Source: Bacteroidota bacterium (GTDB lineage: Bacteria; Bacteroidota; Bacteroidia; Chitinophagales; Chitinophagaceae). From it: DNA of 64,000 bases. The stretch lies in the NCBI GenBank assembly GCA_018267955.1, contig JAFDXL010000009.1, positions 1,204,717 to 1,268,716 of the forward strand, written 5' to 3'. Shown here piece by piece: positions 1-64,000 of the stretch (positions within the stretch are counted from its first letter, which is position 1; each line of letters begins with the position of its first letter). The notes beneath the pieces are model-generated. The model saw nothing but the letters and a program-made list of their open reading frames with translations, was not told the origin of the DNA and did not search any database. The position numbers and the translations under genes were made by a program.

Positions 1-1273
1 CTGCTGCTTTATAGTAGCCGATCTTGGTATTTAACGAGGTTACAAGCATCAATGAATTGTGCAGATGTTGGTCTATATTTTCCCTGATCGGCTCAATACC
101 TTCTGCACACTTATCGTTGAATGATACACAACCATCACCTATCAGCCTTGCACTATGCAGGAAGTTGTAGATCATTACCGGTTTGAATACATTCAATTCA
201 AAGTGACCGGTTGCACCACCGATATTTATAGCTACATCATTACCCATTACCTGCGCAGCGATCATAGTCAATGCTTCACACTGAGTAGGATTCACTTTAC
301 CCGGCATAATAGAAGAACCAGGCTCGTTATCAGGAATGAATATTTCGCCGATACCGCAGCGTGGGCCTGAGCTCAGCATACGTATATCGTTAGCGATCTT
401 CATCAGGCTTACAGCAACAGTCTTCAATGCGCCATGTGCTTCTACTATTGCATCGTGTGCTGCCAGGCTTTCAAATTTATTCTCTGCAGTAACGAAAGGT
501 AATCCTGTAAGTTCTGCAATTTTACCTGCTACATGTACAGCATAGCCCTTTGGGGTATTAATACCGGTACCAACAGCGGTACCACCTAAGGCCAGTTCGC
601 TCAGGTGTGCGAGTGTATGATTGATAGCACGCAGTCCGTGGTCCAGTTGAGAAACATAACCGCTGATCTCTTGTCCCAGGGTAAGTGGCGTTGCATCCAT
701 AAAGTGGGTACGGCCTATCTTCACCACACCCATAAATTCTTTCGACTTCTTGTCAAGAGTATCGCGGAGTTTTTTGATGCCCGGTATCGTTACATCTACC
801 AGCATTTTATATGCCGCAATGTGCATCGCGGTTGGGAAGGTATCATTAGATGATTGCGATTTATTCACATCATCGTTAGGATGCACAAATTTATCTTTAT
901 CTGTAAGTTGTCCGCCATTGATCACATGCGCACGGTATGCCACCACTTCGTTCACATTCATATTAGACTGCGTACCCGAACCGGTTTGCCACACCACCAA
1001 AGGAAACTCGTTATCCAGTTTGCCTTCCAGTATTTCATCACATACCTGCCCTATCAGTTTTGATTTTTCTGCGGGCAATACGCCAAGGTCTGTATTGGTA
1101 AGCGCAGCAGCCTTTTTCAGGTAAGCAAATGCACGGATGATCTCCTTAGGCATTTTATTGATATCCTGGGCTATTTTGAAGTTGTCGATAGAACGCTGTG
1201 TTTGTGCACCATAATATGCGTTCACAGGTACTTTCACTTCGCCCATCGTGTCTTTTTCAATACGGTATTCCAT
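1..1273 (-). CDS. fumC: Class II fumarate hydratase, C-terminus cut by window edge
   Basis: Interconverts fumarate and malate in the citric acid cycle, in the cytoplasm. The reverse strand reads from ATG at 1273 and starts [16 protein letters not shown]. It continues through the [10 protein letters not shown] and [16 protein letters not shown] regions to the class II signature [13 protein letters not shown], whose loop carries the catalytic serine. About 424 residues are present. The usual length is about 465, so only the C-terminal tail is missing. It is divergent from the cytochrome c peroxidase gene and has its own promoter motif just upstream. Identification is firm from family motifs. 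Confidence 0.95.
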
Positions 1274-1315
1274 TGTTATATCTTATTATGATTTTGAAAT
1301 AGATAATTGACGGCG

Positions 1316-1323
1316 CAAAGGTA
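1316..1323 (-). promoter_or_regulatory. Bacteroidetes-type -7 element for fumC
   Basis: On the minus strand the bases read TACCTTTG, matching the TAnnTTTG -7 consensus of Bacteroidetes primary-sigma promoters, 42 bp before the fumC ATG. No perfect -33 TTTG partner is visible. The call rests on the motif and its position. Confidence 0.5.
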
Positions 1324-1374
1324 TTAAATGCGACATTATACGAAAGTGTATATTATTATTTTTAATTTTGCGAC

Positions 1375-2316
1375 GTGAAAAAAGGATTGATCATTTCTGC
1401 CTGCATGCTTGGGGTAATATTAGGATTTACTTTCAGCAAGACACCTCCAAAGGTTACCAAGGTATCTTTAGGTAAGATGCTATTCTTTGATCCGATCCTT
1501 TCTGAGGATAGTACAATAAGCTGTTCATCCTGCCATAAACCGGAATTTGCCTTTGCCGATACTTCTGCTTTTAGCAAGGGTGTACATGGCCGCCTCGGCA
1601 CCAGGAACGCCCCTTCTGCCATGAACATGAGCAGCAGGGAAGCTTTCTTTTGGGATGGCAGGGCCGCGACTTTAGAACAGCAGGCACTGGGGCCAATAGA
1701 AAACCCGGTAGAAATGAACCTGCCTATTGAAACTGCTTTAAAACGGCTGAATCGCAATAAGCGTTATCGTTCCCTATTCTTTACTGTATTCAAAACCTAT
1801 CCCAATAAACAAAATCTTACTGCAGCAATTGCAGCATTTGAGCGCACACTGGAAACTTCTGCCACTCCTAACGATCGCTGGCTGAATGATGAACCCGGTG
1901 GACTGACGGATCAACAGGTTCGCGGCCGGGATATATTCAGGGTAAAGGGGAAATGTTTTGAATGCCATTTCACTCCGGATTTCACTGCAGACGAGTTTCG
2001 TAACATAGGGTTGTTTAATGGTAAAAACCATAACGACTCAGGGCGCTATCTCATTACACATAACCCTGCTGATATAGGCAAAATGAAAGTGCCCGGCCTG
2101 CGCAATGTAGCAATAACTGCACCTTATATGCACGATGGAAGCTTCAAAACACTGCGGCAGGTAATTGACTATTACGATAACCCTCATGCCACTATGCCAG
2201 ACGGTATCAATCGCGATAGCATATTGAGCCAACCGCTGCATCTCACAGAACAAGACAAACAAGACCTGGAAGCATTCCTCAACTCCTTGACGGATGACAG
2301 GTTTGTGAAGAAATAG
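1375..2316 (+). CDS. Di-haem cytochrome c peroxidase, MauG/CcpA family
   Basis: Likely reduces hydrogen peroxide in the periplasm with electrons from small cytochromes. The protein has 313 residues and two CxxCH haem c sites, CSSCH near residue 45 and CFECH near residue 195. The first lies in the family's LFFDPILSEDSTISCSSCH region. A later VPGLRNVAITAPYMHDGS block carries a methionine typical of the haem pocket. The N-terminus is a lysine-then-hydrophobic export signal. The start is GTG at 1375, chosen because it gives the complete signal. A TAATTTTG -7 motif at 1363-1370 ends only 4 bp before this codon, so the message may be leaderless. Confidence 0.9.
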   Translation: MKKGLIISACMLGVILGFTFSKTPPKVTKVSLGKMLFFDPILSEDSTISCSSCHKPEFAFADTSAFSKGVHGRLGTRNAPSAMNMSSREAFFWDGRAATLEQQALGPIENPVEMNLPIETALKRLNRNKRYRSLFFTVFKTYPNKQNLTAAIAAFERTLETSATPNDRWLNDEPGGLTDQQVRGRDIFRVKGKCFECHFTPDFTADEFRNIGLFNGKNHNDSGRYLITHNPADIGKMKVPGLRNVAITAPYMHDGSFKTLRQVIDYYDNPHATMPDGINRDSILSQPLHLTEQDKQDLEAFLNSLTDDRFVKK

Positions 2317-2384
2317 TGACCAGTCATTATAATAATAGGCCTTTCTTTCGTAAATATGTGGCCAATTCTACACTATAACTGATT

Positions 2385-4034
2385 ATGAAAAACTTTTTGA
2401 GCCTGGCGCTCCTACTGATTCTTGCATGCAATACCTCTTTTGCACAAAACACGAATATCCAATACAGCACTTCTTTCGATGAGCCCGAAGACGGATGGAA
2501 TAAAGTAATGCAACTAAAGAATGGCAACACTTTCTTCTTACATTTCACTAAAGCCGGCATCGAAGTCACCGTATATGATAAGGCAAGACATGTAATATCC
2601 ACCAAAGAGCTTGGAAGTGACCTTTGGGAAGCACGAAAAATGAAGGCATCTACTATAGAAGGTTTTTACGAGATAGCTGGCCAACCGGTTATTTTCCTGC
2701 AACAACTCTTAGACCGCACTCCTATGCTGTTTCGCATTGTTCTGGATGCCAATACCGGTGCTATAGTTAATGAAGCTAAAATAGGTGAATTGCAACGGTA
2801 TGGCTTTGGCGCCGGCTATGCAATGGCATTTGGAGGTGTTGATCCGGCTGATTTTTATGTTGAAAAAGATCCTGCATCTGATTGCTATGCAGTCATCAAC
2901 TTTAACTCGTTTGCACATGAAAGCGATGGACGTATCGAGGTAGTTCATTACGATGGCAATCATAAAGAAATCAACAGGGCACAATATGATGCGCAGGGAT
3001 TCAAATATCTGCGCTTTATTGGTATGACGGTGGACGCAGACAAGCATGTTTATGTTTGTGTATATGGCTTTAATACCGTAGCCTATGGTAAAGATTCCAG
3101 GGTAATCGTGTCAAAACTGAATACAGGGGAAAAAACTTTTGTCAACAAACAACTGGAGTATACGGACGACTTCAAAAACACAACTGCCGTTATGCAGTAC
3201 AACCAGGGAACTGGTTTAATCCAGCTATTAACCCTGACGCAACGCAACAGCAGCAGTAAAATATTTTCAGGGAGAACAACCAACTATTACCTGATACTGA
3301 TGCAAAACATAGACCCTGAAACACTTACAGTCGTTTCTTCAAAACCTTTAACAGCAGAAAAAGCGGATGCTTATGCTAAAGACAAATTAAAAAACACTAA
3401 AGGCTTTTGGGGGTTACCACAGCAAATGGTCATTAACAATGGCAATTCTACTACGGTATTGATGGAGGAAATGACCCAGGAAGAAATACGTGGATCCAGA
3501 GGAGCAGTATCACATCGTACTTACCTAAATAATATAGGAGTTACTGAACTGGATACAAAGGGAGCAGAAACAGATGGATATGCCATTAATAAAGTACAAA
3601 TGGCTAATGGAATTATCGACCCGCTTTATATTTCTAAAAAAAGCAAAGGTTTATGGTCTTTTCGCGGAGGGATGGCGCAGGGCTGGGCTATAGGCGTCGT
3701 TAATAATAATGCTTTTTTATCTTACGACTATATAAACGCCCATGATAAAAAATATATTATCTATAACGACTATCCTGAAAACTTCGAAAAAGAAGACACC
3801 CGGAAATACAAAACTGTTGTTGCCATTAGCGATGCCAGCACTGTTTGCTATGAGCTAAGTAACGGCAAGATGGAAAAGTTCTATTTATTTGGCAAACCTA
3901 AAGATGATGATGAGTCTAATTTTTGTTATATCGAATCATCTCATTTTTTGAAAGAAACCAATACTTATGCTACGCTGATGATAGAAAAAAGAGGCAGAAA
4001 GAAAGAAGCTAAAATTGCCTGGATCCAGCTGTAG
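2385..4034 (+). CDS. Secreted protein of unknown function
   Basis: The 549-residue product starts with a clear signal peptide (KNFLSLALLLILACNTSFAQ), so it is exported. The mature part is rich in beta-strand-like repeats of aromatic and glycine residues, such as VMQLKNGNTFFLHF and NGNSTTVLMEEM. It may be a beta-propeller-like periplasmic or surface protein, but I see no catalytic motif. It follows the peroxidase gene by 68 bp in the same direction and ends at a bidirectional terminator. I recognise the general type (Bacteroidetes secreted proteins of unknown function) but assign no role. Confidence 0.75.
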   Translation: MKNFLSLALLLILACNTSFAQNTNIQYSTSFDEPEDGWNKVMQLKNGNTFFLHFTKAGIEVTVYDKARHVISTKELGSDLWEARKMKASTIEGFYEIAGQPVIFLQQLLDRTPMLFRIVLDANTGAIVNEAKIGELQRYGFGAGYAMAFGGVDPADFYVEKDPASDCYAVINFNSFAHESDGRIEVVHYDGNHKEINRAQYDAQGFKYLRFIGMTVDADKHVYVCVYGFNTVAYGKDSRVIVSKLNTGEKTFVNKQLEYTDDFKNTTAVMQYNQGTGLIQLLTLTQRNSSSKIFSGRTTNYYLILMQNIDPETLTVVSSKPLTAEKADAYAKDKLKNTKGFWGLPQQMVINNGNSTTVLMEEMTQEEIRGSRGAVSHRTYLNNIGVTELDTKGAETDGYAINKVQMANGIIDPLYISKKSKGLWSFRGGMAQGWAIGVVNNNAFLSYDYINAHDKKYIIYNDYPENFEKEDTRKYKTVVAISDASTVCYELSNGKMEKFYLFGKPKDDDESNFCYIESSHFLKETNTYATLMIEKRGRKKEAKIAWIQL

Positions 4035-4050
4035 TCAACAAAATTTAATT

Positions 4051-4080
4051 AAAGCCCTGCATACTGCGGGGCTTTATTAT
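4051..4080. terminator. Bidirectional hairpin terminator between convergent genes
   Basis: AAAGCCC (4051-4057) pairs with GGGCTTT (4069-4075), with A-rich sequence before and TATTAT after. It lies between the plus-strand secreted-protein gene and the minus-strand transporter, and overlaps the transporter stop region. Confidence 0.7.
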
Positions 4081-4406
4081 GCATTCGATACCACTTTCAA
4101 CCCTACAATACTAGCTATCAAAGTAAAAATGAAGAACAGCCGCCAAAAATCTGCCGGCTCTTTGAAGAATACAATTCCCATAATCACAGTGCCTACAGCA
4201 CCAATGCCGGTCCATACTGCGTAGGCAGTACCCATTGGCAAGGTTTGGGTAGCCTTATATAACAGCAGCATACTTACAGCAAGCGATATAAAGAACCCTG
4301 CGATCCACAACGCAGCCTGCGCTCCCTGTGCTTGCCTTGCATTGCTGAGGCAGGTTGTGAACCCCACTTCAAATAACCCTGCTATAATCAATATTATCCA
4401 ATTCAT
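4077..4406 (-). CDS. Small multidrug resistance family transporter, Gdx/SugE type
   Basis: A 109-residue inner-membrane protein with four predicted transmembrane helices, the normal size for the family. The start at 4406 gives MNWIILIIAGLFEVGFTT, which aligns with the family N-terminus and contains the essential membrane glutamate at residue 13. A longer reading to 4475 adds 23 residues that do not look like the family. The motif GTAYAVWTGIGAVGT is characteristic of the Gdx/SugE branch, whose studied members export guanidinium, rather than the polyspecific EmrE branch. No guanidine riboswitch is recognisable upstream. Substrate is inferred from the subfamily. Confidence 0.88.
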   Translation of the reverse strand: MNWIILIIAGLFEVGFTTCLSNARQAQGAQAALWIAGFFISLAVSMLLLYKATQTLPMGTAYAVWTGIGAVGTVIMGIVFFKEPADFWRLFFIFTLIASIVGLKVVSNA

Positions 4407-4486
4407 ACCGTTAGTTGGGGGCAAAAAGTGCAAATATATAGCAGTTGCAAAATATACTATTGGTTGCAATTGCACGTTCTCATGGT

Positions 4487-5329
4487 ATGTATAAATTAGC
4501 TAGTCTGTTTAAAGCGCTGAGTTATCATCCCAATATAAAATACCGCACAGCTATTACTATTGTCTTTACTGGCATTGAGCTTTATGTAAACTACTTCCGG
4601 TTACAGGTCTTTTGCCAGCCTGTCCTATGGGCTTCCTTATACATGGGTATTTTTTTAACGGTGCTAATAATCTTTCCATTTGTAAAGAATATGTTTCTAA
4701 AGAAGGGCTTATATTTCATTTTAGGAGCAGGCGCATTGTGTTGCATCTATTGTATCATCTTTCTTGCCGATCCCTGGGAGCATTTTACCGGTTACATTTA
4801 TTTCGCGCTGCTTATTTTGTTATTCGGTGCCGGTCTGCTGACTTTTCTTCCTGTCTATTATTTATGGCATGTACTGAATTACATGCAAGAAGGTAGCACC
4901 ACGGATAAGCGTATATTTATTTGTGGGATCCTGATGCCGTTGATGCCTTTATTTATATATCTCAACGAATTCAGCAAACATTATAAGGTTATCAATTCTG
5001 CTATCAAATCAAACAACATAACATTAATTCCGGCCGATAGAATAAGCGAACGTATTCTGGGTATCGGCTTTAAATACCATACCAAAATTGAATACCTGTA
5101 CGACGGTTGGCGCCCACCTATACATGACCCGTTCCTTAATATTGGCTTATGGATATTTGGCGATAGCTATTACCCTTTCCATGCTATCGGATATTATAAA
5201 CAGGTATTCCCGGAATTACCGTTACAGGCTGATTGTGTTTGTACTTATACAAAAGACGGAATGAGTTATTTAAAAGACAGTGCCTATTTCAAACAAATTT
5301 ACATACCCGGCAACAAGTCCAGAAAATAA
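4487..5329 (+). CDS. Predicted multi-pass membrane protein, unknown function
   Basis: About 280 residues. The first half has about four hydrophobic segments (for example GIFLTVLIIFPFV, YFILGAGALCCIYCII and YFALLILLFGAGLLTFLPVYYL). The second half is a soluble domain of about 120 residues with many aromatics. ATG at 4487 is preferred over TTG at 4445, which would overlap the spacer of the divergent transporter. Its last 31 bp overlap the 3' end of the convergent ATP pyrophosphatase gene. I do not recognise the family. Confidence 0.7.
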   Translation: MYKLASLFKALSYHPNIKYRTAITIVFTGIELYVNYFRLQVFCQPVLWASLYMGIFLTVLIIFPFVKNMFLKKGLYFILGAGALCCIYCIIFLADPWEHFTGYIYFALLILLFGAGLLTFLPVYYLWHVLNYMQEGSTTDKRIFICGILMPLMPLFIYLNEFSKHYKVINSAIKSNNITLIPADRISERILGIGFKYHTKIEYLYDGWRPPIHDPFLNIGLWIFGDSYYPFHAIGYYKQVFPELPLQADCVCTYTKDGMSYLKDSAYFKQIYIPGNKSRK

Positions 5330-6009
5330 AATCCTGTATTCCATTTATCGTTATCATTCTTTGCAGGCGTATAGGCTTTATACACTACTTCTCCTTTGTT
5401 TACAGGAATTGGGGAAGAGAAATACGGAGCATTATACACAAAGGTGTGAAACTCTCCGTTCTCGCCACACGGGTCTACATTATTCGGCAGATCATTTAAA
5501 AAGGATGCATCTATCTTTCTACCAAGAAATTCCTTCGGTAAAAACTTTTCATTCAGGCATACGATCATCGCTTCAATACCCGTTTCTTCTAACAGATGCA
5601 CCAGTTGCCTGGTATCCTTCTTCCATAACGGGAAAACAGCATCGAAGCCAACAGAACCTAACTGTTGTATGCGATATTCTTTCAGATCCTCTAGAAATAT
5701 ATCTCCAAAAGCAGCTGTATGTATTCCTTCCTGTTTAAGTTTTGTAAGCGCCTTACTCATAGCCTGTTTATAGGTATCATCATCAGGAGAAGCAGGCAAT
5801 TTTATTTTTTCAATAGGTACATTCATTGCCCGGGCTTGTGCATCCAGTAATTCTTCCCGCACGCCATGCATCACGATGCGATCATGCTCATTATTTACTG
5901 TAGTCAGCAAACGGACTACTTCATACGCTCCACCCATCGACAATAAATGGTAGGCAAACGCTGCGTCTTTGCCACTACTCCAGTTTAGTACCGTTTTTAC
6001 TTTCTCCAT
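5299..6009 (-). CDS. Dph6-like ATP pyrophosphatase (diphthine-ammonia ligase family)
   Basis: A 236-residue protein of the adenine nucleotide alpha-hydrolase fold. The N-terminal PP-loop reads SSGKDAAFAYHLL (residues 11-23), equivalent to SGGKDS in N-type ATP pyrophosphatases. The C-terminal block DPCGENGEFHTFVYNAP is the hallmark of the DUF71/Dph6 family. In archaea and eukaryotes this family amidates diphthine on elongation factor 2. Bacteria lack diphthamide, so the bacterial substrate is unknown. It is monocistronic and divergent from the dehydrogenase at 6051. Confidence 0.85.
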   Translation of the reverse strand: MEKVKTVLNWSSGKDAAFAYHLLSMGGAYEVVRLLTTVNNEHDRIVMHGVREELLDAQARAMNVPIEKIKLPASPDDDTYKQAMSKALTKLKQEGIHTAAFGDIFLEDLKEYRIQQLGSVGFDAVFPLWKKDTRQLVHLLEETGIEAMIVCLNEKFLPKEFLGRKIDASFLNDLPNNVDPCGENGEFHTFVYNAPYFSSPIPVNKGEVVYKAYTPAKNDNDKWNTGFYFLDLLPGM

Positions 6010-6050
6010 TTGTGTGCAAATGAACGTATTTTACGCTCAATTATTGAAAT

Positions 6051-6755
6051 ATGCCATACGCAATTATTACAGGTGCTACGCAGGGTATCGGCAAAGCTAT
6101 CGCAGAAACTTTTCTGAAGAACGGAATCGATATTGCTATCTGTGCCCGTAACGCTGCAGATATACAACGTGTACATGCAGAATGGACAACGCAATACCCC
6201 GAACGGAATATTATTGCCTTGCAGGCAGATCTTTCACAAAAAGATCAGGCAGTAAGTTTTGCAGATAAGGTTTTGGAAATCTTTCCTACAATTGATATTC
6301 TCGTTAATAATGCCGGCCTTTACTTCCCCGGTAATCTTGCTGATGAACCAGAAGGTCAGTTAGAATTTATGATGGGCGTAAACCTGTACAGCGCTTATCA
6401 TATTACCCGTCATGTGTTACCGGTGATGCGCAAGAAAAAAAGCGGGCATATATTTAATATGTGCTCAGTTGCCAGCCTTAAGGCCTACCCTAACGGCGGG
6501 GCTTACAGCATTACCAAATATGCGTTGCTCGGTTTTTCTGACAACCTGCGCTATGAGCTAAAGGATGAAAATATCAAGGTCACCGCCATCAGTTCCGGTG
6601 CGGTATATAGCCGCTCCTGGGAGGGAAGTGGTATAGATCCGCAACGCATCATGGAGGTATCTGATATCGCCACCATGGTTTGGGCCACCTATAGCCTGTC
6701 GCAACGTGCGAACGTAGAAAATATTATAATACGTCCCCAAAAAGGTGATTTATAG
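6051..6755 (+). CDS. Short-chain dehydrogenase/reductase
   Basis: A 234-residue classical SDR. The cofactor-binding TGATQGIG motif is at residues 7-14, the NNAG structural motif near residue 86, and the catalytic Ser and YxxxK (YSITK) in the second half. It lies 41 bp from the divergent Dph6-like gene and has no operon partner downstream. It probably uses NADP(H), because an Arg (CARN) follows beta-2. The substrate cannot be told from sequence. Family members are often annotated as 3-oxoacyl-ACP reductases, but the lone context does not support a fatty-acid role. Confidence 0.9.
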   Translation: MPYAIITGATQGIGKAIAETFLKNGIDIAICARNAADIQRVHAEWTTQYPERNIIALQADLSQKDQAVSFADKVLEIFPTIDILVNNAGLYFPGNLADEPEGQLEFMMGVNLYSAYHITRHVLPVMRKKKSGHIFNMCSVASLKAYPNGGAYSITKYALLGFSDNLRYELKDENIKVTAISSGAVYSRSWEGSGIDPQRIMEVSDIATMVWATYSLSQRANVENIIIRPQKGDL

Positions 6756-6811
6756 GCTCATTTTAACAATGCCTTCACTTTTCTGCAACATCTATAAAAC
6801 AGTGTTTCGTC

Positions 6812-6819
6812 TATTTTTG
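6812..6819 (+). promoter_or_regulatory. Bacteroidetes-type -7 element for batD-batE
   Basis: TATTTTTG matches TAnnTTTG and ends 12 bp before the batD ATG, so the leader would be very short. A good -33 element is not visible. Confidence 0.5.
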
Positions 6820-6831
6820 TGATGTACCCAA

Positions 6832-8820
6832 ATGAAACGCATTTATAATATGTGGCGCTATTGTATTGTATGCTTACTTGCCTTGTTAGGCTGTGAAAGT
6901 ATATGGGCGCAAAATGTTGTCTTCACTGCGCAGGCTGTCAATAAAGCAGGCATTCAGGATCAGTTGCAGCTTGTTTATACCATACAGGATGTAAATGACC
7001 TGCAAAGCCTCAACCCTCCCGAAAACCTCAAACATGATTTCCAGATCATCCAGGGCCCTTTTACAAGCAGGCAAACCAATATGTCTGTTATTAATGGTAA
7101 AATGACCCAAAGCCAAAGCCTTAGTCTTACCTATATTATACAGCCTCGTCGCATGGGTAATATCACCCTGCCCCCGGCAGTTGCCAAAGATGCTTCCGGA
7201 CATACTTACCAATCAAATTCATTGACCATACAGGTAGTTAAAGGCAGCCTTGCCGCTCAATACCAACAGCAGCAACGCGGCTATGATCCTTTTGACGATG
7301 ACCCATTTGAAGCTATGCGCCAGCAGCGTATGCAGCAAATGCAGGCAATGAGGCAACAGCAGCAGGCACAGCAAGCTCCCGCTAATGTCAACCTCGATAA
7401 AGACCTTTTTATACGTGTAACGGTAGATAAAAATAAGGTGCATGTGGGTGAGCAGATAACCGCTACCTACAAATTATATTCCCGTGTTCCTATGCAGGTA
7501 AGCATATCTAAGCTACCTTCTCTCAATGGCTTCTGGACACAGGATTTTGAAATGCCAAAGGCTAACATAAAGCCAACTGAAGAAATTATAGATGGCAAAA
7601 AATACCAGGTATTTATTCTTAAGAAATCAGCTCTATTCCCGCAACAAACCGGCAACCTGGAGCTGGACCCTGCAGAAGCGGAAGGTATTGCACGTATCGT
7701 GCAGCAGGTGCGCAGAAATAATCCTTATGCTAATTTCTTCGATGATCCAGCATTGCAAAATGCGTTTGGTAGCCTTATGATGAACGATCCGTTCTTTAAT
7801 GACGATTTTTTCAGTTCTATGGCGTATCGCGATGTAAAAGTGCATCTGAAAAGTACCCCTGTTAAGATCAATGTTACAGCATTGCCCGATGAAGGCAAGC
7901 CGGAAGATTATACAAATGCGGTTGGTAATTTCACTATCACCAGCAGCTTAGATAAAAAGGAACTTACCACTGATGATGTCGCTAACCTGAAAGTAACTAT
8001 CAGCGGTAGCGGCAACCTGAAATTGATTGAAGCGCCTAAGCTTAAGCTACCAAATGGGTTGGGATATCTCGACCCTGTAGTTATTGATACAATTACAGGC
8101 CGCACTACAACTATCAGCGGTTCCAAGATCATTACTTACCCGCTTACCCCAAATAATGCAGGCGACTACAATATACCTGCTGTGTCGTTTACTTACTTCA
8201 ATCCACAAAGTGGCAAATACGTAACGCTTACTACCCAGCCTGAAAAACTTCATGTAACGCAAGGAAAGGGTGTACATCACGATAACAAGTCGCTGGCGTT
8301 AACAGATATACATCCTATCAACAAAAAGCCGCTAAACGACCTTAGTTTTAATAACAAACCAATGTTCTTTAAAGCGGGATATTGGTCTATGTACGCGTTA
8401 CCACTATTCGCATTTATCGGCATCGTAGTATGGAAGCGCAGGGATGAAGAAATGTCTAAAGACATTGTAGGCACAAAGATGAAGCGTGCTAATAAGATAG
8501 CATTAAAACGCCTGCAAACGGCTCAGAAATTGCTGCAACAGGGCAATCAAAAGCTGTTTTACGACGAGGTTTCCAAAGCTATATGGCTTTACCTGAGTGA
8601 TAAACTGAATATTCCTTTATCATCACTATCGCATGAACAGGCAACTGGAGCACTTACCTCAAGGAAGGTGCCATCACAATTGCAGGACAAGGTAAAAAGC
8701 GTTATTAATGAATGTGAGACTGCTTTATATGCCGGCTACTCAGGTTCGCAACAAATGAACCAGGTTTATAATAATGCTGTAACCGTAATCAGTGAACTGG
8801 AGGAGGTATTTAACTCATGA
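6832..8820 (+). CDS. batD: BatD family protein (Bacteroides aerotolerance operon type)
   Basis: A 662-residue exported protein anchored to the inner membrane. The N-terminal signal ends near CESIWA, followed by the BatD oxygen-tolerance region (VFTAQ...LVYTI, SQSLSLTYIIQPRR). A Gln/Met-rich linker spans about residues 143-183. A second Ig-like block follows, then a single membrane helix near residue 525 (MYALPLFAFIGIVVW) and a charged cytoplasmic tail. BatD works with VWA-domain proteins BatA/BatB in stress tolerance, and the mechanism is unresolved. BatA, BatB and BatC are not beside it here, so the operon is split or starts elsewhere. It overlaps batE by 4 bp (ATGA), indicating coupled translation. 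Confidence 0.88.
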   Translation: MKRIYNMWRYCIVCLLALLGCESIWAQNVVFTAQAVNKAGIQDQLQLVYTIQDVNDLQSLNPPENLKHDFQIIQGPFTSRQTNMSVINGKMTQSQSLSLTYIIQPRRMGNITLPPAVAKDASGHTYQSNSLTIQVVKGSLAAQYQQQQRGYDPFDDDPFEAMRQQRMQQMQAMRQQQQAQQAPANVNLDKDLFIRVTVDKNKVHVGEQITATYKLYSRVPMQVSISKLPSLNGFWTQDFEMPKANIKPTEEIIDGKKYQVFILKKSALFPQQTGNLELDPAEAEGIARIVQQVRRNNPYANFFDDPALQNAFGSLMMNDPFFNDDFFSSMAYRDVKVHLKSTPVKINVTALPDEGKPEDYTNAVGNFTITSSLDKKELTTDDVANLKVTISGSGNLKLIEAPKLKLPNGLGYLDPVVIDTITGRTTTISGSKIITYPLTPNNAGDYNIPAVSFTYFNPQSGKYVTLTTQPEKLHVTQGKGVHHDNKSLALTDIHPINKKPLNDLSFNNKPMFFKAGYWSMYALPLFAFIGIVVWKRRDEEMSKDIVGTKMKRANKIALKRLQTAQKLLQQGNQKLFYDEVSKAIWLYLSDKLNIPLSSLSHEQATGALTSRKVPSQLQDKVKSVINECETALYAGYSGSQQMNQVYNNAVTVISELEEVFNS

Positions 8821-9563
8821 AACAGCTACTGACATTTATCTTGCTCTTTGCCGGTACGCAACTGTTTGCTGCCGGTACTTATACCGATTGGTGGCAGCAG
8901 GCAAATAAGTTGTACGATCAGAAGGAATATGACAGCGCTCGTTCTCTTTACGAGAAGATAGCAGCCATGAATCCATCCGAGGCTTCTGTCTATTTTAATC
9001 TCGGCAATACGTACTATCGCCTGAATGACGTAGGCCATGCTGTACTCAATTACGAAAAAGCCCTGAGACTGGATCCCGATAATAAAGAAATAGAAGACAA
9101 CCTGGCGCTTACTCAAAGCCGTATCAACAATCGTATTGCTGCATCCGGCGATATATTCTTTGTAAAATGGTGGAAGAATATCACAGCAGCCACCACTGCG
9201 GGCGCATGGGCTGTACTTAGTGTGATTACATTTTTGCTGATCATTGGCATTGCTATATTAAAGAAGCTAAACATCATCAACCTAAACATACTACCACAGG
9301 TTACCGGCATTGCCTGGGGAATTTTCGTAGTTTTTATGGTCCTCGGGTTTATATCTGCACAGAATAAAAACGGCCATTACAAAGGGGTTGTTATGGAAAA
9401 TGATAGTCCGTTTTACGCCAATCCGCAACAGGCAAAGGCGCAGGCTTACATACCGGAGGGAACCACCGTAACACTAGGCGAACAAAACGGCGCCTGGACA
9501 GAAGTGACCCTCCCTGATGGCCGTACCGGCTGGATGCAATTGCTGGTACTGTCAAAAGTGTGA
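8817..9563 (+). CDS. batE: BatE family TPR and SH3-domain protein
   Basis: A 248-residue exported protein. After a signal peptide (LLTFILLFAGTQLFA), two to three tetratricopeptide repeats cover about residues 20-105 (ASVYFNLGNTYYRLNDVGHA, ALRLDPDNKEIEDNLAL). Two membrane helices follow at about 125-180, and the C-terminus is a bacterial SH3-like domain (LPDGRTGWMQ). This TPR-TM-TM-SH3 order is typical of BatE. Translation is coupled to batD by the ATGA overlap. It is probably a scaffold for the Bat complex at the inner membrane. Confidence 0.87.
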   Translation: MKQLLTFILLFAGTQLFAAGTYTDWWQQANKLYDQKEYDSARSLYEKIAAMNPSEASVYFNLGNTYYRLNDVGHAVLNYEKALRLDPDNKEIEDNLALTQSRINNRIAASGDIFFVKWWKNITAATTAGAWAVLSVITFLLIIGIAILKKLNIINLNILPQVTGIAWGIFVVFMVLGFISAQNKNGHYKGVVMENDSPFYANPQQAKAQAYIPEGTTVTLGEQNGAWTEVTLPDGRTGWMQLLVLSKV

Positions 9564-9573
9564 TATTTGCATC

Positions 9574-10203
9574 ATGGCTTATATTGTCAAAACGCCATGG
9601 TGGCTCAGAAAGCTTTATGGGAATTTTATATGGAAGATGCCGCCGGGCGATGAGCCTGCCGTGTACCTGACTTTTGATGATGGGCCCCACCCTACCGCTA
9701 CACCATTTGTATTAGACCAACTGAAAAAGTACAATGCAACTGCAACATTCTTCTGTATTGGCAAAAACGTGGTTCAGCATCCGGACATATATAAAAGGAC
9801 AATGAACGAAGGCCACACAACCGGTAACCATACCTACAATCATGTTAATGGCTGGCATACCAAGACGGCGGGCTATTATAAGAATGTACGTAAGGCGGCA
9901 GCACATATCAAAAGCAATCTTTTCCGTCCGCCTTATGGCAGGATAAAGCGCAGCCAGGCCAATATCCTTTTTCGCAGTAATCCTGATCTCCATATATACA
10001 TGTGGGATGTGCTTAGCGGCGATTTTGATACAGAATTATCGGCAGAGGCTTGCCTTGATAATGTTTTAAACAATTTAGAACCAGGATCTATAGTAGTTTT
10101 TCACGATAGTGATAAAGCATGGCCAAGAATGAGCTATGCCTTGCCTAAAGTGCTGGAATACTGTGCCGGTAAAAACTGGGCCGTTCGTGCCCTGCCCCAA
10201 TAA
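9574..10203 (+). CDS. Polysaccharide deacetylase family protein (NodB domain, CE4)
   Basis: A 209-residue metal-dependent deacetylase. Motif 1 is TFDDGPHPT (catalytic Asp and metal Asp), motif 2 is GNHTYNH (metal His pair) and motif 3 is RPPYGR. Motif 4/5 is the WDVLSGDFD and VVFHDS region. All catalytic residues are present, so it should remove N-acetyl groups from peptidoglycan or another surface glycan. ATG at 9574 was chosen because an upstream in-frame start at 9517 lies inside batE and adds a Cys-rich non-homologous tail. It follows batE by 10 bp and is followed by tatD after 2 bp, so it is probably in the same operon. Confidence 0.9.
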   Translation: MAYIVKTPWWLRKLYGNFIWKMPPGDEPAVYLTFDDGPHPTATPFVLDQLKKYNATATFFCIGKNVVQHPDIYKRTMNEGHTTGNHTYNHVNGWHTKTAGYYKNVRKAAAHIKSNLFRPPYGRIKRSQANILFRSNPDLHIYMWDVLSGDFDTELSAEACLDNVLNNLEPGSIVVFHDSDKAWPRMSYALPKVLEYCAGKNWAVRALPQ

Positions 10204-10205
10204 TA

Positions 10206-10973
10206 ATGATGTTTACAGATACGCATACGCATCTATACGACGAGCAACTTACAGCCGAAGAAGATATATTAATACAAAGGGCACTGGATGCAGGTGTTAC
10301 CAAAATGTATATGCCCAATTGCGATAGTGCGACTATTGCTGAAATGATGCGCATCACAAAGAAATTTCCCGACAACTGCTACCCGATGATGGGCCTGCAT
10401 CCATGCTATGTAAAGGAGAATTATGTACAGGAGCTGGCTATTGTAGAAGATTGGCTAAAAAAGGAGAAATTCTATGGAGTCGGAGAAATTGGGCTCGACT
10501 ATTATTGGGATATTACACATGTACCGCAACAGGTTATGGCATTTGAGCAGCAGATAGACTGGGCCTTACAATATGACTTACCAATTATCATCCATAGCAG
10601 GGAATCTACCAAAGACTGCATCAATATCGTTTCCCAAAAGCAAAATGGTAACCTGCGCGGTATATTCCACTGCTTTAGCGGTACGTTGGAAGAAGCAAAG
10701 CAAATAATAGATCTTGGTTTTTATCTCGGTATCGGCGGAGTAGTAACTTTTAAGAAAAGCAGCCTGCCCGATATCATTCAGAACATTGACATCAGCAACC
10801 TGGTGCTGGAAACGGACGCCCCCTACCTGGCACCCGTACCTTACCGCGGCAAACGCAATGAAAGCAGCTATATACCGCTTATTGCAGATAAAATATCAGA
10901 TATCCTGGCGCTACCTGTGGCAGAGGTGGCCCGTATCACAAATGAAAACGCACAAAAAGTTTTCCGTAACTAA
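10206..10973 (+). CDS. TatD family metal-dependent hydrolase
   Basis: A 255-residue TIM-barrel amidohydrolase with the family's metal ligands. DTHTHL lies at the N-terminus, GEIGLDYYWD carries the bridging Glu, and IIHSRES, FHCFSG and LETDAPYLAP supply the remaining His and Asp ligands. TatD proteins are 3'-5' DNases implicated in DNA repair. Despite the name they do not take part in Tat export. The gene starts 2 bp after the deacetylase and ends 32 bp before the tRNA-Ser gene, so it is the last chromosomal protein gene before the inserted element. Confidence 0.92.
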   Translation: MMFTDTHTHLYDEQLTAEEDILIQRALDAGVTKMYMPNCDSATIAEMMRITKKFPDNCYPMMGLHPCYVKENYVQELAIVEDWLKKEKFYGVGEIGLDYYWDITHVPQQVMAFEQQIDWALQYDLPIIIHSRESTKDCINIVSQKQNGNLRGIFHCFSGTLEEAKQIIDLGFYLGIGGVVTFKKSSLPDIIQNIDISNLVLETDAPYLAPVPYRGKRNESSYIPLIADKISDILALPVAEVARITNENAQKVFRN

Positions 10974-10983
10974 AGATATTGCT

Positions 10984-10991
10984 TAGATTTG
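10984..10991 (+). promoter_or_regulatory. -7 promoter element for tRNA-Ser
   Basis: TAGATTTG fits TAnnTTTG exactly, 14 bp before the mature tRNA 5' end, which is the expected place for a tRNA promoter. Confidence 0.6.
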
Positions 10992-11005
10992 CAACCCCTC
11001 GATAC

Positions 11006-11097
11006 GGAGAGATGCTCGAGTGGTTGAAGAGGCACGCCTGGAAAGTGTGTATATCTGTCAAAGGGTATCCAGGGTTCGAATCCCTGTCTCTCCGCCA
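11006..11097 (+). tRNA. tRNA-Ser (anticodon GGA)
   Basis: The acceptor stem GGAGAGA (11006-11012) pairs with TCTCTCC (11087-11093), followed by discriminator G and an encoded CCA (11095-11097). The anticodon stem CACGC/GTGTG encloses loop CTGGAAA, giving anticodon GGA at 11040-11042. A long variable arm and the T-arm CAGGG-TTCGAAT-CCCTG are present, as expected for a serine tRNA. It reads UCC and UCU. Its 3' end is the presumed integration site of the conjugative element that follows. Confidence 0.97.
11068..11097 (+). other. Probable attL: tRNA-Ser T-arm and 3' end used as attachment site
   Basis: Foreign DNA with a tyrosine recombinase gene begins directly after the tRNA 3' end. Many tyrosine-recombinase elements integrate into the T-arm/3' end of tRNA genes and restore the tRNA. 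The exact crossover cannot be fixed because I found no second copy of this sequence in the window, so attR is presumably outside it. This is inference from layout. Confidence 0.55.
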
Positions 11098-11139
11098 AAC
11101 AAAAGTTTCAAAGTCCTTAAAGTATCTTAAAGGCGCATA

Positions 11140-11173
11140 AAACCTGCAAATTTTGTGATTTGCAGGTTTTTTA
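11140..11173 (+). terminator. Strong rho-independent terminator after tRNA-Ser
   Basis: A perfect 12-bp stem, AAACCTGCAAAT (11140-11151) with ATTTGCAGGTTT (11158-11169), has a six-base loop and is followed by a T-run. It would stop tRNA transcription before it enters the element. It sits on the element side of the probable attL. Confidence 0.8.
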
Positions 11174-11218
11174 TTTGTACCTGTACCTTCAAAATTTGCA
11201 AAAACGCTCAAAGTTTCT

Positions 11219-11262
11219 GTGGCAATTTCGTGGCAATCTTAAAGTTTGAAAAAAATTGCCAC
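11219..11262. repeat. GTGGCAAT repeat cluster, candidate recombinase arm sites
   Basis: GTGGCAAT occurs at 11219-11226 and again at 11230-11237, 11 bp apart. Its inverse ATTGCCAC lies at 11255-11262. The cluster is between the attachment site and the integrase gene, where arm-type binding sites of tyrosine recombinases commonly lie. That function is inferred. Confidence 0.4.
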
Positions 11263-11363
11263 AAATAATGATTTAATCAATTGATTATCAACAAGTAAAG
11301 CACATTAACGACTTGATTTAAAGACTCTATAATTCGACATTTAATCATCTTAAAAGTTGAATT

Positions 11364-12731
11364 ATGTTGGAGAGTAGTTTTGGACTTACATTCTTCCTTA
11401 AGAGTCCGCAGAAAAAAATAACCACACACAGGAAGACAGACATAAGATATGTCTACATGAGAATTACAGTTGATGGTATTCCTAAAGAAACATCTACCAA
11501 ACGCAAATGGGATGCTAACCGCTGGGATCAAAAGACAGAAAGAGCAATCGGAAATAAAGAAGATGCACGCGTCTTGAATTTCTTCTTGGATTCAATGGTA
11601 ATGAAAGTGCATCAATGCAAAAGTGACCTTATATACAACGAGCAGACGATCACAACTCAAAAGATCATGGATTATGTTTTGGGCAGAATTGCACCAAAAG
11701 CAAAAGTTCTCGAGGAGTTTCAATTGCACAATGATGAAATGTTAGCATTGGTGCCAAAAGAGTATGCGAAAGGTACACATGAACGATTTGTGACTGCGCG
11801 TTCACATGTTGGGGAGTTTATCAAATTCAAGTATCACGTTGATGATATGGAATTCAGGGAACTGAATTATGAGTTTATCAAAGACTACGAGTTTTATTTG
11901 AAAACTGTCAGGAAATGCAGCAACAATACCACCTTAAAGTACATATCTAATTTTAAGAAAATCATTCTCAGGGCAATTGATAAAGAGATCATCGTTGCCG
12001 ATCCGTTCAAAAGGTTCAAGGGCAAGAAAACAAAGCTTATGAAAAAACCCCTGAGCATGCAGCAGTTAACTATTCTTGAAAATCATCAATTCTCAACCCC
12101 GCGTTTGGCAACAGTCAGAGATATTTTCATATTTCAATGTTATACAGGCCTTGCTTATATTGATGCATTTAATTTAAAGAAATCGGATATAAAAACAGGT
12201 ATTGACGGAGAGCAATGGATCATTTCGGCAAGACAAAAAACAGGCAGTCCAATTAATATACCTCTGTTGCCAAAAGCAGTGGAAATCATGGAAAAATATA
12301 GGCATCATCCTATATGTCTAAAACGAGGTTCGGTACTGCCAGTGAGTTCCAATCAAAAAATGAATGAATACCTGAAAGAAATTGCGGACTTGTGTCAACT
12401 GGATTGTACACTTAATACGCACAAAGCAAGACGTACATTTGGCAGTACTGTAACATTAAATAACCATGTACCTATCCATGTTGTAAAAGAAATGCTCGGC
12501 CATCATTCTGTTAAGCAAACAGAAGAATATGCACTCACAGAAGAACAGGCTATAGGCCGGGAAATGCAGGAATTGAAGAACAGGCTGAACAAAAAGGAAA
12601 TAAACAATCCTGATCTTTCATCGGATACAATTTTAAGACTTGAAGCGGAGATACAGGAATTAAAAAAGCAGCTTGCCAAGCAAAATAGCGACCGATCTTC
12701 ATTTCCTAATCAATACACAAGTGTTGCATAA
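11364..12731 (+). CDS. Tyrosine recombinase (ICE integrase)
   Basis: A 455-residue site-specific recombinase. The N-terminal arm-binding domain covers about residues 1-110, the SAM-like core-binding domain about 115-215, and the catalytic domain about 225-395. Visible active-site residues are Lys292 (QKTG), H353-x-x-R356 (HKARRTF), His380 (LGHHS) and the nucleophile Tyr389 (EEYA). The usual first catalytic Arg is replaced: the motif reads TGLAYID (261-267) with Ala264. IntDOT of CTnDOT also lacks this Arg, so the enzyme is probably still active. A coiled, Lys/Glu-rich tail follows residue 395. Its position beside the tRNA marks the left end of the element. Confidence 0.92.
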   Translation: MLESSFGLTFFLKSPQKKITTHRKTDIRYVYMRITVDGIPKETSTKRKWDANRWDQKTERAIGNKEDARVLNFFLDSMVMKVHQCKSDLIYNEQTITTQKIMDYVLGRIAPKAKVLEEFQLHNDEMLALVPKEYAKGTHERFVTARSHVGEFIKFKYHVDDMEFRELNYEFIKDYEFYLKTVRKCSNNTTLKYISNFKKIILRAIDKEIIVADPFKRFKGKKTKLMKKPLSMQQLTILENHQFSTPRLATVRDIFIFQCYTGLAYIDAFNLKKSDIKTGIDGEQWIISARQKTGSPINIPLLPKAVEIMEKYRHHPICLKRGSVLPVSSNQKMNEYLKEIADLCQLDCTLNTHKARRTFGSTVTLNNHVPIHVVKEMLGHHSVKQTEEYALTEEQAIGREMQELKNRLNKKEINNPDLSSDTILRLEAEIQELKKQLAKQNSDRSSFPNQYTSVA

Positions 12732-12770
12732 AGAGAAAATATTAAGACCATAATGATACACACTATGGTC

Positions 12771-13052
12771 TTATACTAAAATTTCAATTTCACTTTTGTA
12801 ACCCGGATGATATGACGGTGTATATTTTATATACCCCATTTGTTGTAAGTCTTTGAAATATTTGTGATAGGTTGGCAAAGTAGCTATGTGTGACAGTGAC
12901 ATGATCTTACTTCTGCTTACCTTAATTGTTTTTCTCTGACCTTGCCGGTAACCTAAATACAGGATGGCAGTTAATATAGCGAAGTGCCAAACCGTCAACC
13001 TCTGGTCTTTTTCAAACAAGGATAGATATATCGATAATTCTGCCAGGCTCAT
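12771..13052 (-). CDS. Small winged-helix-like protein, paralogue of the 13364 gene
   Basis: A 93-residue protein of unknown function. It shares a pattern with the product of 13364-13651: a helical start, then KIMSLSHIATLPTYHKYFKDL, then GYIKYTPSYHPGYKSEIEI. The shared core (IM..A.I....TYHK..K.L...GYI.Y.PS) resembles a winged helix with the 'wing' at the C-terminus. It is the last gene of a minus-strand cluster that converges on the integrase. It may regulate excision or transfer. That is inference from location. Confidence 0.65.
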   Translation of the reverse strand: MSLAELSIYLSLFEKDQRLTVWHFAILTAILYLGYRQGQRKTIKVSRSKIMSLSHIATLPTYHKYFKDLQQMGYIKYTPSYHPGYKSEIEILV

Positions 13053-13062
13053 TGCTTATCAG

Positions 13063-13326
13063 TTACTCATTGAACAAAGCCTGCAAGTCGCTTTTGTTAT
13101 AGTAATAAGAACCAAGAATCTTCTTGTAACGAACCTTTCCTGTTATCCTTAAATTCTGCAACGAGCCTGCAGACATATCCATTAGCTTTCGCACAGCTTT
13201 GCTCTTTAACCATTCAGGATGTATGTCCTGGTTTTCGCAAGTAATCTTTTCAAGCAATTTTTGTATGTCATTCATCAAAAGCATACCGAACTGCCGTAAA
13301 TCGTCTTTTGTTACTGCATCTTCCAT
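13063..13326 (-). CDS. Helix-turn-helix protein, probable excisionase or regulator
   Basis: An 87-residue protein. The N-terminal half is helical and the C-terminal half (WLKSKAVRKLMDMSAGSLQNLR followed by KVRYKKILGSYYYNKSDLQAL) has the MerR/excisionase-like helix-turn-helix layout, ending in the usual YY.KSDL element. Small proteins of this type beside Bacteroidetes ICE integrases act as excision factors or regulators. It is 10 bp from its downstream neighbour in the same strand. Confidence 0.75.
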   Translation of the reverse strand: MEDAVTKDDLRQFGMLLMNDIQKLLEKITCENQDIHPEWLKSKAVRKLMDMSAGSLQNLRITGKVRYKKILGSYYYNKSDLQALFNE

Positions 13327-13363
13327 TTCTATCTCACTTTAGTTGATTCATTGTTAATCCAAT

Positions 13364-13651
13364 TCAATCGACAGGAAAATAAATCCTGCTTGCCTGGTTA
13401 CGTTTAAAGGAAGGTATATAATGGATGTATCCATACGCACTTAGTTCCTTGATGCATTTATGATAGGTTATAGGAGCTGATATTTTTGCGATCCTCATGA
13501 TCTCATGGCCAAATACCTGGATGGGATTTGCGAAGTCACAGTCAATCCTGTATTGCAGCAAAGCAGCGTAAATGCCGATATGTGTAATACTGATGCGGCC
13601 ATCATCGCGGATAGCCGAAAAGAAATCGCTTAACATCTTTAACTGATCCAT
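13364..13651 (-). CDS. Small winged-helix-like protein, paralogue of the 12771 gene
   Basis: A 95-residue protein from ATG at 13651. A TTG-initiated form to 13669 would overlap the upstream gene by four bases. The core IMRIAKISAPITYHKCIKELSAYGYIHYIPS matches its paralogue on the other side of the excisionase-like gene. A lone pair of such paralogues bracketing the HTH gene suggests a duplicated regulatory module. Function is unknown. Confidence 0.65.
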   Translation of the reverse strand: MDQLKMLSDFFSAIRDDGRISITHIGIYAALLQYRIDCDFANPIQVFGHEIMRIAKISAPITYHKCIKELSAYGYIHYIPSFKRNQASRIYFPVD

Positions 13652-13665
13652 TATTATTACATTGA

Positions 13666-14418
13666 TCAAGGCATACTATACGTAATGAGGTCATAGGCAT
13701 AAGCGCTGCAATCAGCAGCATATGCTACATTATTGCCACTCACAATTGCCCCACCGATATCACTTGTCGTTGCGGCAATCCATCTCACGATATGTTTAAT
13801 GCTAAAGGCCGTTCCTTGAAGGGGCTCTTTGAAAACATCCATCCAGTAATAAATGGAGAACCTCGCAATAGACGTTATCCTGAGAATGGCTTCACTATCT
13901 TCTAAAGGCAATAAATTATCCTGTATTACTCCGTTTTCAAAATCACCAATGGCATTTTTAATAGCAGGATAGCTTGTGTTGCCATTTGAAAGTTTATTGA
14001 TCATTTGCATCAATGAATCCAGCTTTAATTTCACCATCTCATCGTAAGAACTGCCGGCGATAACATCCTGTATATCTGTATTGCTTTCATTTACGGCGCT
14101 GCTAACAGTTGCAAATACGGATGCAGGCAAATCCACGCCATATAATTGTTTATAAAATTGCATTACATATTGTGTTGAAGTATTTGCATCAGGGGCCGTA
14201 TTGCCTTTACAACCTAATACATAAGCGACGATGCGATTATGCAGGCACCCTACACTATCGTAAGGATTAAGCAGGTTTTCAGGCGCTGACATGATTGTAA
14301 TTGAGTTTGCATTACCAACGTTAACGCTCTGTGATATTGCGACATTCATATTATCTTCTTTTTTACATGAAACGAAAACCGAGATCATCATGGTCATTAT
14401 TATTATTTGTTTGTTCAT
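13666..14418 (-). CDS. Putative lipoprotein, unknown function
   Basis: About 250 residues from ATG at 14418. A form reaching 14478 adds a basic stretch before the signal and is less likely. The signal peptide ends in a lipobox-like VSCKKE, so it should be lipid-anchored. The mature region is mostly helical and contains two further cysteines (GCLHN, GCKGN). It lies at the downstream end of the transfer operon. Lipoproteins here could affect entry exclusion or envelope attachment, but nothing in the sequence proves it. Confidence 0.65.
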   Translation of the reverse strand: MNKQIIIMTMMISVFVSCKKEDNMNVAISQSVNVGNANSITIMSAPENLLNPYDSVGCLHNRIVAYVLGCKGNTAPDANTSTQYVMQFYKQLYGVDLPASVFATVSSAVNESNTDIQDVIAGSSYDEMVKLKLDSLMQMINKLSNGNTSYPAIKNAIGDFENGVIQDNLLPLEDSEAILRITSIARFSIYYWMDVFKEPLQGTAFSIKHIVRWIAATTSDIGGAIVSGNNVAYAADCSAYAYDLITYSMP

Positions 14419-14493
14419 TTTGTTTGCTTTCAGTCGTGAGTGGGTTTGTATAAAATTCCGTCGCTCGATAATAAGCAACGGGCAGATCAGCTT

Positions 14494-15297
14494 TTAGCTG
14501 ATCTTTTGCCTGTTCCTTTTTTTCTTAGATGCTGAAGGAACCTCCGGGCCATCATCTTCTGCAGGCGATTGCTTTTCTTTTTTATTGTCCTGTTTAACAG
14601 ATTTCGATTCGCCTTCAGACTGCTGTTCGCTTTTCGCCTGGCGGGTATCGATCCTTTGCATATTGCCGTCATAAATATTGATGGTCTTGAACTGGGGATT
14701 GGCTTCGATATATTGTTTCTGGTTGGTGCCGTTGATCTGAAACGTGGCCGATTGCAGGTTGCCTTTCTTCAACGAATCCATCAGGCTTTCTTTAAACTCA
14801 GCATTTGTCAGTTCCCGGATAGGATGTTTGGACAATACCGCTTCCAGGTCATATCCATAATTCTGGTGATAGTGCTTCAGTTTAAAATTGCCGTTATCAT
14901 CACTCTGCTTGAAGTCCATTTGTATCCATGCATTATATACTTGCCCCTCCTTACCGGTCAGGTCTTTGTTCACAGACCGTCCTTCCATCAGGTTATAGGC
15001 TTCTTTCAGCGTGATATTGTTTCCTTTGTTGATATAAAAGGTTTGTTCCATTTTTTCAGCAGCGCCTTCTTTTTGCAAGGCTACCTGGTAAGAATTTAAA
15101 AAGTACATATCACTTTGTTTGGACTGGCTGAAATTCAATGTAGCTGTTACCGTATCGTCACCGTATTTGGTTTGATGCTGCAATTTGAATTCCGGTTTGC
15201 CTTCTTCTATTTTCTGCTTCAGTTCGTTTTCCAAACCTTCACCAAAGCCGGTATATTTTACCTGTTCTTTCAGGTATTCAAAATTTTTCTGGTTCAT
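14494..15297 (-). CDS. ICE-associated hydrophilic protein, unknown function
   Basis: A 267-residue soluble protein. The first 215 residues form an ordered domain (LEYLKEQVKYTGFGEG-like start, VYNAWIQMDF, GYDLEAVLSKHPIRELTNAEFKESLMDSLKKG). The last 50 are a charged, low-complexity tail rich in Lys, Glu, Gln and Ser. It resembles the repeated domain of DUF3945-type proteins in Bacteroidetes mobile elements, but I cannot confirm the family. It follows traN by 59 bp and is probably expressed with it. Confidence 0.65.
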   Translation of the reverse strand: MNQKNFEYLKEQVKYTGFGEGLENELKQKIEEGKPEFKLQHQTKYGDDTVTATLNFSQSKQSDMYFLNSYQVALQKEGAAEKMEQTFYINKGNNITLKEAYNLMEGRSVNKDLTGKEGQVYNAWIQMDFKQSDDNGNFKLKHYHQNYGYDLEAVLSKHPIRELTNAEFKESLMDSLKKGNLQSATFQINGTNQKQYIEANPQFKTINIYDGNMQRIDTRQAKSEQQSEGESKSVKQDNKKEKQSPAEDDGPEVPSASKKKRNRQKIS

Positions 15298-15356
15298 GAT
15301 CTTTTTGTTTTTGAATGTTATTTAAATGGATGATCGTTGTTTATGGAGACAGGCGC

Positions 15357-16196
15357 TTAGTTTATTGAAATGACTTTTAGCAGGTCCCTGTTCTTTATAT
15401 GCAGTTCCATATGCCTGCCACCATTTTTCTCCATGAGTTGGATAGCGAGGTACTTTTTATCGGGAATAGTAAACTTCGGTACTGCAAAGACGATGGTTTG
15501 ATCTGTGGCCCTTGTGACTTTGTTTGTATTATTGGACACATGGACAGGCTGTATCTCTATTTCCTGTGTAGCGGTGCGTTTCGCCTTTTTCTGATCGCGG
15601 ATATAAAAGCGCAACTGGTCTATATCATAGTCTACATTGGTTTCGTTGGTAATGCGGAAGCGCAGGTACATAATTTCATCATGGATAAACAGCCCGTCCA
15701 TCCGGAACCGGATACCATAACTGTGATCTTTGACTCCTCTCAGCCTTGCTTTCGATATGGCGGCTATGCCTGCATACTGCTCCATTTCTTTTGTATTGAT
15801 ATTCCCTGCAAGGACAGCTACTGCGCTTTTAGGTGCTGCGTCCGCCAATGAAAGGCTTAACCCGGATGGTTGACTGGCATAGTCAACCATGAAGGATGTT
15901 AACTTGCCGTCAGCCGTAATAACTGAAAGGTTCGTTTCCGGGAAACTATCCCTCGCTGCTTTTAGCTGGAGTATATTTTCTACTCCTTTTGCTTTTTGCG
16001 CCAATACATCCCTGCTGCCACGGTCTACGCTGATGATCGCATAAGGAAAGATAATATTGGTGGTCATGGTATAAGAAATAGCCACATGATAAGGCGTTAT
16101 CACCGTCAATTGTTGTTCATGGAGATATTGGGCCTGCGCATTTACAATGCCGCATATCAGAAATCCCGTTAGCATTACTACACTGATCTTTTTCAT
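15357..16196 (-). CDS. traN: Conjugative transposon protein TraN
   Basis: A 279-residue exported protein (signal peptide ending NAQAQ). The beta-rich body contains TTNIIFPYAIISVDRGSRD and RFRITNETNVDYDIDQLRFYIRDQKKAKR. These match the DUF4138/TraN family, the VirB9-like outer part of the Bacteroidetes type IV secretion channel. It follows traM by 26 bp in the conserved traM-traN order. Confidence 0.88.
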   Translation of the reverse strand: MKKISVVMLTGFLICGIVNAQAQYLHEQQLTVITPYHVAISYTMTTNIIFPYAIISVDRGSRDVLAQKAKGVENILQLKAARDSFPETNLSVITADGKLTSFMVDYASQPSGLSLSLADAAPKSAVAVLAGNINTKEMEQYAGIAAISKARLRGVKDHSYGIRFRMDGLFIHDEIMYLRFRITNETNVDYDIDQLRFYIRDQKKAKRTATQEIEIQPVHVSNNTNKVTRATDQTIVFAVPKFTIPDKKYLAIQLMEKNGGRHMELHIKNRDLLKVISIN

Positions 16197-16222
16197 CTCT
16201 GGAATTTTTAAATGATTAATAT

Positions 16223-17533
16223 TTAGTTGGATGTCTCTTGTTTTTGCTTTTCGTCGCGCAACAATACCTGGTAACCTGCCTTCACGGTCACTTTTATAAG
16301 CTTTACCTTTTTTGAGAACAATGTCTTGGCAGCTTCGATGCCCGCACCTGCAGCCTGGGCCTGCCAGGATGGGTCAAGGCTGGTTAAGCCAATGGTTTGC
16401 ATGGAACGGTCTGCGGATTGTTTGGCGACATCTCTTGTGATAGCGCCGGGTATATATATCCCATTCAGTCCATCCATATCATATACCGATAATTCAACGG
16501 GGAACAGGGAATTATGATAACGTACGCTATTGATCTTAACATTCAACCGTTCGCCGTTCAGCGAAGCGGTGCCGAACAGGAAATTACCTTTCGGGATAAG
16601 TACTCCGTTAATGAAGACATCGTTCATTAACCTTAATTTTACGGTAGAGCCGTCTACGATGGTTTGAGTTTCATGTACCACGGCTTGAATAGCATTCGGT
16701 GCGTCTGCTGCTGTGTTCGTATCATCAAGCGCATAAAACCCATTGCGCTCACCACCTGGTATAGCATCATTATGAAGCAGGGAGATATTATCATCATTTG
16801 GCTTTGCCATAACTGCCAGTACTTGTCCTTTTCTTTTTTGAGAGGCCTGCTTTAATTGTTCTTCTATACGTTCCGGGTGCTGCACATCAAGTATTTTATC
16901 TAACATACCATCCAGTTGCTGCATTTCGGGATCATTTGTTACAGGCTGGTTCATCGTATGCATCATTTGTTCCAGCCGGTCTATATCGGACGAATTCATC
17001 GCTCCGCTATTGTTATCACCCGGCATGCTTTCGGGAACTGTACCATTATTGCTGTAATCGTTTGGCGGCGTAAGCGGCTTATTGATCTCACTATTCAGAT
17101 CAGAGAGCTTCTGATAAATTCTGTCTACCTTAGGATCTGTATCATGCCTTCCATACAGGGATGTGTTCAGCCCTTTTGTGTACGTGGGTTCCGGCAGCAG
17201 GTCGTTTTGTTCCAATAAAATACTGTCCGTATCCGCTGCGTTCATATCCCGGTAGTTCGGATCATTTTTCCTGAGCTCTTCGAACTTTGCCGAGTCTTCC
17301 TGTGCCAGGTCATAATAGCTCATCTTGTCCATCGGTTTGTCATCCTTTATATGGGCATCGGGCAGGTCAATATTGATGCCTTTCTGTTCTCTTGTTTGTG
17401 CCGCTACAGCCTGCGCATTTCCTCCGCCCAGCGCCCAGAAGATCACCGTGATGAACGGCAATACAAGCAAGGGCAACACCAGCAGGAATTTGCGCTGCCG
17501 GATCATCTTTGGGGTCATTTCCTTCTTCTTCAT
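16223..17533 (-). CDS. traM: Conjugative transposon protein TraM
   Basis: A 436-residue protein with a short cytoplasmic start, one membrane helix (FLLVLPLLVLPFITVIFWALGG, near residues 15-36), a long Asp/Asn-rich periplasmic linker and a C-terminal beta domain. The C-terminal domain contains VKLRLMNDVFINGVLIPKGN, the VirB10-like fold of TraM. It forms the inner-to-outer membrane bridge of the mating channel. It sits between the TraL-position gene (2 bp) and traN, as in other Bacteroidetes ICEs. Confidence 0.88.
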   Translation of the reverse strand: MKKKEMTPKMIRQRKFLLVLPLLVLPFITVIFWALGGGNAQAVAAQTREQKGINIDLPDAHIKDDKPMDKMSYYDLAQEDSAKFEELRKNDPNYRDMNAADTDSILLEQNDLLPEPTYTKGLNTSLYGRHDTDPKVDRIYQKLSDLNSEINKPLTPPNDYSNNGTVPESMPGDNNSGAMNSSDIDRLEQMMHTMNQPVTNDPEMQQLDGMLDKILDVQHPERIEEQLKQASQKRKGQVLAVMAKPNDDNISLLHNDAIPGGERNGFYALDDTNTAADAPNAIQAVVHETQTIVDGSTVKLRLMNDVFINGVLIPKGNFLFGTASLNGERLNVKINSVRYHNSLFPVELSVYDMDGLNGIYIPGAITRDVAKQSADRSMQTIGLTSLDPSWQAQAAGAGIEAAKTLFSKKVKLIKVTVKAGYQVLLRDEKQKQETSN

Positions 17534-17535
17534 AT

Positions 17536-18015
17536 TTATTTTCGTTTTAGCTGTTGATAATAATTTTCAATACTCTGCACACTGTCCGATAAACCAGGAC
17601 GATGCATCATAATGCTGTCATAAACAGGCTTACCCGAATGGCTTCTTGCGAGGCTATCCATATATGCCCTGAAGTTTTTAATGCGGCTATAGCCGGTGTC
17701 AGTTATTGGGGAAGCTGCTGCAGCCACGTCACCGGTTTCGTTGATATGGGCGGGTGTTCTTATGGGAGTAACTGCGATGCTTTTGCTACCTTTTGATATG
17801 AATGCATCTATTGCCAGGTAAATGCTATATCCACCTGCCGTGAGGACGAACAATGCCAACAGCAGCTTCCATGTTTTGCGTGAAAATCTTTGCGTACGCT
17901 TTGTCATCCATTTTGCCCATTTTGTTTGCAAATGCGCAAATGCCGCCTGCGTTATACCGGGAATCAGGCCGGGATGCACCTTTTTCGCTTTCTTTCTTTT
18001 CAATAAAAATTTCAT
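17536..18015 (-). CDS. Membrane protein in the TraL position
   Basis: A 159-residue protein with a basic N-terminal 50 residues (many Lys/Arg/Trp), one membrane helix (LLLALFVLTAGGYSIYLAIDAF) and a periplasmic tail. Size, topology and position between traK and traM fit TraL, although TraL proteins vary greatly in sequence. It starts 10 bp after traK and ends 2 bp before traM. Confidence 0.7.
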   Translation of the reverse strand: MKFLLKRKKAKKVHPGLIPGITQAAFAHLQTKWAKWMTKRTQRFSRKTWKLLLALFVLTAGGYSIYLAIDAFISKGSKSIAVTPIRTPAHINETGDVAAAASPITDTGYSRIKNFRAYMDSLARSHSGKPVYDSIMMHRPGLSDSVQSIENYYQQLKRK

Positions 18016-18025
18016 AGCCTATGTT

Positions 18026-18649
18026 TTATGGATGCCTGCTTACTGTTTTTAGATCGCGGTTATCAACAGTATTCCATCTTTCTATCAGGAAACCGTGCGG
18101 GTTGTTATCGCTTCGTGACACATTGCGCAAAGCCCCTTCCGTTACCAGGCTACGTGTAGTGATGCTGGTCGGGCGTATAATACTTTGGGTAGCATAACAT
18201 CGGAACCTGTAAGGGTATTCATTAATATCAACGAATACGCTGTCCACTGCAATGGTCTGGTTGACATTGCCGGATATCAGCCCCGCATAATAGCCGTTCT
18301 CTTTGAGGTCATCGTAGATGCGCTTGGCGCTGCCGTCAGCGAGGTACAAGGCTTTGGTAATATTAGCCTGTATAGCCTTTTCATCAGGGTCAAGCGTGAA
18401 GAATAATTCATGGAAGGTCTTTACATGGTCTCTTGCTTCCACGGGTATATTATCCTTTCGTTCGGACGCATAAGCTTCTAATGCTTTGCCGTTGGCAAGG
18501 ATATATATCTTGCCCTGCATCATGGATACCAGGCGGAAGCTTTTATAGAGCGCAAAACAGCAGATAAGTGCGCAGCCCGCAATTACGAGCATGGTAAAGC
18601 TCCTGACATGCCGGAAGGCCGTATCTATATTTTTCATTTTTTTGAACAT
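18026..18649 (-). CDS. traK: Conjugative transposon protein TraK
   Basis: A 207-residue VirB8-like protein. It has a short cytoplasmic start, a membrane helix (FTMLVIAGCALICCFALYKSF) and a periplasmic domain. Landmarks are AYASERKDNIPVEARDHVKTFHELFFTLDPDE and the C-terminal RSDNNPHGFLIERWNTVDNRDL, which are typical of Bacteroidetes TraK. It acts as an inner-membrane assembly component of the transfer channel. Confidence 0.88.
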   Translation of the reverse strand: MFKKMKNIDTAFRHVRSFTMLVIAGCALICCFALYKSFRLVSMMQGKIYILANGKALEAYASERKDNIPVEARDHVKTFHELFFTLDPDEKAIQANITKALYLADGSAKRIYDDLKENGYYAGLISGNVNQTIAVDSVFVDINEYPYRFRCYATQSIIRPTSITTRSLVTEGALRNVSRSDNNPHGFLIERWNTVDNRDLKTVSRHP

Positions 18650-18695
18650 GGTGTTATTTTTATTACTGTTACTTATTAGGTATTTCCAGCCATTT

Positions 18696-19916
18696 TTAAT
18701 CGTTCCTGCCCTTAGAATTGCCTGATAATTTATCTGCCATATAAGCTCCTGTATATCCTATGGCTCTGCCAATTGCGCCTGAAACACCGTGGGCGTTTAC
18801 CCTTCCGCTGTATCCTTCATAAAAATATCCTGGCGAACCGGCCATACTTTCGACAGTATTTTTCGCCCGTCCTGTAGCCGTTGATGTGGCACTGCTCATC
18901 ATGCTGGTTATTTTATGGCCTAATCCGCCGCCACCACCTGCATGCACGATATAGTTGGCTACGGAAGGAACCGTGAAGTAGCCCACGATACCAATGATCA
19001 TAAAGACGATGTATGCCGTATCATTCCTGCTGAAAAAGGTATCACCCGCCTGGTGTATCTGCGCCAGGTCAAGCTTCAGCATCTGTTCCTGTATCTTGCC
19101 GATAATGCTGCCGAAAATATTAGCTACGGGAAGCCATAAGAAAATATTGATATAGCGTGCCAGCCAGGCGGTAAGTGTATGGTGGAAACCGTCAAATACG
19201 GCTAAGCCGAATACCAGCGGCCCGAGGATAGCAAGGACGATCAACTGGAACGTTCGAAGCGTGTCAATACATAAGGATGCAGCCTGGAACAACACCTGCA
19301 ATACTTCACTCATCCATTCTTTAATAGAATTCCGGAAATTATAAGAAGCTTTGGCCATCGCGAATTTGATGTCATTGCCGATGCCATCGAATACGCCTTC
19401 ACCGGAAGGGTCCGCATTATCATGTGTGTATTTATACCAGCGATCACGGTCTCCATTGCCACTTTCTCCAACATACATTTGCCAGGTGTCCGATTGCTTA
19501 ATGGCATCTTCTTTCTGTCGCAGTAAAGTGGCAATAGCCTTGTCTGAATTTTCCACCATAGCGGCTGTGGCCGTTACGGTGGGTTTCATCACCCCGTTAA
19601 TGATGCCTAAAACGGACGGAAAGATCAATACGCAAAAGCCAATAACGAAGGGCCGGAAAAGCGGGTAAAAATCTATCGGCTCCGCATTGGCGAGGTGCCG
19701 CCATACTCTTGCTGCGATATACCACATGGCGGCAAAACCTGCTAATCCCTGTCCTACGCCTACCAACTGGCTGCATAGCGGCATCATCTCGTCATATAAT
19801 TGTTCCAGCACGCCATGCATTCCTTTCATCTCATCGGCGATACCCTGCGCATGGCTCATAAAGGGCAATACCATTCCCACTGCCGCTATCCATGCGGCTT
19901 TTCTGCACGTTGCCAT
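18696..19916 (-). CDS. traJ: Conjugative transposon protein TraJ
   Basis: A 406-residue multi-spanning inner-membrane protein equivalent to VirB6/TrbL. It has an export-type N-terminus ending in SHAQ, several hydrophobic helices (FAAMWYIAARVW, FVIGFCVLIFPSVLGIINGV, LIVLAILGPLVFGLAVFDGF, YIVFMIIGIVGYFTVPSVANYIV) and a Gly/Ser-rich cytoplasmic tail. Typical TraJ landmarks are LARYINIFLWLPVANIFG and HAGGGGG. It is the channel core at the inner membrane. Confidence 0.88.
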   Translation of the reverse strand: MATCRKAAWIAAVGMVLPFMSHAQGIADEMKGMHGVLEQLYDEMMPLCSQLVGVGQGLAGFAAMWYIAARVWRHLANAEPIDFYPLFRPFVIGFCVLIFPSVLGIINGVMKPTVTATAAMVENSDKAIATLLRQKEDAIKQSDTWQMYVGESGNGDRDRWYKYTHDNADPSGEGVFDGIGNDIKFAMAKASYNFRNSIKEWMSEVLQVLFQAASLCIDTLRTFQLIVLAILGPLVFGLAVFDGFHHTLTAWLARYINIFLWLPVANIFGSIIGKIQEQMLKLDLAQIHQAGDTFFSRNDTAYIVFMIIGIVGYFTVPSVANYIVHAGGGGGLGHKITSMMSSATSTATGRAKNTVESMAGSPGYFYEGYSGRVNAHGVSGAIGRAIGYTGAYMADKLSGNSKGRND

Positions 19917-19927
19917 ATTTTATTTGT

Positions 19928-20566
19928 TTAATGTCCTAATCCATATAGTTGTTGAACAGCCTTTGCATCGTTCTTTTCTTTAGCCCTTTGCACTGCCAGT
20001 ATGGTGGTGTTATTATTGAAATGCCTTAAAAACATCAGTTTGTCTTCCATGTCGGCATAGATACGGTCAATGGCCTGCAGCCTTTCGTCATCGCTCATAC
20101 GCGCTTTGCCTGCCGTGATCACAGTAAGCAATTCATCCAGGTTACGCAGGCTTTCTTTAAAAAGATGATCGTACACACTTCCCAGATAAGCTATCTCGTC
20201 CACACTGAAGTTATTATCCTGCTTAAAGCGCCCGTAGGCATTCTTATATTCTTTTACAAGCGTAAGCTGTCCGTTGATAATATCAGCAACCCTGTAGTAA
20301 TTGCGAACAGTCGGGCTAACTTCCAGAAGACCATCCAGAAAAGCTTTGTGCAGGCTGAAATTGCCTTTCGAAATATCCTTCACGGTATTATACCCCCCTT
20401 CCAGTATCTGGTACCCGGCTTTCATATCGCTGAGTATTTGTTTGAACTGGGAAAGTTTTTCAATATCCAATGCGAGTTGGGCCAGCTCATCTGTCTGTGC
20501 GGATGCATGGAAACAACGAAATGTTGCTATGAGAGAAAGTGCTGCAATAATGATTATTCTGTTCAT
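19928..20566 (-). CDS. TraI-like exported protein (paralogue 1 of 3)
   Basis: A 212-residue exported helical protein (signal ending HASAQ). The family signature near the centre is SVDEIAYLGSVYDHLFKES, followed by a Met-Ser-Asp-Asp-Glu-Arg motif (MSDDERL) and the tail VQRAKEKNDAKAVQQLYGLGH. It belongs to the TraI/DUF4141 group found upstream of traJ, which may be VirB5-like. It is 11 bp upstream of traJ. Two further paralogues lie just upstream, making an unusual triplet. Confidence 0.75.
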   Translation of the reverse strand: MNRIIIIAALSLIATFRCFHASAQTDELAQLALDIEKLSQFKQILSDMKAGYQILEGGYNTVKDISKGNFSLHKAFLDGLLEVSPTVRNYYRVADIINGQLTLVKEYKNAYGRFKQDNNFSVDEIAYLGSVYDHLFKESLRNLDELLTVITAGKARMSDDERLQAIDRIYADMEDKLMFLRHFNNNTTILAVQRAKEKNDAKAVQQLYGLGH

Positions 20567-20572
20567 GATTAT

Positions 20573-21220
20573 TTATTTTTGAATACCCAGCCATGCACGG
20601 CCGGTTTGAATATCTGCCTGTTCCCGTAGCCTGGATGCAGCAACCATTTTAGCATCATTTGAAAAGCTTTGTGAGAAGCTGTATTTATCCTGCATATCCG
20701 CATAAAGCTGATCTATGCGTTTTAAGCGTTCATCATCCTTCATTTCTTTTTTACCGTCCGTAGTAACCGTTATTAACGCATCCAGTGTTTGCGCACAATC
20801 ATCCAGCAGCCTTGCAAATACTTCATCGATATAAGCGAGTTCGTCGCCGGATAAAGCATTCGCGCCACATAGCTGCTTATAGTTACTATGATAGTCCTGA
20901 ACGATCTTCACCTGCAGGGTTATAATGTCAGCTACCCTTATATAGCGTTTTATGGAGGGATTGACCATTTTTAATGAATTGAAATAACCCGTATGCAGGT
21001 TCAATTCTCCTTTTGTGAAGCCGCTGATAGTATTCAACCCGTTTTTAGCGATCTTGTATCCTTTCTGTAAATAGCCCATATATACCTGCAAGGCAGCGAT
21101 TTGCTGTAAGAGATATTTCTTCTGTGTTTCCTTTTGCCTGAACCATTCATCGAAGGTCTGTGCATGGACATTAGAGCGAAACGCAAGAAGCGCGAATAAT
21201 ATGATAGCACAATTTTTCAT
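20573..21220 (-). CDS. TraI-like exported protein (paralogue 2 of 3)
   Basis: A 215-residue exported helical protein (signal ending NVHAQ). It carries the same signature as its neighbour in diverged form: SGDELAYIDEVFARLLDDC, MKDDERLKRIDQLYADMQDKYS and a C-terminal region that lacks the YG ending. The gap to paralogue 1 is 6 bp. Two extra cysteines (CGAN, CAQTL) could form a disulfide. It probably has a VirB5-like or pilus-related role in transfer, inferred from position. Confidence 0.72.
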   Translation of the reverse strand: MKNCAIILFALLAFRSNVHAQTFDEWFRQKETQKKYLLQQIAALQVYMGYLQKGYKIAKNGLNTISGFTKGELNLHTGYFNSLKMVNPSIKRYIRVADIITLQVKIVQDYHSNYKQLCGANALSGDELAYIDEVFARLLDDCAQTLDALITVTTDGKKEMKDDERLKRIDQLYADMQDKYSFSQSFSNDAKMVAASRLREQADIQTGRAWLGIQK

Positions 21221-21244
21221 GTATTTATTTTTATTCCTGTTTGG

Positions 21245-21697
21245 TCACATCCTGAATTTGTGTTTCTGATTTTTCTTTTTTGCAGGCCTCACGCTTGCAT
21301 TCGCCTGCTGCCTGGTTGGAATATCATCCGGGGATGTAACCTTTATCAGCTTAAGGTTACGTGCATCTCCGTTCTGTTTCAGATGAAGTATCTCCATATC
21401 AGTGATATGCAGCATATTTTCTTTATCCGGCGCCAATCTGAACGAACAGCGGATATGGCTGTTTCCTGGTTCCTCGTGGCTGGTAATCGTAGATATTGTC
21501 AAAGGAAAAACTGAATTTGCATCTCCAAAGATCAGATCAGGCCACAGGTGTTCTTTAAGCATGGATATTAGTACACCCGTGAATCTACCGTTGACTTGGA
21601 AAAAATCGTTGTATCCTTTTTCCTCCAACATCCGTGACAGGCCGGAAATCTGGTCAACTATCCTGGCAGCTTTATTATATTCTTCCTCGTTTTTCAT
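21245..21697 (-). CDS. Hypothetical protein within the transfer operon
   Basis: A 150-residue soluble protein that I do not recognise. The start has Glu/Tyr-rich helices (EEYNKAARIVDQISGLSRML), the middle a beta segment (STITSHEEPGNSHIRCSFRL), and the end is very basic (PAKKKNQKHKFRM). No signal peptide is visible, so it is probably cytoplasmic. It lies between the second and third TraI-like paralogues, spaced 24 bp and 6 bp from its neighbours. Confidence 0.65.
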   Translation of the reverse strand: MKNEEEYNKAARIVDQISGLSRMLEEKGYNDFFQVNGRFTGVLISMLKEHLWPDLIFGDANSVFPLTISTITSHEEPGNSHIRCSFRLAPDKENMLHITDMEILHLKQNGDARNLKLIKVTSPDDIPTRQQANASVRPAKKKNQKHKFRM

Positions 21698-21703
21698 ATC
21701 CCA

Positions 21704-22378
21704 TTATTTTATTCCGTACAGTTTTTTGATCGCGTTCATATCATTCTCATCTTTTGCCCTTTGCAGGCTGAGCAGCATGTTCTGATTATTGAAACGGGAC
21801 AGGTCATCGTAATTCCTGTCCACGCGGTCAGCCGCATCGTTAACCAGTTCCAGCCTTTTGGCATCACTCATCGTTGTAGCAAAGGATTTGATGACCATGC
21901 TGATCTGGTCTATGTTTTTCATGCTCTCATCCAGTATGCCCGAATAGACATTTCCCATATAGGCGATCTCGCCGGCAGAAAAATGCCCATCCTGCCGGAT
22001 CAGCGACCAGGCCCGGTTATACTCATCCACGATATGCGCCTGCTTTTTGGTGATATCCCGGATGCGCTGGTAATAAGCAATGATCTCTTTTACCTTTGCC
22101 AGTTCTTCATAATACTGCCTGTATTGTTCTTTCTGCCTTTCTGCCCAGTCCGATATTTCATCCAGCTTCAATTTGGAAAGCGTGTTTTCCAATGCCTTCT
22201 GCGCATTTTGCAGCCAGATCGTTTTATTCTGCAGGCGCTGCACCTGCAGGTCCATAGCCTTGATCACTTTCTTGATGGCCGCTTTCACTACCACCCAGAC
22301 AATGGCATGGCTTTGCTTGGTAGGCGCTACCGTCAATAAGGCCGTAGATAAGAGGGTAGCCAACCATATCTTTTTCAT
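21704..22378 (-). CDS. TraI-like exported protein (paralogue 3 of 3)
   Basis: A 224-residue exported helical protein with a signal peptide ending SHA. It contains a long helical region (VQRLQNKTIWLQNAQKALEN), the shared signature SAGEIAYMGNVYSGILDES and the ending LSLQRAKDENDMNAIKKLYGIK. This C-terminus is very like that of paralogue 1. Of the three it looks most like the canonical Bacteroidetes TraI. It lies 3 bp from its downstream neighbour's upstream spacer and is clearly in the operon. Confidence 0.78.
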   Translation of the reverse strand: MKKIWLATLLSTALLTVAPTKQSHAIVWVVVKAAIKKVIKAMDLQVQRLQNKTIWLQNAQKALENTLSKLKLDEISDWAERQKEQYRQYYEELAKVKEIIAYYQRIRDITKKQAHIVDEYNRAWSLIRQDGHFSAGEIAYMGNVYSGILDESMKNIDQISMVIKSFATTMSDAKRLELVNDAADRVDRNYDDLSRFNNQNMLLSLQRAKDENDMNAIKKLYGIK

Positions 22379-22381
22379 ATC

Positions 22382-22771
22382 CTATAGTGTTTTAATGAAT
22401 AATTCAACGGCTATGGTTCCTTCATCTGTCAATGTTTCCAGGTATATGGATTGGGAGACTGTTTCCATAAAACAGCACCGCCAGCCACCGATCTCCATAA
22501 GATGCCCGCCCCGGCTATAGATAGCCAACCAGTTTTGTTCATCAGTTACCTGGTCACCTGCATATTCTGTCTTGGTTACCCGGTACAGGCTTCCCACTGA
22601 TTGTATGGAAAGTGTTGTTTCCACACCGGCAACCCGTAATGCTTCCTGCGGCAACTGCCTGTTATATACTCCCGGCAGCATGGTAAGTGCAGCATGGTGC
22701 TGCCAGCCAAAATGCAAGGCAACTTTTACTACTGCATATATATCCTGAAACACATTTGTCCGTTTCATCAC
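22382..22771 (-). CDS. Hypothetical protein within the transfer operon
   Basis: A 129-residue protein of unknown family, with no signal peptide. It has a helical N-terminus (NVFQDIYAVVKVALHFGW), a beta-rich core (TTLSIQSVGSLYRVTKTEYAG) and SIYLETLTDEGTIAVELFIKTL at the end. It lies 8 bp from traG and 3 bp from the third TraI-like gene, so it is co-transcribed. Its role is unknown. Confidence 0.65.
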   Translation of the reverse strand: MMKRTNVFQDIYAVVKVALHFGWQHHAALTMLPGVYNRQLPQEALRVAGVETTLSIQSVGSLYRVTKTEYAGDQVTDEQNWLAIYSRGGHLMEIGGWRCCFMETVSQSIYLETLTDEGTIAVELFIKTL

Positions 22772-22779
22772 TGTTTGTT

Positions 22780-25248
22780 TTAATGTTTGCTTCTTATATC
22801 ATCCGCCATTGCGGCAATGCCTTTCTTTATATCTCCACCAAACCTGGCGGCGTATTCCATCAGCTTCACTTTTTCCGACTGTTCGGTCGTGTATGCCAGG
22901 TATTCTTCCAGGCTTACTTCCGTACGATATACTTTGCTGAGCATGCCACCTAAGCTGATGAATACTTCCTTGTATTTTTTAGCTGGATCATTGGCTTTAT
23001 TGACGGAAAGGATGAGTGCTTTCTCTTTTTCCGTTAGTCCCAGCAGTTCCTGTATCTGGTCAAACTTGTTCTGGTACTTGCTTTGATCCAACAATATCTT
23101 GCAGTCGCTGTTGTTGATGATGGCCTGCTTTACCACGGGAGAGGAGATGATATCCTCTACTTCCTGTGTTACTACTATCGCTTCGCCAAAGAATTTGCGA
23201 ACTGTTTTGAACAGGTACTTAATGTATTCCGCAAAGCCTTCTTTCATCAGCGCTTTCCAGGCTTCTTCTATGAGTATCATTTTGCGGATGCCTTTCATCT
23301 TGCGCATCTTGTTGATGAAGACTTCCATGATAATGATGGTCACCACGGGAAATAAGATCGGGTGGTCTTTGATATTGTCGAGTTCGAATACGATAAACCT
23401 TTCCTGTAACAGGTTGAGGTTCCCGGTGGCGTTCAGCAGGTAATCAAATTCTCCACCCTCGTAATAAGGACGGAGCACATACAGGAAGTTGTCTATGTCA
23501 AAATCCTTTTCTTTCACCCGGTCGCCTTTTAATACCTGTATATACTGGTCCCGCAGGAATGCGTAAAAGCTGTTGAAGCAGGGAAATGCCTCCGGGTGCT
23601 TTTCCAGGTATGTATAATATCCACTGATGGAATTGGACAACGCTACATATTCACTTCTCTTAAATGCTTCATCATCTTTTTTCCAGAGTGCTAACAGCAA
23701 AGTCTTGATGCTTTCTTTTTTTTCCGTATCGAGGCTGTCGCCTTTACCAATGTAAAATGGGTTGAAGCGGATGGGATTGTCTTCGCTATAGGTGAAGTAA
23801 TAGCCTTTTACCATATCACATAACCCTTTATAGCTATGACCTACGTCCACGAGCACGATATGCGTTCCCTGCTCATAATAGCTGCGCACCATGTGGTTGG
23901 TAAAAAAGGATTTTCCGCTGCCGGATGGCCCGAGTATGAATTTGTTCCTGTTGGTACAGATACCCATCTTCATGGGCTCATCGCTGATGTCCACATGCAC
24001 GGGCTTGCCGGTAAGCCGGTCGCCCATACGGATACCAACCGGGCTTAAAGAAGAACGATAGCCTGTTTCGAGGTTGAGAAAACAGGCCGCCTGTTCGGCG
24101 AATGTATCGAAGGTGTCGTTCATCGGGAAGTCAGCTGCATTGCCCGGAATGCCTGCCCAGAATATCTGCGGTGCACCGACAGTTTCCTGTTTGGCCACGG
24201 CATCCATTTGCGCTAATGCAGAGGATACCATATTCTTCAGGTCTTTCAGTTCTTCCTTTCGATCTGTCCATACCAGTACATTGAAATGCGCTTTTACAGG
24301 CAGCCTTTGCTGGCCGATGGCTTCATTTAAAAAATCATTGGTCGCATCCCTTGCGATCATATTCTCGCGGCTATAGGCGGAAAGGGATTGAAGGCGCAGC
24401 CTTTTGGACTCCAATTTCTGAATGGTCTTTTGCGCGTCTTCAATAAAGATGTACTGGTTATAAATATGGTTACAGGGTAGCAATTGCCCTAATGTGGAAG
24501 CAAAACCGACACTGAATTTTGTTTTGTCGGTACTGTATTTATCATAATTGATCCGGCTGCCGCATAAGGCAGGAAGATCGGCGGCATCGCCTAATGTATA
24601 AAGCTGGCAATGTTTGTTGCCTACCTGCAGGCCTTCATCGAAGACGATATCGGAGATAATGAATTCATCATTCTTTTCAGACAGGTAACAGTATTGCTCA
24701 ATTAATCCCATCCTGCGGCTCTGGCTGCGCAGTTCTTTTTCTTTTAACCTTGTTAGCTTTACAAATCCACTGTCTTCCATAATGCGCCGGAACTGCCCTG
24801 CACTATCCAAAAAATCCTGTAATAACTGCGGCTTCAGCGTTTCTTCAGGTACGATGGACCTGCGCAGCAGTCCGGAGAACATAGATGTTGCCGTCTTTCT
24901 CCCTTCCGGCTTTTTAGTAAGCAGGATATAACAGCTATGGTCAAGATAGGGACGTTCGTTAAAGAACCGTTCACTGGCGCGGCTGAGAAAACTGGTATCT
25001 TCTTTTGTAAAATTAGGCTGGTATTTAGCTTCAAGGAACCAGTCCTGTTTATGAAATACGGTGTATTTAGGCAATAGTTTAATGGCCTTGATCCATGCCT
25101 GGTGAAAAGCTTCATATTCCTGGTCTGATAAGGTAAACAGTTCCGGCAGCTCTGCCTTATAAACAACCGTAACATCGCCCTGCCTGCTTACTATGCAGTC
25201 ATGCTCCACATCCATAATTGGTAATATATCGTCCAGCACTTTTTCCAT
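22780..25248 (-). CDS. traG: Conjugative transposon ATPase TraG (VirB4-like)
   Basis: An 822-residue cytoplasmic ATPase that powers assembly of the transfer channel. The N-terminal domain covers about residues 1-400. The Walker A motif GPSGSGKS lies near residue 440. Walker B lies in the MILIEEAWKAL segment in the C-terminal half, followed by the FFGEAIVVTQEVEDI region typical of VirB4 proteins. Length matches the family. In Bacteroidetes nomenclature TraG is the VirB4 homologue and not the coupling protein. The gene is 29 bp downstream of the 25278 gene. Confidence 0.92.
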   Translation of the reverse strand: MEKVLDDILPIMDVEHDCIVSRQGDVTVVYKAELPELFTLSDQEYEAFHQAWIKAIKLLPKYTVFHKQDWFLEAKYQPNFTKEDTSFLSRASERFFNERPYLDHSCYILLTKKPEGRKTATSMFSGLLRRSIVPEETLKPQLLQDFLDSAGQFRRIMEDSGFVKLTRLKEKELRSQSRRMGLIEQYCYLSEKNDEFIISDIVFDEGLQVGNKHCQLYTLGDAADLPALCGSRINYDKYSTDKTKFSVGFASTLGQLLPCNHIYNQYIFIEDAQKTIQKLESKRLRLQSLSAYSRENMIARDATNDFLNEAIGQQRLPVKAHFNVLVWTDRKEELKDLKNMVSSALAQMDAVAKQETVGAPQIFWAGIPGNAADFPMNDTFDTFAEQAACFLNLETGYRSSLSPVGIRMGDRLTGKPVHVDISDEPMKMGICTNRNKFILGPSGSGKSFFTNHMVRSYYEQGTHIVLVDVGHSYKGLCDMVKGYYFTYSEDNPIRFNPFYIGKGDSLDTEKKESIKTLLLALWKKDDEAFKRSEYVALSNSISGYYTYLEKHPEAFPCFNSFYAFLRDQYIQVLKGDRVKEKDFDIDNFLYVLRPYYEGGEFDYLLNATGNLNLLQERFIVFELDNIKDHPILFPVVTIIIMEVFINKMRKMKGIRKMILIEEAWKALMKEGFAEYIKYLFKTVRKFFGEAIVVTQEVEDIISSPVVKQAIINNSDCKILLDQSKYQNKFDQIQELLGLTEKEKALILSVNKANDPAKKYKEVFISLGGMLSKVYRTEVSLEEYLAYTTEQSEKVKLMEYAARFGGDIKKGIAAMADDIRSKH

Positions 25249-25277
25249 CTCACTTGTTTTACCTGTTTATTTACCTC

Positions 25278-26099
25278 TTAAAGCTTTGGCCCTCTGTGTT
25301 GCCTTTTGCCTGCCTGATGTTTATCATTATCCGGCTTATGCTGCTGTCCCTGCTTTTTAATATTCTCTTGTATCGTTCGTTCTATACCGGTTTCCTTCCA
25401 GTCTATCACTTTTGCATCGAAATGTGATTTGACATTTACCTCTTTCAGCCCAGTTGTTTCATGCCAGCCGTTTTTCCTGTTGCAACCAATAGGATCTAAC
25501 AGGCTTTCATGTGGAATAGAAACAAGAATAATATCCTTAGGTATGGATATTATGTTATTATAATCCGGCTCATCAAATTCATGGGTTTTGCAGTTATATG
25601 GTATCACATAGGATGCATCATCATAGTGAAAGTAATCTCCTATGCGGCTAAATACGATTCCATCGGAAAGGAAATCATCTTTGGGCCGCAGCATGTCCAT
25701 GCGTATGTCCACATAAAAGGTCTGGCCTGCTATATCTATGGTTGGCAGTACACCTGCAAGCCTTTGCCGGAGCGCCTCCTGGTCAACCATCAGGTCTATG
25801 TCTTTTTTGCCCTCTATTTCGTTTACGGAGATACCATATTTTTCAGCCATTCCAACCGGATCGAGGTGTACCAGCTCCGGGATCTTTACCTTTTTCACAT
25901 TTTCATCATCCGGCAGTTCCGGTAAATTTTTAGTCTTAGGGCTATAACTCAATATATACCCATCCTCTGCATCTTCAGTATGGAACACTGAGATCTTATT
26001 TTCAGGATTCGCTTTCTCGTATAGCTGTACATTGGCTACATCCACGACAAAATCAGTCCCTTCGATAGTATAGACCGGTAACGCTCTTTTCATCATCAC
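25278..26099 (-). CDS. ICE-associated protein between traF and traG, unknown function
   Basis: A 273-residue soluble protein. It contains two related segments: YTIEGTDFVVDVANVQLYEKANP (residues 8-30) and PTIDIAGQTFYVDIRMDMLRPKD, each followed by a hydrophobic-acidic block and 'LDPxG' (HLDPVGMAEKYG, LLDPIGCNRKNG). This indicates an internal duplication. The C-terminus is a Lys/Gln/His-rich tail. It overlaps traF by 4 bp. Proteins of this size occur beside traF/traG in other Bacteroidetes ICEs, but I cannot name the family. Confidence 0.7.
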   Translation of the reverse strand: MMMKRALPVYTIEGTDFVVDVANVQLYEKANPENKISVFHTEDAEDGYILSYSPKTKNLPELPDDENVKKVKIPELVHLDPVGMAEKYGISVNEIEGKKDIDLMVDQEALRQRLAGVLPTIDIAGQTFYVDIRMDMLRPKDDFLSDGIVFSRIGDYFHYDDASYVIPYNCKTHEFDEPDYNNIISIPKDIILVSIPHESLLDPIGCNRKNGWHETTGLKEVNVKSHFDAKVIDWKETGIERTIQENIKKQGQQHKPDNDKHQAGKRQHRGPKL

Positions 26100-26419
26100 T
26101 TTTGTTTAGCTGTTAGAAAAATCTTCCTGCTTCCTGACTTGATAACTTTCGGTACTTGTTTTCGCGCTAAAGCTTTCATCAATCCATGCTCCCCGTATTG
26201 ACGGCTCATGCGATATATTTTCACCACAAGAAAAGTCCCTGACCCGAGGATAATCCCTATGCACAGGTAGATAGGCAGGCCGATAATATAGATCACGGCA
26301 AATACGATAAGGAGCCCTACTACACCACCTCCCAGGTACCAGATATATTGTGCTTTCAAGCCTTTGAACTCTATACTCTGGTTAATGCCTTTATTAATTT
26401 GATATACGCTGTTTGCCAT
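26096..26419 (-). CDS. traF: Conjugative transposon protein TraF
   Basis: A 107-residue VirB3-like protein. It starts SVYQINKGINQSIEFKGLKAQYIWY, the conserved DUF4133/TraF N-terminus, and has two membrane helices (LGGGVVGLLIVFAVIYI and LCIGIILGSGTFLVV). It pairs with the TraG ATPase at the inner membrane. It overlaps the next gene by 4 bp and lies 21 bp downstream of the giant methylase-helicase gene. Confidence 0.9.
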   Translation of the reverse strand: MANSVYQINKGINQSIEFKGLKAQYIWYLGGGVVGLLIVFAVIYIIGLPIYLCIGIILGSGTFLVVKIYRMSRQYGEHGLMKALARKQVPKVIKSGSRKIFLTAKQK

Positions 26420-26440
26420 ATAATATCTGCTTTACTTTTT

Positions 26441-29400
26441 TTACAATCTCATCCTGCTTCGTGGCCGTTCATTTAAGGTTGGCGGCGCTAGTGCCATTTC
26501 CTTTGCCGCCGCATGTTCCTTGTTTATATTTTCCGCTAGTTCAATAACAGGAGCCTCTGTAATATCTTCCTGTTCGTTCATTGCTTCCTGTTGCTGCTTC
26601 AGTTGATTCTCCTGTATCTTAATAGCGATCTCTCTTTCAAGGCTTGCCAGTTCCGTTTTCATTTGCTGCAATTCAGGTTCCTGCAAAAATGGTTTCACAG
26701 TTAGCTGTTCCAGCTTCGGTATGGTGTTATCCAAATCTGCCAGAATGCGCTCGTACTTTTCCCGCAGGCTTTCCACGCGGTCTATGGCATTTAAAAAATG
26801 TCTTGCCGCCAGCTTAGGATTGTCTGTGTTCGGAAGTCCATTATTATAGGTGTACTTAATACCATCCTCCCCGCGCTGTGCATAGAAGCTGTTGGAATAC
26901 CTGTATTCAAACAGGCCGTTTTCCTCATAAGCATCCTGCTGCCTGCGGATATAGAGGTCGAAGCCATACAATTTTCCTACCTGCTCTTTCTGTTCACCCG
27001 CAACGGCAGGCTTCCAGTCCCGGTATAGCTGGATGATATATTTGCCGATGGCTTCGCTGTCATTCGTGCTGATACCCGTTAATTGTATAGGGTTGATCTT
27101 AATTCCGTCCTTATCTGTCTGCAGCTTTGATTTATATTCCCGTTCATCTGCCCTCAGCTTATCAAGCGTCTTTAAGGTATTCACCCTTTCATTCTGTTTA
27201 TCTTCCAGTTGGTATTTATTACGGGCCACTTCCCTGAAATGGGATACTTTCAGGCTTTCCATCACGGCGATCTTCTTTTCCAGCTTTGATTTCTCCAGTA
27301 GAGAAGTGTCACCTGATAGTATTGCGATGTATTCAGAAAAATTCATCCCGCTCTTTTCATCGATAGCCCCTTCATCAATGGTGCGCACATTCAGTTCGCA
27401 GTTCTTCATCTGGGAGATGAAGGTTTGCTTGTTCTTCAGCAGGTTGAACTTGTAATTATCCAGCGATTGCTCTACGGCATATACATAGTTCTGCACTTTA
27501 TTATCGTAATACTGTTTGGCTATGAGGTTGCCCTGGCGTGCGCCACGGCCATTGCGTTGTTCCAGCTCGGATGGTTTCCAGGGAATATCCAAATGGTGCA
27601 TGGCAACAACCCGTTCCTGTACATTTAACCCGGTGCCTGCTTTATCGGTGCTGCCTAAGAGAATGCGTATCTCGCCGCGGTTCATTTTTTTGAACAGCTC
27701 GGGCTTCTTTTTGTCCGTCCAGTCATGTATAAATGTGATCTCCCTTGCCGGGATACCGAGGTCGCGGGTCAGCTTTTGTTTTAGCGCATCATAAATATTG
27801 AATGCTTCCGCCTTAGGTGTTCCTATATCACAGAAGACAATTTGGGTTCCTCTATGCGCTTCCGTTTCTTTATGTATCTCCGCGATCTTACGCGCACAGG
27901 TATTCACTTTATTATCCGGATGGTCGCTGTAAACAGCGTCATTGATCAGCCGCATATCGGCTGCCATCTTTTTGGCATAGTTGGTAGCGATCAGCATCCT
28001 GCCCTTATCTTCTTCGGGTGTCAGCCTGCGGCGCCCGATCAGCTCCCCATTACCGGTCTTGGCAAATTGCATCAGCCTTTTGATGAACTCCGTTTGTTCC
28101 GGCGTTGGCTTGATATTGACCAGTGTTTCGTTCAGCTCCGGCTTATCCAGGTTGATATGTTTAGCGGTTTTATAGTCCGTGATCTCGTTGTAGAACAATG
28201 CCAGTTCCGGCACTTTAATGAAATGGCGGAAGCGTTCTTTCGCAATGATCTCGTTGGTAACGGAGAATTCGAAATCGGTGGTCTTCTTTGCGAATACCGC
28301 TGCCCAGCCATCAAAATTTTCAATATGCTGCCGCTCCATTTCTTTAGGCCGCAGGTATTTGAACAGCAGGTACATTTCTGTAAGGCTGTTGGATATAGGT
28401 GTGCCGGAAAGGAAGGTAACGCAGAGGTCTGCATTAAAGCGATGCTGCAGTTCACGCACGGCAAAGAGCATATTCAGCGCCTTCTGGCTGCCTTCCGTAT
28501 TGCCTAATCCTGCTACGCGGTTATGCCTGGTGGTAAAGGTGAGGTTCTTGAACTTATGGGATTCATCTACAAATAAATGGTCGACGCCCATTTCCCGGAA
28601 GTTGATACCGGTATCTTTCTTTTCTTCTATATCTTTCAATACAGCCTTCAGCTTGCCTTCCAGGTTGTTTTTCCTGATCTCCAACCCCTTGAGCATTTTC
28701 TTGGATAGCTCGCCTCCCAGTTGCTTTATTGTTTCAAGGTCACGTTCTACGTTATCCAGTTCATCCTGAAATATCTCTTTTTGTATCTCCGGCGATTGCG
28801 GGATCTTGCCAAACTGGTCATGGGTAAGGATGATGCAGTCCCAGTTATTGTTTTTTATTTCATGGAATATGCGCAGCCGTTGTGCCGGCGTAAAATCGTC
28901 TTGTCCCGGGAACAGGATGCGGGCTTTAGGATAGGCTTTTCTATAGGTTTCCGCGATCTGGTTGACGTTCGCCTTTAATGCAACGATCATGGGTTTATGA
29001 ACGATGTTCAGGCGTTTCATTTCCTGTGCGGCAACGATCATGGTCAGGGTCTTGCCTAAGCCTACCTCATGATCCACCAGTGCACCACGGTTCTGCAGGA
29101 TGCGCCAGGCTGCGTTTTTTTGAGAAGTGTACAAATCTTCAATGCCCAGGGCTTTTTTGTCCAGCCCAGGGAACTTCAAATGGCTCCCGTCAAACTCCCG
29201 AAGCACATAACAATTGAACGTATCATTGTAAAGGCTTTCAATATATTTTTTCTCTTCGCCCGGCAGTTCATTCAGCCAGCTCACAAAACCGTTGCGTATC
29301 TGTTCTATCTTCTGGTGTGCCAGTTGTATGGCTTCATTATCCGGCAGGCGGATCGTTTTGCCGTCTCCAACCGATACTTCATAGGTGAAGAAAGGGGTCG

Positions 29401-31981
29401 TATTTTCCAGTGCATGCTCCAGCAAGGTATATCCGTAGGTGGTCCTGCCGCTTTTAGGTGTTACGGCAAATTCCCTCGACACTTTGATATTCATACCGGT
29501 GCTTACCTTGAATGCATCCAGCGAAGGGAAATAGTTGATGGTGGTATCCTGTTCGAATAACGCGGTGGCAAAACGTTCATAATAAGAGGTGGGTATCCAC
29601 CTTTCACCAAGATTGAAATCAAGCAGTTCAAACGGGATGCGTTCCGGCTGCACTTTTGTGATCGCCTCTAAACTTCTTTTGTATTGCAGGTTGTCGGGGA
29701 ATTGTCCGGCTATGCGTTCCGCTTCCCTTAGCTTCTCTACCACATTACCGCTTAAATACTGATCGGCTGTTTCCCATTCGTTACCGGCAGGGTTTAGATA
29801 AATATGATTGCCCAGGCACCGGATCACTTCTGCTTCCTCCAGTTCCATAGCCGCACTGATAAATCCCATGTCCACTTTCCCGGTATCATTCAGGCTATGG
29901 GCAAGCGCTTCTATAGGGTCATCGGTGATAAACCGCTCCTTTACCTGGTGAAGGGAATGGGTGAGGATATCCGCTTGCACAAAGTGTTCGCCTTCCCTGC
30001 GTTCCAAAGACGATAAGGCGATAATGCCAAATGCGGTATCTTCTAAAATACGCCGGCGGTTGTCCGGTGTATTTAATAATCCATATTGAGCAATAAAGGT
30101 TTCATATTGCTCATGGAGCTGTTCCCGGTCGGCTTCGCTGATGGCTGTTCCCTTGACCTCTTGTGCGGATAATTCCAGGTAGGTATCCCGCAATGAAATG
30201 TATTGTTGGTAGAAATGAATATTTCCCTGCAGGCCAAGCGGCTGAAATATCGCCTGCTTAAATTCCTGGTCAGGATTGCCTATAGTTCCAGCCTGCCCGT
30301 TATGTACCACTAATGTGCCTTCCTGGTAATAGGGCTTTAGCCCGATAAAGGGCAATATCGTACTTTGCTCAAAACGAAAAATACCTTCCAGTGTCCGGTC
30401 GCCTTCATATTTAAAGCTATGGTCAAACTGCTGCAGGTAATTGGAGATGCCGGTCAGTTCATGGCCCAGCAGGCGGGCATCCATCCACCTGCCAGAGATT
30501 TGGTCTGCTTCCTTAATGTTAGCGTACAGTTTATAAACAAAGCGGTTGCTCTTAAATTCCCTGGCTGTAAGCAATACAATACTTTCATGTCCGGGATTAT
30601 CTGATGTACGTATCGTGCCGATGATACGCGCCGTACTCTTTTGTATTGCCGCTTCATCCCGTTCACTGATATAGGCATTCGCACGATTGATGCTTTCCGT
30701 TGGTGCGGTATCAAATAATCCTAATTGCGCAGAGGATATGCCTGCCTTGTTTTCCGGCATGGGCAGGTAGGTCAGCTTCTTGCCTTCATTACTGCTTTTT
30801 GATATGGATATGGCTTGAGCATTTTGATACAGCTCTTTACGGAAGCGTTTTTTAAACTGTTGCGATAGTTCAGCTTCCAGCTTACCGGCAATCAGGCCAA
30901 TAGCTCCTTCCTGCCATACAGTTTCATGTGCCTGTCCGTATTGGTTTTTGCCGGGTTCTGTCTTGTCGCCGATGATCGCTTCTTTATGATTATACAGGTA
31001 CAGGTTCTGGTGGTAACTGCCGAATTGATTCTTCAGCTCCGTGGTATCCAGCAGCAATTGTTCGCTATCAGAAAACTGTTCTTTGTTATGATGCTTCTGT
31101 ACGATCAGCAGGTGGCTGGGCGCTTCGGTATTGCCGGTATCTTTCATCAGGTTATCGGGCATTACAGCCAGTGCAACGAGATCAGCATGTTCAAAAAGAT
31201 ATCGCCTTGCCGTGTGATTGGAGGGGTTATTCAGGAAGGCATCCGTTGTTATATAGGCCATCAGGCCGCCATCCGACAGTTTATCTAATCCTTTTGCAAA
31301 AAAGTAGTTATGTATCTTACCGGAAAGTTCTTTATCAGGATATGCTTCATCATAAACGGAGAAATTACCAAAGGGTATATTGCTGACGACCAGGTCATAG
31401 CTGCCGTTATCACTTACCGGCGCTTCTTCCAGCCCGGTGATATGGGTGGTTGCTTTGACCGGGAGCGTACTGTTGATGGCAGATAATACCAATCCTGTGA
31501 GCCGATCTTTTTCTACTGCAGTAATTTGTTCCAGGCCCGGAAATATGGTGGCCGCTTCGCTGATGAACACGCCGCTTCCGGCAGATGGCTCATACATTCT
31601 TTTAGGAAGTATGCCTTGTTCTATGAGAACCTTATAGAGCGTCTGCGGCACAACCTCGGGCGTATAAAATGCCGTAAGCACGCTGTTCCGCAAGGATGCA
31701 ATTGTTTCTTTATATGCGGCATCAGGAAAATTTTCCTTCAGCAGGTCATGCAATTGTATGATTTGCGCATGATGCCGCAGGTCTTCTTTGGTGGCGCCGT
31801 TTGCCTGCCAGTCCTCCAATGTTCCGTAAGGATACAGTATGGCCTTAATGCCGCCAAAGCCCGCATATCTTTTCAGGCTCTCAACATCGTCCGCAGCAAG
31901 CGGCTTACCATTCGCATGGCCCAGCGCTATGCGTACCGCACGTATATTATCCTGTAATTTTTGGGAAACATAGTAAGCCAT
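26441..31981 (-). CDS. Giant N6-adenine methylase and SNF2-type helicase fusion
   Basis: An 1846-residue protein. Residues 1-300 are a class I methyltransferase domain with the AdoMet motif EPSAGSGVF (131-139) and the catalytic NIPF at 201-204, a variant of NPPF for adenine-N6 methylation. A superfamily 2 helicase follows, with DHEVGLGKT near residue 970 (Walker A), VDESHKF near 1137 (motif II) and QRNGRGARQG near 1480 (motif VI). The C-terminal 350 residues are coiled coil and linker. Such fusions in ICEs and phages (DarB-like) are thought to protect incoming DNA from restriction. Here it sits inside the transfer operon, between traE and traF. Confidence 0.88.
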   Translation of the reverse strand: MAYYVSQKLQDNIRAVRIALGHANGKPLAADDVESLKRYAGFGGIKAILYPYGTLEDWQANGATKEDLRHHAQIIQLHDLLKENFPDAAYKETIASLRNSVLTAFYTPEVVPQTLYKVLIEQGILPKRMYEPSAGSGVFISEAATIFPGLEQITAVEKDRLTGLVLSAINSTLPVKATTHITGLEEAPVSDNGSYDLVVSNIPFGNFSVYDEAYPDKELSGKIHNYFFAKGLDKLSDGGLMAYITTDAFLNNPSNHTARRYLFEHADLVALAVMPDNLMKDTGNTEAPSHLLIVQKHHNKEQFSDSEQLLLDTTELKNQFGSYHQNLYLYNHKEAIIGDKTEPGKNQYGQAHETVWQEGAIGLIAGKLEAELSQQFKKRFRKELYQNAQAISISKSSNEGKKLTYLPMPENKAGISSAQLGLFDTAPTESINRANAYISERDEAAIQKSTARIIGTIRTSDNPGHESIVLLTAREFKSNRFVYKLYANIKEADQISGRWMDARLLGHELTGISNYLQQFDHSFKYEGDRTLEGIFRFEQSTILPFIGLKPYYQEGTLVVHNGQAGTIGNPDQEFKQAIFQPLGLQGNIHFYQQYISLRDTYLELSAQEVKGTAISEADREQLHEQYETFIAQYGLLNTPDNRRRILEDTAFGIIALSSLERREGEHFVQADILTHSLHQVKERFITDDPIEALAHSLNDTGKVDMGFISAAMELEEAEVIRCLGNHIYLNPAGNEWETADQYLSGNVVEKLREAERIAGQFPDNLQYKRSLEAITKVQPERIPFELLDFNLGERWIPTSYYERFATALFEQDTTINYFPSLDAFKVSTGMNIKVSREFAVTPKSGRTTYGYTLLEHALENTTPFFTYEVSVGDGKTIRLPDNEAIQLAHQKIEQIRNGFVSWLNELPGEEKKYIESLYNDTFNCYVLREFDGSHLKFPGLDKKALGIEDLYTSQKNAAWRILQNRGALVDHEVGLGKTLTMIVAAQEMKRLNIVHKPMIVALKANVNQIAETYRKAYPKARILFPGQDDFTPAQRLRIFHEIKNNNWDCIILTHDQFGKIPQSPEIQKEIFQDELDNVERDLETIKQLGGELSKKMLKGLEIRKNNLEGKLKAVLKDIEEKKDTGINFREMGVDHLFVDESHKFKNLTFTTRHNRVAGLGNTEGSQKALNMLFAVRELQHRFNADLCVTFLSGTPISNSLTEMYLLFKYLRPKEMERQHIENFDGWAAVFAKKTTDFEFSVTNEIIAKERFRHFIKVPELALFYNEITDYKTAKHINLDKPELNETLVNIKPTPEQTEFIKRLMQFAKTGNGELIGRRRLTPEEDKGRMLIATNYAKKMAADMRLINDAVYSDHPDNKVNTCARKIAEIHKETEAHRGTQIVFCDIGTPKAEAFNIYDALKQKLTRDLGIPAREITFIHDWTDKKKPELFKKMNRGEIRILLGSTDKAGTGLNVQERVVAMHHLDIPWKPSELEQRNGRGARQGNLIAKQYYDNKVQNYVYAVEQSLDNYKFNLLKNKQTFISQMKNCELNVRTIDEGAIDEKSGMNFSEYIAILSGDTSLLEKSKLEKKIAVMESLKVSHFREVARNKYQLEDKQNERVNTLKTLDKLRADEREYKSKLQTDKDGIKINPIQLTGISTNDSEAIGKYIIQLYRDWKPAVAGEQKEQVGKLYGFDLYIRRQQDAYEENGLFEYRYSNSFYAQRGEDGIKYTYNNGLPNTDNPKLAARHFLNAIDRVESLREKYERILADLDNTIPKLEQLTVKPFLQEPELQQMKTELASLEREIAIKIQENQLKQQQEAMNEQEDITEAPVIELAENINKEHAAAKEMALAPPTLNERPRSRMRL

Positions 31982-32015
31982 AACACGCTTTTTCTTTCTT
32001 CACTTTTCTTCCGGC

Positions 32016-32465
32016 TCAGGAGAGGTAATTGTGCACTTCCCCGATAATGGCATATTTCAAATGCCTGTTGTCTTCATTTTCTATGTTGAAATCAAAATCG
32101 CTGAAGATGCCCCGGCAGGCTTCTATGAGATTGACGACCTCGTAGGTAAGCGTTCCGCTTTCCTTCAACCGCGCATAGTCCTGCGGAAATTCTTCTTCCA
32201 GCAACGCAAGCAGGTATTGATAACGCGATGGCTTTAGATCGGCAGTTAATGTATCAAGGCATAGCTCTTCAATAATATATTGTGGCCGTCCTTCTTCCAG
32301 CAATTGATCAGCCATTGGCATTACCGACGCTACTTTGGTTTCGAGATATTGCGTAACACCTTGCTGTTCCTGCAGGCGAAGCATCAGTTCAGGATTGTGC
32401 TGAATAATGTACGACCACAGTTTTTCTTTAAGCCTGGTTTGCATACGTCCTGTTTTATACGCCAA
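32016..32465 (-). CDS. DUF1896-like ICE protein
   Basis: A 149-residue helical protein with the core LKPSRYQYLLALLEEEFPQDYARLKESGTLTYEVVNLIEACRGIF. This resembles DUF1896, a family confined to Bacteroidetes mobile elements. No signal peptide or catalytic motif is seen. It overlaps the end of traE by 11 bp and precedes the methylase-helicase gene by 34 bp, so all three are probably translated from one message. It may be a small partner of the large protein. That is inference from context. Confidence 0.7.
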   Translation of the reverse strand: MAYKTGRMQTRLKEKLWSYIIQHNPELMLRLQEQQGVTQYLETKVASVMPMADQLLEEGRPQYIIEELCLDTLTADLKPSRYQYLLALLEEEFPQDYARLKESGTLTYEVVNLIEACRGIFSDFDFNIENEDNRHLKYAIIGEVHNYLS

Positions 32466-32793
32466 AGAATGATTTGATAACGGTAGCCACCACCACCAAA
32501 AAAATGCAGCTCCCGAACCAGGCGGCCGCTACTTTGCCGGTGTCCTGGTCGCCTGAATTCCACTTCTGGTACACTTTCACCGCCCCTATCAAACCGAGCA
32601 GTGCGCCTACGGCGTACATCAGGTTGGTACCTGCATCAAAATAGCTCCGTACTTTACTGTTGGCTTCGTTGATGCCTTCGATACCGTCCTGTGCGTGCGC
32701 ACTGAAATGAATGGCGGTGAGCACTAAACTTATACCTGCCGCCATTACCTTCCTGCGGATCATGTAGCTTACTTTCCTGTTACACATTTTCAT
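32455..32793 (-). CDS. traE: Conjugative transposon protein TraE
   Basis: A 112-residue protein with an export signal ending HFSAHAQ. Two membrane helices follow (LMYAVGALLGLIGAVKVYQKW and VAAAWFGSCIFLVVVATVIKSFFGV). The segment GIEGINEANSKVRSYFDAGTNLMYA is the hallmark of DUF4134/TraE, the VirB2-like pilin of Bacteroidetes ICEs. A later start at MIRRKVMAAG (9 residues in) is possible. It is the first transfer gene recognised at the upstream end of the operon. Confidence 0.9.
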   Translation of the reverse strand: MKMCNRKVSYMIRRKVMAAGISLVLTAIHFSAHAQDGIEGINEANSKVRSYFDAGTNLMYAVGALLGLIGAVKVYQKWNSGDQDTGKVAAAWFGSCIFLVVVATVIKSFFGV

Positions 32794-32929
32794 AACACGT
32801 CTATTAAAATTTTCAGATCAGTTTTTTAAAAAAACGGAGAGGCTTCGCCATCACCAGCCCGCTATTCCTGTCACACTTTGCCCTTACGCACCGGGACGGA
32901 CGGGGAAGCACAGCTCCGTTAACAGGCCG

Positions 32930-33484
32930 TTACACTGCCTCTTTCCACAGCAATTCCGCTTCTTCCTCTCTTAGTGTAACAGCGCCGTATTTTTGGCATT
33001 CACTTATGATCAGTTCGTTTATGGACGAGCGCAAAGGGGAATATTTTACAGAGGGGTATTCTTTTAATACCATGCTGAGGTACTGCTTAAACTCCTGCGC
33101 GATCAGCTTCCTGCGGGAAGCATCCGCGATAGCTGTTTTTAAACGTCCGATCAAATGCTCTACCTCTGCGAACTCATTATCTTTTGCCTGTTCAAACGCG
33201 CCGTGCGTTTCCTGTTCTTCTATTATTTTCGGCTCCCCGTTTTCACCGGGCACAGCCAGCGCTGTCCTGAAGGACAGTTTTCTTTTGCCCCCAAGCAGGT
33301 CTTTGATATCACCCTGGAAATAGCGCACTGCTACATACAGGTAATAAAGGATTAATATCACAGCAACCGCCGTCAAATATTCTGTCCATGAAATGCTCTG
33401 TAACATATTTTCCTGTTTTAATGAATGAGGTAATTCGTTCAATTGATATTGCAAAAATGAAAGGATGGAAAGGCTGTTTTTCAC
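32930..33484 (-). CDS. ICE membrane protein, unknown function
   Basis: A 184-residue protein. An alternative start at 33406 (MLQSISWTEYL) would give about 158 residues and places the single membrane helix (AVAVILILYYLYVAVRYF) near the N-terminus, which I find more natural. The cytoplasmic part contains GGKRKLSFRTALAVPGENGEP and a helical C-terminus ending LREEEAELLWKEAV. It precedes traE by 137 bp. The position suggests a transfer or regulatory role, but I do not recognise the family. Confidence 0.68.
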   Translation of the reverse strand: MKNSLSILSFLQYQLNELPHSLKQENMLQSISWTEYLTAVAVILILYYLYVAVRYFQGDIKDLLGGKRKLSFRTALAVPGENGEPKIIEEQETHGAFEQAKDNEFAEVEHLIGRLKTAIADASRRKLIAQEFKQYLSMVLKEYPSVKYSPLRSSINELIISECQKYGAVTLREEEAELLWKEAV

Positions 33485-33486
33485 AA

Positions 33487-33640
33487 TCTATACCGTACTC
33501 TGAAAAATATTTTTTCAGGTGTTTTTAGGGTTGTATCACAGGCAGAACCGCTTTAAAAGGGCAGCAAATGCGGTTTGGGTGCAGTCCATAATATATTTCA
33601 GCCAATAAAAAACAGAGTCTGTACCGTACTCTGTAAAAAT
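33487..33640. repeat. Direct repeat TACCGTACTCTG-[A/T]-AAAAAT in the tra/merC spacer
   Basis: The 318-bp gap between 33484 and 33802 holds two near-identical copies, at 33491-33508 (TACCGTACTCTGAAAAAT) and 33622-33640, about 131 bp apart. The first copy directly adjoins the start of the 32930 gene and is followed by TTTTTTCAGGTGTTTTTA. They may be operators for the divergent transcription units. Function is inferred from position and repetition. Confidence 0.5.
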
Positions 33641-33801
33641 TTTAAACTCATAAAAGAAGTAATTGCTAAAGCTTATGTACAATCTGACCAGAACTGTGCG
33701 CTGGCAAGATCCCTGCATTTCAGTTTAGGATATCCCGCTCCAGGAAGACACAACAATTTGTATCTTCGAAAAATTGTTTTTCAAGAGAAATATCCAGTTA
33801 A

Positions 33802-34380
33802 TTGAAAATACAAGCTGACAGAATTGGAACGATTGGGTTATTCATTACAGCGATAACCTCCCCTTGCTGTTTCCCGTTATTTGGAGTGGCTTTCGCCTCA
33901 TTAGGCTTTGGCAGTTTTGAATTATTTGGAGGCTGGACCATGTGGGTTTTTCAAAGTTTAGTACTGCTGTCTCTGGCAGGTACATTTGTATCGTACAGGC
34001 AGCATAGGTGTTTATATCCTTTGCTAATTGCATTACCAAGTGCTTTGCTGATTTTTATTGGTTATCATTTTATCAATAATGATTACTGGGTTTATTATTT
34101 ATATGCCGGCATGTTCGGGTTGCTGATCGCTGCAGGCGTTAACTATTACAGGACTAAATTGCATAACCGTATGAAAATAGAATTAATTTCTGTGGTCACC
34201 TGCCCATTCTGTGGCCATCAAAAGTCTGAACAAATGCCAATAAATGCATGTACCTATTTTTATGAGTGTACATCCTGTAGAACCCGGTTAAAGCCCAAAC
34301 CTGGAGATTGCTGTATATTCTGCAGCTATGGAACGGTTAAATGCCCACCGGTGCAGCAGGGGAACGATTGTTGCTCCTGA
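33802..34380 (+). CDS. MerC-like membrane protein fused to a GDCCxxC metal-binding domain
   Basis: A 192-residue fusion. Residues 1-115 match MerC-type mercury transporters: four helices and a metal-thiol pair in TSPCCFPLFG (residues 19-28). Residues 123-192 match the small GDCCVxC heavy-metal protein: CPFCGHQ, then CTYFYECTSCRTRLKPK, then PGDCCIFCSYGTVKCPP. These are usually two adjacent genes. Start codon: TTG at 33802 is chosen because no ATG is available and the resulting MKIQADRIG start matches MerC family starts. It is likely a heavy-metal cargo of the ICE. The metal itself is inferred. Confidence 0.82.
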   Translation: MKIQADRIGTIGLFITAITSPCCFPLFGVAFASLGFGSFELFGGWTMWVFQSLVLLSLAGTFVSYRQHRCLYPLLIALPSALLIFIGYHFINNDYWVYYLYAGMFGLLIAAGVNYYRTKLHNRMKIELISVVTCPFCGHQKSEQMPINACTYFYECTSCRTRLKPKPGDCCIFCSYGTVKCPPVQQGNDCCS

Positions 34381-34400
34381 ATGTTATATGGTCACCAAAA

Positions 34401-34556
34401 ATGAATGCAGGAGAAGAAGTTAATGCATTGGATATTCACTCACAAATAACACACGGCAGCGAATCTATCGACCGTTTCAAATGCTTTCAAGAAGTGCCGG
34501 TAACCAGGGAAGATTATCAAAATGAAACTTTGAACTTTAACCCAAATGATGCTTAG
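34401..34556 (+). CDS. Possible small protein after the MerC fusion
   Basis: A 51-residue reading frame from ATG at 34401 (MNAGEEVNALDIHSQ), beginning 20 bp after the metal-protein stop and overlapping the convergent gene by 4 bp. It is acidic and lacks a recognisable domain. It could be a random frame. I list it because the gap otherwise has no content. Confidence 0.25.
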   Translation: MNAGEEVNALDIHSQITHGSESIDRFKCFQEVPVTREDYQNETLNFNPNDA

Positions 34557-34795
34557 CCCGGCTTTACGTTATATAGGGAAATTACGTTTATATCTGTAAG
34601 ATCAATCATCCGCTTGTCTTTAGTTTTCTGAAATTCAGCAATGTCGAAACTCCTGACAAAATCGTAGATATAAGGACCTTCTTCCGCCTTTGGCGAGAAA
34701 AAACCATAATCTATATCCCCATTTTTGAATACCACTTTCGACGCATGGATATGGCCATGTTGATCAACAAACTCTTTTATTTCCGAAAGTCTCAT
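34553..34795 (-). CDS. Small hypothetical protein
   Basis: An 80-residue protein (MRLSEIKEFVDQHGHIHASKVV). It is predominantly beta with an acidic-aromatic middle (FFSPKAEEGPYIYDF) and ends in LTDINVISLYNVKPG. No known family is recognised. It is adjacent to another small minus-strand gene (34832) with a 36-bp gap. Codon usage looks native. Confidence 0.5.
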   Translation of the reverse strand: MRLSEIKEFVDQHGHIHASKVVFKNGDIDYGFFSPKAEEGPYIYDFVRSFDIAEFQKTKDKRMIDLTDINVISLYNVKPG

Positions 34796-34831
34796 AGGCT
34801 GTCAATAATTAAAACTAATGAATAGAAATCA

Positions 34832-35095
34832 TTATTCTATTCTGTCATGCAGGTAGTGCACATAATCTCTTATTTTGAGAAATAATTCTTTTCTTCTGCC
34901 AGAGAGGTGTGAATCTGATACCCATTCTTTTCCCTCGAACCGGATTCTAAATGGTTTTATGGATGGGTCGTTTAAAATGGTTACGATAAATTCTTCTTTC
35001 AGTTGATCAGAGTTGAACTTCACGGCTATATATTCGCCATGCATCTCGAATAAATACAGGAAAGTATACGCACAATTTTCAACCACCATCCTCAT
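34832..35095 (-). CDS. Small hypothetical protein
   Basis: An 87-residue protein with beta segments (TFLYLFEMHGEYIAVKF) and a charged C-terminal helix (RRKELFLKIRDYVHYLHDR). I do not recognise it. It lies 36 bp upstream of the 34553 gene in the same direction, so the two probably form a small unit. The 236-bp spacer to HU is AT-rich. Confidence 0.5.
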   Translation of the reverse strand: MRMVVENCAYTFLYLFEMHGEYIAVKFNSDQLKEEFIVTILNDPSIKPFRIRFEGKEWVSDSHLSGRRKELFLKIRDYVHYLHDRIE

Positions 35096-35331
35096 CTTTT
35101 TAGGGAAAATAAAGGTACAGCAATTGGATAAATAAAATTAATCAAGTGTTTTTTTTAGCAACGGCTGCTATGATCATAAAGTATTTAAAACCAGCATATA
35201 AGACGAATAATTCAATCTGTACTAACGAAAAAATATTTTATAAATAACATTGAGCTCCTCATATATCCTGTTACTATGTATCTATTGTGTCAGAGCTTTT
35301 TCGTATTATCGTATCTCTAAACGATACGGTC

Positions 35332-35622
35332 ATGAACAAGTCAGAATTAATTGATCAGGTTGCCAAAGATGCAGGCATTACAAAGAAGCAAGCTAGTGAT
35401 GCCCTCGATTCTTTCACCAATAGTGTTGTGTCCACCTTGAAAAAGGGCGATACTGTTACGCTTGTTGGATTTGGTACTTTTTCAGTTGCACAGAGATCGG
35501 CGCGGAACGGCCGTAACCCGCAAACAGGCACCATCGTAAAAATCAAAGCGGCCAAAGTTCCTAAGTTTAAACCAGGTAAAGGCTTTAAGGATATAGTCGC
35601 CAGCAGCAAAGCGAAAAAATAA
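35332..35622 (+). CDS. HU family DNA-binding protein
   Basis: A 96-residue histone-like protein that bends DNA. ATG at 35332 gives MNKSELIDQVAKDAGITKKQASDALDSF. The reading frame is open to 35287, but the extra residues do not match HU. The DNA-arm motif GFGTFSVAQRSARNGRNPQTG is intact, and the C-terminus has KPGKGFKD and a Lys-rich tail. Accessory HU or IHF proteins commonly assist ICE recombination. It lies between small unknown genes and rteC. Confidence 0.93.
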   Translation: MNKSELIDQVAKDAGITKKQASDALDSFTNSVVSTLKKGDTVTLVGFGTFSVAQRSARNGRNPQTGTIVKIKAAKVPKFKPGKGFKDIVASSKAKK

Positions 35623-35716
35623 AGATCATTTTACAAACATACAAACAATGGGCAGTGCGAAAGCATTGCCTTTAATTTATACCCCGGATGAAATAGGACT
35701 CTCGCAAACACATTCA

Positions 35717-36550
35717 CTAAAAATATTCATCCGCTTCATCCATCCTTTTAATCAGCATCTCTTTCATCCGGTCAAGAAACGGTGTGCGGCCTTTCTTGCG
35801 GATGCGTATTTCCTGGAATGCCCGTGAATAATTGCCGAGGTCTATTTTGAATGCCGCTTCAAACAGCCTGGCTATTTGTTTTAATTCCGCTTTGGCATGG
35901 TTCAGGCAGCCCATACTTTGAATGCCGTATAGTATCTCAATAAGCCCTGATTTCTTATCTGTCCATGGCAACGTAAGTTCTGATACACCAGTTTCTGCCG
36001 GAGCCTCCAGTAACCGAAGCTGATAGTTGATGCGGTCATTGAGCCGTTCTAATGCCTGTATCTTGGATAGCTTAAAGCTATATGGGTTGGAGAACTTCCT
36101 GTCCATGTCCAGTAAATACTCAGTCAATAAATTTTCTTGCGGATTGCTGTCGGTAAAATATTGTTCATCCCTGTCTGTCTTGCCGGTTTTATAATAGATG
36201 TAGAAGCGGTGGTTGCGTTCAAAGAAAACAGCAATACGCCGGATTGCCTGCCGGTAATACGCACAGATATTACTTGTATCACCCGGCGGGGTATTGGCTT
36301 CCAGGTAAAAGGCTTCCTTGAAATAGATGAGTTCCTTCAGGAATTTAGGTTTCACTTCTTTAAAGAAACTGATCTCTTCCTGGCTGTCTTCAAAACCATA
36401 GGCCTGAATAAATGACTTAAGCCGCTGTAAATATTCCTGTACCGTATTGTAAGAGCGTTCCGCAAGCTGTAGATAGCTTTCGCTTGTGTCTTCGATCTGC
36501 TGCAACTCCCGGTGCATGGCAGCCAGTTCTTCTGCTGTAAATCTCTTCAT
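35717..36550 (-). CDS. rteC: RteC-type regulator of ICE excision
   Basis: About 277 residues from ATG at 36550 (MKRFTAEELAAMH). An eight-residue-longer form starting at 36574 is less likely. Landmarks are LKELIYFKEAFYLEAN, RFYIYYKTGKTDRDEQYF and the C-terminal FKIDLGNYSRAFQEIRIRKKGRTPFLDRMKEMLIKRMDE, all characteristic of RteC. In CTnDOT, RteC activates the excision genes. The paired RteA/RteB two-component system is not beside it, although the LytS/LytTR pair at 39.8-41.6 kb is an unrelated type. It is the last clear ICE-core gene in the window. Confidence 0.87.
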   Translation of the reverse strand: MKRFTAEELAAMHRELQQIEDTSESYLQLAERSYNTVQEYLQRLKSFIQAYGFEDSQEEISFFKEVKPKFLKELIYFKEAFYLEANTPPGDTSNICAYYRQAIRRIAVFFERNHRFYIYYKTGKTDRDEQYFTDSNPQENLLTEYLLDMDRKFSNPYSFKLSKIQALERLNDRINYQLRLLEAPAETGVSELTLPWTDKKSGLIEILYGIQSMGCLNHAKAELKQIARLFEAAFKIDLGNYSRAFQEIRIRKKGRTPFLDRMKEMLIKRMDEADEYF

Positions 36551-36664
36551 GGTAAGTCCCTCCTTGTGTAACAAGGGTTATATAGGTTGCGCTAAGCTAA
36601 ATGCAGTTGGGGCGCAATAGCAAATGCAGGGTATTTGGATTTTACGAAGCAGTAGTATTTGCAG

Positions 36665-36699
36665 ATGAAATATTATATCGAGCCAATGAAATATTTCAT
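36665..36699. promoter_or_regulatory. ATGAAATATT direct repeat and palindrome upstream of lanB
   Basis: ATGAAATATT occurs at 36665-36674 and 36686-36695, 21 bp apart, two turns of the helix. The second copy is part of a perfect 14-bp palindrome, ATGAAATATTTCAT (36686-36699). The site lies in the 329-bp spacer between rteC and the dehydratase gene, which otherwise shows no gene. It may be an operator for either gene. Confidence 0.45.
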
Positions 36700-36878
36700 T
36701 TTTAAAGGCACAGGACAGCTAATATACGCATTGAAAACGAAATGTTTTTCCTGCTTGTAATACTGCAGGGGGTAAATCTACAGCATCGCTCTTTATAGCA
36801 CGGCTATGAAGGTGTTTGTGTAAATTATTTTTTGAGCAGCAGGTCCGGGTTTATTTTTTCGTATCAACTGCAGCCTTT

Positions 36879-39842
36879 ATGAACCAGGAATATTCCATGT
36901 CCCAATATCATTTTCATCCCTTATTGCTGCTCAGGACGCCAGCCTGCAATTTTTCTTCTTATGATGGTAGCTATTGGGAGGATGGCCTGGACGATCCTTT
37001 GTTCCGGCTGGCTATCAGAATTGCCAGCCAGTCCCTTTACCAGGAACTGGGAAAACAGGAAACAGGTAGCTGGAATAATAAAAAATTTCAGCATAGCCTC
37101 TGGAAATACCTGAACCGTATGAAGTTCCGGCCAACGCCATTCGGTTTATTTGCCGGTTTTACAGTTGTCGATTGGGCAAACAAAAGCGGGATCATTTTAG
37201 AAGACCATGGCATCATGCATATTCAGCCTGATTTCTCAACGGTGGTCAGGGAAAGCGAGGCCTTGTTTTCAAACAATGCAGCGTATTACAAGCTTAACCC
37301 AACAATATACCCGGTAATGAATACTTACAGGTACCTGCGCTATCACAATATATCTTCATCAGGTAAACGAACCTGCGAAGTTGCTACGGTAGAAAAGGAT
37401 GAATACATAGCATGCCTGCTGGAATATTGCACACAGCCACTTTTATGCGAACAGATAGCTGTCTGGATAAGCCAGCGGTTTGAGTTTAATATCAAAGATT
37501 GTACAGAGTATATTTCAGCGCTTATTTCAGCGCAGATTCTTATGCGGGAAGGCGAGGTCAATATTTGTGGAGCTGATCGCCTGCAGCATTTACCGGAACA
37601 ACAAAATAAAGGTTTCGCTAAACAGAGTGTTTGGATAATGCTGACAAAAAGAAAAGGAAATATTTCGGAGCTGCCATTAGAGCAAATGTATATCAACCTG
37701 GAGCGCCCGGTTCTGTCAGGCACTTTGGATAATCTTTACCAGGAGCCGATTGTAAACGGCATGCATTGCCTGCAACATCTCTTACCACATTTGCAGCCGG
37801 CAGGCCTCGAACAATTCAAAACCGCTTTTACAAAAAAATATGACCGGCAGCATAAGCTGCTTATTGAAGTGCTCGACCCGGAGATCGGTATCGGTTATCA
37901 CGGCTTGGGTAATGCCCAACGGGCTCCGGCTTTACTTAGAGATGTTGAAGTGGCATTATCAATAGATGGCAAAAGGCCATTGGAATGGACACCCGTGCAT
38001 GCATTGCTGCTGGATAAATGGAATACATCGGCTCCTTACGCTATCCTGCAATTGGAGGAAAAGGACATCAGCAAATTGGATAGCCCCAAAGCCGCTTTGC
38101 CTAACAGTTGCCCTGTTGTATTTCGCGTTACCAAAGAAGGTTTGGTCATCGAACAGGCAGGCGGTGCTACTGCGACGGCTTTGCTAGGCCGCTTCACACC
38201 ATTAAACACTTCTGTTGAAATGCAGGCAAAGCAAATTGCAAAGGATGAAGAAGCTGCTAACAGTAATGTTGCCTTTGCCGAAATATCCTATATATCAGAC
38301 CTGCATACTGCTAATATAGACCGCAGGGAATCGCTCTATACGTATGAGATACCTGTGCTATGCGGCTCCCTGTTACCGGAAGAACAACAAATACAATTGA
38401 ATGATCTGTGGGTGGCCGTGGAGCACAATGAGATCATGCTTTGGTCTAAACGATTAGGGCGCAGAATTATTCCGCGCCTCAGTTCGGCTTTCAATTATCT
38501 CCGCAGTGATTTACCTGTTTTTCGTTTCCTCTGCGACCTGCAACACCAGGGGCTGCGCGGAAATTTTTCATTCGACATGGAACATTTCTTCCCAGGACTA
38601 TCTTTTTATCCCCGCATTTGTTATAAAGACACCATCCTGCACCTGGCAAAATGGATTATCACAGAAAAAATATTGCGCCCTGTTCTGTCATTGCCCGTTG
38701 CAAAGCAGGTGCCTGCCTTGCGATTGTTACTGGAGGACTTAAACCTGCCTTACTACATTTCGTTAGATGACTATGATAACCAATTGGTATTTAATCTGCA
38801 GAACGATACAGACATGGAAAACCTGCTGGTTTTAATCAAAGCAAAAGATACAATGGTTATCAGAGAATACATTTTTCACGAAGAAAAGAATATAGTGACC
38901 GATACAACAGGCGCCAGCTTCATACACCAGTTTATTGCAGTATTACAACATGATCGCCTGGTATATCAAGGTGTGCCTTTCCCCGGCGCTGTCAGGCAAA
39001 GAGATTGCCAACGCATATTGGTGCCTGGTTCAGAGTGGTTGTATTATAAACTCTATATACATGCCATTCGCAGCAATGAATTATTGAAAGAATATATCCT
39101 GCCCTGCATCCATGGCCTCAGGGTACAGGGATTGATTAAAAAATGGTTCTTTATACGGTATGCAGACCCTGAGCATCATTTAAGGATACGGCTTTATGTT
39201 CACCCGAAGCAAGCAGGGTTTGCGTTGCAGCGTTTTGAGAAGGTGATGGGTGAGCTTGCTTCGTCGGGCATGATACAATCCTACCATATCAGCACGTATG
39301 AAAGAGAGCTGGAGCGTTATACACCGGAACTGATAGAAGACTGCGAAGATTGGTTTTGTGCCGGCACGTCTCTTACCAGTGAATGGATACGCCTGATACC
39401 TGATGATACATCACTCGCCTATTATACTGCCGTGCTGCCCGCCGTGGACGAGATGCTGAAGGCCTTTGGATATGACTATGAAACAGCTATTTTTCTTTTT
39501 GACCGTTCCTTTCGCGGGATGTACCAGCAAAGCCCGATAGATAAAAAGCAGGTACAGGATAAAAGCAGGGAACTCAACCGGCATGTATTTATGCTTGAGC
39601 AGGAACGGGCCGTACCGTTAAAGAAAGCTTTCAAAAAGTTTTGTGTGCAAACATCTGCCTTAGCAAGGAAGGCAAACGCTGCACTGAGCGGTGCAAGAAA
39701 GGAAATATTTTTTATGGACCTGTTACACATGCACCTGAACCGGCTGCTGGTAACAGACAGCTTTCACCAGGAGATGATTCTTTACTATGCCTTATGGAAA
39801 TACTATCAATCCCGGTTATATTTTGCCACCAAGGCATCATAA
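36879..39842 (+). CDS. LanB-type lantibiotic dehydratase with fused SpaB_C elimination domain
   Basis: About 987 residues, the length of full class I LanB enzymes. These activate Ser/Thr side chains with glutamyl-tRNA and eliminate glutamate to leave dehydroalanine or dehydrobutyrine. The Lant_dehydr N-terminal hallmark is MKFRPTPFGLFAGFTV (about 82-95). The C-terminal elimination domain begins near 710 (GSEWLYYKLYIHA) and holds FFIRYADPEHHLRIRLY (about 757-773). ATG at 36879 or 36897 is preferred over TTG at 36816. Its 3' end overlaps the convergent response regulator by 6 bp. No LanC cyclase lies nearby. The likely substrate is the 53-residue peptide at 41741. Confidence 0.92.
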   Translation: MNQEYSMSQYHFHPLLLLRTPACNFSSYDGSYWEDGLDDPLFRLAIRIASQSLYQELGKQETGSWNNKKFQHSLWKYLNRMKFRPTPFGLFAGFTVVDWANKSGIILEDHGIMHIQPDFSTVVRESEALFSNNAAYYKLNPTIYPVMNTYRYLRYHNISSSGKRTCEVATVEKDEYIACLLEYCTQPLLCEQIAVWISQRFEFNIKDCTEYISALISAQILMREGEVNICGADRLQHLPEQQNKGFAKQSVWIMLTKRKGNISELPLEQMYINLERPVLSGTLDNLYQEPIVNGMHCLQHLLPHLQPAGLEQFKTAFTKKYDRQHKLLIEVLDPEIGIGYHGLGNAQRAPALLRDVEVALSIDGKRPLEWTPVHALLLDKWNTSAPYAILQLEEKDISKLDSPKAALPNSCPVVFRVTKEGLVIEQAGGATATALLGRFTPLNTSVEMQAKQIAKDEEAANSNVAFAEISYISDLHTANIDRRESLYTYEIPVLCGSLLPEEQQIQLNDLWVAVEHNEIMLWSKRLGRRIIPRLSSAFNYLRSDLPVFRFLCDLQHQGLRGNFSFDMEHFFPGLSFYPRICYKDTILHLAKWIITEKILRPVLSLPVAKQVPALRLLLEDLNLPYYISLDDYDNQLVFNLQNDTDMENLLVLIKAKDTMVIREYIFHEEKNIVTDTTGASFIHQFIAVLQHDRLVYQGVPFPGAVRQRDCQRILVPGSEWLYYKLYIHAIRSNELLKEYILPCIHGLRVQGLIKKWFFIRYADPEHHLRIRLYVHPKQAGFALQRFEKVMGELASSGMIQSYHISTYERELERYTPELIEDCEDWFCAGTSLTSEWIRLIPDDTSLAYYTAVLPAVDEMLKAFGYDYETAIFLFDRSFRGMYQQSPIDKKQVQDKSRELNRHVFMLEQERAVPLKKAFKKFCVQTSALARKANAALSGARKEIFFMDLLHMHLNRLLVTDSFHQEMILYYALWKYYQSRLYFATKAS

Positions 39843-40571
39843 AAGCCGCTTGCTTTTCAGCAGCATGGGCCGGATGACATCCTGGAGTTCTTTTCGATAG
39901 CTCTGTCCCAGCGCAACAGCACTGCCATCTGAAAGATGAAGCATTCCCGCTTCGATACTGGTGATCTTATCCAGGTTAACGATATAGGATTTATGTACCC
40001 GTTTGAATTTGTGCACAGGCAACGTTGCTTCCATTTCTGTCATAGTGAAATAAGTAAGGTATATATGATCAGGCAGGTGAATACGGATATAATTCTGGGC
40101 GCTTTCTATGTAGGCTATTTCCTGATGATTGATACGAATAAGCTTCCCTTTTCCTTCGCTTTGAATAAAGAAGTGATCCCGTTCGGTTTTTACACCAATG
40201 GAATTGGGCGTTATTTTTTCTTTAGCCCTGCTAACTGCTTTCAGGAAGCGCTGGTAAGATACAGGCTTCAGCAAATAATCTATGGCATCCTTATCAAAGG
40301 CATTCACTGCATACTCACCAAAGGCAGTAGTAAATACAATGCGTGTATATGGCTGTATCAGTTCTGCCAGCTCTATACCGGAGAGTTGAGGCATATCAAT
40401 ATCAAGGAAAGTAATATCGGTTACTATCTCTCCGTTCGTGATCTTGTTGAGCGCCTGCAGAGGGTTCAGTTCCGCGCCTGCCAGTTCCAGTTCCGGTGTT
40501 TTTAGTATATACTTCCTGATCACATCCAATGCATGTTCTTCATTATCTATAATACAACATCTCATTTTCAT
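39837..40571 (-). CDS. LytTR-family response regulator
   Basis: A 244-residue transcription regulator. The receiver domain covers about residues 1-120, with the phosphoacceptor Asp57 in FLDIDMPQLSG. The LytTR DNA-binding domain covers about 140-240, with landmarks IAYIESAQNYIRIHL and FKRVHKSYIVNLDKI. It overlaps the kinase gene by 4 bp, so both are translationally coupled. LytTR regulators often control peptide, bacteriocin or communication genes. The divergent precursor-peptide gene is the natural target. That link is inference. Confidence 0.92.
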   Translation of the reverse strand: MKMRCCIIDNEEHALDVIRKYILKTPELELAGAELNPLQALNKITNGEIVTDITFLDIDMPQLSGIELAELIQPYTRIVFTTAFGEYAVNAFDKDAIDYLLKPVSYQRFLKAVSRAKEKITPNSIGVKTERDHFFIQSEGKGKLIRINHQEIAYIESAQNYIRIHLPDHIYLTYFTMTEMEATLPVHKFKRVHKSYIVNLDKITSIEAGMLHLSDGSAVALGQSYRKELQDVIRPMLLKSKRLL

Positions 40572-41605
40572 AAGCTGATGGTTAGTTCCACTATAAATTT
40601 AACACCATCGTCAATGATTTGCAAATGATGCGCTCCAGGGTAACGTGCCTGAAGCCGGGTCCTTATGTTGCTGATGCCGATATGCAACCTTGCTTCCGGC
40701 GGTTGGTTAGACCTTTTCAGATTAGCGGTCGTAAAGTAAAGTTCACTTCCATGCAGTTTGACTGTTATCATTGCAGGTGCATGAGGATCTGAAAGATTAC
40801 CATGTTTGAACATATTCTCAATGAAGGTAAGCAGTAGCAGTGGCGCTATCCGTTCTTCACTTCCGGAGACTGAATCGCTAATGCAAACATTTATAAACAG
40901 CTTATTATTGAATCGAAGCTGGTTCAACGAAACATAATTCGTTATTTGCTCGACCTCTTTATGCAGGGCTGTTTTGCCATCGGATTCTATCGGGGTCATG
41001 GCATAGCGCATTACATCTGCAAGCAGCAGGATGCCTTCTGATGCTTTAGGCGAAACGCTTTCTATAGAGTTATAAATAAAGTTCAGCGAATTAAATAGCA
41101 AATGAGGATTGATCTGTGCCCTGAGTTGTGCCAGCTCCAGTACCGCCTGCCTTTGCTCGCTTTCCAGTTTTTCTATCCGTAACTCGTCTGCTTTACGGGC
41201 ATTTATAAAACTACGCAAGGTAAACCAATAGGCAATGCTAATACCAAGCATATAAATACCGCGCCACAGAGCGCGTATATAATCTTCTTCGGTAGCACCT
41301 ATAAAAGGGCGGTTTGTTTCCACACGCTCAATAAAAATATCAATACCTATCGTAAAGAGTACGAAAAGGCACATCTCCAGTATTACACTGGTCATCAGTA
41401 CCAACAACGTGTGACGAGCGCGGGTGGCTTCCGTAAACGCTTGTGCATTCACGTAGAACAGCAAGATATCAAGAATATAGAAACCAGCAAACCGCAGCAC
41501 ACTGCCACCACCACCCATTGCAAATACCATGGACACTTCATAAGCAATGAAGATGATCCAGCAAAATATATGCATCAGCAATTTCCGCGATACGGTACGG
41601 AACAT
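40568..41605 (-). CDS. LytS-type sensor histidine kinase
   Basis: A 345-residue inner-membrane kinase. It has about four membrane helices in residues 10-130 (MHIFCWIIFIAYEVSMVFAM, FYILDILLFYV, LLVLMTSVILEMCLFVLFTIGI, GIYMLGISIAYWFTL), then a coiled coil and the His_kinase domain. The phosphoacceptor is His168 in the QINPHLLFNSLNFIYNS motif, and the ATPase is incomplete but typical of the LytS family (LLLTFIENMFKHG). No periplasmic sensor domain is visible, so it may sense a membrane signal or peptide. It is divergent from the precursor peptide gene across 135 bp. Confidence 0.92.
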   Translation of the reverse strand: MFRTVSRKLLMHIFCWIIFIAYEVSMVFAMGGGGSVLRFAGFYILDILLFYVNAQAFTEATRARHTLLVLMTSVILEMCLFVLFTIGIDIFIERVETNRPFIGATEEDYIRALWRGIYMLGISIAYWFTLRSFINARKADELRIEKLESEQRQAVLELAQLRAQINPHLLFNSLNFIYNSIESVSPKASEGILLLADVMRYAMTPIESDGKTALHKEVEQITNYVSLNQLRFNNKLFINVCISDSVSGSEERIAPLLLLTFIENMFKHGNLSDPHAPAMITVKLHGSELYFTTANLKRSNQPPEARLHIGISNIRTRLQARYPGAHHLQIIDDGVKFIVELTISL

Positions 41606-41680
41606 AAAACAACGGTAATGGGCCTTACGAAATATACGAAAAAACCCTTTGTATCTATAGAATCACTCGTTACATGTAAT

Positions 41681-41715
41681 AAATTTTTCAGGGGTTTTTA
41701 CTTGTTCTAATTTTT
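41681..41715 (+). promoter_or_regulatory. Possible promoter/operator of the precursor peptide gene
   Basis: The segment AAATTTTTCAGGGGTTTTTA (41681-41700) is followed by TAATTTTT (41708-41715), a weak TAnnTTTG-like -7 box, 25 bp before the peptide ATG. The first part closely matches TTTTTTCAGGTGTTTTTA at 33510-33527, next to the tra/merC repeat. It may be a shared regulatory element, for example for the LytTR regulator. No strict consensus supports it. Confidence 0.3.
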
Positions 41716-41740
41716 CAATTCATCATTAAAAATTTATAAT

Positions 41741-41902
41741 ATGAAAACAACAAAACATCCGCTGAAACTGAACGCCACACCGCTTTTCCAGTTTGAGAAG
41801 AAAAGCACATCACTGTTCAACACTACCCATCCCACCACCATTACCATCACTACCAGCAGTACCGGCATCATGCACCAGGATGCCATAAAACAGAACGGAT
41901 AA
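41741..41902 (+). CDS. Candidate RiPP precursor peptide, Thr/Ser-rich and cysteine-free
   Basis: A 53-residue peptide, MKTTKHPLKLNATPLFQFEK then KSTSLFN (residues 21-27), then a Thr/Ser-dense core at residues 28-42 (TTHPTTITITTSSTG) and a polar tail IMHQDAIKQNG. Residues 22-41 contain 13 Ser/Thr of 20 and no Cys occurs anywhere. The N-terminus (LKLNATPLFQFEKK) looks like a leader. It lies between the two-component system and the AraC gene, 25 bp from the latter. A 162-bp plus-strand frame with a clear ATG in a non-overlapping gap supports it. Class I lanthipeptide leaders in Bacteroidetes look similar, but the lack of Cys argues against lanthionine formation. Confidence 0.6.
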   Translation: MKTTKHPLKLNATPLFQFEKKSTSLFNTTHPTTITITTSSTGIMHQDAIKQNG

Positions 41903-41926
41903 GCAAACAATTATAAGCCCTGTCCT

Positions 41927-42304
41927 ATGAGAACTTTTTCTTCAATGCGTAAACCTAAACTTAGCAAACTCGACATTGCAGTTTTAAAAGATGTTAGGCA
42001 TTACATTGATAATAATCTTGACATAGACCTTTCTGTAAAAAGCATTGCAACAAAGTTTACAATGAGTGATATTACTTTAAGCAGGCATTTCAGGATATAT
42101 TACAAGATCCCACTTTACACTTTTGTATTGCAAAAACGAATGCAAAAAGCGTTACACGAGATACTTTTTGAAAACGAGGTTTCCTTGAAAGAAATCGCAA
42201 GAAACATAGGTTATAAGCAATACACCAGCTTTATACATGCCTTTTCCAGGCACTATGGTTTTTCACCTTCAGACGTTCCGAGATCTTCAACGAATAATTG
42301 TTAA
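41927..42304 (+). CDS. AraC-type transcription regulator, HTH domain only
   Basis: A 125-residue protein that is essentially one AraC DNA-binding domain. Two helix-turn-helix units are visible: LSVKSIATKFTMSDITLSRHFRIYYKIPLYTFVLQKRM and VSLKEIARNIGYKQYTSFIHAFSRHYGFSPSDV. It has no sensor domain, so it may be controlled by its own level. A start at 41945 (MRKPKL) is also possible. It follows the precursor gene by 24 bp and probably shares its transcript, so it may form a feedback or relay with the two-component system. Confidence 0.9.
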   Translation: MRTFSSMRKPKLSKLDIAVLKDVRHYIDNNLDIDLSVKSIATKFTMSDITLSRHFRIYYKIPLYTFVLQKRMQKALHEILFENEVSLKEIARNIGYKQYTSFIHAFSRHYGFSPSDVPRSSTNNC

Positions 42305-42442
42305 TGATAGAATTGAGCAACTCGTACACGCTAATTTTGCAATATAGAATAACAGGATAATAGAAAGGCTACTTCGACGATACATTGAAATGAAGATTGG
42401 ATAAGGATTTCAGGTAATTCTAAACCTCTTAAAAAAGTATCC

Positions 42443-42880
42443 ATGAGAAAGCTAACTGTTGATGTTATCTCGGCACTCTTTGTACTGTTGTGGGTTTACG
42501 CAGCCCTATCCAAAATAACAGACTTTGATAAATTCAAAGTACAATTAGGACAATCTCCTTTGCTCACCGCTTTTGCAACATGGGTGGCATGGATAATACC
42601 TACAGTCGAAATTTTGTTAGCAGTACTGCTTGCTATACCGCGTACACGTTTGCCGGCACTCTATGCTTCCTTTAGCTTAATGGTAATGTTCACAGCTTAT
42701 ATAGTTGCCATAACACAGTTCAGTGAATACATCCCTTGTTCCTGTGGCGGCATACTGCAGCACATGTCATGGAATGCACACCTGGTATTTAACCTGCTAT
42801 TCGTAGGGCTTGCATTAACAGCCATAATATTGTTTTTAAATCCGGGCATTAAACATAACACTGCAACAATTAAAACATAA
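42443..42880 (+). CDS. MauE/DoxX-like membrane protein
   Basis: A 145-residue protein with about four membrane helices and the motif PCSCGG between helices 3 and 4, typical of MauE-family proteins. The ends YAALSKITDFDKFKVQLGQSPL and VAWIIPTVEILLAVLL also match. MauE is needed for maturation of disulfide-rich periplasmic proteins in methylamine utilisation, probably as a quinone-linked thiol oxidoreductase. In Bacteroidetes it is often next to a small Cys-rich secreted protein, as here. It begins 138 bp after the AraC gene. Confidence 0.88.
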   Translation: MRKLTVDVISALFVLLWVYAALSKITDFDKFKVQLGQSPLLTAFATWVAWIIPTVEILLAVLLAIPRTRLPALYASFSLMVMFTAYIVAITQFSEYIPCSCGGILQHMSWNAHLVFNLLFVGLALTAIILFLNPGIKHNTATIKT

Positions 42881-42965
42881 ACATTCTTTTTATTGCAATA
42901 AAAACAGGGGAAGCTGAAAACCTGTATAACAGAGTAAGCACCATTTTCAACTAAATCTAAAGATC

Positions 42966-43184
42966 ATGAAAAGAACAAATTTTCTTTTCGCATCAGCTTT
43001 CGCCTTAGCTATTGGTGGCGCAGCTTTAACACATGCCAGTTCCATTAAGGCTGGTAATGCTGGCTTCCAGAATCCAAACTGCCAATCTGTGGTTACCGAT
43101 TGTGCCACTTCGGGAATGCATGATTGTGACATCACGGTCTACAGCGATGCTGCTTGCAAAAACCAGCTGACAAGAAAACCGTAA
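42966..43184 (+). CDS. Small secreted four-cysteine protein (DUF6520-like)
   Basis: A 72-residue protein with an export signal (RTNFLFASAFALAIGGAALTHA). The mature part of about 48 residues has Cys39, Cys46, Cys54 and Cys64 in NPNCQSVVTDCATSGMHDCDITVYSDAACKNQ. Short secreted proteins of this pattern occur next to MauE in Bacteroidetes, and MauE may form their disulfides. It follows mauE by 85 bp and ends in a strong terminator. It is not a likely LanB substrate because it is a Sec-type export product. Confidence 0.75.
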   Translation: MKRTNFLFASAFALAIGGAALTHASSIKAGNAGFQNPNCQSVVTDCATSGMHDCDITVYSDAACKNQLTRKP

Positions 43185-43188
43185 AACA

Positions 43189-43227
43189 AATGAGAGTGAT
43201 AGTTTGCTATCACTCTCATTAAATTTT
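43189..43227 (+). terminator. Strong terminator after the four-cysteine peptide gene
   Basis: AATGAGAGTGATAG (43189-43202) and CTATCACTCTCATT (43207-43220) form a perfect 14-bp stem with a TTTG loop, followed by AAATTTT. It probably limits read-through into the 43248 gene. Confidence 0.85.
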
Positions 43228-43247
43228 ATCTTACCAATAAGTATCTG

Positions 43248-44288
43248 ATGACACAAAGAAAGTTGATTATTATATCAGCATGTGCATTGATAAGTGTACT
43301 AATGGTTTTGGGATTGTATGCATATACGTCAAGGCAAAATCATTATGGAAACGGTTTTATACGTTTATATCCACCACATGTTTTGTCGGGAACAAAGGAA
43401 TTGAATTTAGGATCTGATTCTCATTATATCTGTGGGCTGAATAAATCCAATATATACTTAGGCAATTTTGATAATCCTAAAGAATTCATTGTTGTAGATA
43501 AGAATTTAACAACTTTTAAGTCCCAAACGTTAGCAATACCTGGTGGTATGTTCATTCAGAAAAGTTCAGCAATTCTAAAAGCAGATTCCCCTAATCTCTA
43601 TCTAATTGATGGAATAAATGACAATTTATTAAGATGGCAGTTAAACTCATTACAGTTGTTGGAAGTTCATAAACTAATATCAAATACCCTGGCTCTTCCT
43701 ATTTCATCAGGTTCTATTGTAATGAGGCTTTATAATAATCAGGCTCGTCAAAGCTATTTAATAAAGTATAGCTATGACTCACTTGCACCAACGGCTAAAC
43801 TCCAACTTCAAAAGCAGGTAGATGGTTTCTTTTGCAGTGATGGTGAACTTCATTATTCAAAACCTCTGAGCAGTTTGGTCTATGTTTATTTCTTCCGTAA
43901 TCAATTTATTTGCATGGATACTAACCTGAATATACAATCCTATGGAAAAACTATTGATACAAATACCAAAGCCAAAATAAAAGTAGCCGCTATCCGAAAT
44001 AACACGTATACTTTGAGTTCTCCTCCTATGTATGTCAATAATACAGCCTGTGTTGATGGTGAGTTATTGTTTATTAATTCCAGGCTAAAAGCTACAAATG
44101 AATCCAAAGAACAATTCAATCAAGCATCTGTTATTGATATCTATTCATTAAAAGCAGGTCTATATAAATATAGCCTATATGTACCGGACTTTAATGGCAA
44201 AAAGATCACAAATTTCAAAGTCGACGACAGGCATCTATTTGTTGTACAAGGTAAATATGTATCGGTCTTCCAATTGAATCTTCCCTAG
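43248..44288 (+). CDS. Membrane-anchored protein, unknown function
   Basis: A 346-residue protein with an N-terminal membrane helix (LIIISACALISVLMVLGLYAY) and a large, beta-rich periplasmic domain. Repeated blade-like segments such as YLIDGINDNLLRWQLNSLQLLEV suggest a beta-propeller. It follows the MauE/DUF6520 pair in the same direction and ends where the interrupted redoxin gene's 3' end starts. I do not assign a family. It could be a partner of the secreted peptide, by location only. Confidence 0.68.
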   Translation: MTQRKLIIISACALISVLMVLGLYAYTSRQNHYGNGFIRLYPPHVLSGTKELNLGSDSHYICGLNKSNIYLGNFDNPKEFIVVDKNLTTFKSQTLAIPGGMFIQKSSAILKADSPNLYLIDGINDNLLRWQLNSLQLLEVHKLISNTLALPISSGSIVMRLYNNQARQSYLIKYSYDSLAPTAKLQLQKQVDGFFCSDGELHYSKPLSSLVYVYFFRNQFICMDTNLNIQSYGKTIDTNTKAKIKVAAIRNNTYTLSSPPMYVNNTACVDGELLFINSRLKATNESKEQFNQASVIDIYSLKAGLYKYSLYVPDFNGKKITNFKVDDRHLFVVQGKYVSVFQLNLP

Positions 44289-44290
44289 CC

Positions 44291-44415
44291 TTATTCCATT
44301 TTATTCGTGTCTTTAATAACAAGAATATTCACTTCTCTATCTTCAATTTTTAAATACATTTTATATTTACTCAAAGCCTTTTGGACTGATTTCAAATCAT
44401 CGTTTAAGAAATTTT
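44291..44415 (-). pseudogene. Severed 3' end of the redoxin gene at 47858 (displaced by the insertion)
   Basis: On the minus strand this segment encodes, in one open frame, LNDDLKSVQKALSKYK, then MYLKIEDREVNILVIKDTNKME and a stop at 44291-44293. The redoxin gene enters the element at LENF. Removing the element and one copy of the 8-bp duplication joins LENF directly and in frame to LNDDL. The ending ...REVNILVIKD is typical of the C-terminus of these redoxins. It is therefore the original C-terminus, about 38 residues, cut off by the IS. Confidence 0.88.
44408..44415 (+). repeat. Left target-site duplication of the IS1595 element
   Basis: GAAATTTT directly precedes the left inverted repeat. 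The identical 8 bp follows the right inverted repeat at 47873-47880. An 8-bp duplication fits the IS1595 family. Confidence 0.92.
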
Positions 44416-44438
44416 GGTAACTATCGCTAAGTTGGGAT
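44416..44438 (+). repeat. Left terminal inverted repeat
   Basis: GGTAACTATCGCTAAGTTGG plus GAT, identical over 23 bp to the complement of 47850-47872. It marks the left end of the element. Confidence 0.92.
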
Positions 44439-44457
44439 AATAATAATATAATATATC

Positions 44458-44493
44458 AAAAGCCACATCTAAATGAAGTGGCTTTTATTTTTT
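44458..44493. terminator. Bidirectional terminator inside the IS1595 element
   Basis: AAAAGCCAC (44458-44466) pairs with GTGGCTTTT (44478-44486), followed by a T-run on the plus strand. It lies just after the 55-residue ORF and can insulate the element from outside transcription. Confidence 0.75.
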
Positions 44494-44652
44494 TAATTTC
44501 CCGCTATCACTGTTGCGAGCTATAGATTCTTTAGTCTTTTTGTTAGCACCTGCAGCAAATATTTTCAATGTTTGCTCAAAGGAAGTATTTATAGCTACCT
44601 TTTCGGCATACTTATCCGGCCTTGGCTTAGGATGCTTCTCTTTCTTAGGCAT
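44485..44652 (-). CDS. 55-residue accessory protein of the IS1595 element
   Basis: A small, very basic protein: MPKKEKHPKPRPDKY, then a short ordered part AINTSFEQTLKIFAAGANKKT, and a Lys-rich end. A start ATG (44652) and stop (44485) give a clean frame in an otherwise empty gap. Similar Lys-rich small ORFs beside IS1595-type transposases are familiar in Bacteroidetes, but I cannot cite a family name. A DNA-binding or transposase-accessory role is plausible and unproved. Confidence 0.55.
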   Translation of the reverse strand: MPKKEKHPKPRPDKYAEKVAINTSFEQTLKIFAAGANKKTKESIARNSDSGKLKK

Positions 44653-44799
44653 ATTATAAAGTTACAACTTTAATACCGTTAAATTACCCTTTCTTATTTC
44701 ACTGGACAGAAGTACTTTTGGCTTCAATACATATACTTATAGCCTCTTTTAGGGGGCTTTATATACTTGTATTACAACATAGCAATTGCTACTTCAGAA

Positions 44800-44941
44800 T
44801 CGCCAAGTTCTAAACTTACAAAGCAATGCAATGGATGTAGTACGCGATAAGGCGTAACTGTGTCTTTTTGCTTTGTAAGGGCTTTGGCGAGCCTTGAGGT
44901 GGCAGAATTGATTAACGGTTACGCTGTTTTTTTAACCTCAA
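44800..44941 (+). ncRNA. Candidate structured RNA upstream of the RDD gene
   Basis: Several helices nest in this gap. TCGCCAA (44800-44806) pairs with TTGGCGA (44884-44890). CTTACAAAGCAA (44815-44826) pairs with TTGCTTTGTAAG (44868-44879), a perfect 12-bp stem. TACGC (44841-44845) pairs with GCGTA (44852-44856). A following TTGAGGT (44894-44900) pairs with ACCTCAA (44935-44941), ending 10 bp before the RDD start codon. It could be a leader regulating translation or a small RNA. Folding was judged by eye. Confidence 0.4.
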
Positions 44942-44951
44942 AATACGCCAT

Positions 44952-45923
44952 ATGAAATACGCTACAGTAGCCAACAGGATATATGCCAGGTTATTGGACA
45001 TTCTTATCTACTATTCTGTTCTATTGCTTTTTTATTGGATAATAATATCCAAGCACAATAACCTTAACAATAACATGCTTTTAATGTACATGCTATTTTA
45101 TGGAATGGTGTTTCGCTGGCTAGTATACTATCCATTAATGGAAGCATCCGGCGGCATAATAGGGAAAAGAATATTAGGTATGGATACGGTTTCCCGAGAA
45201 ACTGGATTGCCCATTACAATAGCTCAGTCATATAAGCGCACATGGTATGTTATAAAAGGCATCCTATTTGGATATATACCTGTAATTGGAGCGCAGGTCT
45301 TAATGAGCAATGGAGGTAATGCCTCTGGGTCACAAATGCTTGTGTATCTCTCTATAGCATGTTGGATGCTATGGTTAATACGTACCTATTTTTTAAAAGA
45401 ATTTGGATTTCCAAGACACGATTATGCTTCATTAGTAGTAGTTAAGGAGAAAAATAAAATGGTAGATAAATTGATAAAACAATTAGAAAGAGAAAACCCG
45501 GAGTTAACTATTGGAAAACCAAAAATCCACATCAAAATAAAGATTCCTGCTATGCCTAAAATAAATATAGGAAAAGGGCTCGCATTGTATGCTATACTTC
45601 TTGTATTTACTCACGCGATGTTTCATTTTAACAGAACTTATACAGTTGGCAGTATTGGAACTTTTAGCGCGGATCAGTACGATAAATACACAAAAGGAAG
45701 CGGAGCATTAGCTAGGAGAGTCGTAGAGATCACTACGGTTAAATACTTCAATACTTTCCCGGAATGGTCAATTAATATTATTTATGCAGGCTACTTATTA
45801 TTGGCAGTTGGCTTATTTTTATTTTACAATAATAAGAAGCAAAAACAACCATTGTCTTTATATCAGAAAAGAATAATTGGGATGAATGCACTATTAAAAA
45901 GGATGAACGAAAATAAAAAGTAG
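44952..45923 (+). CDS. RDD-family membrane protein carried by the IS1595 element
   Basis: A 323-residue protein. The N-terminal 150 residues form the RDD domain: RIYARLLDILIYYSVLLLFY at the start and GIIGKRILGMDTVSRETGLPI as the central signature, with three or more membrane helices. A basic linker (KPKIHIKIKIPAMPK) and two more helices (ALYAILLVFTHAMF, IIYAGYLLLAVGLFLFY) follow. RDD proteins have been linked to transport or protein import, but the function here is unknown. It is a passenger gene that ends exactly where the convergent 45924 gene stops. Confidence 0.85.
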   Translation: MKYATVANRIYARLLDILIYYSVLLLFYWIIISKHNNLNNNMLLMYMLFYGMVFRWLVYYPLMEASGGIIGKRILGMDTVSRETGLPITIAQSYKRTWYVIKGILFGYIPVIGAQVLMSNGGNASGSQMLVYLSIACWMLWLIRTYFLKEFGFPRHDYASLVVVKEKNKMVDKLIKQLERENPELTIGKPKIHIKIKIPAMPKINIGKGLALYAILLVFTHAMFHFNRTYTVGSIGTFSADQYDKYTKGSGALARRVVEITTVKYFNTFPEWSINIIYAGYLLLAVGLFLFYNNKKQKQPLSLYQKRIIGMNALLKRMNENKK

Positions 45924-46616
45924 CTATTGTTTGATAGGTATATTGACATTTAGCTCTATTATGGCACCTTCGATTCCTCCATCTAGACTGGATTTAGATA
46001 AATCAAAAGTGCCTGTCTCTTTGTCGTAAATGATGTGTCCCAATGAAATATTACCCATCGTAAGCATTCCTGCAAATACCTTCCCTTTCATATAAGGTAT
46101 AGTGAATGATTGGTCGTCTTTATTGGCCCGATACTGTATAGGAATTGAATCTCCATTACATAGGACCTGCATAGAATTATTAGGCTTAGATGATATCTCA
46201 ACTCTTATTGAGCAGATAACAGTATTGTTTGAAAAGTTAGTAGTGTAGTTGTAGTTAACAATTGTTAAGTTACCCGATTTGTCTCTACCGAGAGATAGAT
46301 TTTTATCTTTTAGTGCCTTGTCAATTTCCCTTAAAGCAATATTTGATCTGTTGATAGAATCTTGGAGATTCGATATAGTTAAATTCTTTTCAGCCTCTAT
46401 AGCTGTAGTGGCTTTTTCTCCATCATTAGCGATAGATATATTTAGGATGAATTGAGCTATAATTAATAGTCCTATAGCCCCAACAAACCATCCTATTCTA
46501 GATATGCGTTTGTACCATTTGTTCTGATTTTCAACAAAAATTGCCTCGTAAAAAGGAATTACGAAGGAGGCCACAGCAATAGTCAATGTTAATATATCAA
46601 CGATTATTTTTTTCAC
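45924..46616 (-). CDS. Membrane protein with exposed C-terminal domain, IS passenger
   Basis: A 230-residue protein from GTG at 46616. Two membrane helices lie near the N-terminus (LTLTIAVASFVIPFYEAIF and IGWFVGAIGLLIIAQFILNISIA), then a short coiled coil (about 75-100) and a beta-rich domain with the block FTIPYMKGKVFAGMLTMG. Its family is unknown. It converges with the RDD gene and lies 217 bp from the transposase gene in the same direction. The pair could be a toxin-immunity or transport pair carried as cargo, which is speculation. Confidence 0.65.
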   Translation of the reverse strand: MKKIIVDILTLTIAVASFVIPFYEAIFVENQNKWYKRISRIGWFVGAIGLLIIAQFILNISIANDGEKATTAIEAEKNLTISNLQDSINRSNIALREIDKALKDKNLSLGRDKSGNLTIVNYNYTTNFSNNTVICSIRVEISSKPNNSMQVLCNGDSIPIQYRANKDDQSFTIPYMKGKVFAGMLTMGNISLGHIIYDKETGTFDLSKSSLDGGIEGAIIELNVNIPIKQ

Positions 46617-46707
46617 CTTTTCTGTCGAAATGAGCAGCGGCTATTATGCCACCTATAGCCATTCCAAAGAAAAAGAAATAAATAGAAGATTGCAATATTG
46701 GAGACAT
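46597..46707 (-). CDS. Possible 36-residue membrane peptide, IS passenger
   Basis: A short open frame from ATG at 46707: MSPILQSSIYFFFFGMAIGG then IIAAAHFDRKGEKNNR. It has one membrane helix and a charged tail, and its 3' end overlaps the start of the 46616 gene by 20 bp. The overlap suggests translational coupling, but its small size leaves doubt. Confidence 0.35.
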   Translation of the reverse strand: MSPILQSSIYFFFFGMAIGGIIAAAHFDRKGEKNNR

Positions 46708-46833
46708 GCTTTAATGTTTGACGAAATGAAAACAAATAAATACCTTCGCTATGCCTTGGGGACAAAAGTCAGATGATATGCTTATTGGGTAATTGCAGTT
46801 ACACCAATAAGCATTACGAGAAGAGATATAAAG

Positions 46834-47772
46834 TTAGCAATTAGAGGTCAAAATATCATACTTCAGCCTCACACCGCTACATTTCAATACAGTATCTTCA
46901 AAGCGTATAGTCCCGTCTTTCTTACGAGTGTTATAACGATATGCACTTTCATTGCAATAAGCCTGTAAGTGCTTTCTTGATATATTATGGTATATACCAA
47001 CAACCATCCTATCAAACAAGCTAAATGCACCCTCTATGGTATTTGTATGGTAAATACCATCCCTTGAATACTCATTGATAGAATGGTCTACTACGCCATG
47101 ATGCGCAAAGTCTTTGCCTATTGTTTGATAGGTAGATGCGCTATCGGTCATTAATACAGAAGTTGGATCAACATGCTTTTTAAGTAATTCCTTTTCATTC
47201 TCATGCGGATCTATTACTTCAAAGCGTATTTTATTAGAACGTTCTATATAACCTGCAACAACTGTTTTGTTATCTGTTTTACCACGCTTGCGGTCTTTTA
47301 TTTCTTTACGCTTTTTATTGCTCATGTTCTTAACCTTGCCGCCCACTACCGTTGTATCGGTTTCTACAATAACGCCATCGCCGCCTAATGCTTCGGGAGC
47401 CAATTCTTTCAATGTTTCGCGTATGCGATGCAAGAGGAACCAGGCACTTTTTTGATGTATGCCCAAATCGCGAGATAATTGTAAAGATGATATGCCCTTT
47501 TTATGATTGCAGCATAGATAGATAGCCGCAAACCATGTACGCAATGGCAATTTACTATTCTCGAATATAGAGCCGGTAAGCGCACTAAATTTCTTTTGGC
47601 ATTCTATATTCCTGCACTTATAGCCTCGATTGGTTATGTATGGATTTTCGGCACCACAATGAGTGCATGTAATACTATCTACCCACCTAATGCTTGTCCA
47701 GTAAGCCATACAAGTTTCTTCATCCTTGAAATAGTCGAATAACTGCGGAAGGGTTTTGAATTGAGCAAACAT
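46834..47772 (-). CDS. IS1595-family transposase
   Basis: A 312-residue DDE transposase. The N-terminal zinc ribbon is CTHCGAENPYITNRGYKCRNIEC (about residues 36-58), followed by a helix-turn-helix (GISSLQLSRDLGIHQKSAWFLLHRI). The DDE core includes VETDTTVVGG, LMTDSASTYQTIG, HSINEYSRDGIYHTNTIEGAFSLFDRMVVGIYH and NESAYRYN. Family length and layout are normal and no frameshift is seen, so it is probably functional. It mobilises the 3457-bp element that surrounds it. Confidence 0.93.
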   Translation of the reverse strand: MFAQFKTLPQLFDYFKDEETCMAYWTSIRWVDSITCTHCGAENPYITNRGYKCRNIECQKKFSALTGSIFENSKLPLRTWFAAIYLCCNHKKGISSLQLSRDLGIHQKSAWFLLHRIRETLKELAPEALGGDGVIVETDTTVVGGKVKNMSNKKRKEIKDRKRGKTDNKTVVAGYIERSNKIRFEVIDPHENEKELLKKHVDPTSVLMTDSASTYQTIGKDFAHHGVVDHSINEYSRDGIYHTNTIEGAFSLFDRMVVGIYHNISRKHLQAYCNESAYRYNTRKKDGTIRFEDTVLKCSGVRLKYDILTSNC

Positions 47773-47849
47773 AAATTAGTGATTTTGTGGGATAAAGATA
47801 ATATAATATTTGTTCAAAAGCATCAAACGACACATAAATATTTATTCAC

Positions 47850-47872
47850 ATCCCAACTTAGCGATAGTTACC
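47850..47872 (-). repeat. Right terminal inverted repeat
   Basis: The complement of 47850-47872 is identical over 23 bp to the left repeat at 44416-44438. It supplies the last four codons (Gly-Asn-Tyr-Arg) and the stop of the truncated redoxin gene. Confidence 0.92.
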
Positions 47873-49087
47873 GAAATTTTCTAATGTAAAATCCATATTT
47901 CCTTTCATGCCCAATTCATCAACGAAAGGATAAGGATAATCAGAAAAAAGCCTTGAAAAATCATACCTGAAACTGGAATCAGAGACATCTCGCACAACTA
48001 TCGTATGAGCTGCCGGATTAACTCTGTACCACCAACCACCGCCTTTCGAAGCAATTAATGTAGTATCTTCTGAACTTAACACCAGACATTTTACTTTCCG
48101 TTTTTCTAATCTTCCCGTCATACCAAAATACAGTTTCAGATCGTCTTGCATCAATTTCTTTAAGTCCTCATGCGACATTTTAGGAACGATCCGTTGATAA
48201 CAATAAAGATTTTGCCATAAAATGGCACCAGTTTTATCCTCCCAAATATAGTTAGCAGAATCTGGTACTTTTAATATGGTTCGGTTAGCCGGGATGCTGT
48301 ATTGGCCATACTTATCGTAAACATCGGCGTATGCAATTTGAAAAAGTTCCTTAACTGGATAATTAATCGCTGAAATTGATGACAAGCTGTCGTGGTTGAT
48401 GTCATCAATTGAATGCTCAGATGGAAGATTTTTAGCGTATCCAGATAACACAGAATATCTTAGTATTTCAGTGTTCTTTCCTCCATTACCATTAATAAAT
48501 ATGGGGGCATTTAAATTTACGTCAATAGCTCTGTCATCTTTAAGCTCCATTTGCACTGGCTGGTTATTCAAGACCGCTGTAACATTTTCCTTAGTTACAG
48601 ACCAGCTATAAGTAATGTATTTTACAATCCCATTTTTATCTATCCAAACATAATGCGGAAATGAAGGCGGGTCAAACAATGTTTTAAGAAGTGTATCGCC
48701 ACAAGCTATCGGAAGCGTTATTTCCAGCCCCGAAAGTTCTTTCCCTTTTTGCAAAAACCTTTGGATGGTATTGAGCGGTTGGTAAGCAACAAGGAGTACA
48801 TTCATCTTATCTGAAAATTCGCTTTGCAGTTTGGTTACTTTTGGGAAAGCCTCGATACACGCTGAACAGTTAGTACTCCAGAAATCCAGTATGAGTAGTC
48901 CCTTTTTATAAAAACTGGACAATTTTTCTTTTTGCCTTTGGTGATTAATGAAGTTTGTAATTGTTATATCCGGTATTTTATCTCCGATTTGCAATTGTTT
49001 TGGAACTGGATGGTTATCCTTTGTAGTTTTTTGACCAAAGCTGACTAATGAACAAGATATTAGTGTGAAGAATATGAAATACTTCAT
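47858..49087 (-). CDS. TlpA-like thiol-disulfide redoxin, C-terminus replaced by IS insertion
   Basis: A 409-residue exported protein (signal ending VSFGQ). The thioredoxin-fold part holds the active site CSAC (Cys74 and Cys77) in LDFWSTNCSACIEAFP. A C-terminal extension of about 250 residues, as in redoxins with a DUF3738-like tail, follows. The reading frame ends ...MDFTLENF then GNYR from the IS end. About 38 native residues now lie at 44291-44415. It is the last gene of the SusC-SusD operon, 50 bp after susD, and may serve redox exchange in the outer envelope. The active site is untouched, so the protein may still work. Confidence 0.88.
   Translation of the reverse strand: MKYFIFFTLISCSLVSFGQKTTKDNHPVPKQLQIGDKIPDITITNFINHQRQKEKLSSFYKKGLLILDFWSTNCSACIEAFPKVTKLQSEFSDKMNVLLVAYQPLNTIQRFLQKGKELSGLEITLPIACGDTLLKTLFDPPSFPHYVWIDKNGIVKYITYSWSVTKENVTAVLNNQPVQMELKDDRAIDVNLNAPIFINGNGGKNTEILRYSVLSGYAKNLPSEHSIDDINHDSLSSISAINYPVKELFQIAYADVYDKYGQYSIPANRTILKVPDSANYIWEDKTGAILWQNLYCYQRIVPKMSHEDLKKLMQDDLKLYFGMTGRLEKRKVKCLVLSSEDTTLIASKGGGWWYRVNPAAHTIVVRDVSDSSFRYDFSRLFSDYPYPFVDELGMKGNMDFTLENFGNYR
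47873..47880 (+). repeat. Right target-site duplication of the IS1595 element
   Basis: GAAATTTT, an exact copy of 44408-44415, follows the right inverted repeat. It lies in the coding region of the redoxin gene. Confidence 0.92.
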
Positions 49088-49137
49088 AGATTAATTTTTA
49101 TTATTTAATTTTTTGTACTAAAGGGTCTGTGTTCCAA

Positions 49138-50550
49138 TTAATACCCTTCATTTTGATTAAGATGTGTATCGCTTAAAATTTCGGATTGCGGCAATGGATA
49201 TAATGTATCCGTTGCTTTCCAATTTGGTTTAATGCCTGACAAGACATTATCAGCAAGCCCGTCACGTTTTAGGTCAAGCCATCTGTGTCCCCATTCCGTG
49301 AATAATTCTACACGTCGTTCATGAATGATTGCGGCAATAAGAGAAGATTGATCATTAGCTGTAGTATTACCAAGACCTGCTCTATTCCGAATAATATTTA
49401 AATCTTCCTGGGCACCCGAGATATTATCCTGTTGTGCTCTTGCCTCAGCACGGAGAAGGTACTGTTCTGCTAAGCGCAGTACCATGGAATATTCGGTAAC
49501 AATGTCATTAATTTTGATCTTGTATTTATCAGCATAATAATAAGTATTGTCTGGAGCACTAATGCTATCTACCCAGTGTGCCTTTCGGAGATCTCCTTCT
49601 TCAAAAACATTTATTAATGCAGGAGAAAGCGATACAAATTGTGGAATATCATTTAAGATGAACAGATTTCCTTCATAAGTATTATAACCGGGACTAACAG
49701 GTTGCAGTTGCCATATAGCTTCTGTTGAATTAGCAAGGAAAACATTGTCCAGTTCTTTCAAACTAAATAACGTTGTATTATTAATAACTGAACTGGAGAG
49801 GCTTTCGGCATTTGCCCAATCACCTTTATAAAGATATACACGTGCTAATAAGGCCATTGCGGCCCATTTTGTAGGACGTACTCTTTCATTGCCGGCAAAT
49901 GAATAATTATCAGGCAAGAGGCTTTGTGTTTCTTTAAGATCGCTGATTATTTGTTCGTACACTTCATTTACCGAATTGCGTGAAGCAACCTGATTGATAT
50001 GATAATCCGTTGATGTGATCAAAGGAACATCGCCAAATAAATTGACAAGGTAAAAGAAGCTGAAAGCTCTTATGAATTTCGCTTCCTCAGTTAATTGTTC
50101 ACGTAGAGAAGCTGTAACAGAATTTGACTTAGATAAACCTTCTATTATTGCATTAGCGCGATAAATATAGCTATAAAGCTCCCCCCATATTGCAAGTATA
50201 GCACTATTGGAAGAGTTCACACTATTTTCATAGAACTGCTGTATATCAGTAGAAAAATTATAACTTACTAAGTCATCCGCGGAAAGACTTGCTAATACGG
50301 TAACGCTCTGTTGTCCACCACTGGCAAATCCTGATGCAGATTGCATCATACTACTGTAAATACCTGTTATCGAAGCAATAGCTGTTTTATCATCTGTAAA
50401 AACGGTACTGCTTTCCAATTGCGTTGCCGGAGGATCCACCTCAACGAACTTTTTGCATGAAAAAGTAAAAGGTATACACAGTATGAGCATGAGCAGTGGG
50501 ACTTTAATATGGGAAGGGAAAACGTTGTATTTAGAAGATAAGATTAACAT
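49138..50550 (-). CDS. SusD/RagB-like outer-membrane lipoprotein
   Basis: A 470-residue lipoprotein with a lipobox-like TFSCKKF after the signal. Family features are an N-terminal helical body (SSMMQSASGFASGG, IYRANAIIEGL), EEAKFIRAFSFFYLVNLFGDVPL and the C-terminal ERRVELFTEWGHRWLDLKRDG. It partners the TonB-dependent SusC transporter, closing the pore and binding substrate. It starts 11 bp after the susC-like gene. The substrate is unknown. The redoxin and FecR neighbours do not indicate a polysaccharide. Confidence 0.92.
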   Translation of the reverse strand: MLILSSKYNVFPSHIKVPLLMLILCIPFTFSCKKFVEVDPPATQLESSTVFTDDKTAIASITGIYSSMMQSASGFASGGQQSVTVLASLSADDLVSYNFSTDIQQFYENSVNSSNSAILAIWGELYSYIYRANAIIEGLSKSNSVTASLREQLTEEAKFIRAFSFFYLVNLFGDVPLITSTDYHINQVASRNSVNEVYEQIISDLKETQSLLPDNYSFAGNERVRPTKWAAMALLARVYLYKGDWANAESLSSSVINNTTLFSLKELDNVFLANSTEAIWQLQPVSPGYNTYEGNLFILNDIPQFVSLSPALINVFEEGDLRKAHWVDSISAPDNTYYYADKYKIKINDIVTEYSMVLRLAEQYLLRAEARAQQDNISGAQEDLNIIRNRAGLGNTTANDQSSLIAAIIHERRVELFTEWGHRWLDLKRDGLADNVLSGIKPNWKATDTLYPLPQSEILSDTHLNQNEGY

Positions 50551-50560
50551 AGATAGATTT

Positions 50561-53500
50561 TTATAGCGTTATTTTAAAACCGCCGGAAATGATACGCAAT
50601 GGCGGCAAAGAGGAGCTGAAACCTGTTTCCGGATCAAAACCTTTATAGTCGGTAATCGTTAACAGATTTTGCGCTTGAATGTAAAGGGAAAAGTTTTGGA
50701 CAAAAATCTTTTTTAACATGTGCTCAGGAAGATCAAAGGAGAGTGAAACATTTCTAAGCCTTACGTAAGAGCCATCAGTTATTATTTGATCGCTGGAAAT
50801 ATATTTAAAATATGCAAAGCCGGCATCATTATAGGATTGGGTAAATTGCTGCACTTTTGTTTCATCTCCGGGCTTTTGCCATCTGCCGAGTACATCCACT
50901 AACTGGTTACCCATCATACCTGGAATCCCCAAAAAGGGGGTAATATCTCTTGTTCGTTGTTTTACAAACTGGAACGTAAAATCGAGGCTCCAGTTCTTAT
51001 AACGGATTGCATTTTGTAACCCTCCATAGAAATCTATGCCCACTTTTACAGGTACTAAATCAGCAGGATAACCTACAAAGCCATCCTTATTAATATCTTG
51101 GAACTGGTATACACCTGCTTGTTTGTCAACACCTGTGTATTGATACCGATACAGAATATTTAAAGGCTGGCCAACAGCATAGGTATATGCATAGCTGGAC
51201 TTAGCTAAGTCAGGATAGGCGATTAGTTTATTTCTTGGGATACTTATATTAAAGGAAGATGTCCATTTTATTGTTTGAGTTTTAATATTAATGGAATGGA
51301 TATCCAATTCAAATCCACTGTTTTGAACGATAGCCGGAAAATTACTTTGTATAGATGAAAATCCTGTTATCAGCGGTAAAGAGTAGCCAACCAGTTGGTT
51401 GGAGGATCTGTTTCGATACCAATCAGCTACGAAGTAAACACGATCTTTAAAAAATCCAAGTTCCAATCCAATGTCCAGCTTTTTATTCACTTCCCAACTA
51501 TACGATGAATTAAACAACCGTGTAGGATAAAGGCCATTCCCGCCCTGATATGCGTATCTTGTCGGTGAATAGGTATCCAGGTATTGATAATCACCTATCT
51601 GGTCATTTCCTGTTGTTCCATAACTGGCTCTTAGTTTTCCGAAGCTCCACCATGACGCTGCATGCTTCATAAACGGCTCGCTTGAAAATATCCACGCTGT
51701 CCCAACTGAACTAAAATTTGCGAACTGCTTTCCCGGGCCAAACCGGCTGGACCCATCCCTGCGGCCATTAAGGTTTAGCTCAATATTGTCATTCAACGAA
51801 TATTTGATCCTGCCGAAGAAAGCATTGTAACGATATTGAGAGAATACGGCATTAATAGTACGTACCTGCGAGGCTGCATTTAAGTTCGCCAGCAAAGCAT
51901 CACTTGCGAAATCCGTACCTTCTATTGTCTGTCCTGTTCTTCTGTCTTGCTCGAAAGTCGTCCCTAACAGGATATTGAATTTGCTACGGCCGATCTGTTT
52001 TTGATACTCTGCCTGGGGTTCTATAATCCATGTCTTGAACGTATTGTCAGAGAAGTCCGAATAGCCTGAAGTATAACCCCAGGAAGGATTAAAGGAGTTT
52101 AATGGATAAAGATTGCTTTCATGCATATTTGTTTGGGTATAGCCAAGACTTGTTCTCAGTTGAAATCCTTTAAAAAACTGGTAGCTTAGTACAGCATTAC
52201 TAATTAGATTATCGGTTTTATTATTGTATGTGGCTACCAAATAGCTGAAAGGATTATTAAATCCATCCTGCCAATTCAGTTTTCCCATGGTGTCATAAAT
52301 TGATGGTGCATTGGGAGGAAGAAGATAACCATAAGAACTTATGTCTTCAAAAGGCAAATTGCTGTTGTTAAATGTAAATGCTGCTGACAGCAAAATCTTC
52401 AGTTTGGCATCTGGAGAGGAATGGCTCAAATTGAAATGTACGGAACCTTTTTTCGCTGCATAATCTCCCGGAAAAACAGTTGTCTCCCGTCGATAGCCAC
52501 CACCAAGAATGAATTGTGTATTTATATTGCCTCCCGACACCGATGCCTGCACATCAGCGATATGAGCTGTTTTGCCAATTGCTTCTTTTTGCCAATCAGT
52601 ATATCTTGTTGTGTCCCAACTGAGAATATCATAATCTGAGACCTGGGGTGTAGCACCATCATTTGCGAATGCTTCGTGGCGCATTTGTAGATACTGCTGT
52701 GTGTTTAAAAGTTTTAGCATGTGGCCAACAGATGCAATGGCAGAATACGCATTTATGTCAACCCTGGTTTTACCTGCTTGACCTTTTTTGGTTGTGATCA
52801 ATACGACACCATTCGCTCCACGGCTTCCATATATGGAGGTGGCGTCAGCATCTTTCAGCACTTCAATGCTTTCAATAGAGCTGGGATCGATATTATCAAG
52901 CGGATTACCTCCGCCTGTTATGTATGCCGACAAGTATTGATCGCTTAAAGAAGAACTTGTATAGGGAACGCCGTCAACTATATACAATGGATTGTTACCA
53001 CTGCTTATGCTGTTTTGTCCCCTGATCTGTATGCTAAATGAGCCTCCAGGAACACCTGTTCCCTGTGTAATAAAAACGCCGGGCATTAATCCTTCCATAG
53101 CAGACAACGGATTAGGCACAGGTTGTTTTGCAATATCATCCGCATTAATCTTTGATATACTTCCCGTATTCAATCTTTTCGTTGTTTGCCCGTAAGCGAT
53201 CATGACCACATTATCTAATTCGGAAGTTGATTGTTCTAATTCTATATTCAGTTCCGTTCTGCCATCAAAAGGCATTTCAAGGGTTTTATAGCCTGTATAT
53301 GCAACCACCAAAACAAACCCCGTGCGGTTCACAGCTAATAGAAACAAGCCTTCACCATTGGTAGAAGTGCCTGTCTGCGAGTTCTTCACATACACGCTTG
53401 CCCCTTCCAGGGGTTTGCCCGTAGATTTATCCGTTATCTTGCCGGTAAGCTTTATTACCGGTGTGGAATCAGCTTTTTTTTCTTCTTCTTTTAACCGTAC

Positions 53501-53863
53501 TACTACCGTTTTATCCACGATGCTGTAAGTGAGCGGCTGGCCTTTAAAGCAATAATCCAGTACCTGCGCTATGGTGCCGTTAGAGATGCTTACATCTACT
53601 TTCTTTGCCTGCTTCAGCCATTCATCGCGGTACACGAACAGGTAGCCACTCTGCCGCTTTACTTCCTTAAATACATTTTCCAATGATAGATTTTTACCCG
53701 TAAGGGTAATGGTTTGAGAGAACCCCTTTGCACTAACCTGTAAGCAGGCTGCCAGCATGATGATGATCGTTAACTTCATAACCAGCCATGTTCTGTGATG
53801 AAAAAGGCGTTGCTGTTTTCTTACGGTACGAAAACGCCCTTTGCAATAATGCTTCAATTGCAT
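50561..53863 (-). CDS. SusC/RagA-like TonB-dependent transporter with STN signalling domain
   Basis: About 1100 residues from ATG at 53863 (MQLKHYCKGRFRTVRK). The frame is open to 54025, but the extra 54 residues look like leader DNA. After the signal (LQVSAKGFSQ) comes the STN domain, then a carboxypeptidase-like domain (KLTGKITDKSTGKPLEGASVYVKN). The plug is next, with GQNSISSGNNPLYIVDGVP and SIESIEVLKDADATSIYGSRGANGVV, followed by a 22-strand barrel. The STN domain signals to the FecR/ECF pair. It is co-transcribed with susD and the redoxin. Confidence 0.93.
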   Translation of the reverse strand: MQLKHYCKGRFRTVRKQQRLFHHRTWLVMKLTIIIMLAACLQVSAKGFSQTITLTGKNLSLENVFKEVKRQSGYLFVYRDEWLKQAKKVDVSISNGTIAQVLDYCFKGQPLTYSIVDKTVVVRLKEEEKKADSTPVIKLTGKITDKSTGKPLEGASVYVKNSQTGTSTNGEGLFLLAVNRTGFVLVVAYTGYKTLEMPFDGRTELNIELEQSTSELDNVVMIAYGQTTKRLNTGSISKINADDIAKQPVPNPLSAMEGLMPGVFITQGTGVPGGSFSIQIRGQNSISSGNNPLYIVDGVPYTSSSLSDQYLSAYITGGGNPLDNIDPSSIESIEVLKDADATSIYGSRGANGVVLITTKKGQAGKTRVDINAYSAIASVGHMLKLLNTQQYLQMRHEAFANDGATPQVSDYDILSWDTTRYTDWQKEAIGKTAHIADVQASVSGGNINTQFILGGGYRRETTVFPGDYAAKKGSVHFNLSHSSPDAKLKILLSAAFTFNNSNLPFEDISSYGYLLPPNAPSIYDTMGKLNWQDGFNNPFSYLVATYNNKTDNLISNAVLSYQFFKGFQLRTSLGYTQTNMHESNLYPLNSFNPSWGYTSGYSDFSDNTFKTWIIEPQAEYQKQIGRSKFNILLGTTFEQDRRTGQTIEGTDFASDALLANLNAASQVRTINAVFSQYRYNAFFGRIKYSLNDNIELNLNGRRDGSSRFGPGKQFANFSSVGTAWIFSSEPFMKHAASWWSFGKLRASYGTTGNDQIGDYQYLDTYSPTRYAYQGGNGLYPTRLFNSSYSWEVNKKLDIGLELGFFKDRVYFVADWYRNRSSNQLVGYSLPLITGFSSIQSNFPAIVQNSGFELDIHSINIKTQTIKWTSSFNISIPRNKLIAYPDLAKSSYAYTYAVGQPLNILYRYQYTGVDKQAGVYQFQDINKDGFVGYPADLVPVKVGIDFYGGLQNAIRYKNWSLDFTFQFVKQRTRDITPFLGIPGMMGNQLVDVLGRWQKPGDETKVQQFTQSYNDAGFAYFKYISSDQIITDGSYVRLRNVSLSFDLPEHMLKKIFVQNFSLYIQAQNLLTITDYKGFDPETGFSSSLPPLRIISGGFKITL

Positions 53864-54074
53864 AGTTTTGATTGTTGGGTTATACAATAAATGTTTACGA
53901 CACTCCCGCAAAACGGGAGATGATATTTGTTGGGTTAACCCACATCCGCCGTTCCGATCGCCATCGGGACGGTTTTTGTTTTTCCGGGCTAACCTCGTTA
54001 CATACTGTTCAGGAAACGTAGACACGTTTCCTCTTTGTCTAACATGAGAAAAATTACAGAGCCGTTGCTATTCT

Positions 54075-54527
54075 TTAACCGTTCAGCGACAGATCAAACG
54101 CCTGTGTAGCAGGGGGCAGACATTCACTGTCTGTGCATACCTGGAATTTGATCGTGCCTTTTATATTCGTCTTTACCTTATGCTTCATTGTTACCTTCTG
54201 CACAAAATCCACCTTGTTGCTGTATTGCCATGCTTCAATACCGATGGATTCATCCTTTACTTTTTTCAATACGCCCAGTTCTGTAGTTTTTCCATCTAAA
54301 ATCAACAGGGGGTTCTTTAGAAATTTTATGGCCGTAGGTATGGCGATCGCATCTTCCGGCTGCTGCTGTGCATACAGATGCCATCCTTTGTCTATTTGTG
54401 CTGTTAAATGGATCTCATAAGAGTTGGCATCTAACTGTTTCACACTGTATGACCAGGTAACAGGGCCGCCTGCAAAAACGGAACCCGTAATAAAAGCTGT
54501 AACCAATAAAGTGATCATTTTCTTCAT
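54075..54527 (-). CDS. Periplasmic DsbD N-terminal-domain-like protein
   Basis: A 150-residue exported protein with signal ending VFAGG. The Ig-like core contains AQIDKGWHLYAQQQP and the C-terminal VCTDSECLPP, whose two cysteines match the redox pair of the N-terminal domain of DsbD. It probably passes electrons to periplasmic partners. It lies between the SusC-like gene and FecR with 10 bp to FecR, so it is in the same operon. A full DsbD is encoded nearby at 57198. Confidence 0.88.
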   Translation of the reverse strand: MKKMITLLVTAFITGSVFAGGPVTWSYSVKQLDANSYEIHLTAQIDKGWHLYAQQQPEDAIAIPTAIKFLKNPLLILDGKTTELGVLKKVKDESIGIEAWQYSNKVDFVQKVTMKHKVKTNIKGTIKFQVCTDSECLPPATQAFDLSLNG

Positions 54528-54536
54528 ATTCCTTGT

Positions 54537-55709
54537 TTATGGAGCTACATAAATTTTTTTGTTGTCTATCCTACAATGCACACCGCTCAGTTCCAGCACC
54601 TTCAATACTTTGGATAGGTTCATATTGCGGGAGATGTCGCCTGATATGCTTCCGCCCGGTATCGCGCCTTCATACACGATCTCCACATCGTACCAGCGTG
54701 CTATCTGCCGCATGATCTCCGGTATATCCGTCTGGTCAAGCTTGAACAAGCCATCCTTCCAGCCAACGGCTTTGTCCGTATCCACATTTGGTAACAGCTT
54801 AATGGAGCCGTTCTTGTTTACATTCGCCTGTTGTCCCGGCTGGAGTAAAATCGTATTGGATGCGCTGGTAACTTTTACAGAGCCTTCCAGCAAGGTGGTC
54901 TTGATAAGATTTTCATCGCCATAAGCCATAATATTAAAATGCGTACCTAATACTTCCACCTGCGTACTGCCGGTAATTACATGGAATGGTTTTGCAGGGT
55001 TATGCACTACTTCAAAATATCCCTCACCGGTTAAGGTTACATCCCGTTCATTTCTGGTAAATGCTGTAGGGAAACGAAGCGAGGAAGCCGCATTTAACCA
55101 TACCTTACTTCCATCAGGCAACCGTACCTGGTACTGCCCGCCACGCGGTGTGGTAATTGTATTATAAAGCACTTCAGATGTATTTGCATTACCGGCATTG
55201 TAAGCCAGCATACCACTATCCAGCTTAATGACCTTTGTATTGCCTTGTTGAGCGAGGTCGCCATTTGCCGTAGTGTCCAGCACGATCACCGAGCCATCCG
55301 CCAGTGTAAGGGTAGCCTTATTACCACCCGGCAGGGCATCATGCTTCATTTCTTTAGACGCTACCGCCGGTGTGTTTATTTGTTGTTTGCCGCTAAAGAA
55401 GAAATAACCTGCTGTACCTGCCGCGATAATGATAATAGCGGCTGCCACATAACGCCACGGCCCGCCTTTTCTTTTTGCCCGCATCGGTATCACTTTACCT
55501 TTTTCTTCCTGCGCCTCAGCCATCTTTTGCTTCAGCGCCTCCAGGCTTCTTGCCGCCGAGCGGTCTATTTTCTCTTTATCGCCTGCATAGAACTTTATGT
55601 CGTGAGCATCAAAACTTTCATACCACTGTTCCACCAATGCTTTCTCTACTGAAGTGCAGGTGCCGTCCAGGTATTTTTCTATGAGTTCCGTCAATCGTTG
55701 CTCGTCCAT
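54537..55709 (-). CDS. FecR-family anti-sigma factor
   Basis: A 390-residue inner-membrane regulator. The cytoplasmic anti-sigma part covers about residues 1-85, a membrane helix (VAAAIIIIAAGTAGYFFF) follows, then the periplasmic FecR domain (TTPRGGQYQVRLPDGSKVWLNAASSLRFP) and a C-terminal STN-like domain (DIPEIMRQIARWYDVEI). The STN domain of the SusC-like transporter is expected to contact it and release the ECF sigma factor. The probable partner sigma gene lies 3.6 kb away (59354), separated by three other genes. Confidence 0.92.
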   Translation of the reverse strand: MDEQRLTELIEKYLDGTCTSVEKALVEQWYESFDAHDIKFYAGDKEKIDRSAARSLEALKQKMAEAQEEKGKVIPMRAKRKGGPWRYVAAAIIIIAAGTAGYFFFSGKQQINTPAVASKEMKHDALPGGNKATLTLADGSVIVLDTTANGDLAQQGNTKVIKLDSGMLAYNAGNANTSEVLYNTITTPRGGQYQVRLPDGSKVWLNAASSLRFPTAFTRNERDVTLTGEGYFEVVHNPAKPFHVITGSTQVEVLGTHFNIMAYGDENLIKTTLLEGSVKVTSASNTILLQPGQQANVNKNGSIKLLPNVDTDKAVGWKDGLFKLDQTDIPEIMRQIARWYDVEIVYEGAIPGGSISGDISRNMNLSKVLKVLELSGVHCRIDNKKIYVAP

Positions 55710-55785
55710 ACAAACCCGTTTCTATAGCAGGAATTGCAGCAGCGAAGGTTTACCGCCATGTCGGGGGAAGATTTTTTTATTTCTT

Positions 55786-56031
55786 TCAATTATCCACAAA
55801 CTCAAATAACTCTATACCTGCAGACGGAAATTTCCACGACAGTATTTTCAGCACCTCTATCATGCAATGTTCTGTGGCCTTTACACGAAGTATTATTTCA
55901 TGTTTATCCCTTTGTTCCCAGTTCGAAAGAACGGTGCAGCAATATTGCCTTTCTACAACACCCTGGTAACAGAGTATATCCTGCATTGTCTTATCCTTCG
56001 AGCTGATAATGAGTATGAAATTATTTTCCAT
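55786..56031 (-). CDS. Small hypothetical protein
   Basis: About 81 residues from ATG at 56031 (MENNFILIISSKDKTMQ). A start at 56067 would run into the cysteine synthase gene. It has alternating strands and helices, ending RVKATEHCMIEVLKILSWKFPSAGIELFEFVDN. The CQ-YCC region has Cys residues. The pattern resembles an ACT-like regulatory domain, but this is a weak impression. It lies between cysteine synthase (10 bp) and FecR (76 bp). Confidence 0.5.
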   Translation of the reverse strand: MENNFILIISSKDKTMQDILCYQGVVERQYCCTVLSNWEQRDKHEIILRVKATEHCMIEVLKILSWKFPSAGIELFEFVDN

Positions 56032-56041
56032 GCCATGAGGA

Positions 56042-57112
56042 TTATTGAAGACCGGTATCACATACACAAATCCGTTCTATAGGAGAAAAGTCCAGGAAGT
56101 CTAGCTTCGGGGTAATGTAACTTTCCTTTATTCTTTCTTCTTTCATAAGATCGGTGCTTAGGTATTTCTTGTTGCTGTCGGGTATTACGGTTACTACGTT
56201 ACAATCAGGTGGCAGCATGCCCTGCACCAGGATAGCACCGATCACATTGGCGCCGGAAGAAATGCCTACTGCCAGTCCCAATTGCCTGGACAGCTTTTGC
56301 GCCATAAGAATGGCATCGCCATCGGATACTTTGATAACCCCGTTTAACTTAGACAGGTTAACGATAGGTGGGATAAATTCATCGGATATACCCTGGATAC
56401 GGTGGCTGCCTGTCTTATACCCTGTGGTAAGTGTGGGCGATTCAGCTGGCTCTATCGCGAAAACCTGAACATCTTTAAAAGCTGCCCGCAGATGATAACC
56501 TACGCCCATCACAGTCCCGCCCGTGCCTACACCTGCGACAAAGGCATGCGTTCTCAACCCTTTTCTTTGCAACTGCCTGGTAATCTCGGGGCCGGTAGTT
56601 CTTTCATGCGCTTCCGCGTTATACCGGTTTTCGAACTGGCGGGGAAGGAAAACAGAATGATCTTTAGCTGCATACACTTCGGATAGTTTAATGGAGCCAA
56701 AAAAACCACCTTGTTCTTTAGATACGGGTATGATCTCCGCCCCGAAACTTTTGATAATGTCGGTTCTTTCCCTGCTTAGCCAGTCCGGCATAATGATGGT
56801 TACAGGATGGCCTAATGCTCTACCCAGGGCACTAAAAGATATGCCTGTATTTCCACTGGTCGCTTCAATGATCCGGCTGCCGGGGTGAAGCGCCTCCTGC
56901 TCATACGCTTTCTGCAGTATGTATAAAGCCATCCGGTCTTTGATGCTGCCTGTAAGGTTATAATGTTCGCATTTGACATATATCTTTCTTTTCTGTCCCT
57001 TATATGCATATATCAGTTCCAGCATCGGCGTATTGCCTATAAGCTTCCAAAGCCTGTTTAGTTTTAAGGCAGGATAATCCTTTCTGTTCTTTGTATGTTG
57101 CGTTGTTATCAT
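56042..57112 (-). CDS. Cysteine synthase family PLP enzyme
   Basis: A 356-residue fold-type II PLP enzyme making cysteine from O-acetylserine (or a close relative) and sulfide. The PLP Lys58 sits in YNLTGSIKDR, and the phosphate-binding motif SGNTGISFSA follows. The cofactor-ring motif VGTGGTVMGVG and SSGANVIGA are also intact. It has an extra C-terminal segment (KESYITPKLDFLDFSP, then a Cys-containing tail CVCDTGLQ). It lies between DsbD (85 bp) and a small hypothetical gene, which fits a sulfur/thiol theme. Confidence 0.9.
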   Translation of the reverse strand: MITTQHTKNRKDYPALKLNRLWKLIGNTPMLELIYAYKGQKRKIYVKCEHYNLTGSIKDRMALYILQKAYEQEALHPGSRIIEATSGNTGISFSALGRALGHPVTIIMPDWLSRERTDIIKSFGAEIIPVSKEQGGFFGSIKLSEVYAAKDHSVFLPRQFENRYNAEAHERTTGPEITRQLQRKGLRTHAFVAGVGTGGTVMGVGYHLRAAFKDVQVFAIEPAESPTLTTGYKTGSHRIQGISDEFIPPIVNLSKLNGVIKVSDGDAILMAQKLSRQLGLAVGISSGANVIGAILVQGMLPPDCNVVTVIPDSNKKYLSTDLMKEERIKESYITPKLDFLDFSPIERICVCDTGLQ

Positions 57113-57197
57113 AAGTAAAATAGTTTATCAAAAATCCGGGGTGTGGAAACACGCCCGGCAGTCAGACTAAATAAGACCTCTTAGTCTATGCAACAAG

Positions 57198-59114
57198 CTA
57201 CCGGCTGCTTGCATTTTCATACACATCTAACCCGCACTGCAGCCATTCCTTATATTCTTTTTCGTCCGGTGTATAACCTACCGGATGATTGATCAGTTTC
57301 TCTTCCGGTGTAAGCAATGCGTACAAGGGCTGGGAAACTTGTTTAAAGTTCTCTGCCTCGAACGTTGCCCATTTATCGCCTGTAGTTTCTATAGCTACTG
57401 TATTGCCTTCCGTATTGGTATAATGAAATGTTTGCCCTGATGGTAACGGAGCCTTGTCATCCACGCATAAGGAAAGCACGATACAATGCTCATTGATCAT
57501 TTCTTTTATTCCGGGTTCGGACAGCACATTTTCTTCCATCTTGCGGCAATTGACACAAGCCCAGCCTGTAAAATCTATCAGTACCGGCCTTTGCAATGTT
57601 TTGGAGAGCTGCAGGGCTTTATTATAATCGTTTACTACTAAATACTGTGCATCGTTTTGTTGCGAATTTTTATTGTTATAAATACTGTAGCTTACCGGTG
57701 GCGGGAAACCACTGAGTAATAACAGGCTGCTTGTATTGATTAGCCCTGCGAACATATAGGCGACAAAAAGGAGCGTACTGCACCCTGCTATTATTCTTGC
57801 TGCCGGCAGCTTTGTTTTATCCTTGCCGAAAATGCGGAACAGGTAAAGGGCAAGGCCGCCAAAAATCACTATCCAGATAATCAGGAACACTTCTCTTTTC
57901 AATATGCCCCAATGTGCTACCAGGTCGGCATTGGAAAGGAATTTGAATGCAAGTGCCAGTTCAATAAATGCCAGTGCTTTTTTAACGGTATCCAGCCAAC
58001 TGCCGCTTTTAGGCAGTCGTGCCAGCCTCTGCGGGAAGATGGCAAACAGCGCAAAGGGTAACGCCAGTGCTAAGCCAAAACCCGCAAGCCCACAGGTCAG
58101 CGGCCAGGCGCCACCGCCAAGGGAACCTACCAGCAGGCTGCCTAATATCGGCCCTGTACAGGAAAACGAAACGATGGCCAGCGTGAGCGCCATAAAGAAG
58201 ATGCCGCTGATACTGGTGATATTGCTCTTTGCATCGGCTTTGGAGGCGATGCTGCCGGGGATCGTAATGTTGAACAAACCGAAAAAAGAAAGGGAGAAAC
58301 CAATAAAGATGATGAAAAAAGCCAGGTTCAGCCACACATTGGTAGCAATTGCATTGAGTACTTCGGGACTTAGCCGGAACAAGTGAAAAGGAATACTGAT
58401 GGTTATGTAAATAAGAAAGATAAATACGCCATACAGTAATGCATTATGAATCGCCTGCTTCCTGTTCACGGAACGTTTGGCGAAAAAGGAAACGGTAAGG
58501 GGTATCATGGGAAACACGCAGGGGGTTAGCAATGCAAGCAATCCGCCGCCCATCCCCAGAAAGAAGATAAGAATCATACCTAAACTACCGCGTTGTTCAG
58601 CGCCACAATCAGATAACGGCTGATGTATGTTAATAGAAGGCAGTTTAATTTCTGCAGCAAGATTATTTTGATAGCTGCTGTCTAATATAATTTGCTGGTC
58701 GTATGCAATGGGAGTGAACTCCTTTCCGTTAGCAGTATATGCATTTAAAGTAAGTTGCAGGGAAGATACGTTGCTGCCCACATTTATTTCCTGTATAAAA
58801 GATGCCTCTTCCTGAAATACGGATTCTTTACTGCTTGCAAATATCTCATCGGAAATAATCATTGGCGTTGTTGATGGTTGCAGCGTCCCTTTCATCTTTA
58901 CATGTGCATTCCGTATGCTTATGGCCGGGCCTTCCAATCCATTCGTTGTATCTGTAATTGCGTACAGGTACCAGCCATTATTTATAGTTGCGTTTACGCG
59001 AATGAGATAAGTATTACTGTCTTTCTTTTCAGCAGTGACCTTCCATTGCACAGGAGATTGAGCAGATGTAATGATGATGATGAATGCAAACAATACTGTC
59101 AACAGAAATTTCAT
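57198..59114 (-). CDS. dsbD: Thiol:disulfide interchange protein DsbD
   Basis: A 638-residue membrane protein that carries electrons across the inner membrane. It starts with a signal peptide and an Ig-like periplasmic domain. The central membrane region of about eight helices has LTPCVFPMIPLTVSFF and CTGPILGSLLVGSLG (transmembrane Cys pair). The C-terminal thioredoxin domain holds WACVNCRKMEENV (CxxC near residue 520). The neighbouring DsbD_N-like protein and redoxin are possible partners. It is divergent from the ECF sigma gene, so the 240-bp spacer should hold promoters for both. Confidence 0.93.
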   Translation of the reverse strand: MKFLLTVLFAFIIIITSAQSPVQWKVTAEKKDSNTYLIRVNATINNGWYLYAITDTTNGLEGPAISIRNAHVKMKGTLQPSTTPMIISDEIFASSKESVFQEEASFIQEINVGSNVSSLQLTLNAYTANGKEFTPIAYDQQIILDSSYQNNLAAEIKLPSINIHQPLSDCGAEQRGSLGMILIFFLGMGGGLLALLTPCVFPMIPLTVSFFAKRSVNRKQAIHNALLYGVFIFLIYITISIPFHLFRLSPEVLNAIATNVWLNLAFFIIFIGFSLSFFGLFNITIPGSIASKADAKSNITSISGIFFMALTLAIVSFSCTGPILGSLLVGSLGGGAWPLTCGLAGFGLALALPFALFAIFPQRLARLPKSGSWLDTVKKALAFIELALAFKFLSNADLVAHWGILKREVFLIIWIVIFGGLALYLFRIFGKDKTKLPAARIIAGCSTLLFVAYMFAGLINTSSLLLLSGFPPPVSYSIYNNKNSQQNDAQYLVVNDYNKALQLSKTLQRPVLIDFTGWACVNCRKMEENVLSEPGIKEMINEHCIVLSLCVDDKAPLPSGQTFHYTNTEGNTVAIETTGDKWATFEAENFKQVSQPLYALLTPEEKLINHPVGYTPDEKEYKEWLQCGLDVYENASSR

Positions 59115-59353
59115 TCGCCCGGTTTAAGCGTGAACAGGAATTTTTATGGTAGATGATTCCTTTTACTTATTGCAGGAAAACGGTGTTACCGCCATGAATG
59201 AAATATTTTTATCTTAATCAGTTATTTAGTGACTATTTATATGCAGCAGTTTTGCACATCACCTGTCGTATATAAAGGAATTATTAATTTTACATTCATT
59301 CAAAACAGATCATAACTAACAACACACCATATAGCGACGGAGAGTTACTGCTA

Positions 59354-59923
59354 TTGATAGTGCAGCAAAACGAGGACGCTTTTACAACGTTCTATTATCG
59401 TTATTATGACCTGATGTGTAGGAAGGCTTACAGACGTATTCCTGAAGAAGCAATAGTGGAAGAGATCGTGCAGGATGTTTTTCTTACTTTCTGGAATAAG
59501 GCAGCTACATTAGATGCGGGTGGCAATATTTCGGCCTGGTTATATGCAACGCTTCGTAATAAAGTACTTCATCATTTACGTACCGAACAGACAAGACAGG
59601 TTTACATCAGGAAGCTGGAACAGTTGCAGAAAGATGTTTCTATAGATGCGCAGGATAAGCTTGCCCTGAAACAAACCGAAGAAGAGATACATACGATCAT
59701 CCAGGCTTTACCGGCACAATGCAGGGAAGCGTTCGTATTAAGCAGGTATGAAAACCTTTCCTACAGGGAAATTGCAGAACGGATGGACATATCTGTTAAT
59801 ACTGTTGAGAAACATATAGGAAAGGCACTAACAATATTAAGAAAGGGGTTACGTGATCACCCGGTAGAGTTATGGCTATTATTTTTGGCAGGGTTTGAAC
59901 TGGCAGAAAAATTCATTAAATAG
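59354..59923 (+). CDS. ECF RNA polymerase sigma factor, start uncertain
   Basis: A 189-residue ECF-type sigma factor from TTG at 59354. Region 2 includes FTTFYYRYYDLMCRKAYRRI and VQDVFLTFWNKA, and region 4 is ALPAQCREAFVLSRYENLSYREIAERMDISVNTVEKHIGKAL. The frame is open to 59288. The translated upstream codons read ...TNNTPYSDGELLLL, which fits the SDGELL-type ECF N-terminus. No ATG, GTG or TTG lies in that upstream stretch, so the true start may be an ATT or ATA codon (59294, 59312). It likely partners the FecR of the SusC operon. Confidence 0.88.
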   Translation: MIVQQNEDAFTTFYYRYYDLMCRKAYRRIPEEAIVEEIVQDVFLTFWNKAATLDAGGNISAWLYATLRNKVLHHLRTEQTRQVYIRKLEQLQKDVSIDAQDKLALKQTEEEIHTIIQALPAQCREAFVLSRYENLSYREIAERMDISVNTVEKHIGKALTILRKGLRDHPVELWLLFLAGFELAEKFIK

Positions 59924-60002
59924 ACCAGCTTCGTTTATCATAATAAAAAATATTCCGTGTGTCAATTGCCTTGACGTTTGTCTTTTCATGGGACTGGCCA
60001 TA

Positions 60003-60755
60003 TTACATGCGATATGTCAACTCATTAACTCCGTCCATTTTTTTTATTTCATCGATGGCTAATAAAATACTACTTTGATGGGACCTGTTGTTAAAAGTTA
60101 CTTTTACCTGATCCAAATGATCCTTATTATTGGAATGGGCAAGCATCTCGGTGGCCACCAGGTCATGTGCTCTGAATACATTTTCAATTTGAGCAAGACC
60201 AATACGTTCTGGATCAAACTGTACAATAATGCGCCTTCCATACACCTTACGGAATACCGTCCGTTCCAATGGTTTGATAAGTGCCAGGACAACCAGTATG
60301 ATAGTTGTTGCCATTATTGCCGCAAAATACAAACCGCCACCGACGGCAAGACCAACTGCAGCGACACTCCATAATCCCGCAGCTGTAGTTAACCCCCGGA
60401 TAATCTGAGGACGCAAAAACAATATTGTTCCAGCACCAAGAAATCCTATACCGCTAATAACCTGGGCTGCAATTCTTGATGGATCCAATACGATACCGGG
60501 GCTGCCCGATACATCCTGAAATCCAAAAGCTGATACGATCATAGCCAGGGAGGCACCGACACAAACAAGCATATGTGTCCGTAGCCCGGCAGCACCATCT
60601 TTTCGTTCTCTTTCCCAGCCCACTGCTCCACCTAATACAGCGGCAGCGAGCAACCGGACTGTCACCTCTCCGGTAGAAATCATAAATCTGTCCATCATTA
60701 AGCTTTCTGTAAATTTACAAAACACTAAAAATTTTAGCACTTTAAATACTTCCAT
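60003..60755 (-). CDS. MgtC/SapB-family membrane protein
   Basis: A 250-residue protein, or about 230 if it starts at 60698 (MMDRFM). About five helices form the MgtC domain, with the family core GGAVGWERERKDGAAGLRTHMLVCVGASL, SRIAAQVISGIGFLGAGTILF and GLTTAAGLWSVAAVGLAVGGG. The C-terminal ACT-like cytoplasmic part (about 165-250) is of the type found in long MgtC proteins. MgtC proteins affect survival at low magnesium and in host cells. It is not operonic and has an AT-rich 228-bp upstream spacer with no other gene. Confidence 0.9.
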   Translation of the reverse strand: MEVFKVLKFLVFCKFTESLMMDRFMISTGEVTVRLLAAAVLGGAVGWERERKDGAAGLRTHMLVCVGASLAMIVSAFGFQDVSGSPGIVLDPSRIAAQVISGIGFLGAGTILFLRPQIIRGLTTAAGLWSVAAVGLAVGGGLYFAAIMATTIILVVLALIKPLERTVFRKVYGRRIIVQFDPERIGLAQIENVFRAHDLVATEMLAHSNNKDHLDQVKVTFNNRSHQSSILLAIDEIKKMDGVNELTYRM

Positions 60756-60983
60756 TCGAAAATCCCATCTATAGCTGGTTTGACTTTAATCTACTGGTTA
60801 CATAGAGTTGTGGTTATCTAAATATTCAATTACCTGTAAAGTTTGCATTAGAAAAATAATCGACCATTTTAGTTTGATTATTCAGTCTGACAATGTGGTC
60901 TTCGCATAGATATTTGATGTTACAGTTTAATTTTGAGCAATGCGTATATTATTTTGAACCAATATTCACACAAATAGTTCAGG

Positions 60984-61268
60984 TTAGAATTTCCCGCTGC
61001 GCATTATTTCTATCGAAAGTTCTAAAAGAAGATGGGATGAGATATCCTCAGATTGGTTTACGATTTCCCAGTTCCGCGTTTCTGATAGTTTCATATCCAC
61101 CCATATCGAATGACCGGATGCCTGCAATATTACATGTGCCGCGGTATCGCCATTCTTGTACTCAAGCTTATAAAAATCACACAGGTATGATTTATTATCC
61201 GCAGATATTACCTTAAAAAAAATATAGCTTTTTTCAGGTTGCTCATTGCCTGGTTTATCCATTGTCAT
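60984..61268 (-). CDS. Small hypothetical protein
   Basis: About 94 residues from ATG at 61268; the frame is open to 61310. It is hydrophilic with beta-rich segments (KSYIFFKVISADNKSYLCDFYKLEY) and ends in SSHLLLELSIEIMRSGKF. No family is recognised, and no signal peptide is apparent. It is isolated between the MgtC-like gene and the large barrel gene. Confidence 0.5.
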   Translation of the reverse strand: MTMDKPGNEQPEKSYIFFKVISADNKSYLCDFYKLEYKNGDTAAHVILQASGHSIWVDMKLSETRNWEIVNQSEDISSHLLLELSIEIMRSGKF

Positions 61269-61493
61269 CTTATGCTTATGAGTATGTGTGACACAACTTC
61301 TGTAAGGCAAACTCTTATAAAGAACCCCATAATATTACGGGCTCATTGGCAAATGAATACTTCATGCGTATGCTTATAAAAGTAATGACTTGATGTAAAA
61401 TAGTAAATCTTCAAAAAAGAAGCAATTCCCCTGGTAGAAAAAGAACAGCGGTCAGGGTAATACAGGTTGCGTAAACGGCAACATGCTTGTATG

Positions 61494-64000
61494 TCATCTC
61501 AAACTCAAAGTAAAATACCACATAGGCTTCTTATTAAACGTTCCCGGCCAGGCGACATCTAACCTTAATGGATAACCCGCAAGGCTTGACCGCAATGATG
61601 CACCATAAGACCAAAGCCAATTATTATTGTTGGGATTAGTGGATTTGTCTGCCCAGGTTTCCCCGGCTTTACCAATATCTGCAAATAGACCAGGTTGTAA
61701 TTGATTTATAAATGACAGTGATGTCTCGATGGGTATTAATGTCTGGAACAGAGGAAAATAAACATCGTTGTTCCAAACTCCGTAATAGTTCCCGTAAACA
61801 TCATTTTGCAGGTATCCTCTGAATGGAGTTATTAATGTTTGGAATGCATAGGGAGCATTTTGTGCTGCGTGCGCATTGCTGTCCACTTTTACGGTGACAT
61901 TATTGTCCAGCCCTGCCAGGTTGTACTGTATATGGCTGCGACCAAAGCTTCTGCCTACCTGCAGTTGCGTAACCCAGGTAATGTACTTATAGACCGGAAG
62001 GTCGTATCTCAGTTGCATGGTACTTCCTAACATTGGCCCTGCTGATTCATCTAATGGCTGGAAAACATCCAGCAGAAGTTTGACTTTATAACCTTTATGC
62101 AAATGAGGGAGCGTAGTTTGCAATTTGTTATAGTTCATGGACAGTGTTGTGATCGACCAAAGGCTATGAAGGTCCTCAAACTTCAGGCTGTATCTATCAG
62201 TAGCGAGGAAGACCGTCCGATCATATCTTATGGCTTCTGTGACATCTGCCGACAGGTAATAGGTTATCGGATGATGCAGGCTTAACTCTCCGTAATGAGT
62301 TTTTACTTTGGCTACATTAGGATAAGGTTTTCCGGATTCGTCCGTCCAGTTCCTCAATGGATCAGGATTCAGGCTTTCTACATTTCGATAATACGCTATA
62401 CTCCAGTCTGTTTTTCCCGCAGTATTTTCATATCGCATGAAAAACATACTGCCTTCTGTTGCCGCCGGTAACCGAAAAGCAATATTCACATGGTGATCTT
62501 CTAACAGGTCGGTAAATCCACCTTGCACCATACCTCCCAATTCAGGGAACTTAAATTGTCCCTGGTAGTTCTTATAGGGCTGGTACCGGTTGATGAAATA
62601 ATCGTTATTGACTTTAGCGGTGAAATAAGCACAGTGCAATTGCAGGATATACGGTTTTACTTTCTTCGGATCGTAGGATAGTGACCTGGCAATACTGTCA
62701 TTTCGCTTTGCCGATCTTTCCTGCGCGTCTTTAGGTGTTAATAGCTCGTCTATAAAGGTGGCAGGCTGATCCCTGGCTGCCTGCAAAAGGCTATCTTCTT
62801 TTGCCTTTCTCTCTGCATCCTTTCGATAATCTTCCAACCAGGGGCTAGTTGTATCTTTGTTTCTATTGGTTTCTATCCATTGGTTAAGTGGTTGCCTGGT
62901 TATGCTGATACTATCTGGGTCATTGCTCCAGGTGAATATTTCTGAGCTTGATTCATGGAATTGTATTGGCTGATAATTACCGAGCGTTTGATAACCCGTT
63001 TGATTTTTATTCACGATGGCAAAACGCTCTGTGCCATAGAATGTATGTGTTGCAAGCAAGCTGTTGGGATCAAGTTCTGTCAATTTATCCCATTTACCAT
63101 ATGGGATACTGTCTATGTACAGGGGGCTTATTTCTTTTCCCTTTAATTGATAAATGCCTTGCTTCCATTTGCTGGTATCTCTAAAGCTTATGCTTCTTTT
63201 TTGATCTGCTGTAGGTTCTTCAGGCTTTCGGTTGGATATGAAGAATATTTCATCTGGACTACTCATTTGTGCAGGGTAACTATCGTCGTAACGATCATTT
63301 GTATGGACGGTATAGGTTTCTCTATCCAGGTTATAGCTTACGATATCGGATTGCCCTTTCCTATAAGCGGATAGTAGATAATCTTCTGTTCCTTGCTGGT
63401 ATATGCTCCCCACTCCATCTGCGTTCTTAATGGCATTTTGCTGCATCAGGCCGCCGGCGTAGATAAAGCTTAATAAGCTGATCTTTCCTTTCACAGGCTT
63501 TACAATACTTAATTCATTACCATCTTTGTTCCATTGCAGTATTGGGTAAGGGTCTTCGCTATAATCATTGATCCAGGGCGGTAGTTTATAACTGGTAAGC
63601 TTATCTGTTTTGCCTGAAAGTACATGATAGAGGTAAACAATCCTAGCCTTGTTGCTGTAAACTGTATATGCTATCTCACTGCCGGTAGCATTTACTTGTA
63701 CATCCCTTATTATGCCTTTTTTATGTGGTATGGTTGTGGTGTTTATTTTAGGATCTATAGACCTGGAAATTGTACTTCCGTTATTTTCAATGAACCTGTT
63801 TGCATAAAATCTATGGCACTGTACCATCACCGTGTCTAGCGAATGCTTGGTGATCAACCTTATTGCTCTTGTTAACGTCCTTCTTTTTTTCAACTGAGAA
63901 TACAGCTGCATGGCTGCAAGCGGATAGTATTGTTGTGTAAGGAAATAGCAGAATGCCTGTCCGCTAAGTTTGGGTTGATGCGCTATGCTTTGTTCCCAGT
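61494..64000 (-). CDS. TolB-like propeller and outer-membrane barrel protein, cut by window edge
   Basis: More than 830 residues. The frame is open past the ATG at 63911 to the window edge (upstream reads QPKLSGQAFCYFLTQQ), so the N-terminus is missing. The first half carries TolB/WD40-like propeller blades (GSEIAYTVYSNKARIVYLYHV, SPDEIFFISNRKPEEP). A charged helical linker (KDAERKAKEDSLLQ) follows at about 375-400. The last 380 residues are amphipathic strands ending in a C-terminal Phe/Leu-containing strand (MWYFTLSLR), as in outer-membrane barrels. The combination suggests a surface protein. I do not recognise its family. Confidence 0.7.
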   Translation of the reverse strand, partial: WEQSIAHQPKLSGQAFCYFLTQQYYPLAAMQLYSQLKKRRTLTRAIRLITKHSLDTVMVQCHRFYANRFIENNGSTISRSIDPKINTTTIPHKKGIIRDVQVNATGSEIAYTVYSNKARIVYLYHVLSGKTDKLTSYKLPPWINDYSEDPYPILQWNKDGNELSIVKPVKGKISLLSFIYAGGLMQQNAIKNADGVGSIYQQGTEDYLLSAYRKGQSDIVSYNLDRETYTVHTNDRYDDSYPAQMSSPDEIFFISNRKPEEPTADQKRSISFRDTSKWKQGIYQLKGKEISPLYIDSIPYGKWDKLTELDPNSLLATHTFYGTERFAIVNKNQTGYQTLGNYQPIQFHESSSEIFTWSNDPDSISITRQPLNQWIETNRNKDTTSPWLEDYRKDAERKAKEDSLLQAARDQPATFIDELLTPKDAQERSAKRNDSIARSLSYDPKKVKPYILQLHCAYFTAKVNNDYFINRYQPYKNYQGQFKFPELGGMVQGGFTDLLEDHHVNIAFRLPAATEGSMFFMRYENTAGKTDWSIAYYRNVESLNPDPLRNWTDESGKPYPNVAKVKTHYGELSLHHPITYYLSADVTEAIRYDRTVFLATDRYSLKFEDLHSLWSITTLSMNYNKLQTTLPHLHKGYKVKLLLDVFQPLDESAGPMLGSTMQLRYDLPVYKYITWVTQLQVGRSFGRSHIQYNLAGLDNNVTVKVDSNAHAAQNAPYAFQTLITPFRGYLQNDVYGNYYGVWNNDVYFPLFQTLIPIETSLSFINQLQPGLFADIGKAGETWADKSTNPNNNNWLWSYGASLRSSLAGYPLRLDVAWPGTFNKKPMWYFTLSLR

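Follow-up and report, generated by a model that had tools for sequence, protein, structure and literature searches.

A likely LanB-dependent peptide pheromone circuit read by a LytS/LytTR pair in Bacteroidota

The 64-kb stretch of DNA analysed here (the window) likely encodes a LanB-dependent peptide pheromone circuit read by a LytS/LytTR pair, an agr-like circuit with lantibiotic chemistry that apparently belongs to an undescribed Bacteroidota family. Conservation, linkage, an intact dehydratase site, a putative operator, core–sensor co-variation and the frequent absence of LanC can be read from the sequences themselves. The near-invariance of LytS/LytTR, the frequent encoding of LanB elsewhere, the operator and the co-variation together favour a signalling role over a natural-product cluster. 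The initial annotation had described an unusual RiPP locus, without LanC and with a Cys-free precursor, and had suggested an undescribed RiPP type. That description was retained, and a new type is probable given a LanB without clustered LanC and a conserved Cys-free, Thr-rich peptide, but the signalling logic of LytS/LytTR and operator had been missed.

Table 1. Features of the locus and its downstream genes, with window positions.
Feature	Position	Strand	Evidence
LanB-type Glu-tRNA-dependent dehydratase, 987 aa, glutamylation and elimination domains	36879–39842	+	Pfam/NCBIfam
LytTR-family response regulator (Response_reg + LytTR)	39837–40571	-	Pfam; family in 80/84 clustered loci
LytS-type histidine kinase, N-terminal membrane sensor region	40568–41605	-	Pfam His_kinase E 5.5e-20; family in 81/84 loci
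Putative LytTR operator, two half-sites 21 bp apart (9-12-9 direct repeat)	41650–41685	+	23.6 bits
Precursor peptide, 53 aa, basic leader and Thr/Ser-rich Cys-free core	41741–41902	+	HMM E 8.3e-8, family alignment
AraC-type HTH regulator	41927–42304	+	Pfam HTH_18 E 3.3e-16
MauE-type membrane protein, candidate output gene	42443–42880	+	Pfam MauE E 7.2e-33
346-aa protein, unknown family, candidate output gene	43248–44288	+	Relatives near peptide module

The dehydratase had been called a full-length LanB, and this was borne out by Pfam matches to Lant_dehydr_N (E 6.8e-83) and Lant_dehydr_C (E 8.7e-53) and by an NCBIfam match to TIGR03891. TTG at 36816 is an alternative start for this reading frame. 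The LytS/LytTR pair was confirmed as well. The active-site check proposed in the annotation was likewise favourable: the NisB catalytic residues are kept, with 11 NisB-equivalent residues invariant or nearly so, and both the glutamylation and the elimination site are predicted to be intact. An AF2 model built from 53 sequences reached a pLDDT of 87 (52, a poor value, when built from just 6) and gave MadB, MibB and NisB as best folds; with a TM of about 0.6 and an rmsd of about 20 Å over the whole chain, its domain arrangement is no close match to theirs. Of the 89 LanBs in the clade of this enzyme, 82 have LytS no more than 3 kb away and LytTR no more than 4 kb away, two have LanC within 2.5 kb, and a grouping comparison separated the clade from 21 LanBs of LanC-linked type. 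LytS/LytTR were not found within the distance limits at four clade loci (L025, L057, L074 and L133), and genome G568 has kept LanB together with a LytTR remnant only and no peptide match.

The absence of LanC from the window was upheld: PF05147 (LanC-like) matched a single gene in the genome, on this contig but some 1.09 Mb distant, with a LanB of its own and a precursor that contains Cys next to it. A Cys-bearing precursor just outside the window was rejected here, as that of the genome belongs to this other LanB–LanC locus. Set against class I lanthipeptides, the locus has the LanB and lacks a clustered LanC and, in the window peptide, a core Cys. The annotation would have been overturned by a LanC and a Cys-bearing precursor close to LanB in relatives; LanC was found in 4 of 80 related loci (up to 19 kb), and Cys is absent from 61 of 77 peptides, including that of the window, and from 68 of them after residue 22. 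The remaining 16 contain Cys, in 9 cases after residue 22. No PF05147 match was obtained in 47 of 75 carrier genomes, which argues that these systems are not ordinary lanthipeptides; some LanC-like gene is present in the other 28. At L067, LanC adjoins a LanB of this clade with a Cys precursor a few kb off, so ring formation is possible in some systems. The distant LanC, the 28 carriers and the Cys-containing peptides would also suit a dehydrated peptide that is cyclised or thiolated in trans, by a distant LanC, by glutathione or Cys, or through other cross-links, but the Cys-free peptides and the 47 genomes make this very unlikely.

The 53-residue Thr/Ser-rich peptide was confirmed as a real gene, and its frame, whose lack of conservation would have counted against the annotation, proved to be conserved and under purifying selection. 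An HMM whose training set was limited to peptides of Mucilaginibacter and Pedobacter recovered the window peptide (Table 1), and the family had no match in Pfam, NCBIfam or PHROG. In tests on held-out genera at E ≤ 0.01, the peptide was recovered in 22 of 23 Pedobacter loci, in 23 of 28 lytS-bearing Mucilaginibacter loci and in 24 of 31 lytS-bearing others. Of 74 matches, 71 are divergent-adjacent to lytS, and the other three lie beside it outside the position limits (a tandem copy in L122, a same-strand copy in L055 and one in L119 that overlaps the annotated lytS start). Candidate picking yielded a peptide for 81 of 89 lytS genes, from which the wrong picks L080 (377 nt) and L119 (390 nt) and the duplicate genomes L061 and L072 were left out; at 73 of 80 related loci the peptide gene and lytS are divergently oriented. 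Comparison with the nearest relative, L060, gave a dN/dS of 0.18, in a table biased low because its pairs were chosen by peptide identity. When repeated with pairs chosen by LanB identity, pN was below pS in 45 of 45 pairs (pooled 0.37), which are not independent of one another. A chance ORF was ruled out by the held-out HMM tests, the purifying selection and the operator. With the leader taken as about residues 1–22, a boundary placed by eye, Thr makes up 24% of the core vs 8% of the leader, a difference partly due to how candidates were picked.

LanB, LytS and LytTR are the sole families found in most of 84 related loci, the next most frequent occurring in 22. At 33 further peptide modules, in the 5–10 kb read, LytTR lies near 32, LytS near 30 and LanB near 12; two of the 21 modules without LanB are near a contig end, and L246 has LytTR with no LytS in the 3.5 kb read on that side. 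The peptide is almost always partnered by LytS/LytTR, and the LanB gene often sits in another part of the genome. The co-occurrence that the annotation proposed to look for was seen between peptide and LytS/LytTR, and not for LanB as a constant neighbour. As in pheromone two-component systems, the precursor gene is linked to a kinase and regulator of its own. In a class sample of 395 genomes, all 7 with convincing peptide matches encode LanB with the peptide beside it; weak matches (E 0.001–0.009) in 3 of 10 genomes (G531, G711 and G713), which have no LanB at E ≤ 1e-60, were dropped. LanB and the peptide/sensor module might be mere neighbours, with another substrate for LanB and an unmodified signal or regulatory leader peptide as the small product. 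The 21 modules and the few LanB loci without peptide speak for such an arrangement, which nevertheless appears highly improbable in view of the 7 of 7 genomes and the Thr enrichment of the core.

The sensor region of the window LytS comprises three hydrophobic segments (Kyte–Doolittle). With one module per locus, the partial correlation between core and sensor given the kinase was 0.49 (within-cluster permutation p 0.0005), and that between core and kinase given the sensor was 0.10 (p 0.36). L108 and L110 are 97% identical in LytTR and 93% in the kinase, but 35% in the sensor and 16% in the core. Core and sensor vary together and leader and output domains are conserved, as in pheromone two-component systems, with the exception of L207, L213 and L224, which carry tandem arrays of 5–6 near-identical precursors and whose cores are 88–100% identical with sensors only 49–59% identical. 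Because kinase sensor regions evolve faster in general, the co-variation is supportive and not proof.

The putative operator, 55 nt upstream of the peptide start codon, suggests operator-type autoregulation at the precursor promoter. It is the only site of at least 20 bits in the window and, with a conserved half-site changed, is weaker than many. The motif had an LLR of 685 vs 119–131 in four shuffles, with an occupancy of 0.92, and the half-site repeat spacing peaks exactly at 21 bp; the available parts of two reports give LytTR binding sites the same 9-12-9 geometry (PMC2766830, PMC6193735). Across 1.52 Mb of loci, 83 sites of at least 20 bits were found, against none in 435 kb of shuffled sequence, and 53 of the 83 lie directly before peptide genes, partly by construction because the motif was trained there. 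A genome pattern scan found the window operator at 1 mismatch and no clear further targets, with 9 other places at 2 mismatches vs 14 for a reversed-pattern control. The operator also precedes Cys-containing lanthipeptide-like precursors in L062, L067 and L096, which indicates that some systems control bacteriocin-like clusters. These cases, and lantibiotics being the best-known setting of LanB chemistry, favour an antimicrobial RiPP that induces its own synthesis, as nisin does via NisRK, with the killing of rivals as its main role. We regard this as unlikely, since immunity, ABC exporter and protease genes, leader proteases included, were not recognised among the widely shared flank families of the 84 loci (named by eye), 21 of 33 modules have no LanB in the 5–10 kb read, and core variation follows the sensor half of LytS.

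In the pheromone circuit that we propose, LanB would bind the basic precursor leader, glutamylate several core Thr/Ser and then eliminate, giving dehydrobutyrine and dehydroalanine. Without Cys in the peptide or LanC in the cluster, the product would stay free of lanthionine rings. Following leader removal and export through presumably unclustered machinery, the membrane half of the neighbouring LytS would detect the core, the kinase would phosphorylate LytTR, and binding of the latter to the direct-repeat operator would provide feedback, probably positive. LytTR may further drive genome-dependent outputs, here probably araC, mauE and neighbours on the same transcript, and in other genomes secreted proteins or lanthipeptide-like precursors with Cys.

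A small precursor beside a membrane histidine kinase and a LytTR regulator is also found in AgrBDCA, ComCDE, BlpRHC and SilCR-SilAB, and LytTR direct repeats before the precursor promoter, core–sensor co-variation and tandem and paralogous modules are shared with agr-type systems. In the latter, maturation is carried out by AgrB or a GG-peptidase exporter, whereas here LanB would be the maturation enzyme, the kinase is of the PF06580 LytS type, the host belongs to Bacteroidota and no clustered exporter was recognised; a scan of 27 window proteins showed no AgrB-like family. Like class I lanthipeptides (nisin, Bacteroidota LanBC), the locus has a full-length LanB in which both half-reaction domains are present and the active sites conserved, a leader with a Ser/Thr-rich core and a nearby two-component system, but here there is usually no LanC nearby, no LanT/LanP was recognised and Cys is mostly missing. 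The proposed induction of its own gene by a LanB-modified peptide recalls nisin autoinduction, in which NisR is an OmpR-type regulator; unlike nisin, a cyclised antibiotic, the peptide module is often without LanB nearby. Dehydration without LanC is known chemistry in thiopeptides, goadsporin and dehydrazoles. The first two employ split LanBs or azole-/pyridine-forming partners, as do dehydrazoles in the available account; none was recognised at this locus, including YcaO or pyridine-synthase partners among the 27 window proteins (Pfam) and in flank clusters of relatives read by eye.

A large lanthipeptide survey was anchored on LanC, according to its accessible part, and would thus miss LanC-free systems (PMC7268733). 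The accessible text of a review on two-component quorum sensing covers peptide autoinducers in Gram-positive bacteria and, for Bacteroidetes, only homologues of pathway parts (PMC8895600). A literature search, with most subscription papers outside its reach, found no description of such a system. It is reasonably probable that the locus represents widespread Bacteroidota peptide quorum sensing, based on linear, dehydrobutyrine-rich, mostly Cys-free RiPPs from a LanC-independent LanB clade, with pherotype-like diversification, with one LanB serving several peptide–receptor modules of a genome in trans and with conjugative elements as carriers, and hence a new RiPP class and signalling chemistry. 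If so, a peptide language could be predicted for many environmental Bacteroidota, with its ligands, receptors and operators already named, and the keeping of a lantibiotic dehydratase without a cyclase would be explained. As to the end of a conjugative element, no stretch of more than 12 bp from the tRNA-Ser region recurs at another place in the window.

The AraC gene, which the annotation had counted as part of the cluster, is present, begins 24 bp after the peptide gene and is probably on the same transcript, but follows the peptide solely in the closest relatives, L060 and L051 (= L061). The MauE-type gene, which occurs in 21 of 84 related loci, and the gene of the 346-aa protein, relatives of which lie near the peptide module in L051, L112, L135 and L226, are possible output genes.

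The system is classed with the peptide-pheromone two-component systems and not with the lanthipeptides, because both a clustered LanC and Cys in the peptide were looked for and neither was found at the window locus. To our knowledge, no LanB-type maturation enzyme is known from peptide-pheromone two-component systems. The gene positions of the initial annotation were right, and the LanB, LytTR, LytS, peptide and AraC genes were all found again there (see table). Its reading of a locus with no LanC and a Cys-free precursor was likewise confirmed: the only LanC-like match of the 4.18-Mb genome (10 contigs) lay ~1.09 Mb away, next to another LanB and a precursor that contains Cys and has a KLELNKEKISGINN-type leader. 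None of the other four congeneric genomes searched had a match to the window LanB, so the distribution of the locus is patchy. An integrative conjugative element probably carries the module (the peptide and LytS/LytTR genes) as cargo; no end repeat of more than 12 bp was found for it within the window.

Features of the window and of related loci (L-numbers; G000 is the genome of the window; positions without prefix refer to the window)
Feature	Position	Remarks
LanB	36879-39842	both dehydratase domains (Pfam)
LytTR	39837-40571	opposed to LanB in direction
LytS	40568-41605	opposed to LanB in direction
Putative operator	41650-41685	single predicted site in the 64 kb
Precursor peptide	41741-41902	53 aa, Cys-free, divergent from lytS
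AraC-type gene	41927-42304	divergent from lytS, like the peptide gene
Secreted-looking peptide	42966-43184	72 aa, several Cys, after mauE; no Pfam family above cut-off
Small Cys-bearing ORF	L051:6637-6873	comparable to 42966-43184
Conjugative-transposon genes	11006-36574	TraM, TraJ, TraG, RteC; adjoin the module
Integrase	11364-12731	adjoins tRNA-Ser
MerC-type mercury transport protein	33802-34380	E 1.3e-13; close to conjugation genes
IS1595-type transposase	46834-47772	~4.5 kb past the AraC gene
Second complete class I locus (L002)	G000:C10:150753-155669	LanC, LanB, 70-aa Cys-containing precursor
Operator-like sites	L062:11361-11396, L067:2993-3028, L096:7111-7146	precede Cys-containing lanthipeptide-like precursors; loci also hold LanC
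Tandem precursor arrays	L207:6719-7661, L213:3798-4773, L224:4956-5707	5-6 almost identical genes between lytS and lytTR

LanB was detected at E<=1e-20 in 33 of 294 genomes of the family. The nearest relative (G144, 44% identity) had the same order LanB-LytTR-LytS-peptide-AraC-MauE-hypothetical; similar peptides lay divergent to lytS in three further genomes (G006, G235 and G067), and in another (G039) such a peptide and lytS share a strand. Named genomes were scanned with a LanB alignment, which confirmed 118 loci, and the best 80 were kept, including Chitinophaga, Niastella, Flavihumibacter, Mucilaginibacter, Pedobacter, Daejeonella, Hufsiella, Pararcticibacter, Olivibacter and Pontibacter. 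Within these best 80 of 118, LytS was present in 77 and LytTR in 76; LanC, looked for near the LanB of these relatives, was found in 4, and co-occurrence of precursor and LanB was borne out by a peptide in 73. Clustering of flanking ORFs from 84 loci, in which families lacking Pfam names were judged by eye, returned only LanB (84), LytS (81) and LytTR (80) as general neighbours, followed by SusD-like (22) and MauE (21) families. A SufC-like ATPase (14/84) and an MFS-like protein (7/84) look like local neighbours, and no widely distributed neighbour could be recognised as an exporter, a protease or a LanC. A tree of 110 LanBs, rooted at its midpoint, placed 89 in a single group (support 0.99), separate from the 21 LanBs of LanC-linked type. 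LytS within 3 kb together with LytTR within 4 kb accompanied 82 of these 89, and LanC within 2.5 kb two. The seven without LytS and LytTR at these distances comprise L126 and L062 (module 4 kb and ~11 kb off, respectively), L068 (cut short by the end of its contig), and four with no LytS/LytTR within the limits (L025, L057, L074 and L133). Of the 75 carrier genomes searched, out of 76 chosen, 28 had a LanC-like match that passed the family cut-off, in some cases a fragment, and 47 had none.

Among 395 genomes sampled independently from the class, that of the window included, 10 had peptide matches (E<=0.01) and 40 had LanB (E<=1e-60). All seven genomes with convincing peptides had LanB with the peptide beside it, and one genome (G568) had a LanB of this type without peptide or LytS. 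Peptide matches at E<=0.001 were obtained in 47 of 49 carrier genomes searched, many of which held several. Thirty-three further modules outside the loci already collected were read over 5-10 kb (5 from the 395-genome sample, 28 from the 49 carriers), yielding LytTR in 32, LytS in 30 and LanB in 12, with no LanB in 21. Two of the three without LytS (L233, L247) lie near a contig end, and the third (L246) is a real miss. By these counts, the kinase and regulator are the partners to which the peptide belongs; a single LanB is probably able to act in trans for several modules.

Candidate peptides were picked by position and composition for 81 of 89 LytS genes (named loci, window and five further loci), and removal of two wrong picks and two duplicates left 77. 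Two of the seven named loci without a pick (L084, L119) have a peptide on closer look. Median length was 51 aa, with a basic leader (K+R 27% of the first 22 residues) typically ending in an aromatic F.F-like motif. The remainder was Thr-rich (24% Thr, 7% Ser), a composition that had helped choose the candidates, and its core typically carried DPT(T), with DPT in 46/77. Cys was absent from 61 of the 77 and fell after residue 22 in nine, one of which had two there. HMMs trained without the tested genera (threshold E<=0.01) recovered the peptide in 22/23 Pedobacter loci among 2805 small ORFs, in 23/28 Mucilaginibacter loci with lytS (out of 29; 3493 ORFs) and in 24/31 loci of the others with lytS (out of 36; 4487 ORFs). 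Matches were divergent-adjacent to lytS in 71/74, and the remaining three were also beside it; the window peptide scored E 8.3e-8 with the Mucilaginibacter+Pedobacter HMM. In 45/45 pairs with LanB identity of at least 60%, pN was below pS (pooled ratio 0.37), and with the held-out recoveries this shows the peptide frame, on which the initial annotation relied, to be conserved. Apart from a single hit at chance level in each database (E 0.05 and 0.09), Pfam and NCBIfam gave no family matches for the 35 members of the peptide alignment; PHROG gave none for five members.

The active site of LanB was examined against NisB, for which passages of PMC4341554 describe R14, Y80, R83, R87, W616 and H961 as important to dehydration or essential for it. 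Their equivalents in the window LanB, counted by hand from the alignment with R14 assigned by motif, are R19, Y77, R80, R84, W592 and H950, and these positions were invariant where aligned across the 89 clade LanBs (2 gapped at the N-terminal sites). Equivalents of R464, R784, R786 and E823, which also have roles in NisB, were likewise invariant where aligned; at the equivalent of R826, 84 of the LanBs had R and 5 had K. An AF2 model computed from 53 sequences (pLDDT 87) had MadB, MibB and NisB as best fold matches (E 3.8e-50 to 1.9e-41, TM 0.57-0.61, rmsd 19-20 Å). Since the NisB-equivalent residues are kept and these three proteins are the best fold matches of the model, the window LanB is predicted to be a working dehydratase.

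Across 103 modules with LytTR, of 104 collected, peptide distance followed the sensor half of LytS, its N-terminal membrane region (Mantel 0.315; 0.276 with the kinase half controlled for, p 0.003) and did not follow the kinase half once the sensor was controlled for (-0.006). Among 65 closely related pairs (at least 58% identity in LanB), the partial core-sensor correlation given kinase was 0.49 (within-cluster permutation p 0.0005), and that of core and kinase given sensor was 0.10 (p 0.36). Mean identities, from 66 rows including one artefact row, were 0.67 for LanB, 0.83 for leader, 0.44 for core, 0.55 for sensor, 0.74 for kinase and 0.82 for LytTR. Four related loci (L071, L075, L076 and L107) shared 83-90% LanB and 93-98% LytTR identity; only L071/L107 were alike in core (79%) and sensor (87%), the other five pairs having 24-31% and 56-76%, respectively. 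Such apparent joint divergence of core and sensor is the pattern expected of pherotypes, although L207, L213 and L224 provide a counter-case, with cores 88-100% and sensors 49-59% identical. Judged from sequence, the simplest account would be a pheromone loop, in which LanB would dehydrate the peptide core, LytS would sense the dehydrated product and LytTR would feed back on the peptide promoter. In the window genome, araC and mauE are likely outputs because both are kept after the peptide in its nearest relatives.

According to the text available, the lanthipeptide survey of Walker et al. began from LanC (PMC7268733), so LanC-free loci would escape it. In the sections consulted, a Bacteroidales survey reports no LanB from that order (PMC10352776), and a Pedobacter natural-product paper mentions RiPP clusters only for their proportion among the cluster types (PMC12181424). 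A full-text literature search, with subscription papers mostly beyond its reach, found no account of such a system.

A motif search of 67 non-redundant lytS-peptide intergenic regions yielded a 36-bp putative operator, TTTATATA...GTTNGTGTAATAA, with an LLR of 685 versus 119-131 in four shuffles run with fewer starts. Its occupancy was 0.92, usually 40-78 nt upstream of the start codon. The right half-site was best repeated exactly 21 bp upstream, giving 9-bp repeats with a 12-bp spacer, and 9-12-9 geometry is reported for LytTR regulators in excerpts of PMC2766830 and PMC6193735. Scanning 1.52 Mb of loci returned 83 sites of at least 20 bits, and shuffled sequence totalling 435 kb returned none; of the 83, 53 directly precede the peptide, the motif having been trained on these same regions. 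A search of the window's own genome gave no other clear site. Inspection covered 25 of the other 30 sites: those in L070 and L084 precede second or missed peptides, those in L063 and L066 precede secreted-looking proteins, and several in Pedobacter had no clear gene downstream. Three further sites precede LanB (L105, L113 and L139), and those in L062, L067 and L096 suggest that the circuit controls bacteriocin-like clusters there.
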